A stretch of DNA of 25,445 bases from a virus, in the IMG/VR virus record IMGVR_UViG_3300008267_000827, positions 1-25,445 of that record; one strand, 5' to 3'. Below, one piece after another: positions 1 to 25,445 of the stretch; positions within the stretch are counted from its first letter, which is position 1; each line of letters opens with the position of its first letter. The notes under the pieces were generated by a model. It worked only from the letters and a program-made list of their open reading frames with translations. It did not search any database and was not told the origin of the DNA. Both the position numbers and the translations under genes were made by a program.

Positions 1-2694
1 GTCTAATGCACATCCAATAACATCACCATTAGTCCAAGTTGCACCATAACCTGAAGTATATGAGTTATATGCTACTTTACGACCATCACTTGCATAAGCA
101 TAACCTTGTAATTGGTTATCTGCTAAAGCATTAGTATTTGATGAAACGCCTACCCATAATGAGCCACTTGGGATAGAAGTTGTTTGTGTGTATTCAAAAT
201 ACCATTTACCTGTGCTTGGTGTTGCCATTGTAGTGCCAGCAAGTAAGATATTAGTTGCAGTTAAGTTAGCTTCTGTTAATGTAGAAGTATTAGACAATGG
301 GTTAAGTGTTGGGTAATTAGCCACAGTCGCACTTGTATTAGTAGGCACATCTAGCATAGCATCATAAGTTGTGCCTGCTGTTAAGCTAATGTTGTTAGTT
401 GTCCAATTATTGCCGTTAGGTGAACTATCGTAACCTAATGTTGTGGTAGATGTTGTGTTACCAAATGTTAGGTAGAAACCGTTAGTTCCGTATGTTCCTG
501 TGTATTTAATTGGTTTCCATACACCGTTAGCGTCATTGTTACCGAAGTAATATGGTTCTAGTGCTTGACCGTCAATGAAGTAAATGTCATCCATGTAGCC
601 GTCAAAATAAAAAGCACCGCCACTAAATGCTAATCTACCAATATTATGAGCAACATTTCCATTTATTCCTAAATCTGCATTTTGTGATGGATAAGTAATA
701 GAAGTAAAATTAGTGACTTGATTTCCATTAATATATAATTTAACTCTATTAGCTGCTGTAGCTTGTGTTGTGTCCATAGCAAGCACTATGTGATACCAAG
801 CTGAAGGGTCACGAAACAATTGTGTAGTTTGAAAAATATCTGCACTCCACATAGCCAATGTTAGATTTGCACTAGTATCAAATCTAATCGCCATAGTGTC
901 TGTATTATTTGAAGCTGTGCCTGCTGAAAAAAAATCATGTCTAGTAGCAAGTTCTCCCCTTTTTATCCAAGAACTCCATGTCCATGTTTTTCTATTTCCA
1001 GCACTAGCTGGTGTTCTTGATAAGAAAGCACTTGCACTACTTCTAAATCTTAATGAGTTTGTTAGGTTATTAGTAAGTGGTGTTAAAGCACCTGTAGCTG
1101 TAAATGTGTGGATAGTATTACCACCTGATGATGTGACTAGACCACCGTTAAATACTTGTGAGCCAGCGTATGAGATGATAACTGTTCCGCTACCGCCTGA
1201 ACCGCCTTTATTTGCTGCTGAATAAGCACCACCTCCACCTGAACCTGTAGTTGGAGCAGCACTTGAACCAGTTGCAGAAGTTGAACCATTACCACCACCA
1301 GCTTGACCAGTTCCTGCTGTGCTAGAACCAGCTCCACCACCACCACCTGCGTAGCTTACTGATGTTCCAGAGATACTTGATGCAGTTCCTGCACCACCAT
1401 TACCACCTGTATTTGTAGAAGCATTAGCACCAACTGCACTAGAACCTCCTCCACCGCCCCCTGCTCCATTACCTCCTCCATTACCATTTCCACCTGCAAA
1501 ACCTTGACCGCTTGTTCCAGCACTACCTGATAAACCAACACCAGAAGCTCCCGCACCTCCACCACCAGAACCTCCAGTATTTCCAGAATTAGCCCATCCA
1601 CCATATCCACCACCTGTAGATGTTATGGTAGTAAGACCTGTTCCTAATAATACTGAATTAGAACCATTAGCTACAGGTGCGCCACCAGCACCAACTGTAA
1701 CTACATAAGTTGCACCTGAATAAATAGTTGTTGAACCTGTAAGTAAACCGCCTGCACCACCGCCGCCTGCATTAAAACCTGCTCCAGCATCTCCACCTGA
1801 ACCACCACCAGCTACAACTAAATAACTAGCTGTTACAGGTGTAAGAGGGCTTAATGTGCCTGAAGATGTGAATGTATGTATTTGATTACCACCTGAAGTA
1901 GTAAGAGTGCCACCTACAAATTTAGGTGTAGCAGATGTGTAAGATATGATGACTATGCCTGAACCGCCTGCACCTCCTGCTCTAGAACGACCACCACCAC
2001 CACCGCCACCACCTAAATTAACAGAACCATCAGAGCCAACTGTTAAGTCAGGACCTCCATTACCTCCACCGCCTGTACCACCAGTACCTCTAGTTCCAGT
2101 ATAAGCACCACCTCCACCACCGCCTGCATAAGTAACGCTTGAACCGCTAATAGAAGATGCAAGACCGTTACCACCATTTCCGCCAGAAGAAGAACCAGCT
2201 CCACCAACTGCTCCAGCACCTCCACCACCACCAGAAAAAGCATTTAAAGCAGTAGTACCAACACCGCCAGCATTACCTTGTCCAGAAGTTCCTGTTCCAG
2301 CAGAAGCACCATTAGTTGAACCACCTCCAGAACCTCCAGAAACTCCAGCATATAGACTAGTATTATTTGTACCACCGCCACCGCCACCTGTAGATGTTAC
2401 AGTAGTTAGACCTGTGCCTGATAAAGAAGATACTCCACCATTTGTACCTTGAGCAGAATTAGATGTAGCGCCTGCACCGCCTGCACCAACTGTAATAGAG
2501 TAAGTATTAAGAGTTGATAATGTTGCAGTAGACGTTTGGTATCCACCTGCACCACCACCACCAGCTATATCAAATCCACCTCCAGCACCACCAGCAACAA
2601 CAAGATAAGATGCTGCTACTTTTGTTTTATCTGCGGACGAAAGAATACCATAAGCTCTTGCTGCTTGTACGGCTAGTCTTGACAATAATGACAT
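1..2694 (-). CDS. Large glycine-rich tail/adhesin protein with LamG-like and SPRY-like domains (partial)
   Basis: Open for at least 898 codons from ATG at 2694 (AGGAA ribosome site just upstream) to the window edge, so the C-terminus is missing. I read the whole frame from 1 to about 1140 and found no stop. Residues about 27-285 and 287-548 are two copies of one glycine-rich module, each starting SYLVVAGG and ending near IVIISY or TVIISY followed by IHTF. Residues about 551-735 look like a LamG/concanavalin-type lectin fold (motifs RFRSSASAFLSRTP and WSSWIKRG). From about 820 the protein looks like a SPRY domain (GKWYFEYT, GDVIGCALD). Such domain strings occur in phage tail and receptor-binding proteins, so a surface adhesin at the tail tip is likely. 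It is the last gene of the visible late block. The precise role and the binding target are unknown. Confidence 0.85.
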   Translation of the reverse strand, partial: MSLLSRLAVQAARAYGILSSADKTKVAASYLVVAGGAGGGFDIAGGGGAGGYQTSTATLSTLNTYSITVGAGGAGATSNSAQGTNGGVSSLSGTGLTTVTSTGGGGGGTNNTSLYAGVSGGSGGGSTNGASAGTGTSGQGNAGGVGTTALNAFSGGGGGAGAVGGAGSSSGGNGGNGLASSISGSSVTYAGGGGGGAYTGTRGTGGTGGGGNGGPDLTVGSDGSVNLGGGGGGGGRSRAGGAGGSGIVIISYTSATPKFVGGTLTTSGGNQIHTFTSSGTLSPLTPVTASYLVVAGGGSGGDAGAGFNAGGGGAGGLLTGSTTIYSGATYVVTVGAGGAPVANGSNSVLLGTGLTTITSTGGGYGGWANSGNTGGSGGGGAGASGVGLSGSAGTSGQGFAGGNGNGGGNGAGGGGGGSSAVGANASTNTGGNGGAGTASSISGTSVSYAGGGGGAGSSTAGTGQAGGGNGSTSATGSSAAPTTGSGGGGAYSAANKGGSGGSGTVIISYAGSQVFNGGLVTSSGGNTIHTFTATGALTPLTNNLTNSLRFRSSASAFLSRTPASAGNRKTWTWSSWIKRGELATRHDFFSAGTASNNTDTMAIRFDTSANLTLAMWSADIFQTTQLFRDPSAWYHIVLAMDTTQATAANRVKLYINGNQVTNFTSITYPSQNADLGINGNVAHNIGRLAFSGGAFYFDGYMDDIYFIDGQALEPYYFGNNDANGVWKPIKYTGTYGTNGFYLTFGNTTSTTTLGYDSSPNGNNWTTNNISLTAGTTYDAMLDVPTNTSATVANYPTLNPLSNTSTLTEANLTATNILLAGTTMATPSTGKWYFEYTQTTSIPSGSLWVGVSSNTNALADNQLQGYAYASDGRKVAYNSYTSGYGATWTNGDVIGCALD

Positions 2695-2703
2695 TGTTAA
2701 TTC

Positions 2704-3447
2704 CTACTTAAATTGAGTTTGAGCTGCGAATACAGAGAATGTTGCTGAACCTGTTTTAATAATTGTGTATGAGTAAGCATCTACACCTGAAGCGTTACCA
2801 CTTGACCATGCTGTTCCACCTTGATATTTAGGTGTAACAGATGAACCGTCAACTGTAACTGCGTTGTTATAGTATGCTGTAGCACCTTGTGATACTAGGA
2901 ATACGACTGTGATAGCTTCACCTGTTGACATTGCTGTATCTAAAGATGTGCCTGATGAACCTCTAAAGTTTACAGTCCAGTTCGCACTTGCATTAGTTGT
3001 ATAGTATAGCACAGACTGTGTAGTTACATCATAGTTAATAGTACCTGTAGCTGCTGTTGCTGATACAGTTACACCTTCTAAAGCGTTTGTAAATTTAGAC
3101 GCTAATACTGAAGATGTACCAGCAAATGTTTGTTTGCCTGTATATGAATTGTTTGCATTAGATGCTACATAGTTAGCATTATATGCTTGTACGTCTGTAC
3201 CGATAGCAAGACCTAAATTTGATCTAGCTGTAGTAGCATTTGCTGCACCTGTACCACCAGCTGCAATAGGTATAGTGTCACCACTTGCACCTGATTGCAA
3301 GTCTTTAACTTGTGCCATCAATGTGCGAATAGCATTATTAATACCTGAAGGTGCACAACCCTCATCAATATTAATATTTGCAATGTCGGTGTTTAGATTA
3401 GCACCAGCACTGGTTGATGAATATTCTGAAATTTTTGTCTTTGCCAT
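2704..3447 (-). CDS. Tail fibre-like protein
   Basis: This 247-residue protein begins MAKTKISEYSSTSAGANLN and has a central IPIAAGGTGAANATTARSNL-type stretch (about residues 60-80). That GGTGA...A..NLGL signature is very common in phage tail fibre shafts and stalks. The C-terminal half (about 105-247) is rich in Ser, Thr, Ala and beta-branched residues, as expected for a beta-structured fibre. It lies 9 bp upstream of the large glycine-rich gene and 14 bp after the repeat protein, in the same leftward late operon. I infer a fibre or fibre-attachment subunit. The receptor-binding function is not shown by the sequence. Confidence 0.75.
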   Translation of the reverse strand: MAKTKISEYSSTSAGANLNTDIANINIDEGCAPSGINNAIRTLMAQVKDLQSGASGDTIPIAAGGTGAANATTARSNLGLAIGTDVQAYNANYVASNANNSYTGKQTFAGTSSVLASKFTNALEGVTVSATAATGTINYDVTTQSVLYYTTNASANWTVNFRGSSGTSLDTAMSTGEAITVVFLVSQGATAYYNNAVTVDGSSVTPKYQGGTAWSSGNASGVDAYSYTIIKTGSATFSVFAAQTQFK

Positions 3448-3461
3448 AATTGTTCCTTAAA

Positions 3462-4430
3462 TTAAACCCATGTATTACTGCTAGATGAAACGTTATTCCA
3501 AGTATTACTTCCTGTTGCAATGTCTGTCCATGTATTTGAACCTACACTAACATTATTCCAAGTATTACTTCCTGCTGAAACATTTGACCATGTTTCTGAA
3601 CCACTAGGTACGTTATTCCATTCTTCACCTAGCCTATTAGCTGCTGCAACAACTGTTGCGTTAGCTGAAATACTACCAATTCCATACCAAATTGCTCTTG
3701 CGTCACATACTGTAGTAGCTATTACTTCTACATCAGCAAATCCAGAATAAGTCATACCACCTAATGCAGTAACAGATGCAGTACCAATAATATCTGCTGT
3801 AGATGTTCTTACTCTAATAGCTTCTGACTCTACTTGAGCATTAGCTGTGATTGCTCCATCAGAGAGTCTATAACGAATACCTTCACTTGTTACAGTTGCT
3901 GAAGAAGTAATGTCTGCAGATGACTCATAAATAGCTATAGGACTTGCAGAAACGCTTGCTAACGCATTTATTTCACCATTACCTACTAACACCCTTACCG
4001 CAGAAGCAGACACTATAGCATCGCTTAAAATGCTTCCACTAGCAAATGTAATTCTCGTAGGATCAGCTTCTACTTGAGCATTTCCTGTAATAACAGCATC
4101 TCCAGTAGCTACTCTTATAGCACTAGATACTACTGTAGCATCGCCTGTAATACTTGCTTCACCTGTTCTTAATCTATTTGCTTCTGCTGTTACGTCTGCA
4201 TTTGATGTAATGACTGCATCAGCTAAATTAATACAAGCACCAGATTCCCATATTGGGTCATCTAGTGATATTGCTAAACTATCTATACTTCCAAAAACAT
4301 CTAACTGATCTAGAGTCCATGATCCACAAACTCTAGTTCCGTTATCGTAAAATGTATTATCTAAACTATATGGTACATTTTCCAAGCTACCATAAACGTC
4401 TAGCTCTTCTAGCGTCATTGGTGTTGGCAT
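3462..4430 (-). CDS. Repeat-rich structural protein, probably tail-associated
   Basis: A 322-residue protein built almost wholly from repeats. The N-terminus holds two copies of a ~31-residue unit (TLEELDVYGSLENVPYSLD at 5-23 and TLDQLDVFGSIDSLAISLD at about 38-56). The middle, about 70-265, is roughly ten copies of a ~20-residue unit with the pattern xADxITxxAxVxxxAxRVR. The C-terminus has five 10-residue repeats of the form WNNVSxGSNT. No enzyme motif is visible. Its place between the fibre gene and another small tail protein suggests a virion surface or tail component, which is inference. A beta-solenoid-like fold is possible. The family name is unknown to me. Confidence 0.7.
   Translation of the reverse strand: MPTPMTLEELDVYGSLENVPYSLDNTFYDNGTRVCGSWTLDQLDVFGSIDSLAISLDDPIWESGACINLADAVITSNADVTAEANRLRTGEASITGDATVVSSAIRVATGDAVITGNAQVEADPTRITFASGSILSDAIVSASAVRVLVGNGEINALASVSASPIAIYESSADITSSATVTSEGIRYRLSDGAITANAQVESEAIRVRTSTADIIGTASVTALGGMTYSGFADVEVIATTVCDARAIWYGIGSISANATVVAAANRLGEEWNNVPSGSETWSNVSAGSNTWNNVSVGSNTWTDIATGSNTWNNVSSSSNTWV
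3465..3620 (-). repeat. Five tandem 30-bp coding repeats
   Basis: The last 52 codons of the repeat-rich structural gene consist of five 10-codon units, each opening with a Trp codon and ending in GSNT or similar. At DNA level a 22-base word beginning attattccaagtattac recurs almost unchanged 60 bp apart (near 3492 and 3552), so the array is recent enough to expand or contract by slippage. Confidence 0.75.
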
Positions 4431-4438
4431 AATCTACC

Positions 4439-4825
4439 TTAAGCTAATGTTACAGATAGGCTACCTGAAGCTATTTTAAAAATATCGCCTGTATCAATAG
4501 TTTTAGATGTTGTTAATGGTGTATGGTAAAGTAAGTTACCAGATGTTAAAGCATCATAAATACCAATGTGTGATACTGTTCCCCATGAACCAGTTGCTTG
4601 GTCAAAAGTAATATCTGCAGTTGTTACTGAAGCACCGTTAGATGGTGCACCAAATGTAGCTGCTTCTCTTGTATATCCATTGCCAGATAGTTCTGTACCA
4701 GAACCTGCATCTGTTGGATCAGATGTAAATAATGCTACATAAACTGTTGATGGTGATGTATATGATGTGTTTCGTAGAGTTGCATTGATAAGTGCATTCT
4801 CTAAATAATTACTCATTTCTGCCAT
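4439..4825 (-). CDS. Small tail protein of the 'phage tail fibre protein' (Gp80-like) type
   Basis: This 128-residue protein has the pattern N.LEN.L(I/L)N..LR...Y..P..VYVALFTSDP.....G.E.....YTREA..F, then a section with GTVSHIGIYDA and a beta-rich C-terminus (NLLYHTPLTTSKTIDTGD). This string recurs in small tail-associated proteins of many phages; the family name is from memory. It sits between the adaptor gene and the repeat protein in the late operon, with 8-9 bp gaps on both sides. Probably a minor structural component of the tail or fibre. There is no catalytic signature. Confidence 0.65.
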   Translation of the reverse strand: MAEMSNYLENALINATLRNTSYTSPSTVYVALFTSDPTDAGSGTELSGNGYTREAATFGAPSNGASVTTADITFDQATGSWGTVSHIGIYDALTSGNLLYHTPLTTSKTIDTGDIFKIASGSLSVTLA

Positions 4826-4834
4826 GTTTTGCTC

Positions 4835-5446
4835 CTATGCTGTTGTGATAGATAGATTGCCAGTATACTCACTAGAATCATCTGAAGATGTTAATGAATT
4901 AAGACCTCTATCATATAAAGAAGCCCATGTTTGTAATCTTGCATCGTTCATTAAATATGGTTCAGCTTCACCTAAAGCACCATATAATAATAAATCTGGG
5001 CAATTAGCTAAAAATACATTGGATGAAACTTCTGAACTTAAATATGATGGTGCTGCATAATAAATCATGTTAAGTGTATATGCACTATCTGGTATAGGTG
5101 CAAATTGTAATTCAGCACCTAAAGATGTATATTTTGTAGGTTGACCAGATTCTGTAATTCTACCGTTAGTATAAAAACTAGGTATACTTAAATACTCTAC
5201 TGTAGCTACTGGATTAGTTGCTAAATATAATCCACGCATAGCTAAAAAATCGCTAGGTAATGCAACTGTGCTATCACCTGCAGTCATTGTTGTTGTAACT
5301 ACTTTTAGCATTTGACGGATACGAAGATCACGTCTTAATCTATTTTCAGCTAAAGTAATAAAATCTGGTATTTGTGATGTTAGATCACTACGAGCAAGAT
5401 AGTCTGCTATCGTGCTTTTTAATGTTGTATATGATGTAAAAGCCAT
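4835..5446 (-). CDS. Head-to-tail adaptor protein (SU10/P22 gp4-like)
   Basis: This 203-residue protein begins with Y.TLKSTIADYLARSDLTSQIPDFITLAE..LRRDLRIRQM, the helical N-terminus typical of podovirus adaptor proteins that plug onto the portal ring. It continues with LPSDFLAMRGLYL (about 79-91), QFAPIP (about 132) and a helical C-terminus ending in an acidic tail. Its start overlaps the stop of the upstream gene (TAATG), so the two are probably translationally coupled. Position downstream of the capsid gene fits. Homology to SU10-type adaptors is by motif recognition only. Confidence 0.75.
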   Translation of the reverse strand: MAFTSYTTLKSTIADYLARSDLTSQIPDFITLAENRLRRDLRIRQMLKVVTTTMTAGDSTVALPSDFLAMRGLYLATNPVATVEYLSIPSFYTNGRITESGQPTKYTSLGAELQFAPIPDSAYTLNMIYYAAPSYLSSEVSSNVFLANCPDLLLYGALGEAEPYLMNDARLQTWASLYDRGLNSLTSSDDSSEYTGNLSITTA

Positions 5447-5757
5447 TACACTCTACCTTCTCGTGTTCTAAATACTTTGTTATCTGGATTGTTTAAGAAT
5501 TCTTTGAAGCGTTTATTATCTAAAATATGAAAGCCACGCATAACACCTTTTTTGTTAAGGTCATCAATCACAGTAAGTGGAATAGATGCAATCTTATTAT
5601 CGAATACGTCTTCACCCCAACGTGTATGCTTGTCTTTTGAATTACGTTCAGCTAAATTTGCTTCTAAAATATCGCTGATGTCTTGTCTAGTTTCAATCAC
5701 TAAACCTTGATCTGTATCGTGTGCTACAGCCGTTCTAAATGTATTTGGTTTTGTCAT
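5446..5757 (-). CDS. Conserved hypothetical virion-region protein
   Basis: A 103-residue charged protein that begins MTKPNTFRTAVAHDTDQGLV and contains ARWGEDVF-like TRWGEDVFDNKIASIPLTVID and a basic C-terminus (FRTREGRV). I cannot assign a function. It lies between the major capsid terminator and the adaptor gene, overlapping the latter by one base, and small genes at this spot often encode head-completion or internal virion proteins. No membrane segment or signal peptide is visible. Confidence 0.65.
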   Translation of the reverse strand: MTKPNTFRTAVAHDTDQGLVIETRQDISDILEANLAERNSKDKHTRWGEDVFDNKIASIPLTVIDDLNKKGVMRGFHILDNKRFKEFLNNPDNKVFRTREGRV

Positions 5758-5770
5758 ATTAAAATGTCAC

Positions 5771-5814
5771 AATAAAAAGAATAACAGAGGTGTAGGCATG
5801 ACCTACAACCTCTG
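5771..5814 (-). terminator. Intrinsic terminator after the major capsid gene
   Basis: On the minus strand CAGAGGTTGTAGG pairs with CCTACACCTCTG across a TCATG loop, with one bulged base, followed by TTATTCTTTTTATT. It is the only strong hairpin inside the structural block and sits just after the capsid stop, so it probably lowers expression of the tail genes relative to capsid. Confidence 0.8.
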
Positions 5815-5849
5815 CATTCAATAATGGAGTAAGTTCCATTAAACCTTTA

Positions 5850-6803
5850 CTACTCTGCCAAGTCAGCAATAATACCGTGAGCAGCTTCGTTCTTAACTTC
5901 TAGTGTGTATTCTACTAAAAGTTGAGTTACATCAGCGTCACCAGTTTTTGCTAATTCGTTTGTAGCAAATGGACGTAAGTAAGCAACTGCTGCGTACTCT
6001 GGGTCAAGAACAAATGCTACTTCACCGCTGTCACCAGAATCTGCTGGAATGAAACGGTTAGGAACAACAGAAATTGTACCGAAGTCTGATAAATAAACAT
6101 CAGCAGCACCAATGATTGTTGTTGGTTTGTTAGCAGGAGCCATGAAACGTTGAGCAGCAACACCAGCAAAACCAGAAACTACTTGTTTTTGTGTAGGTGT
6201 TACCATTAACACTTTAGGATTACCACCGTTGCTGAAGCATGACTTAACAACTGATTTAAGTTGTGACTCTTCAAATGTACGATCTGTACCAGATACACGA
6301 GCTGTAGTACCACCAGAACCTGCAGTACCGTTAGTACCTAAAGATTTGTTTGAAGATAACCATGCTTGTAAGCCACCTAATGTACGAGCAGTTGTAGCGT
6401 TACCAGCTGCATTTAATTGGTTGCTTAAAAGGATGTATTCCATGTCACGTTTGATTTCAGCAGAAGCTTTAGCTAATTGGTAAGCCTTTTCAGATTTACG
6501 ACCAGCTTTGTTTACTGCTTCAAGAGTACCAGCAATCTTCACAGTTTTTTGTGATATTTGTGTACGGTTACCAACTCGTGTTGTTGGTGATAATGTTGCA
6601 TCAGATGCTGTTGCACCTTCAACTGCAGCATTAGAACCATTAACAGCTGCTAGGCTGTCTGTTTGCCATTCATGAAGAACGCCAGTAGCTTTAGTTTTGC
6701 CAACTGATGACATAAATGGTGTTTCTGTTGGAGAAATGTTATAGATAACGTCTGTTAAATCTTCACGTTGACCTATAGCGGTATAGGTTTGATATGTTGC
6801 CAT
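5850..6803 (-). CDS. Major capsid protein (SU10-like)
   Basis: This 317-residue protein starts MATYQTYTAIGQREDLTDVI and continues YNISPTETPFMSSVGK, the hallmark N-terminus of SU10-type major head proteins. Further conserved pieces are TRVGNRTQISQKTVKIAGT (about 95-113), an alpha-helical RDMEYILLSNQ (about 139-149), LSDFGTISVVPNR (about 240) and a C-terminal HGIIADL. An HK97-like fold is expected. It follows the scaffold-like gene by 15 bp and is followed by a hairpin terminator, as expected for the most highly expressed late gene. There is no fused protease; the scaffold is separate. Confidence 0.93.
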   Translation of the reverse strand: MATYQTYTAIGQREDLTDVIYNISPTETPFMSSVGKTKATGVLHEWQTDSLAAVNGSNAAVEGATASDATLSPTTRVGNRTQISQKTVKIAGTLEAVNKAGRKSEKAYQLAKASAEIKRDMEYILLSNQLNAAGNATTARTLGGLQAWLSSNKSLGTNGTAGSGGTTARVSGTDRTFEESQLKSVVKSCFSNGGNPKVLMVTPTQKQVVSGFAGVAAQRFMAPANKPTTIIGAADVYLSDFGTISVVPNRFIPADSGDSGEVAFVLDPEYAAVAYLRPFATNELAKTGDADVTQLLVEYTLEVKNEAAHGIIADLAE

Positions 6804-6818
6804 GTTTTATTCTTCTTT

Positions 6819-7823
6819 CTATTCTAAAAATTGTTCAAATAAAGCAGCTGCATCACGGACATGTCCGCTGTTACGCAACTGAACCTTTTGTTTTTTAATT
6901 GTTTCTGTGTTGTTACTACTTGTAGACGATCCAGCCTTTAGCATCTTTGGTGCTTCAGAAACTTTCTTCGTTACAGCAGGTTTTGACTTTTGAAGCTTGT
7001 CATACATCATAGCCTTGTGTAATGTAACAACGTGCCTAGAATCGTAGACAGAAGATAACTCCTGATCTGTGAAACCAAGCGATTTGCCATAGTTGCGAAT
7101 CTCGTTACGGAGGTTTTCGCCTTTAGCTGGGTCTGAAAACTCTGGTAAGACCTGTGCTAGTTTTGTTGCTTCCTGTGCAACTCTATCTTGCATGGCACGA
7201 GCATTTTCAGATTGTTGCAATTGTGCAATTCTGTCTTGCTCTGCTCTTATAGCAGCGAGTTGTTCTTTCTTTTCAGAAAGTTCAGCAACCTTAACAGCAT
7301 AGCCTATCGGGTCGTTTTCTTTGAGGTATGTTAAATCCTCATTAGGAGTTTGAGATACTATAAATTCTTCTATAGCATTCAAACGTTGAGCATACGCATC
7401 TCGAACTTGCTTTGCCTCCTGAATAGCTTGACGTTCAGCCTCAACAGCCTTACGTTGTTCAGCTACTTCTGTGGTCTTTTTAGTGTAGTCAGCACCAAGT
7501 TGATAACCTTTAATTAATTCATCGAGGGTGACATCCTTTTCTTCACCAGCCGCCTTTACTTTAAAAGTCTGGGGGAGTTCCTCTTCTTCAACTTCGGTTT
7601 CTTCTTGTTCTTCTGCATCACCTTCAGTTTCTTCAACTTCTTCAGTTGGTTCTTCTTGTGGCTCTGCTTCTTGAGCTTCTGCTTCTACTGGTTTTTCTTC
7701 CCCACCTTCTGGTTGACCTGCTGGTGCCTCTTGTGGTTCTAATAAACTTTCAAAAGCATTGGCTGCTTGTCCTACTGTAAGCTCGCCACTCCCATTATCT
7801 GGGGTCATGGTTGTTTCACTCAT
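6819..7823 (-). CDS. Scaffold-like head assembly protein
   Basis: This 334-residue protein has a very acidic, Glu-rich N-terminal third (about 30-85), a short QTFKVKAAGEEKDVTLDELI motif (about 85-105), then a long coiled coil rich in Glu, Ala, Gln and Arg (about 110-225) and a basic C-terminus. The TFKVK..G.E..V.L.ELI..YQLGADYT pattern is typical of phage scaffold or head-assembly proteins located just upstream of the capsid gene. The ribosome site AGGAAAATAAA precedes the ATG. Expected to guide procapsid assembly and then leave or be cleaved. No protease active site is seen. Confidence 0.8.
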   Translation of the reverse strand: MSETTMTPDNGSGELTVGQAANAFESLLEPQEAPAGQPEGGEEKPVEAEAQEAEPQEEPTEEVEETEGDAEEQEETEVEEEELPQTFKVKAAGEEKDVTLDELIKGYQLGADYTKKTTEVAEQRKAVEAERQAIQEAKQVRDAYAQRLNAIEEFIVSQTPNEDLTYLKENDPIGYAVKVAELSEKKEQLAAIRAEQDRIAQLQQSENARAMQDRVAQEATKLAQVLPEFSDPAKGENLRNEIRNYGKSLGFTDQELSSVYDSRHVVTLHKAMMYDKLQKSKPAVTKKVSEAPKMLKAGSSTSSNNTETIKKQKVQLRNSGHVRDAAALFEQFLE

Positions 7824-7861
7824 TTTATTTTCCTATAATCCTCTAGGGGAGGTAACCCATT

Positions 7862-8002
7862 TTAGAAATGTCTAAAATATCTTCCATGCTTTACTTTTAA
7901 TGTCGCTAGTTTTAGCGATTGATTCCAAGTAAGACATAAGTTTACAGCTTGAAAATGTTCGTCATTAAGTATGCCTGTTAAAGCGTCTACTCTATTGGAC
8001 AT
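7862..8002 (-). CDS. Small basic protein between portal and scaffold
   Basis: A 46-residue ORF that starts MSNRVDALTGIL at 8002, overlapping the end of the portal gene by 11 bp, and ends GRYFRHF. A clear AAGGAA ribosome site lies 6 bp before the ATG and the ORF fills an otherwise empty gap in a tightly packed operon. It is rich in Lys and hydrophobic residues (LKLATLKVKHGR). Function unknown. Its position between portal and scaffold suggests a head protein, but that is only inference. Confidence 0.6.
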   Translation of the reverse strand: MSNRVDALTGILNDEHFQAVNLCLTWNQSLKLATLKVKHGRYFRHF

Positions 8003-9491
8003 TGTTATTTCCTTGTGCCATATTATTAATTGTATTTAAAGCTTCAACGATTGATTTTGTATTAGCACCACGAGTTTGCTCTGCTTGGTTAGCAGCATCA
8101 GCTTCAATCTTCAATTGTTTAAGAGCTAATTCAGTATTTTGTTTTAGTTCTTGTTGTTGAAGTTCTAATGCCTTACGAGCATTATCTAATTGCATTTGCT
8201 CACGTTCTAATTCAAGTTTAGCAGCATCAGTTTGAGCTTTTATCATTGCTTTTTCACGTTCAACTTGAGCCAACACTTTAGCAGCCTCTGTATTTGGGTC
8301 TGGTTTAGGTGGTTGTGGTTGTGAAAGAATTTCATTTTGCTCTGGAGTAATTTCATTCATGAATTGAGCAGCATCTTTAAATCCAGCCATGTTAATAAAC
8401 TTCGCCAATGTGTTGCGATATTGCATTAAGTTCACTAATGGATTAGATAAGCCATATGTTTGAATGATTTGTTCTTGTTTTTGTAAAATCATTTGCATTG
8501 TGGCTAATTGTTCTTGACGAGTACCAGTACCTAAACCTACGTTAATAGATACATTGTATTGGTCATTCCATTCACGAGGATTAAATGGTACAAATTTGCC
8601 ATTTATACGCACTAAACGCTCTTTATCTTGATATTTGCATAGTAACTGCAAGATGCCTTTGAAAAGCGATTTAACACCTGTTTCTGCAAAGATACGGGCT
8701 ATTAATTCAAGCTTTCCTGCACTTGCTTGTGACATTGCTGATACAGCAGCAGCTGTTACGTTTTGTAAGATGTTAGGATCAATGCCATTTTGTGAATCTG
8801 ATACACCTGTACGTCTAGCTTGTACGCCATCTAGGTATTCAAGCATTGGGAATGAACCTGCTGTAGTTGGTTGTACAGTTAATGGTACAATTGCGTTAGG
8901 ATTTTTCATTCTAACGACACCACCAGCTGTAGATGTCAATAAATCATCAAGATTTACTTGTCCTTCTACTGCACCAACACGATAATTGTTAGTTAAATAG
9001 AGGTTGTCTAGCATTTGACGTAAAACAGTTGATTTAATAAGCTGTAAATCAAGTGCACGGTCAGCTAAAGATTGTCCGTAGAATTTATGTGGGATTGGAA
9101 TTGGGCAAAGTGAGTGGAATGGAATATAATCACACTCTTTATCTTCTAAAATCTCATTAGAAGCGTATACAATGCGTCTTAATTCTGCAATACCGTCATT
9201 ATTGTAGTCAACTTTGATGTAGCATTCGTAAACTTCTACCACTTCCATAGATTGATCTTGTGAACCCATAGAATTTGGTTGTTCGCCACGAGAATAACGA
9301 GCAATTCTGTCAGGACTAAACTCTAAAGTATCACCAGATTCTAGTGAATCTACTAAATCTTTGTCAAAACCCATAGCAACTAACTCTGAACGAGTCATCA
9401 TTCTACGATGTGCTACAAATGGTGAGTCTTGTATAGTTACAGCACGTTTAGAAATTAAGAATTCTTCTGGTGGAACGTTTTCTACGACCAC
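7992..9491 (-). CDS. Portal protein, C-terminal part (separated by a frameshift)
   Basis: This 499-residue frame carries the bulk of a P22-like portal: ENVPPEEFLISKRAVTIQDS, FVAHRRMMTRSELV, YIPFHSLCPIPIPHKFYGQS, DNLYLTNNYRVGA, GVVRMKNPNAIVPL, and a C-terminal Gln/Ala/Glu-rich coiled coil (about 395-480) like the barrel helix of long portals. Its frame is open upstream to 9587, and residues encoded just before 9491 (EVKVKRTKKEGKV) also fit the portal family, so the GTG at 9491 is not a natural start. The N-terminal portion is in another frame at 9515-9949. See the separate finding. The portal forms the ring through which DNA is packaged. Confidence 0.85.
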   Translation of the reverse strand: MVVENVPPEEFLISKRAVTIQDSPFVAHRRMMTRSELVAMGFDKDLVDSLESGDTLEFSPDRIARYSRGEQPNSMGSQDQSMEVVEVYECYIKVDYNNDGIAELRRIVYASNEILEDKECDYIPFHSLCPIPIPHKFYGQSLADRALDLQLIKSTVLRQMLDNLYLTNNYRVGAVEGQVNLDDLLTSTAGGVVRMKNPNAIVPLTVQPTTAGSFPMLEYLDGVQARRTGVSDSQNGIDPNILQNVTAAAVSAMSQASAGKLELIARIFAETGVKSLFKGILQLLCKYQDKERLVRINGKFVPFNPREWNDQYNVSINVGLGTGTRQEQLATMQMILQKQEQIIQTYGLSNPLVNLMQYRNTLAKFINMAGFKDAAQFMNEITPEQNEILSQPQPPKPDPNTEAAKVLAQVEREKAMIKAQTDAAKLELEREQMQLDNARKALELQQQELKQNTELALKQLKIEADAANQAEQTRGANTKSIVEALNTINNMAQGNNNVQ

Positions 9492-9514
9492 TTTACCTTC
9501 TTTTTTAGTGCGTT

Positions 9515-9949
9515 TTACCTTAACTTCGTGTTCACGTTTAACATTTTGGAAACTTTTACGATACCAGTCTTTTGTAGAAGTGCGTCTTTAAACCAGTTAT
9601 GTAGAATTAAGAAGCCATCGTTTTGTCTGTAGAATACCCAGTTACAATATTCTGTAGCTTGTTGTGCAAAAGGTTCATCACCATTGTTTGTAGGTTGGAA
9701 TTCAACTACACCGTCTGTAGATGTAAATACACGAATAAGTTGTGGCAATGCTCCGTCTACAACTTCTGCGACTTCACCAGTCACAATTTGTGATTTACCT
9801 TCTACTTCGTTACCATATGGCTCACGAAGATAGTATTCAAGTGCTTCTTGACGTTCTGCAACCGTGTCTGTTTCGACATAGCCAATAGAATCATCAATTT
9901 CAGACTCGACAATGCTTTTTAATTTGTTAATATCCATTAAACTATCCAT
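9515..9949 (-). CDS. Portal protein, N-terminal part (ends early at a frameshift)
   Basis: A 144-residue frame that begins MDSLMDINKLKSIVESEID and contains EALEYYLREPYGNEVEGKSQ, EVVDGALPQLIRVFTS, CNWVFYRQNDGFLILHNWFK and ALLQKTGIVKV, all standard N-terminal portal motifs of the P22-like family. After IVKV the frame breaks, reads about ten unrelated residues and stops. The remaining portal sequence resumes in the -1 frame. The start overlaps the large terminase stop by 13 bp. The alternative start is the second Met (MDINKL). Either a sequencing or assembly error or a genuine mutation; the virion needs an intact portal. Confidence 0.85.
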   Translation of the reverse strand: MDSLMDINKLKSIVESEIDDSIGYVETDTVAERQEALEYYLREPYGNEVEGKSQIVTGEVAEVVDGALPQLIRVFTSTDGVVEFQPTNNGDEPFAQQATEYCNWVFYRQNDGFLILHNWFKDALLQKTGIVKVSKMLNVNTKLR

Positions 9950-11205
9950 TTAGTGTTTACGTTAATAGGTCTATTCCATTCTTCAGCTGGACTTTCATCC
10001 AAACCTGTTGCTAGGTATCTAAATGAGTCAGCAGCATGAGATGACCAATCATGTAATGGTCTATCATGGAATACAGCTCTTTTCTCATCATAGTGTCTAC
10101 GATAGTTACGAAGAGCATCTAAACCTTGTTTTGTTTTAGGGTCAAACCAGCATCTTGGAATTATTCGTCTAACTGCTTGTATGCCATCCATAACATTAAG
10201 GCGAGGAGCAGTAACAATTGATAATCCTGCATCTTCTAAAGTCTCCTTACGAGATTTACCAGTGCCTAATTCTCTTACTTCTACGTCATGTGGAAGTATG
10301 TGTGTAAAGTGTGCATAGTCGTTATCTCTTAACCATGACACATAATAGTCTAGACCTTGACCATGATTTTCCATATAGTCAATAAGTCTTATTTCTTTAC
10401 CAGTTAATTGTGCTACCCATATCGATGTTGAATCAGATATACCCAAGTCCCAAGAGGTATAACTTCTACATAAATCATCACGAGGTATGTCTGTGATGTG
10501 TGCTTTTTCTTCTATTTCATTTATAAGTTTAGAGTAGAAAGAACCTTCTACAGGAGCATTGAATGAACATTCAAACTCTTGCATAAATTTATCTTCACCC
10601 ATTTCTGCACGGGCTGCTGATAATTCTGATTCATTTAAAAGCTTTGTGTCACTAGATTTAAATTCTAATAATTTCCATCCTTGTCCTTCAGCAGCACGAT
10701 CTCTTAAACCCTTGAAGTGATTGTTGCCTTTGGGAGTTCCCATTGCAACACAGAAACCTAATCGGTCTGTAAGTGCAGGGCGGATAATGTCACTGAAGAC
10801 AGATGGATTTATATTACCTACTTCGTCTATGACGGCACCATCTAGATAGATACCACGAAGTGAGTCTGGGTTATCTGCACCATAAAGTGAGATACGTCTA
10901 CCCATGAAGTCTACACGAAGTTCAGCGATGTTTACTTTAGCACCTAGAGGTCTAGTATAGTTTACTAGATAGTCCCATGCGATACGTTTAGATTGGTTAT
11001 ATGTAGGAGCTACATATGCGTATCTAGGGTCTTTCTTATCACATGTAAGTGCACTATGTATAAGTTGGTTAATGGCTGATACAGTTTTACCCATACGTCT
11101 GTGGGCTACTACTACTACGAATCTGTTATCTTTAACAGCGTTGTGTATTAGTTTTTGCGGGACACGGGGTCTGTATCCAGTATCTAAAGTTTTTTGCGAC
11201 TCCAT
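9937..11205 (-). CDS. Terminase large subunit
   Basis: A 422-residue packaging motor. The ATPase Walker A is AHRRMGKT at 34-41, an adenine-binding glutamine is probably Q17 in PQKL, and Walker B with catalytic Glu is LDGAVIDE at 121-128. A coupling-type motif MGTPKGNN lies at 155-162. The nuclease domain starts SWDLGISDS, with D253 as the probable first metal ligand, and D393 in HAADSFRY as a late ligand. All expected elements are intact. Its closest relatives, by motif style, are large terminases of short-tailed phages. It lies in the late operon between a run of small basic genes and the portal gene. It would cut and pump DNA into the procapsid through the portal. Confidence 0.95.
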   Translation of the reverse strand: MESQKTLDTGYRPRVPQKLIHNAVKDNRFVVVVAHRRMGKTVSAINQLIHSALTCDKKDPRYAYVAPTYNQSKRIAWDYLVNYTRPLGAKVNIAELRVDFMGRRISLYGADNPDSLRGIYLDGAVIDEVGNINPSVFSDIIRPALTDRLGFCVAMGTPKGNNHFKGLRDRAAEGQGWKLLEFKSSDTKLLNESELSAARAEMGEDKFMQEFECSFNAPVEGSFYSKLINEIEEKAHITDIPRDDLCRSYTSWDLGISDSTSIWVAQLTGKEIRLIDYMENHGQGLDYYVSWLRDNDYAHFTHILPHDVEVRELGTGKSRKETLEDAGLSIVTAPRLNVMDGIQAVRRIIPRCWFDPKTKQGLDALRNYRRHYDEKRAVFHDRPLHDWSSHAADSFRYLATGLDESPAEEWNRPINVNTKWIV

Positions 11206-11233
11206 ATAGGGTCATCGCCTCCTAGTTAATAAA

Positions 11234-11485
11234 TTACCACTTTACTTTGTTAGCCCAATATGCGGCAGACATCTTTCCTTTTGCTATGTTTTTAGCGTGC
11301 CTAGCTTTAAAAGACTTGGCTCTTGCTGTATCTGTTTTATCACCACTTACACCCTTTTGTCCAAAGCGTATAAGTTTTTCTTTGTCACCTTCTTTAGCTA
11401 ATACAGCGTGTGACTTTGTTGGGTGATTAGGTGTCTTCTTTGGCTTGTTAAAACCAGAGAATGTTTCTTTACCTTTTTTAATCAT
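11234..11485 (-). CDS. Small lysine-rich protein
   Basis: An 83-residue, strongly basic protein ending ARHAKNIAKGKMSAAYWANKVKW. That C-terminal pattern (KARHAKNI...G.MSAAYWANK.KW) recurs in small proteins of many phages, but I know of no assigned role. Its ATG overlaps the stop of the next upstream mini-gene (ATGA), which suggests coupled translation. The high charge would suit DNA or RNA contact or packaging inside the head, but this is inference. Confidence 0.7.
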   Translation of the reverse strand: MIKKGKETFSGFNKPKKTPNHPTKSHAVLAKEGDKEKLIRFGQKGVSGDKTDTARAKSFKARHAKNIAKGKMSAAYWANKVKW

Positions 11486-11595
11486 TTCTTTTTAGGTTTT
11501 GCAACTACTTTTTTACCCGCTTTTTTAGCGTATTCTTTAGCTTCTTTCTTACCTTTTTCTGTGTAAGCAAATTTCTTCTTTCCGACCATTGGCAT
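11482..11595 (-). CDS. Tiny lysine-rich protein
   Basis: A 37-residue ORF starting MPMVGKKKFAYTEKGKKEAK and ending in Lys-rich KPKKK; 16 of 37 residues are Lys. The stop overlaps the start of the next gene (ATGA). FAYTEKGKKEAKEYAKKAG resembles short basic peptides found beside terminases in other phages. No function can be assigned. A spurious ORF is possible, but composition, spacing and overlap with both neighbours favour a real gene. Confidence 0.6.
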   Translation of the reverse strand: MPMVGKKKFAYTEKGKKEAKEYAKKAGKKVVAKPKKK

Positions 11596-11597
11596 GA

Positions 11598-11744
11598 TTA
11601 TTTACCTTTCTTTGCTGTCTTTGCTGATTGTTTAAATTGTTTTGCAGTGGGTGCACCTTTACTACCTACCTTACGCATCTTCTCGCCAGAACCTTCTGCG
11701 ATACGTTTACGTTTAGCGTGTATGTTAGCGTATAGACCTTTCAT
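11598..11744 (-). CDS. Small conserved basic phage protein (GLYANIHAKRKRI type)
   Basis: A 48-residue ORF starting MKGLYANIHAKRKRIAEGSG and continuing EKMRKVGSKGAPTAKQFKQS. The GLYANIHAKRKRI..GSGEKMRK.GSKGAPTA.AF motif is a recognisable mini-protein motif that recurs in many unrelated tailed phages; its role is unknown. The stop lies 3 bp before the next gene's start, and its start overlaps the end of the upstream gene by one base (TAATG). The sequence is highly basic. Strong motif match makes this a confident call despite the size. Confidence 0.75.
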   Translation of the reverse strand: MKGLYANIHAKRKRIAEGSGEKMRKVGSKGAPTAKQFKQSAKTAKKGK

Positions 11745-12052
11745 TATCTGTATCCCAAGTATCTTAATAAAGTACCGATATCCATAGGTGCTTGTGTATT
11801 TTGCACAGATAAGCCACCACCCATAGGTGCTACGTTAGTCATTGTATTGCCCATTGGATTTGTTTGTTGGTAATAAGACACAGCTTGTGGGTTAGATTGG
11901 AATGCGTTTTGTCTAGAGAACTCATCCAATTGTCTTTTCATTTCTTCAAATTTGAGTGCTTCCATTTCAGCAGGGGTGAGTTGGCTATATGCAGATTGTA
12001 CTGCAGCAGCTGCCTCTGGTGATTTAGATTTTAATAATTCTAATAATCCCAT
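11744..12052 (-). CDS. Hypothetical late-operon protein
   Basis: A 102-residue protein with a helical N-terminal half (LLELLKSKSPEAAAAVQSAY, then LTPAEMEALKFEEMKRQLDEF) and a Gln/Asn/Pro/Met-rich second half (about 50-90) that looks disordered. The C-terminus is hydrophobic (IGTLLRYLGYR). I do not recognise the family. It lies 111 bp after the small terminase and overlaps the next mini-gene by one base. A structural or packaging accessory role is plausible from position only. Confidence 0.6.
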   Translation of the reverse strand: MGLLELLKSKSPEAAAAVQSAYSQLTPAEMEALKFEEMKRQLDEFSRQNAFQSNPQAVSYYQQTNPMGNTMTNVAPMGGGLSVQNTQAPMDIGTLLRYLGYR

Positions 12053-12163
12053 AATAATATCCTATAAAAAATTTGGGTACTGGCGTTTTAAAAAAGGTTG
12101 AAAAAAGTATTCTATAAAAAAAAGGGGGGTGGCTACTCTATATAAATAGATTTATCTGTTTAT

Positions 12164-12580
12164 TTATTCTATACCTGTAATGATTTTTACTTCTACAGGA
12201 GAGCCATCTGGATTGCCACTAATCTCATGCTGTGTAGATTCTTTCCAACGTGCACGAGACTTAAGCCAGAAGATCATAGCTGTTGTGTTGCCTTCTTTAG
12301 CTTGTTTAAATAAAGTCTCTGCTACAGATGCGTTAGCCTCAATACGTCCTTTGTCAAGCTCTTCCTTATAGTACTTGACAAGTGTGTCATGTGAGATGGA
12401 TAGTACGGATGCGATATCTTCATGGCGTGTGCCTACTGTAGATAACATGTAAACTCTATTTCGGGTGTCCGCATTTGGAAGGTGCGGGGGTCGTCCTACT
12501 TTCCCGCCTTCTTCTATCGTGTCAATAGGGTTATCGATCGCAGCCTCTATTACTTGAGAATGATTATCATTATCGCTCAT
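12164..12580 (-). CDS. Terminase small subunit-like HTH protein
   Basis: A 138-residue protein with a helix-turn-helix at about 45-75 (VGTRHEDIASVLSISHDTLVK) followed by ELDKGRIEANASVAETLFKQA and a C-terminal IFWLKSRARWKE. GRP..., a DIA.VL.IS..TL.K HTH and FWLK.RARW.E is the usual sequence of small terminase / DNA-recognition proteins in many proteobacterial phages. It precedes the large terminase by about 1 kb, an expected order. Codons 3-8 of this gene contain a Fur-box-like 19-mer. The start ATG has AAGGTAATAAA upstream. It would recognise the packaging site. Confidence 0.85.
   Translation of the reverse strand: MSDNDNHSQVIEAAIDNPIDTIEEGGKVGRPPHLPNADTRNRVYMLSTVGTRHEDIASVLSISHDTLVKYYKEELDKGRIEANASVAETLFKQAKEGNTTAMIFWLKSRARWKESTQHEISGNPDGSPVEVKIITGIE
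12556..12574 (-). promoter_or_regulatory. Fur-box-like 19-mer inside the start of the small terminase gene
   Basis: Minus strand GATAATGATAATCATTCTC matches the textbook Fur box GATAATGATAATCATTATC at 18 of 19 positions. It overlaps codons for Asp-Asn-Asp-Asn-His-Ser, which by themselves can create such a string, so it may be coincidental. A related site lies at 15062-15080. Confidence 0.4.
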
Positions 12581-12670
12581 TTTATTACCTTAAATTAATT
12601 ATATTGTCAATCTATTTATTTATTATTTATTGCCTATATTGGCATGGATCTTGCTAGCCTCTTATCACTG

Positions 12671-12721
12671 TTACAATTTGTTACAATTTACTTATTGACA
12701 ATGTAATAGTCTTTATACAAT
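12671..12721 (+). promoter_or_regulatory. Promoter of the plus-strand island with an upstream tandem repeat
   Basis: TTGACA at 12695-12700 and TACAAT at 12716-12721 are separated by 15 bp, close to a sigma-70 promoter though with a short spacer. Just before the -35 lies a tandem repeat, TTACAATTTG TTACAATTTA (12671-12690), a possible activator or repressor site. The first island gene starts 39 bp after the -10. The region 12581-12759 also separates the island from the leftward small terminase gene. Confidence 0.6.
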
Positions 12722-12759
12722 ATGAGCATGTAACATTTATTAATTGACAAGGGGAAATC

Positions 12760-13062
12760 ATGAAATCAATCATTATATACACCGATCCTTCTCATGGATG
12801 GGCTAAAGTAACCATAAAAGAGCTATTAAAGCTTAATATACTGGATAAGATCAGTACTTATTCATATATACATAAAAACGGACTTAATGCCTATCTTGAA
12901 GAAGATTGTGACCTAGGCTTATATCTAAAGACATTAGATTCTAAAGGTATTAAGTTTAAATTCATAGAAAAGCATACAAATAAATCAAGTAAGATAAGAT
13001 CATACAATCGTTATACATTAGGGATAAATTATAAATCCCCTTTTTTAAGTACGATTAATTAA
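12760..13062 (+). CDS. Conserved phage/plasmid hypothetical protein
   Basis: A 100-residue protein beginning MKSIIIYTDPSHGWAKV and containing YSYIHKNGLNAYLEEDCD and IRSYNRYTLG. The order D..HGW.KV, then ISTYSY, then YLEEDCD, then basic R.YNR is a pattern that I recall from short proteins of mobile elements, without an assigned function. First gene after the island promoter, with AAGGGGAAATC ribosome site. No membrane segment. Expression is probably early and independent of the late operon. Confidence 0.65.
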   Translation: MKSIIIYTDPSHGWAKVTIKELLKLNILDKISTYSYIHKNGLNAYLEEDCDLGLYLKTLDSKGIKFKFIEKHTNKSSKIRSYNRYTLGINYKSPFLSTIN

Positions 13063-13065
13063 AGA

Positions 13066-13093
13066 TTGACAATTTATAACACTGTAATACACT
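13066..13093 (+). promoter_or_regulatory. Possible second island promoter
   Basis: TTGACA at 13066-13071 with TACACT at 13088-13093 (16 bp spacer, four of six -10 matches) lies 30 bp before the next gene. The region between the two island genes is only 60 bp, so an internal promoter is plausible. A third TTGACA (13360-13365) with GATAAT 16 bp later occurs inside the 13329 gene and may be chance. Confidence 0.4.
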
Positions 13094-13122
13094 ATATAAA
13101 CTTAACAATATAAAGGATTAAT

Positions 13123-13326
13123 ATGAATACCATGCAAGGATTAAAAGAGTACATAAAAGCATTAGAGAATCATGATTGGCATTATAGCTATAGCGATGAT
13201 CATCAAGCCTATATGAAAGGCATTAATGAAAAGCATAATTTAAGGCAGCTAGCAATGACATATGACCATAATTTTCAAATATGGGATAGTGTCGCACCTG
13301 ATCAATATAAACAAGGGGCATATTAA
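13123..13326 (+). CDS. Small hypothetical protein
   Basis: A 67-residue protein, MNTMQGLKEYIKALENHDWH then YSYSDDHQAYMKG, followed by RQLAMTYDHNFQIWDSVAP. It is rich in Tyr, His and Asp. I do not recognise it. An AAAGGATTAAT ribosome site precedes the ATG. It belongs to the plus-strand island operon, upstream of a close neighbour 2 bp away. Confidence 0.6.
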   Translation: MNTMQGLKEYIKALENHDWHYSYSDDHQAYMKGINEKHNLRQLAMTYDHNFQIWDSVAPDQYKQGAY

Positions 13327-13328
13327 TC

Positions 13329-13505
13329 ATGAATAAACTTATCAAGGCTTTAAATAGTATTGACAATGTAAAACGATTTGAGATAATTACAATATCCGAT
13401 AAGTCCGATGATCAATTCTTATATGATGATGAATTAGCGGACTATAACAATATGCTAGCTAGTAAGCATGGGGATTATTCATCAATCAATTTAGAGGATC
13501 AATAA
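13329..13505 (+). CDS. Small acidic hypothetical protein
   Basis: A 58-residue ORF (ATG at 13329), beginning MNKLIKALNSIDNVKRFEI and ending SINLEDQ. It is acidic, with an Asp-rich middle (DKSDDQFLYDDELAD). It starts 2 bp after the previous stop and is followed 2 bp later by the next gene, which strongly suggests an operon. No function can be assigned. Confidence 0.5.
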   Translation: MNKLIKALNSIDNVKRFEIITISDKSDDQFLYDDELADYNNMLASKHGDYSSINLEDQ

Positions 13506-13507
13506 CA

Positions 13508-13591
13508 ATGACTATTATTAAAGATTTTTTAATACTTGCTTTTTTCTTTATAAGCTTTTATAGCTGGATTCTTTTATTCTTAATATTTTAA
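13508..13591 (+). CDS. 27-residue single-span membrane peptide
   Basis: A tiny ORF that starts MTIIKDFLILAFFFISFYSW and ends LLFLIF. Nearly all residues after Lys5 are hydrophobic, so it would be one transmembrane helix. It lies 2 bp after the preceding gene, fitting an operon, and is followed by AAGGGGCTTAAA before the next start. Could be a holin-like or toxin-like membrane peptide, but this is a guess; a random AT-rich ORF is also possible. Confidence 0.4.
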   Translation: MTIIKDFLILAFFFISFYSWILLFLIF

Positions 13592-13602
13592 AGGGGCTTA
13601 AA

Positions 13603-13842
13603 ATGATTAATCAAAATTTCGATAGCGGTTACAATGCGGGGCTTGATGCCCTTGAAAAACTGTCTTTAATAGATCAAAATCCCGATCATGCCATGTTAGC
13701 GGGCATTTTATCGTCAATAATGAATTGCATTTATTATTATGCCCCTAGCGAAAAGGCAGCTAGTGAGCTTGTACAATTTGCCGTTGATTTTGCAAAAGAC
13801 GAAAATGCCAAAATAGGCATGAATTTACCTAAAGGGGCTTAA
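13603..13842 (+). CDS. Small helical hypothetical protein
   Basis: A 79-residue protein, MINQNFDSGYNAGLDALEKL, with HAMLAGILSSIMNCIYYYAP and a C-terminal helix rich in Ala, Asp and Lys. It may be mostly helical. Preceded by AAGGGGCTTAAA, a G-rich ribosome site repeated before other island genes. It ends 2 bp before the next gene. Function unknown. Confidence 0.6.
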   Translation: MINQNFDSGYNAGLDALEKLSLIDQNPDHAMLAGILSSIMNCIYYYAPSEKAASELVQFAVDFAKDENAKIGMNLPKGA

Positions 13843-13844
13843 AT

Positions 13845-14030
13845 ATGTATATTATCGATTTTAAAGAAAAGAAAATAGCCCGTTTTGATAATCAGGGCTT
13901 AATGCTGTTTATGAATGAATTATTCAAATATAAAGACAGCGGGCTTATAAATCAACGTTATTTCTTTTGTAATACAAAAAAACTAGCTAATCAAATAATA
14001 AAGCAAGCTTTAGGCGGTAAGCCTATTTAA
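13845..14030 (+). CDS. Small hypothetical protein
   Basis: A 61-residue basic protein, MYIIDFKEKKIARFDNQGL with FCNTKKLANQIIKQALGGKP at the C-terminus. No known motif. It shares the AAGGGGCTTAAAT ribosome site type of its neighbour and starts 2 bp after it. Part of the same operon; 83 bp with hairpins separate it from the larger downstream gene. Confidence 0.55.
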   Translation: MYIIDFKEKKIARFDNQGLMLFMNELFKYKDSGLINQRYFFCNTKKLANQIIKQALGGKPI

Positions 14031-14039
14031 ATATATCTT

Positions 14040-14083
14040 TATGCTTATTTTATTAAGTAAGCATAAGGGCTATATTTAGCCTT
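14040..14083 (+). promoter_or_regulatory. Tandem hairpins before the Cys-containing gene
   Basis: TATGCTTA (14040-14047) pairs with TAAGCATA (14058-14065), followed at once by a second stem, AAGG(G)CTA with TAGCCTT across TATT (14064-14083). They lie in the only gap over 80 bp inside the island. They have no strong U tract, so attenuation or RNA processing is more likely than termination. Confidence 0.4.
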
Positions 14084-14113
14084 AACAATTACAATTATAA
14101 AAAGGGTTATAAA

Positions 14114-14851
14114 ATGAGACTATTATCTATTAATCACGATACAAAAACAATTAAAGGGCTTGAAAAAGGGTACTTAACGGGAATTATGTATTTAGCCCCG
14201 TATACTTTAGGCGGCAAAAACTTATGCCCTTTTGCAAAAGCTGCAGGCTGCGAAAAAGCTTGCCTTTATACCGCAGGCAGGGGCATTTTTAACAATGTAC
14301 AAAAAGCCCGCCTTAATCGTACGGCATTATTCAATAATGATATCAATGCATTTATGAATAAGCTTGCTATTGAGATCGATTGCTTGCAAAAAACAGCTAT
14401 TAAAAAGGGTTTAATTCCCGTTATACGTTTAAACGGTACTAGCGACATTGAATTCGAAAATATTAAATTCGATTATGAATTTATGAATAATAAAGTCCGC
14501 AGCGTCACTATTTTTGAATTATTCCCTGATATTCAATTCTATGACTATACAAAAAATCCAAATAGAAAAGAATTGCCAAAAAATTATGACTTAACCTTTA
14601 GCTATTCAAATAAATCAGAATTTCATCGCTTTAATGAAATAGCTATTAAAAACAAAATGAGAATTGCCGTTGTCTTTTCCGATCAAAACTTGCCAGCCTA
14701 TTATCTTAATAGGCAAGTATTAAACGGGGATGAATCGGACTTAACATTTTTAACCCCTAAAAATACTATTTTAGGATTATATGCTAAAGGCAAGGCCAAA
14801 AAAGAGGATAACGGGTTTATTGTAAAAACAATCCCTATTTTAGCTATTTAA
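14114..14851 (+). CDS. Conserved Cys-containing phage/plasmid protein (GP88/DUF7227-like)
   Basis: A 245-residue protein. Residues about 26-60 carry the conserved block LAPYTLGGKNLCPFAKAAG, CEKACLYTAGRG and then a basic helix; C38, C46 and C50 may bind a metal or Fe-S cluster. Other conserved blocks are PVIRLNGTSDIEFE (about 102), ELFPDIQFYDYTKNPNR (about 136) and a C-terminal GLYAKGKAKKE. This matches a family of phage and plasmid proteins of unknown function that I recall as GP88/DUF7227. The DYTKNPNR segment and the paired acidic residues recall a nucleic-acid enzyme, but I cannot assign an activity. It is the last and largest gene of the island, closed by a terminator 20 bp downstream. 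Confidence 0.7.
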   Translation: MRLLSINHDTKTIKGLEKGYLTGIMYLAPYTLGGKNLCPFAKAAGCEKACLYTAGRGIFNNVQKARLNRTALFNNDINAFMNKLAIEIDCLQKTAIKKGLIPVIRLNGTSDIEFENIKFDYEFMNNKVRSVTIFELFPDIQFYDYTKNPNRKELPKNYDLTFSYSNKSEFHRFNEIAIKNKMRIAVVFSDQNLPAYYLNRQVLNGDESDLTFLTPKNTILGLYAKGKAKKEDNGFIVKTIPILAI

Positions 14852-14870
14852 TACTGTTTAAATCGATTTT

Positions 14871-14900
14871 AAGGGGCTTTTTAGCCCCTTTTATCTTTTC
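14871..14900 (+). terminator. Strong intrinsic terminator of the plus-strand island
   Basis: AAGGGGCT (14871-14878), TTTT loop, AGCCCCTT (14883-14890), then TTATCTTTTC. An eight-base GC-rich perfect stem with a U-rich tail ends transcription of the island 20 bp after the last stop. Confidence 0.85.
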
Positions 14901-15177
14901 TTAAGGTGTAACACTATGAATTAATAAATAATGCTTTATAGCCGCTTTATGGGGCTTTTTAAAATTGTATTTAATTACAAGGGGCTTTTATTGCTTATCG
15001 ATAACCTATTTTTTGAAAAATTGTCACTGGTTAAGGGGCAAGCATTGCCTAAATTCTTAATGAGAATGATTCTCATTCTCAATACCACAGGATATTACAA
15101 ATTCGTTTTTGAACCTTCACCAACCAAAATATGATTTTTCGGGCAATTTTTCCGATGATCGTTGAAAACTTTTGAAA
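14901..15177 (+). other. Gene-poor spacer between the island and the late leader
   Basis: No ORF here is convincing. A 67-codon plus-strand frame (14931-15134) lacks a proper ribosome site and codon bias and begins after the terminator. The segment holds repeats of the word aaggggctttt and the Fur-like 19-mer at 15062-15080. It ends at the stop of a small minus-strand gene. Possible operator or decayed-gene region. Confidence 0.5.
15062..15080 (-). promoter_or_regulatory. Second Fur-box-like 19-mer
   Basis: Minus-strand GAGAATGAGAATCATTCTC matches the Fur box at 16 of 19 and shares 17 of 19 with the site at 12556-12574. On the plus strand TGAGAAT-G-ATTCTCA (15061-15075) is a perfect 7-1-7 inverted repeat. 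It lies in non-coding DNA, so no protein constraint explains it. Confidence 0.45.
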
Positions 15178-15351
15178 TTACTTTTTCTTCTTTTTAGACA
15201 TTCCTGCTTCTGATAAAGCGATTGCAATTCCTTGCTTTGTGGACTTGACAATATTACCGCTCTTACCTGAATGGAGTGTGCCTTTTTTAAACTCACTCAT
15301 TACCTTGCCTACTTTGGCAAGTTTAGCTTTCTTTGTGGTAGGTTTTTTCAT
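15178..15351 (-). CDS. Small basic protein of the DUF6496 type
   Basis: A 57-residue protein starting MKKPTTKKAKLAKVGKVMSE and containing FKKGTLHSGKSG, then KQGIAIALSEAGMSKKKKK. The KVM.EFK.G.LHSG.SG..V....QAIAIALSEAG pattern is that of a small family of phage and bacterial proteins (DUF6496, from memory); function unknown. It begins just after the late-leader terminator, so it should be the first gene expressed by antitermination from the late promoter. Confidence 0.7.
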   Translation of the reverse strand: MKKPTTKKAKLAKVGKVMSEFKKGTLHSGKSGNIVKSTKQGIAIALSEAGMSKKKKK

Positions 15352-15360
15352 ATTTAATCC

Positions 15361-15386
15361 AAAAAAAATCCCTCACGAAGAGGGAC
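15361..15386 (-). terminator. Intrinsic terminator of the late leader (tR'-like)
   Basis: On the minus strand TCCCTC, loop TTCGT, GAGGGA followed by a run of eight T. It lies 60-80 bp downstream of the perfect late promoter, and directly upstream of the first late gene. A leader terminator just after the promoter is the standard target of Q-type antitermination. Confidence 0.8.
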
Positions 15387-15448
15387 TTGAAGGAGACTAC
15401 GGGAGAGGTTGAGACAGAAACGATAGACGCACCTATCCCAACGCCTGA

Positions 15449-15478
15449 ATTATATCATAAGTGATAGTGCTCTGTCAA
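15449..15478 (-). promoter_or_regulatory. Consensus sigma-70 late promoter (pR'-like)
   Basis: Minus strand: TTGACA (15473-15478) and TATAAT (15449-15454) separated by 18 bp, both hexamers perfect. The -35 overlaps the stop codon of the Q-like gene, so promoter and gene are physically linked. Transcription would begin near 15442 and reach the terminator at about 15385. It is the strongest promoter match in the window. Confidence 0.85.
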
Positions 15479-15801
15479 GCGACAATACGCCTTGAAGCCA
15501 TAGTTAGCATGTTATCAAAAGCAAGCCCTAATTGATACTCATAATCATCGTATTTAGTAGTCTTGAGGTATCTAGCATAGACAGCTTCTTTTTGATCTTG
15601 AGGCAAGCTATGAATGATCGCATCTATCGTCCTGACATTTTCCATGTCCATGTCTGACACCATATCCTCGAAAGCATCAGAGGTTGACTCGCCTCCAGAT
15701 ACCATGCCTAAAGACTTGCTAGGGTATCCAAGCTTTGTGCTTGGTGCTTGCATCCATAAAGCCCAATCATCTAAAATCTGCTTAAGTCTGTCCGTGTGCA
15801 T
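15475..15801 (-). CDS. Q-like late antitermination / sigma region 4-like protein
   Basis: A 108-residue protein starting MHTDRLKQILDDWALWMQA and ending LTMASRRIVA. The sections DDWALWMQAP, GYPSKSLGMVSGGEST and IDAIIHSLPQDQKEAVYARYLKT are typical of phage antiterminator Q proteins, whose C-terminal part resembles sigma-70 region 4. The gene is last in the leftward early operon. Its stop codon lies within the -35 of the late promoter, and the promoter is followed by a terminator. Likely binds at that promoter and modifies RNA polymerase to pass terminators. Overlaps the winged-helix gene by 20 bp, with AGGAAGCTA before the ATG. Confidence 0.65.
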   Translation of the reverse strand: MHTDRLKQILDDWALWMQAPSTKLGYPSKSLGMVSGGESTSDAFEDMVSDMDMENVRTIDAIIHSLPQDQKEAVYARYLKTTKYDDYEYQLGLAFDNMLTMASRRIVA

Positions 15802-16120
15802 TAGCTTCCTCTTCTGTGTGAATATAAATACTCTTTATGCGACCACTAAAGTCTGGCATAGGATGAAATATCTCTTGCAACATTGGCACTTTAGTTTTCC
15901 AATAGAGATGAAACTTATTAGACTCATCAGCACTAATGACACCTTGTGAGTGTAAGTTATAAACAATGCCTTGAACCTTTCTAGCGTTTGCTTTTAATTG
16001 ACTAGCAATTTCTGGAATAGTTAAAGGATTATCGTCTATAAGATTGATAATAAGATTTCTTAATGTTTCTATGTCAACTGCTTTTCCTTCTACTTCGTAT
16101 TGTCTTTGATGAGGTTTCAT
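15782..16120 (-). CDS. Winged-helix DNA-binding-like protein
   Basis: A 112-residue protein. Residues about 18-65 look like a winged helix (LRNLIINLIDDNPLTIPEIA, ASQLKANARKVQGIVYNLHS, QGVISADESNKFHLYW). The C-terminal 40 residues lack clear motifs. It overlaps the Q-like gene by 20 bp and the preceding gene by an ATGA. It may regulate transcription near the replication operon, perhaps with Q. I cannot name the family. Confidence 0.6.
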   Translation of the reverse strand: MKPHQRQYEVEGKAVDIETLRNLIINLIDDNPLTIPEIASQLKANARKVQGIVYNLHSQGVISADESNKFHLYWKTKVPMLQEIFHPMPDFSGRIKSIYIHTEEEANAHGQT

Positions 16121-16431
16121 GATACGTCCATTACCTTACATTCCCACTTTCTTCCATTCTTAATCCATCCGTGTATATGTATTTTCATTCCTGATTTACG
16201 AACCGTTCCTACATGCTCACTGTCTGCAATCTTATTAGCCCTTGCTGACATATTGCTAGCAGAGGTAGTCTGGACTGCTAGTATTTCACCATCCTTAATT
16301 GCAAGCAAATCTATAAAGCCAAACATGTCTTGCCTTATCTTTGCAAAAGCATTCCATCGTTCAGTGATTGCAACAAGGTATCCTTCGTCTCTTAACTTCT
16401 TTAGGCTTAACTGCGTAGGGCTAGTCGCCAA
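16117..16431 (-). CDS. Possible PD-(D/E)XK-type nuclease-like protein
   Basis: A 104-residue protein when started at TTG 16431 (GGAG six bases before, overlapping the end of the upstream gene); an ATG at 16443 and 16455 are alternatives. LSLKKLRDEGYLVAITERW, then RQDMFGFIDLLAIKDGEILA, VQTTSASNMSARANKI. The sequence D-x(~10)-Q-x-T in a small alpha/beta protein resembles PD-(D/E)XK nucleases, here without a clear Lys, so activity is unsure. Its neighbours are recombination and replication genes. It ends with an ATGA overlap. Confidence 0.6.
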   Translation of the reverse strand: MATSPTQLSLKKLRDEGYLVAITERWNAFAKIRQDMFGFIDLLAIKDGEILAVQTTSASNMSARANKIADSEHVGTVRKSGMKIHIHGWIKNGRKWECKVMDVS

Positions 16432-16708
16432 ATTGATCTCCATTAGGTTTTTCAAAGCCTTCTTTAAAACGCTTTTCTACTTCACCTGTTGATTTGTTTA
16501 ATTCATATTCGTAATGATCTCCGTCATTGCCATTCTGACCAATGACATCTATGCGAGATTGTCTTAAAATATTATGTGGAAATGGTTTTGTAATAGGGTC
16601 TTGTGTTTTATCCTTTTTACCAAATATCTTGTCATAGTTTTCTTCGTATTCTTTTGAGTTAGGTTTATTAACTAAAGAATCACCTGTGATTCCGTTTGTA
16701 GATGCCAT
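16421..16708 (-). CDS. Hypothetical charged protein
   Basis: A 95-residue hydrophilic protein: MASTNGITGDSLVNKPNSKE, YEENYDKIFGKKDKTQDPIT, then ILRQSRIDVIGQNGNDGDHYE and a C-terminal EKRFKEGFEKPNGD. Probably largely disordered with a short conserved core. No motif I can name. Its start overlaps the stop of the YbcO-like gene by one base (TAATG), so it is translated with it. Conserved position next to replication genes in related phages is my impression only. Confidence 0.55.
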   Translation of the reverse strand: MASTNGITGDSLVNKPNSKEYEENYDKIFGKKDKTQDPITKPFPHNILRQSRIDVIGQNGNDGDHYEYELNKSTGEVEKRFKEGFEKPNGDQFGD

Positions 16709-16992
16709 TATTTTATTATCTCTCTTTCAAATAACCAACCAATAGTTTTACGATGAGCAGATTCCCATGCTTCTACTCTTTCGTGTTTATCTAAATCTTT
16801 GTGATTGTCTATCATATCATGACATCTATAACATAGGCTAGCTATGCGATAGTCATGAGCCTTGATACCTGTGCCTTTGCCATCTCTTTGTTGATTAGAG
16901 TGAGCAGCGACTACTGTGCCATCTTGTATGCCACACATAGCACAAGGAAACTCTCTAACTGCTTCAAGAAGTTTCTTATTTCGATAGTTCAA
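16708..16992 (-). CDS. YbcO-like putative HNH nuclease
   Basis: A 94-residue protein starting at TTG 16992, whose stop-start overlap with the NinB gene is TTGA and which has GGAG nine bases before; a TTG at 17007 is the alternative. Motifs: C17-x2-C20, AAHSNQQRDGKGTGIKAHD (29-47), then SLCYRCHDMID with C54-x2-C57-H58. This is the pattern of the YbcO/DUF1364 family of small prophage nucleases: two Cys pairs for zinc and H31/H58 as candidate catalytic or ligand residues. Known YbcO-like proteins are about 95 residues, so the length fits. Acts on DNA, probably in recombination with NinB. Confidence 0.8.
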   Translation of the reverse strand: MNYRNKKLLEAVREFPCAMCGIQDGTVVAAHSNQQRDGKGTGIKAHDYRIASLCYRCHDMIDNHKDLDKHERVEAWESAHRKTIGWLFEREIIK

Positions 16993-17345
16993 AGTTCCCA
17001 ACTCCAACCAAGACTAGATGCCCAACGTTCACAATTCTCTTGATACTCTGTCATCTCTTTTGTGTTAAGTTTTGTGGTTGACTTAATAAGTTCAACAGGA
17101 TTACCTGCAATCTCTGTTTGATAACGTAAGAATTTATATCCCATCAACTCATGAACAGTTTGTGCGTCCTCACCAATGTAATTAGCAATTGACCCGTATA
17201 GAGACCAAAGCCTTTCATTCTGCTCTAGACTACGCACTGCTTTTTCTTCAGTCACATTTACTCTCCATCGTTTAGATAAGTCTAATGACTTAATCTTTTC
17301 CAAGAAATTCTCTAGGTTGTACTTCGTTAAAACGAACCGAATCAT
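16989..17345 (-). CDS. NinB-like recombination protein
   Basis: A 118-residue protein. The middle (KAVRSLEQNERLWSLYGSIA, about 50-70) and C-terminus (STTKLNTKEMTEYQENCERWA, then SSLGWSWEL) match the lambda NinB family, which is an Orf-type recombination mediator that loads RecA-like annealing onto SSB-coated DNA. It is shorter than lambda NinB (about 146). GGAGAGATAGTT precedes the ATG. It overlaps a small upstream gene and the YbcO-like gene, in the leftward early operon. Its partner proteins, ERF and the exonuclease, are in the rightward block. Confidence 0.75.
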   Translation of the reverse strand: MIRFVLTKYNLENFLEKIKSLDLSKRWRVNVTEEKAVRSLEQNERLWSLYGSIANYIGEDAQTVHELMGYKFLRYQTEIAGNPVELIKSTTKLNTKEMTEYQENCERWASSLGWSWEL

Positions 17346-17463
17346 AACTATCTCTCCATCCTTTAGATTTAAACGTTACACCTTCTTTAGACGTGGCTTT
17401 ATAAACAATGTCATCTCCAAATAATTCTTTGCACTGTTTTATAAAGTCATTTATTGTCCCCAT
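17290..17463 (-). CDS. Small protein overlapping NinB-like gene
   Basis: A 57-residue ORF (MGTINDFIKQCKELFGDDIV, then YKATSKEGVTFKSKGWRDSY). It overlaps the NinB gene by 56 bp in another frame and the upstream gene by 13 bp. The overlap with NinB is long, so it may be a shadow; yet it fills the gap between two genes and reads like a real protein with a balanced composition. The ribosome site is weak. No function known. Confidence 0.4.
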   Translation of the reverse strand: MGTINDFIKQCKELFGDDIVYKATSKEGVTFKSKGWRDSYDSVRFNEVQPREFLGKD

Positions 17464-17615
17464 GTTGCTCTTGTGCCTTCTATTTTATAAATACTCATAC
17501 ATCTATTTAAAACTTTAGCATCACGTTTGTATCGTTCAGTAGATTGGTCATTATCTTTACATCGTTTAGCATGAAGTTTAATTCTCCATTGTTTTCTAAT
17601 TTGATAGTGCGTCAT
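17451..17615 (-). CDS. Small basic protein
   Basis: A 54-residue protein that begins MTHYQIRKQWRIKLHAKRCK and ends EGTRATWGQ; it is strongly basic in the first half. A clear AAAAGGAGAGAGAA ribosome site lies before the ATG, which is 17 bp after the helicase stop. Possibly DNA- or RNA-binding. Unassigned. Confidence 0.6.
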   Translation of the reverse strand: MTHYQIRKQWRIKLHAKRCKDNDQSTERYKRDAKVLNRCMSIYKIEGTRATWGQ

Positions 17616-17631
17616 TTCTCTCTCCTTTTGG

Positions 17632-18546
17632 TTATGGACTTTCTTTGTATCTCAAACCTTTTTTGTCAAACCAGAAATACCACTTACCCTCTACAGGATA
17701 GTTTCTCTGCTTTTGTAATAATACAACACAATCAGGTTTTTTTCTAGCTTCATCTTCAGTGATCTTTCCACTTTCAATTTCACTTTCTTTTTCTTTGTTC
17801 CTGTAAACACAAATTATGTTATCGCATAAATTGCGAATATGGCTTGATCCTAAAATGTGTGTAGCATCTGGAACCTCTTTCTCGTCTGACATCTTACGAG
17901 TGTGTGCCACTAAAAAAACATGGGTCTGCGTATCTCTACACGTTGTCGCTAGAGTATCTAAAAACAATTTCTGTTTCTCGTAATTGTCTTCAGAGATATC
18001 TGACATCTTCATGAGTGAGTCAATCACAAACACATCGCAGCCTAAAACATGTTTGCCATAGTGAATCGTAGCAATCATATCTTGTGACGTAGTAGAACCT
18101 GTCTGATCGTAAATATATAATTTATCTTTTGCACGTTCACAAAACTTTCTGATAAAGTCATCTGTAGGATCAGTAGTCTTTAAAGTTTGCTGAATCATTC
18201 GTGCTAGTGTAAGCACAGGTCTCATCTCGAGTGACGATATCAAGCATTTAGTATCTTGAGTCATTAAAGATAATATGACTTGAGATAACCACATACTTTT
18301 ACCGTGTCCAGATACTCCTGTGAGCACAGTTAGTTCAGCTGGTCTTATCCTGAAATCTTCTTCCGTTTTAATGAAACCCAAAGATTTGCCAGAGTGCATT
18401 TCATCATTAAAATATTTAACGACATCTTCAGTAAAACTATCCGTACTCTTAATTTTAAATTCCGCATTTTGAAACTCTCTTTCATAATATTCGTTAATAA
18501 CTTTTTTATCTATAGTCAACGATTCAATCACATCACCTAAATTCAT
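17632..18546 (-). CDS. DnaB-like replicative helicase / RecA-fold ATPase
   Basis: A 304-residue protein starting at ATG 18546, which overlaps the stop of the initiator gene (ATGA). The P-loop is GVSGHGKS at 77-84 with a following LSQVIL helix. Further helicase motifs are SLEMRP (SxE), LGCDVFVIDSLM (Walker B), FLVAHTRK (H/Q sensor) and GSSHIRNLCDNI with arginine. This is the DnaB/Twinkle helicase core with no primase domain. It follows an O-like initiator, as in lambdoid phages where O loads a helicase. An alternative start at TTG 18561 would add five residues. It would unwind phage DNA at the origin. Confidence 0.9.
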   Translation of the reverse strand: MNLGDVIESLTIDKKVINEYYEREFQNAEFKIKSTDSFTEDVVKYFNDEMHSGKSLGFIKTEEDFRIRPAELTVLTGVSGHGKSMWLSQVILSLMTQDTKCLISSLEMRPVLTLARMIQQTLKTTDPTDDFIRKFCERAKDKLYIYDQTGSTTSQDMIATIHYGKHVLGCDVFVIDSLMKMSDISEDNYEKQKLFLDTLATTCRDTQTHVFLVAHTRKMSDEKEVPDATHILGSSHIRNLCDNIICVYRNKEKESEIESGKITEDEARKKPDCVVLLQKQRNYPVEGKWYFWFDKKGLRYKESP

Positions 18547-19136
18547 TTTGCACCATCCCAAATACTTCTTTTAGTTTCTTGCTCTGTTTCCCATCTTTTT
18601 TGGTTGATGTAAGTTAATGGCATAGGAATAAATTGACCATCGTTTTCTTTCCACTGCTTTGTTTCTTTCATTGCTTTTACATGCTTAATAATTTGCTCAC
18701 CTATCTTATCCAATTTCTTCGACTTCCATTTTTGAAGACATAAATCTTTAGCAACTTTCTTTGGATACAAACTCCAAAATGTATCAAAATGAACGATAGA
18801 TATTTCTTTTTCTTTTTCTTCTTCTTTTTCTATGCTAGCAAGCTGATAGCCGTCTGCTAGCACCCATGCTGATAACTTACTTAAAGTCTTGATTACAAAG
18901 GATTTATCCTTTCTCAAGGCAAAAGCTATACCATCTATGTCTGGTAGTTCACCATTTCTTCTGCTAGCAAGACACCAGCACTTTGCTAGCATTGCTTGAC
19001 ACTCATCTGAAAGATTCATAAATTCAGGATCGTTCAGTAAATCATCACCATAAACCTTGAACCAAGTCATTTTTTTCTGAAATCTTGGGTTCATGGGAGT
19101 ATAGTGCTGAAACCTTTCCCAATTCTTAATTCTCAA
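18543..19136 (-). CDS. O-like replication initiation / helicase loader protein
   Basis: A 197-residue protein. The N-terminal region (MRIKNWERFQHY, then TWFKVYGDDLLNDPEFMNLS) is the winged-helix start of phage O-type or DnaT-like replisome organizers. The C-terminal part (FDTFWSLYPKKVAKDLCLQK, then PMPLTYINQKRWETE) is the common tail of these proteins. The start is probably TTG 19136, which overlaps the TGA of the previous gene (TTGA) with GGGGAG eight bases upstream; GTG 19145 lies too near the GGGGA. An origin, often within such O genes, is not seen. Adjacent to the helicase gene. Confidence 0.8.
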   Translation of the reverse strand: MRIKNWERFQHYTPMNPRFQKKMTWFKVYGDDLLNDPEFMNLSDECQAMLAKCWCLASRRNGELPDIDGIAFALRKDKSFVIKTLSKLSAWVLADGYQLASIEKEEEKEKEISIVHFDTFWSLYPKKVAKDLCLQKWKSKKLDKIGEQIIKHVKAMKETKQWKENDGQFIPMPLTYINQKRWETEQETKRSIWDGAK

Positions 19137-19309
19137 AATAAACACTCCCCGTATAGTTTAATCATATCCACAACTTCCTTCTTTTGTGGTATAATGTTTA
19201 GTTTAAATTCTGGTCTATTTTCCATAAACCATTTAGCTTCTCGTCTAGTAGCAAACCGTCTTAATGGTTCGCCAAACTCATCTAGAACAATAAATCTATA
19301 CGCTTGCAT
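19133..19309 (-). CDS. Small phage protein between Cro-like and O-like genes
   Basis: A 58-residue protein: MQAYRFIVLDEFGEPLRRFA, then TRREAKWFMENRPEFKL and a C-terminus that overlaps the O-like start (TTGA). The motif YRFIVLDEFGEPLRRFATR.EA.WF is one I recall from small phage proteins in marine and freshwater virus data, without known role. It starts within the preceding gene (14 bp overlap). Confidence 0.65.
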   Translation of the reverse strand: MQAYRFIVLDEFGEPLRRFATRREAKWFMENRPEFKLNIIPQKKEVVDMIKLYGECLF

Positions 19310-19472
19310 TGCGTCTCACAAGAATCTCTTGTATCTGCTCTGCACGTTTATTTGGAATAGGTTTATCTGGTGTTTTAGACCAAATCTGTACGGCTTGAAT
19401 AGAAATGTCTAGTGCATAAGCCATCTTACGTCTTGAGTTATTAAAGTGTGATAGTGCTTCTGTAAACGTCAT
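19296..19472 (-). CDS. Cro-like repressor (P22-Cro type HTH)
   Basis: A 58-residue protein: MTFTEALSHFNNSRRKMAYA, LDISIQAVQIWSK, PIPNKRAEQIQEIL. The pattern of a first helix T..EAL.HF, a HTH (RKMAYALDISIQAVQIW) and IP..RA..I is the P22-Cro/DNA-binding family. Close in length to the P22 and lambda Cro proteins (61-66). AAAGGAGAGTACT precedes the ATG. First gene of the leftward operon, 30 bp downstream of a strong promoter, so it could repress its own promoter and the divergent one. Confidence 0.75.
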   Translation of the reverse strand: MTFTEALSHFNNSRRKMAYALDISIQAVQIWSKTPDKPIPNKRAEQIQEILVRRNASV

Positions 19473-19501
19473 AGTACTCTCCTTTAGTTGAATGAAGCCG
19501 A

Positions 19502-19530
19502 ACTATAACATTGATAATAAATCTTGTCAA
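19502..19530 (-). promoter_or_regulatory. Leftward early promoter
   Basis: Minus strand: TTGACA (19525-19530), 17 bp spacer, TATAGT (19502-19507), five of six in the -10 and full -35. Drives the Cro-like gene, initiator, helicase and Q. The -35 is 21 bp from the -35 of the rightward promoter. Confidence 0.85.
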
Positions 19531-19551
19531 CTAATTATTTTTAAAAACTTC

Positions 19552-19579
19552 TTGACAATAATTTAAATGGGAGTAGAAT
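19552..19579 (+). promoter_or_regulatory. Rightward early promoter
   Basis: TTGACA (19552-19557), 16 bp spacer, TAGAAT (19574-19579), five of six matches in the -10. The first rightward gene begins 25 bp later, with GAAAGGAGATCAAT before its ATG. Back-to-back with the leftward promoter; repression by the Cro-like protein at the shared AT-rich centre is likely but unproven. Confidence 0.85.
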
Positions 19580-19603
19580 GACTTTCGTTGAAAGGAGATC
19601 AAT

Positions 19604-19807
19604 ATGAAATTTGGATGGGATAGAGATAAACACCATACATATTATAACCAATGGGACTTTAAAACTCCTAGAAGTTATAAAGAACGTTATGGAGTTGACT
19701 ATAAACATGACAATGCTTACGAAGAAGAAAAGTTTACACAAAATGTTTTTATTGTGATAGTATGCCTCTTCGTAATTATTTACGGAGTAATAAGATGGAC
19801 GGCTTAA
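19604..19807 (+). CDS. Small protein with a C-terminal membrane helix
   Basis: A 67-residue protein whose first 47 residues are hydrophilic, with many aromatic and charged residues (KFGWDRDKHHTYYNQWDF), followed by one membrane span (NVFIVIVCLFVIIYGVIRW). It is tail-anchored, with the N-terminus probably in the cytoplasm. First gene of the rightward early operon with a good ribosome site. Function unknown; may be an early anti-host or membrane-modifying protein. Confidence 0.7.
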   Translation: MKFGWDRDKHHTYYNQWDFKTPRSYKERYGVDYKHDNAYEEEKFTQNVFIVIVCLFVIIYGVIRWTA

Positions 19808-19983
19808 GAAGAATATCAGATATATTAAAAGATATGACAGATGAGTTTAGAAAGTCAAATGACGAATGGGAGAGACGTTATGGATCAACAAATGTTTCAC
19901 GATCAAGTAATGATGGAGAAGGAAATAATAGACAACAACAAGGAGAAAACGATGAGTGTACACAAAAAACTAATGCAAGCTAG
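19795..19983 (+). CDS. Small hydrophilic protein
   Basis: A 62-residue protein starting at ATG 19795 (GGAG seven bases upstream); MDGLRRISDILKDMTDEFRK, then KSNDEWERRYGS and a Gln/Asn/Gly-rich, disordered C-terminus. A coiled-coil N-terminus is possible. It overlaps the preceding gene by 13 bp and the ERF gene by 32 bp. Longer reading from 19762 lacks a suitable site. Unknown function. Confidence 0.5.
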   Translation: MDGLRRISDILKDMTDEFRKSNDEWERRYGSTNVSRSSNDGEGNNRQQQGENDECTQKTNAS

Positions 19984-20371
19984 ATTAAAGTTACAAGATA
20001 CACATTTAACTAAATCTGGTCACAATAAATTTGCTGGATATAAATATTTTGAGTTAGGTGATTTCTTACCTACTATTCAAAAGATTTGTAATGATGTAGG
20101 TATTTGCGGTCATATTACATTCTATACAGACATAGCAATTCTTACTATTGCTGACATTGATGACTCTAATCAGTTTATTGAGTTTAAATGTCCAATGTCA
20201 ACAGCAGCATTAAAAGGCTGTCATGACGTACAAAATCTTGGTGCAGTTTTGACATATATTCGCAGATATCTATGGGTAAATGCTTTTGAGATTGTAGAAT
20301 CTGACGTGGTAGATGCTAGTGCTGGTGCTGTTATTAAAATGAAAGATACTAAAGCAGAGGACTTTATCTAA
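19952..20371 (+). CDS. ERF-type single-strand annealing protein
   Basis: A 139-residue protein: SVHKKLMQARLKLQD, then SGHNKFAGYKYFELGDFLP, then QNLGAVLTYIRRYLWVNAFE. It matches the ERF superfamily of phage annealing recombinases, in which the LGA.LTY.RRY motif is characteristic. Start at 19952 chosen for AAGGAGAAAACG just before; an ATG at 19880 in the same frame also has a site (GGGAGAGACGTT) and would add 24 residues. It is followed by the exonuclease gene with a TAATG overlap, giving a complete exonuclease-annealase recombination pair. Confidence 0.8.
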   Translation: MSVHKKLMQARLKLQDTHLTKSGHNKFAGYKYFELGDFLPTIQKICNDVGICGHITFYTDIAILTIADIDDSNQFIEFKCPMSTAALKGCHDVQNLGAVLTYIRRYLWVNAFEIVESDVVDASAGAVIKMKDTKAEDFI

Positions 20372-20973
20372 TGGAACAACGTAGCGAAGAGTGGTTTCAG
20401 GCACGGCTAGGCAAAGTAACAGCCAGCCGTGTAGCTGATGTATTAGCAAAGATTAAGTCTGGTGAATCTGCATCTAGACGTAATTACAAGATTCAGCTAG
20501 TAAGTGAAAGACTTACAGGTGAAAGGCAAGAAACATATATTAACCAAGCAATGCAAGATGGAATTGATAGAGAATTCTATGCAAGGGAAAGATATGTGCA
20601 ACAATTCGGGGAAGTGGAAGAAGTAGGGTTTATTAAACATCCTACTTTAGAAGCTGGTGCTAGCCCAGATGGTATGGTGGGTGAAGATGGTATTCTTGAG
20701 ATTAAATGTCCTATGGGAAGTACGCATACAGAAACATTAATGACACAAGATATTCCAAGTAAGTACATACCGCAAGTTCAATTTCAGCTTTTAGTTACAG
20801 GTCGTAAGTGGTGTGATTTTGTAAGTTATAACCCAATGTTTCCAGAGAATTTACAGTTGTTCGTAAAGCGTGTGGAAGCAGACCCTGACTATCAACAAGA
20901 ATTAGAAGATGAAGTAAAAAAATTCTTGGATGAAGTAGATGATGTAATTAATAAATTAAAGGAGATCAAATGA
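20371..20973 (+). CDS. YqaJ-type viral recombinase exonuclease
   Basis: A 200-residue 5'-3' exonuclease of the lambda exonuclease / YqaJ family. N-terminal QRSEEWFQARLGKVTASRVA (3-22) is the family hallmark. The catalytic PD-(D/E)XK residues are D100 (GASPDGMVG), E110 and K112 in ILEIKCP, with QVQFQLLVTG (about 135) later. All key residues are present. It overlaps the ERF gene by one base, giving paired expression. It would degrade one strand of linear DNA and pass the other to the annealing protein, repairing or circularising the phage genome. Confidence 0.92.
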   Translation: MEQRSEEWFQARLGKVTASRVADVLAKIKSGESASRRNYKIQLVSERLTGERQETYINQAMQDGIDREFYARERYVQQFGEVEEVGFIKHPTLEAGASPDGMVGEDGILEIKCPMGSTHTETLMTQDIPSKYIPQVQFQLLVTGRKWCDFVSYNPMFPENLQLFVKRVEADPDYQQELEDEVKKFLDEVDDVINKLKEIK

Positions 20974-21179
20974 GTTTCTTGACTACGGAACAGAGAGAAA
21001 GAATCAAAGCTTGTTGGAGTGGTATGCGTGCTGATTTGTTTTTAGAGTTACCAGAAAGAAGACAGAACGTATTTATCGATAAGCTTGATGAAGTTGTATT
21101 AGAGTTAATAAAAGAAAACCCAGATGCTTTTAGGGGATCAGTTGTTCAACGTGTTTACATGAAAAGGAGAATTGCATAA
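20970..21179 (+). CDS. Small helical hypothetical protein
   Basis: A 69-residue protein: MSFLTTEQRERIKACWSGMR, then LPERRQNVFIDKLDEVVLEL and a basic tail KRRIA. Mostly helical. The start overlaps the exonuclease stop (ATGA), and its stop overlaps the next start (TAATG). Probably an accessory of the recombination module; no motif known to me. Confidence 0.65.
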   Translation: MSFLTTEQRERIKACWSGMRADLFLELPERRQNVFIDKLDEVVLELIKENPDAFRGSVVQRVYMKRRIA

Positions 21180-21406
21180 TGGCACAGTACGATAACACAA
21201 ATACTTTTACGTTATTTAAAAACGATAAGGGTGATAATCCAAAGCGTCCAGATTATACTGGCACTTTAAATTCTGAAGGTGTAGAGTTTAGATTATCTGG
21301 TTGGATCAGAGAAGGTAAGAATGGTAAGTTTATTTCTGGTTCAGTTCAGGTAAAAGAAGGCGATGTTAAGCCTGCTTCTAAAGAAGATGAGGATGTTCCT
21401 TTCTAG
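21179..21406 (+). CDS. Small ssDNA-binding-like protein with SSB-type C-terminal tip
   Basis: A 75-residue protein: TFTLFKNDKGDNPKRPDYTG, then VEFRLSGWIREGKNGKFISG and ending KEDEDVPF. The pattern (LFKND...P.YTG..N..G.E.RL.GWI..GK.GK..SG.V) resembles DUF736-like mini-OB proteins. The last eight residues, acidic ending in DVPF, copy the C-terminal tip of bacterial SSB (DDDIPF), which docks host repair proteins. Probably a phage ssDNA-binding protein acting with the ERF and exonuclease. Too short for a full SSB. Start overlaps the previous stop. Confidence 0.7.
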   Translation: MAQYDNTNTFTLFKNDKGDNPKRPDYTGTLNSEGVEFRLSGWIREGKNGKFISGSVQVKEGDVKPASKEDEDVPF

Positions 21407-21423
21407 GAACACCCTCTCTTGGA

Positions 21424-21495
21424 TTACTTATTCATTACATACATTGTAACTTCAAAGCCAAATCTCATTTCTGTAACAGCTGGTTTTGTCCACAT
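21424..21495 (-). CDS. pqqA: PqqA, precursor peptide of pyrroloquinoline quinone
   Basis: A 23-codon gene read base by base: it starts MWTKPAVTEM at 21495, continues R-F-GFEVTMY and ends VMNK before TAA at 21424-21426. It has every PqqA hallmark: W-x-K-P near the start, R at 11, G at 13 and the essential pair E15 and Y19 within EVTMY, the residues joined by PqqE and turned into PQQ. The length is standard (23-24) and the wording is very close to PqqA of methylotrophic Betaproteobacteria. A ribosome site AAGGA lies 7 bp upstream, and a promoter-like sequence lies at 21536-21566. No pqqB-E is nearby, so host enzymes would process the peptide. It is a lone minus-strand gene between rightward genes. 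Confidence 0.92.
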   Translation of the reverse strand: MWTKPAVTEMRFGFEVTMYVMNK

Positions 21496-21535
21496 AATTA
21501 TGTCCTTAATAAATCCAAGCAATTTGCCTGTATCT

Positions 21536-21566
21536 AATATAGTATAGTTTTTACAGGGAAAGTCAA
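21536..21566 (-). promoter_or_regulatory. Probable promoter of pqqA
   Basis: Minus strand: TTGACT (21561-21566, five of six) followed by TATACT with a 14 bp spacer or TATATT (21536-21541) with 19 bp; both -10 candidates match in five of six, but the spacing is not ideal. AT-rich upstream DNA could act as an UP element. It sits 40 bp before the pqqA start in a 203 bp gap between rightward genes. Confidence 0.45.
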
Positions 21567-21609
21567 ATATAAAATAATTATAATGCCCTAATGAAAATAA
21601 GGAGAGACT

Positions 21610-21954
21610 ATGGAAGAGATTATAGATTTTGATAATAAAAGTGAATTAGCATTCACACCTGAAGGTAAGCTATTGATTTCTATGCTAAACCAAGCTATAG
21701 AAGATGCTATATATGTACCACCAAAACGCAAAAAAACACTTACAGAAGGCAGTAGCAGAAGCCAAACAAGTAAGGATACTATTGCTAACAGAACAAAGAT
21801 AGAAGCTATTCAATGGTTATTTGATGACAATGATGTTTATAATTTATGTTGTGAATTAGCAGGAACTCACAAAGATAAAGTTAGAGCATTCGTTATTAAC
21901 AAAGTTGGTGCTAAAATTATCTACCCACTTGTTGCAGGATTTTATGTATCATGA
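21610..21954 (+). CDS. Hypothetical protein upstream of the cell-wall hydrolase
   Basis: A 114-residue protein: EEIIDFDNKSELAFTPEGKL, then a Lys/Ser-rich linker (about 38-58) and EAIQWLFDDNDVYNLCCELA, then GTHKDKVRAFVINKVG. The last segment recalls phage proteins with a W(L/F)...D...NLC..LGID pattern (DNA-binding-like helices), without known function. The ATG has AAGGAGAGACT upstream. Its stop overlaps the hydrolase start (ATGA). Confidence 0.6.
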   Translation: MEEIIDFDNKSELAFTPEGKLLISMLNQAIEDAIYVPPKRKKTLTEGSSRSQTSKDTIANRTKIEAIQWLFDDNDVYNLCCELAGTHKDKVRAFVINKVGAKIIYPLVAGFYVS

Positions 21955-22325
21955 TGGATATAAATACACTTGATTTAAATATGACATGTTATGCTCATGC
22001 TGCTTATCATGAGGCTGGAACACAGCAAGAAATTATTGCAGTGTTTAACGTTATTCGTAATAGAATTAAAGCAGGATATGGCAAAGATTCATGTGAGGTT
22101 GTATATGCTAATGGTCAATTTCAAGGTATAACAGACGCTAATCATGAAGAGGTAGATCAAAAAAGATATTTACAAATTAAATCTTTAGCAGTAGACGTAA
22201 TTCATTTTAACAAGTATCATAACCCTATTGGGAAAAAGTTACATTTTTATGATGATAGTATATCTACTCCACAAGGATGGAAAAACTGTAACACTAAAAT
22301 AGGGAGGTTAATATTCTGTGAATAA
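21951..22325 (+). CDS. SleB-like cell-wall hydrolase
   Basis: A 124-residue protein with CYAHAAYHEAGTQQEIIAVF, NVIRNRIKAGYGKDSCEVVY and ANGQFQGITD. This matches the Hydrolase_2/SleB family (YHEA, AV..V..NR, VC.VVY...QF), with E21 as the probable catalytic acid. No signal peptide, so an endolysin would need a holin, or it may act within the virion. It is shorter than SleB (catalytic domain alone). It starts with an ATGA overlap. The right edge of the window carries a second lytic enzyme of GH24 type. Confidence 0.85.
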   Translation: MMDINTLDLNMTCYAHAAYHEAGTQQEIIAVFNVIRNRIKAGYGKDSCEVVYANGQFQGITDANHEEVDQKRYLQIKSLAVDVIHFNKYHNPIGKKLHFYDDSISTPQGWKNCNTKIGRLIFCE

Positions 22326-22551
22326 ACCTATAGCTTGGCTTGTAGAAGAATTTGACAGTAATGGAACGTTAGTATGGTCTGGTTTAATGACATCAGAACC
22401 TAAAGAAATGTCATGGTTTAAAGACCTCAAGAATAAATTACATAACGTTACAATCACTCCACTTATACCAGATACCAAGAATATAGTTAAAGTCACGAAT
22501 GTTAAAAAATACGATAGTAAAAAATTAACGGAGGCAAATAGTGGACTATAA
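22318..22551 (+). CDS. Small hypothetical protein
   Basis: A 77-residue protein starting at GTG 22318: NKPIAWLVEEFDSNGTLVWS, then a Lys/Thr-rich C-terminal part. The GTG overlaps the hydrolase end, with GGGAGG ten bases upstream. KPIAWLVE occurs in small phage proteins as a conserved start. Function unknown. Confidence 0.6.
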   Translation: MNKPIAWLVEEFDSNGTLVWSGLMTSEPKEMSWFKDLKNKLHNVTITPLIPDTKNIVKVTNVKKYDSKKLTEANSGL

Positions 22552-22687
22552 ACCACTCACACAAGAACAAATAATTGATGCTTATAGCAAAGTATTTCCA
22601 ACAAGATATGAGCCAATGACAATAGATAGAATGATACAGTTTGCAAGAATTATAGAACAATTACATGGAGTAAAATATGAAGCCTAG
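22541..22687 (+). CDS. Small hypothetical protein
   Basis: A 48-residue ORF starting at GTG 22541, with a GGAGG site six bases upstream: MDYKPLTQEQIIDAYSKVFP, then IDRMIQFARIIEQLHGVKYE. The pattern of a short helical protein with QFARIIEQ is a common one in phage genomes. It overlaps the preceding gene by 11 bp and the glycosyltransferase by 11 bp. Unknown role. Confidence 0.6.
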   Translation: MDYKPLTQEQIIDAYSKVFPTRYEPMTIDRMIQFARIIEQLHGVKYEA

Positions 22688-23402
22688 TTTATTTATAGCA
22701 ACACCAATGTACGGAGGGCTATGTTATGGCACATATCTAGAATCTATGTTAAAACTACAAGCATGGCTTATCTCTAAAGATATAGACGCATACTTCTCAT
22801 TTCTTTATAACGAATCACTTATTACTCGTGGTCGCAATACATTAGTAAATGACTTTTTAAAAGGTGACGCATCTCACATGATGTTTATAGATGCTGATAT
22901 TAGTTTTGAACCAGAACACTTCTTTAAAATGCTTGATGCTGATGTAGATATTATTTGTGGAGTATATCCTAAAAAAGAAATTAATTGGGCTGGTGTTAAG
23001 TTTGCTATTGATAAGAAAGTTCCAGAGCATCAACTAAAATACTTTACAGGTGAGTATGTAGTTAATCTTGTAAATGAAACAGATCTAGTTCCTACAGATA
23101 AGCCTTTTGAGGTTAAACATGGTGGCACAGGATTTATGTTGATTAAACGTGAAGTATTCAACACATTAAAAGACAAATGTCCATCATATACACACAACAT
23201 GAATGATACTAATGACAACTCTGATCTTGGTGATAAGATTACAGAATACTTTGCTACAAGCATAGATGAGAATAATCATTTACTATCAGAAGATTATCAT
23301 TTCTGTAAACTAGCTCGTGACAATGGTTTAAAGGTTCATGGTGCTGCTTGGACACAATTAGTCCATACAGGAACTTATCAATATAGTGGAAGGCTTGTAT
23401 GA
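22677..23402 (+). CDS. GT2-like glycosyltransferase
   Basis: A 241-residue protein of GT-A fold. The N-terminus is FIATPMYGGLCYGTYLESML (6-25), followed by R53 in TRGRNTLVNDFL, the metal/nucleotide DxD motif D72-A-D74 in MMFIDADISF, and DIICGVYPKK. Late segments GGTGFMLIKREVF and SEDYHFCKLARDNG may place a catalytic base. It begins in the end of the prior gene and is paired by ATGA with an FkbM-type methyltransferase. Possible substrates are DNA bases, virion protein or host surface glycans; the sequence does not decide. Confidence 0.8.
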   Translation: MKPSLFIATPMYGGLCYGTYLESMLKLQAWLISKDIDAYFSFLYNESLITRGRNTLVNDFLKGDASHMMFIDADISFEPEHFFKMLDADVDIICGVYPKKEINWAGVKFAIDKKVPEHQLKYFTGEYVVNLVNETDLVPTDKPFEVKHGGTGFMLIKREVFNTLKDKCPSYTHNMNDTNDNSDLGDKITEYFATSIDENNHLLSEDYHFCKLARDNGLKVHGAAWTQLVHTGTYQYSGRLV

Positions 23403-23983
23403 TTATTCCAAATAACATGATTAGCCATGTAGGTAAGATATTTCAAGGTGAGTATGCTATAGGAGATATGGGTAAAAATCCTTATATCATAGACATTGGT
23501 GCTAATGTAGGTGGCTTTGCAGTATGGGCACATGAATACTTTGATAATCCAAAGATAGATTGCTATGAGCCTATAAAAGAAAACTATAATCTATTAAGAC
23601 AAAATATAGAAGGAACTGATATAGCTGTTAGAAACTTTGCCATTGGGAAAGAAGATGGTGAACGTATGATGTATTATGGATTACATAACTGTGGTGAAGC
23701 TAGTCTTTATGAAGGTGAAGAGCAAAGACCAGAAGGTGAAATGGTTAAGGTTATGTCTGCTAAACATCTACCAGAATGCGATATTATGAAGATAGATACA
23801 GAAGGTGCAGAAATAGAAATATTGGAAAACTTAACTATACAACCAATAGTATTTCTTATAGAATTCCACAGTGCTTGGAATAGAAGGCGTATTGATGAGT
23901 TGTTGTATGATTACACCTTGATAGAATGCACAATGCGTGGTTATAATTACGGTATCTTAAAATACATTAGAGGTAAATTTTAA
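23399..23983 (+). CDS. FkbM-family methyltransferase
   Basis: A 194-residue SAM-dependent methyltransferase. SAM-binding motif I is IIDIGANVGGFAVW (30-43), the acidic residue of motif II is in DCYEPIKENY, and MKIDTEGAEIEIL (about 121) is the FkbM hallmark. It lacks C-terminal extension. Linked by a 4 bp overlap to the glycosyltransferase, so the two probably build or cap the same glycan. A role in phage surface decoration or defence evasion is inferred. Confidence 0.85.
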   Translation: MIIPNNMISHVGKIFQGEYAIGDMGKNPYIIDIGANVGGFAVWAHEYFDNPKIDCYEPIKENYNLLRQNIEGTDIAVRNFAIGKEDGERMMYYGLHNCGEASLYEGEEQRPEGEMVKVMSAKHLPECDIMKIDTEGAEIEILENLTIQPIVFLIEFHSAWNRRRIDELLYDYTLIECTMRGYNYGILKYIRGKF

Positions 23984-23995
23984 AAGGGGAATATA

Positions 23996-24274
23996 ATGGA
24001 TAATGTAAATCATCCAAAGCATTACTTGGTAGGTGGTATAGAGGCAATAGATATTATTGCTAGTCGTTTAACTAAAGAAGAGTTTATTGGTTATTTAAAA
24101 GGTTCTAAACTTAAATATGATTTAAGATATCCTTTTAAAGGTAGACCAGAAGAAGATTTAGCTAAATCAGAATGGTACAAAGATAAGCTAATCGAAGTGA
24201 TGAAAGATGAAGAGGCAATTAATCCACCAGAGATTACTGCACAACTACAAAGACTAGAAATGGTAGACGACTAA
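23996..24274 (+). CDS. DUF3310 protein
   Basis: A 92-residue protein: NVNHPKHYLVGGIEAIDIIA, then EEFIGYLKGSKLKYDLRYPF and EDLAKSEWYKDKLIEV. The NHP.HY..G.IE.ID.I...EF.G...GN..KYL.R...K....EDL.KA.WY pattern defines DUF3310, a small phage protein sometimes annotated as nucleotide kinase-like. Not a kinase by obvious motif. AAAGGGGAATATA precedes the ATG. It converges with the next gene and overlaps its stop. Confidence 0.85.
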   Translation: MDNVNHPKHYLVGGIEAIDIIASRLTKEEFIGYLKGSKLKYDLRYPFKGRPEEDLAKSEWYKDKLIEVMKDEEAINPPEITAQLQRLEMVDD

Positions 24275-24438
24275 TCGTCTAGTTCTGGCACTTCTGAATA
24301 AACGGAAAGCCCATCACCACTGATCTCGATGTGGCTTCCGTCATCTAACATTATAATAAGCACGTCTTCACCGTAGTAAGCTTCTGCTTCTACGATCTGT
24401 TTTCCAACCATATGCTCACATAATTGTTGAATGTTCAT
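24271..24438 (-). CDS. Small acidic protein
   Basis: A 55-residue protein starting at ATG 24438 (AAGGAAAATT before it): MNIQQLCEHMVGKQIVEAEA, then LIIMLDDGSHIEISGDGLSV, ending VPELDD. Reads as a small beta-rich acidic fold. The reading from 24522 has no ribosome site and overlaps the exonuclease. Its stop overlaps the DUF3310 stop by 4 bp in a palindrome (TAGACGA-CTAA-TCGTCTA). Function unknown. Confidence 0.65.
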   Translation of the reverse strand: MNIQQLCEHMVGKQIVEAEAYYGEDVLIIMLDDGSHIEISGDGLSVYSEVPELDD

Positions 24439-24446
24439 AATTTTCC

Positions 24447-25184
24447 TTATATGCTGATAACCGATTCTTTTTCTAACTTTTGAGACTTCACTGACCTGCT
24501 CCATGAGCCGCATCCTTGACATTGAAAGCGTTGATAAACTTTAGATAAACTAACTTGAGTACCACGAGAATGTAATTTGCTAGATCCGCAATTTGGACAT
24601 ACAGTTTTTGCGGAATACGCATTATGGTTAGGATGTGATTTTATCCATGATTTAAACTTGTCATAAACCTTCTCTAAAAGAATAACGTCATTCTTGTTGT
24701 ATTCTTCCATAGTTTTCCATGCTTTACGATCATTATTCATACACTTAACCCACAATGTATGACCTTCATGTTCTGTCTTACTACCTAAACCTAAAGCTTG
24801 TGAAACATAGTCTAGTTTATTAGAAACAAATCTAAATTGTCTTCTTGCTACTTGTAATAAATCTATTTGTTTTGCAGGTGCTGGAGGTGGCATACCTTGC
24901 AATAAAAACTCTTTCTGTAGGATTGGTATATCAAACCTAGAGCCATTATAATGAACGACTGCATCAGCTTCATCTAGTAACTTATGTACTGATTGCAACA
25001 TCTTTTGCTTGCCAGACTTTTGTATAGAGTCAAACATAATCTTTGATTCACCATACCATTTAGCTGCATAACAAAGCGTATAGGATGATTCTAGAAGCTG
25101 GTTAATAGATATGTTCTGGTCATAGATTCCCCATACATGAGCTGTATTTGGGGATACTTCTATATCAATCATTAAAATTTTCAT
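24447..25184 (-). CDS. DEDD 3'-5' exonuclease-like protein with zinc ribbon
   Basis: A 245-residue RNase H-like nuclease of the YprB/DnaQ type. Catalytic residues: D7 and E9 in MIDIE, D85 in HYNGSRFDIPIL, and Y162-x3-D166 in YNKNDVILL (DEDDy). The C-terminus has a zinc ribbon, C196-x2-C199 and C222-x2-C225, that could bind DNA or RNA. The family is common in phages without a clear job; proofreading or nucleic-acid turnover is likely. It is transcribed leftward, upstream of a small acidic gene and downstream of the lysozyme gene. Confidence 0.85.
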   Translation of the reverse strand: MKILMIDIEVSPNTAHVWGIYDQNISINQLLESSYTLCYAAKWYGESKIMFDSIQKSGKQKMLQSVHKLLDEADAVVHYNGSRFDIPILQKEFLLQGMPPPAPAKQIDLLQVARRQFRFVSNKLDYVSQALGLGSKTEHEGHTLWVKCMNNDRKAWKTMEEYNKNDVILLEKVYDKFKSWIKSHPNHNAYSAKTVCPNCGSSKLHSRGTQVSLSKVYQRFQCQGCGSWSRSVKSQKLEKESVISI

Positions 25185-25211
25185 AGTAGTCTCTAGTGTT
25201 GAGATTACTTA

Positions 25212-25445
25212 TTATACACCAAGAAATAGTTGTCTTTCATCTAATCTTCTGTTTTGTAAGCCTTTTAATATTTTACCACCAGCTTTGCAATACTTAACTA
25301 GCGATTCCATAGCCGCTTCTTTATCTCCACGAAGCAACGCTTGACGGATGGTTGAACGCTGAAAGCATCCAAGACCCAAATTAAAGCAAAAGCTGACAAG
25401 AGCGTCAAACTCATGTTGTCGAAGAGGCACGTTAGGTAACATCTT
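25212..25445 (-). CDS. GH24 lysozyme-type endolysin, C-terminal part (partial)
   Basis: 78 codons to the window edge, starting before MLPNVPLRQHEFDALVSFCF. Residues NLGLGCFQRSTIRQALLRGD and KAGGKILKGLQNRRLDERQL match the C-terminal half of GH24 lysozymes (T4/P21 type), in which FN.G.G.F..ST....LN.GD and G..L.GL..RR..E are conserved. The N-terminal catalytic Glu lies outside the window, so completeness cannot be judged. Likely the lysis enzyme; the Met at 25442 is internal. Confidence 0.85.
   Translation of the reverse strand, partial: KMLPNVPLRQHEFDALVSFCFNLGLGCFQRSTIRQALLRGDKEAAMESLVKYCKAGGKILKGLQNRRLDERQLFLGV

Follow-up and report, generated by a model that had tools for sequence, protein, structure and literature searches.

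A probable late switch of the Q / pR' / tR' type, related to phage 21, in environmental phages

Introduction

How does the virus whose DNA is analyzed here (a window of 25,445 nucleotides, comprising the whole stretch under study) turn on its late genes? An earlier note had read the junction between a Q-like gene and the first late gene as a Q / pR' / tR' switch of lambdoid design, in which an antiterminator binds the promoter DNA and lets polymerase ignore a terminator in the leader. Our analysis of this locus and its relatives leads us to agree that it is very probably a Q / pR' / tR' switch, and one of the 21 class, because the layout, its conservation across more than 80 phages and a homology to 21Q that is weak in the protein but consistent all speak for this reading; two points of the original proposal call for correction, a Q site in the promoter spacer, which is not evident, and the rarity of the system, which does not apply to P22-like phages.

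Results

A perfect extended promoter at the end of the Q-like gene

The Q-like gene, promoter, leader, terminator and DUF6496 gene all lie on the minus strand, and the features picked out by the earlier note (a Q-like stop codon overlapping TTGACA, a perfect TATAAT, a hairpin with eight T and a gene after it) were confirmed in coordinates and sequence. The end of the Q-like gene (15475..15801) runs into TTGACA, TATAAT, a structured leader of ~80 nt, a hairpin with a T8 run and finally the DUF6496 gene. More precisely, the TGA of the Q-like gene (15477-15475) lies inside the TTGACA -35 element (15478-15473), which is identical in 81 of 81 sequences, and a spacer of 18 leads to the extended -10 element TATGATATAAT (TRTGN plus TATAAT, 15449..15459). 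The TATAAT itself (15454-15449) is likewise identical in all 81, the TG at the extended position is found in 77, and in the window TATG precedes the -10, with TATGA closing the spacer. Transcription would start at about G15442. The pattern TTGACA-N16..19-TATAAT occurs once in the 25-kb window compared with 0.02 expected occurrences, and of all promoter-like sites in the window that match at 10 or more of 12 positions, only this promoter has a terminator-like hairpin within 170 nt downstream.

The junction is conserved among relatives

A search with the Q-like protein yielded its 80 closest IMG/VR loci (75-98% identity), and the window and these relatives share, in 81 of 81 cases, both perfect hexamers, a spacer of 17 or 18 and a Q stop codon overlapping the -35. 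Conservation in relatives, which the earlier note had proposed as a check, is therefore borne out by the presence of the junction in 80 of 80 IMG/VR relatives and in the phage record MW202481; a hairpin with a T run follows 60-80 nt downstream of the promoter in 79 of the 80, and the contig of the other one (L017) ends first. Among phage records, the Q-like protein matches MW202481 (L204; 100% identity, annotated as "antitermination protein Q"), Methylophilales phage Venkman (52%) and EBPR podovirus 1 (38%). The order of Q, promoter, leader and terminator returns in two groups whose Q proteins are more divergent, namely clade C (L186-L196) and the group of the EBPR podovirus (L084/L200), where the gene of the small terminase subunit (TerS) stands directly behind the switch in L084. 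The Venkman group (in Venkman itself, L203, at 12602-12928) and L198 carry a Q homologue with no adjoining promoter, the target site of which must, judging from this arrangement, lie elsewhere in the genome, although our search did not find it. One candidate for such a target, a perfect TTGACA-19-TATAAT at position 1478 of Venkman, was dropped because a similar pattern matches 57 contigs without evident relation. Prophage relatives were found in none of 84,980 bacterial and archaeal species genomes searched by the Q protein and by the DNA element and junction, so that, for all their lambdoid appearance, no prophages of this kind were detected there.

The Q-like protein weakly resembles 21Q

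The 108-aa product of the Q-like gene is a likely antiterminator with a predicted sigma-region-4-like fold, to judge by its homologues, by weak family matches and by a structural model. On its own, the window protein has no match above cut-off in Pfam, PHROGs or NCBIfam, nor in the PDB by sequence, and its match to PF08281 (sigma-70 region 4) is weak. PF06530 (Phage_antitermQ) gives no match for the window protein itself and matches two members of its group below the 26-bit cut-off (L190, E 3.6e-4; Venkman, E 0.0086). E. coli QuuD is a firm member of PF06530 and matches 21Q of known structure (E 7.6e-7), and an hhalign comparison of 40 relatives of the window protein with eight 21Q/QuuD-type proteins gave E 8e-5 and a probability of 61% over 70 N-terminal columns. 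PF03589 (Antiterm), the family of the 82/QuuQ type of Q, has no Pfam match to the window protein or its relatives.

In the AlphaFold model (pLDDT 78), a single helix at the N terminus, a disordered stretch and a helical domain resembling sigma R4 can be distinguished. Foldseek found no significant PDB match for the model, which we count against a Q switch together with the position of the window protein below the cut-offs of the Q families. A second structural alignment placed 21Q (6jnx_P) in a tie for the top with a middling Z of 6.1 over 90 aa, and among the leading structural matches only 21Q spans the model in full; the remaining ones are sigma R4 domains with Z of 5-6 over about 60 aa. 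Taken together, sequence and model make it likely, though not certain, that the protein belongs to the 21Q superfamily, with a homology that is weak but consistent.

The leader combines a pause consensus, a folded 5' part and a terminator

The initial transcribed region, which we place at +1 to +15 (15428..15442), bears by its conservation the pause consensus G-10 Y-1 G+1 (G+5, C+14, G+15). TTGG (+2 to +5), A+9, C+14 and G+15 are invariant across 48 distinct junctions, and the consensus with its -1 position at +14 to +17 is present in 51 of 51 distinct leaders, for each of which chance would give ~0.20, the leaders being related and not independent. Leaders of clade C fit this consensus despite their different sequence and length. 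A -10-like pause hexamer is fair in most relatives and degenerate in the window (GATAGG).

Folding of the whole leader gives a z of -6.4 with a strongly folded 5' part, a feature that goes beyond the earlier note. The stem of this 5' hairpin (15408..15442) is retained in all groups with differing sequences; in clade A, one pair changes from G-C to A-U in 7 of 41 distinct leaders and 4 are mismatched, which gives modest support from covariation. Between this hairpin and the terminator lies a predicted single-stranded linker (15389..15407) with a CTCTCC(C)GTA motif, kept in relatives as TYTCCGTA. The window reads CTCTCCCGTA at 15398-15407 (minus strand), with one extra C compared with the CTCTCCGTA of its nearest relatives and MW202481 that may be either a private insertion or a sequencing error.

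The intrinsic, tR'-like terminator (15361..15388) consists of a 9-bp hairpin (15388-15366) and a T8 run ending at 15361 and spans +55 to +82. Hairpin and T run recur in relatives with different stems (AAGTCCCTC/GAGGG, TCCCCTG/CAGGGGA or AAGCCCTT/AAGGGCTT), and L025, L034, L035, L046 and L074 carry two different terminators in tandem; such replacement of the stem sequence with retention of the structure is as expected of a real terminator. In MW202481, an annotated hypothetical CDS (8182-8439) spans the leader and terminator and continues into DUF6496, probably as the result of an over-extended gene start.

A structured leader with a conserved single-stranded TYTCCGTA linker could also belong to what is mainly a free-standing small RNA gene, made up of promoter, leader and terminator, whose leader acts in trans and to which the Q-like protein is unrelated. 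The recurrence of CTCTCCGT within the terminator loop of clade C would fit this idea, and there is a precedent in StxS, which in Stx phages arises by processing of the pR'-tR' transcript (PMC7873438). We nevertheless consider it improbable, given that in clades A and C the unit always sits right behind Q, that the late gene begins about 10 nt past the T run (ATG of DUF6496 at 15351) and that anti-Shine-Dalgarno pairing was not convincing, with one strong site for the linker of MW202481 and the consensus linkers of clade A behaving like shuffles. A side role as small RNA would be compatible with a Q switch.

Conserved DNA lies upstream of the -35, and the spacer is poorly conserved

The earlier note had looked to the region between -35 and -10 for a Q-binding element, and none is evident there. 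Nowhere does the junction vary more than in the spacer, which outside TRTGN has a mean information of 0.60 bits compared with 1.82 bits in the 20 nt upstream of the -35; the spacer holds no clear Q-binding repeat and no TGAGCA repeat, and a repeat signal at offset 7 is weak (z 3.2, 11 representatives). The conserved DNA is instead the stretch GCTTCWAGGCGTATWGTCGC (15479..15498, ~-56 to -37), which lies within the last Q codons and adjoins the -35. The five least variable codons of degeneracy at least 4 in the Q gene are A102, R104, R105, V107 and A108, and the chance that the five lowest of 39 eligible codons all fall among the six eligible ones in codons 102-108 is about 1e-5 if they were placed at random. 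R105 is CGT in 59 of 60 distinct genes, whereas CGT makes up 7 of 242 arginine codons in other places. Overlap with the -35 accounts for the A108 codon only, whose last base doubles as the first T of TTGACA. In the Venkman group, where no promoter is present at this place, the equivalent codons vary. Synonymous constraint at codons 102-108 and variation in the promoterless group together indicate that a DNA element under strong synonymous constraint is located at about -56 to -37 inside the Q gene.

This element has no second copies and occurs once per phage genome. Candidates for its ligand are Q, alpha-CTD or some other factor. Direct loading of Q at this site is uncertain, because a polymerase paused near +14 would have its RNA exit channel at a distance from the element. 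We only tentatively raise, and ourselves rather doubt, the idea that the loading or recognition site of Q lies upstream of the -35 within the 3' end of its own gene and that the leader hairpin and TYTCCGTA linker aid the loading or serve as a small RNA.

The region from about -56 to -37 is also the zone where activators and alpha-CTD bind, and the predicted sigma-R4-like fold would suit a protein that activates initiation via the upstream element in the manner of sigma region 4, with the hairpin as an ordinary insulator. Yet a perfect -35, -10 and TRTG should make an activator unnecessary, an insulator placed there would cut off the very operon whose first gene it precedes, and the protein homology points to antiterminators, all of which makes this explanation very improbable. 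Least probable of all is that the leader works through RNA alone, as an antiterminator or attenuator (HK022 put-like or ligand-responsive) that does not need the Q-like gene. The conservation of a 5' hairpin and a linker ahead of the terminator and an alternative pairing of 5' GGGA with linker UCUCC predicted in some leaders would agree with it. Against it, a search of Rfam at the leader found nothing beyond chance, the leader is strictly adjacent to a Q homologue and changes its sequence along with the Q group, and the perfect promoter and pause consensus suit loading of a protein better.

The late genes lie beyond an inverted island

The early operon, read rightward, encodes a helicase, NinB, an HNH protein and a winged-helix protein, with Q as its last gene. 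The winged-helix gene (15782-16120, minus strand) overlaps the start of Q and is 83-96% identical in some relatives and 45-57% in others; where it drops to 45-57%, Q stays at least 75% identical, which suggests allele exchange directly upstream of Q.

The first gene behind the terminator encodes a small basic DUF6496 protein (15178..15351, minus strand; PF20106, E 4e-10), as it does in nearly all relatives that are long enough. It is followed by an accessory island in opposite orientation (12760..14851, plus strand) that includes a GP88-family gene (PF17338, E 3e-40). Inverted genes of varying content sit at this same fixed position in the clade A relatives that reach TerS, and those long enough run from DUF6496 through inverted genes to a late-strand TerS 2.4-4.7 kb after Q. 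In the window, the terminase lies about 2.8 kb beyond the switch and past the island, an arrangement likewise absent from the earlier note: the small subunit (12164..12580, minus strand; phrog_309, E 6e-21) is the first gene of the structural late block, and the large subunit (TerL) is encoded at 9937..11205 (minus strand; phrog_2, E 9e-36). The late block of MW202481 amounts to about 28 kb and includes a lysis gene. A Methylophilales host is plausible because TerL is 74% identical to the terminase of Venkman, a Methylophilales phage, and the suggestion of the earlier note that the host is probably a methylotroph can be kept at that strength.

In the window and in L028 and L067, there is no other late-strand promoter of comparable quality between Q and TerS (in the window, the sole other late-strand promoter-like site before TerS is weak, with AATAAA), and from this the late transcript would be expected to cross the island in antisense. 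The island has promoter-like sites of its own, and some relatives show further sites with 10-11 of 12 matches within it. A terminator of the island faces the late promoter (14871..14890, plus strand; also in L028, L061, L067 and L080), and in several relatives the terminator facing DUF6496 is a strong one; as a bidirectional second block to late transcription it was rejected, the late strand having the stem without a T run.

Discussion

A model of late gene activation

The promoter and terminator, their order and conservation and the layout of the operon are established at the level of sequence, and they would fit a switch that works as follows. Host RNA polymerase would start constitutively at the perfect extended promoter and pause promoter-proximally, probably near +14 to +20. 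Without Q, it would terminate at the hairpin about 80 nt downstream, so that nothing but a short leader RNA is made. After expression of the Q-like protein from the early operon, the protein would bind the promoter DNA and load onto the paused polymerase at a site that we can only infer, making the enzyme presumably resistant to the terminator. The polymerase would then transcribe DUF6496, cross the inverted island and proceed to the end of the late block, which in the complete relative measures about 28 kb. Against a Q switch, we also count the spacer lacking a clear repeat, the degenerate GATAGG, the promoterless Q homologue of Venkman and the promoter-like sites of the island.

If correct, this would extend Q regulation of the 21 class to widespread environmental phages, probably of Methylophilales, with a Q-like protein that falls below the cut-offs of current family models; two papers on OM43 phages do not discuss antitermination. 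The natural variants, in which promoter, pause, terminator and upstream element are kept and spacer and stems vary, offer a way to test what Q loading requires of DNA and RNA. From the fixed position of the inverted island we predict antisense late transcription through accessory genes, which could shut them off.

Comparison with known systems

Phage 21 has a Q-binding element of direct TGAGCA repeats with contacts at -21 and -13, and the arrest of the 21Q-engaged complex occurs at +14 (PMC6606751). JEP4 and Hafnia phage Pocitis76 carry Q genes of the 21Q type that end just before TTGACA, with TGAGCAAATGAGCA (or TGAACAAATGAGCA) in the spacer, and the short leader of JEP4 closes in a hairpin with T7. 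The window shares with phage 21 and JEP4 the end of Q near TTGACA, the short leader, the hairpin with its T run and the late genes behind it, and with phage 21 probably also a small protein modelled as sigma-R4-like with an N-terminal helix, and a pause expected near +14. It differs from 21Q in the length of the protein (108 instead of 162 aa) and a very low sequence identity, and from phage 21 in a poorly conserved spacer without TGAGCA direct repeats, a complete extended -10, conserved DNA upstream of the -35 and an additional 5' leader hairpin and linker. Moreover, DUF6496 and an inverted island precede the terminase in the window, whereas phages of the 21 type have lysis genes directly downstream. 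The remark in the earlier note that this is not a common system for P22-like phages does not apply in this form, as ST160 and JEP4 (both Lederbergvirus and P22-like) carry 21Q-type Q genes, the latter in the same layout.

The proposed logic, in which transcription starts constitutively, pauses close to the promoter and passes the leader terminator only with Q, is that of lambda Q and phage 82 Q, whose site lies between -35 and -10 (PMC6606751), but the protein has no sequence match to them (PF03589 representing the 82-like type). AlpA of Pseudomonas aeruginosa is an antiterminator bound to promoter DNA with a 21Q-like fold and a terminator about 54 nt from the start (PMC7969949, PMC9371919), though it governs host lysis genes and its binding site, GGGACG, lies between -10 and -35. 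In the Caulobacter gene transfer agent, GafZ serves as antiterminator for a phage-like block of structural genes (PMC11150451) but acts together with GafY and IHF, and its terminator lies behind the first gene. With lambdoid phages, the window has in common that Q stands at the end of an early operon with NinB. The principle of the 21 class is already known and the layout appears nearly identical in JEP4; what seems new here is the upstream element under constraint next to a poorly conserved spacer, the leader with its hairpin, pause consensus and TYTCCGTA linker, and the inverted island before the terminase.
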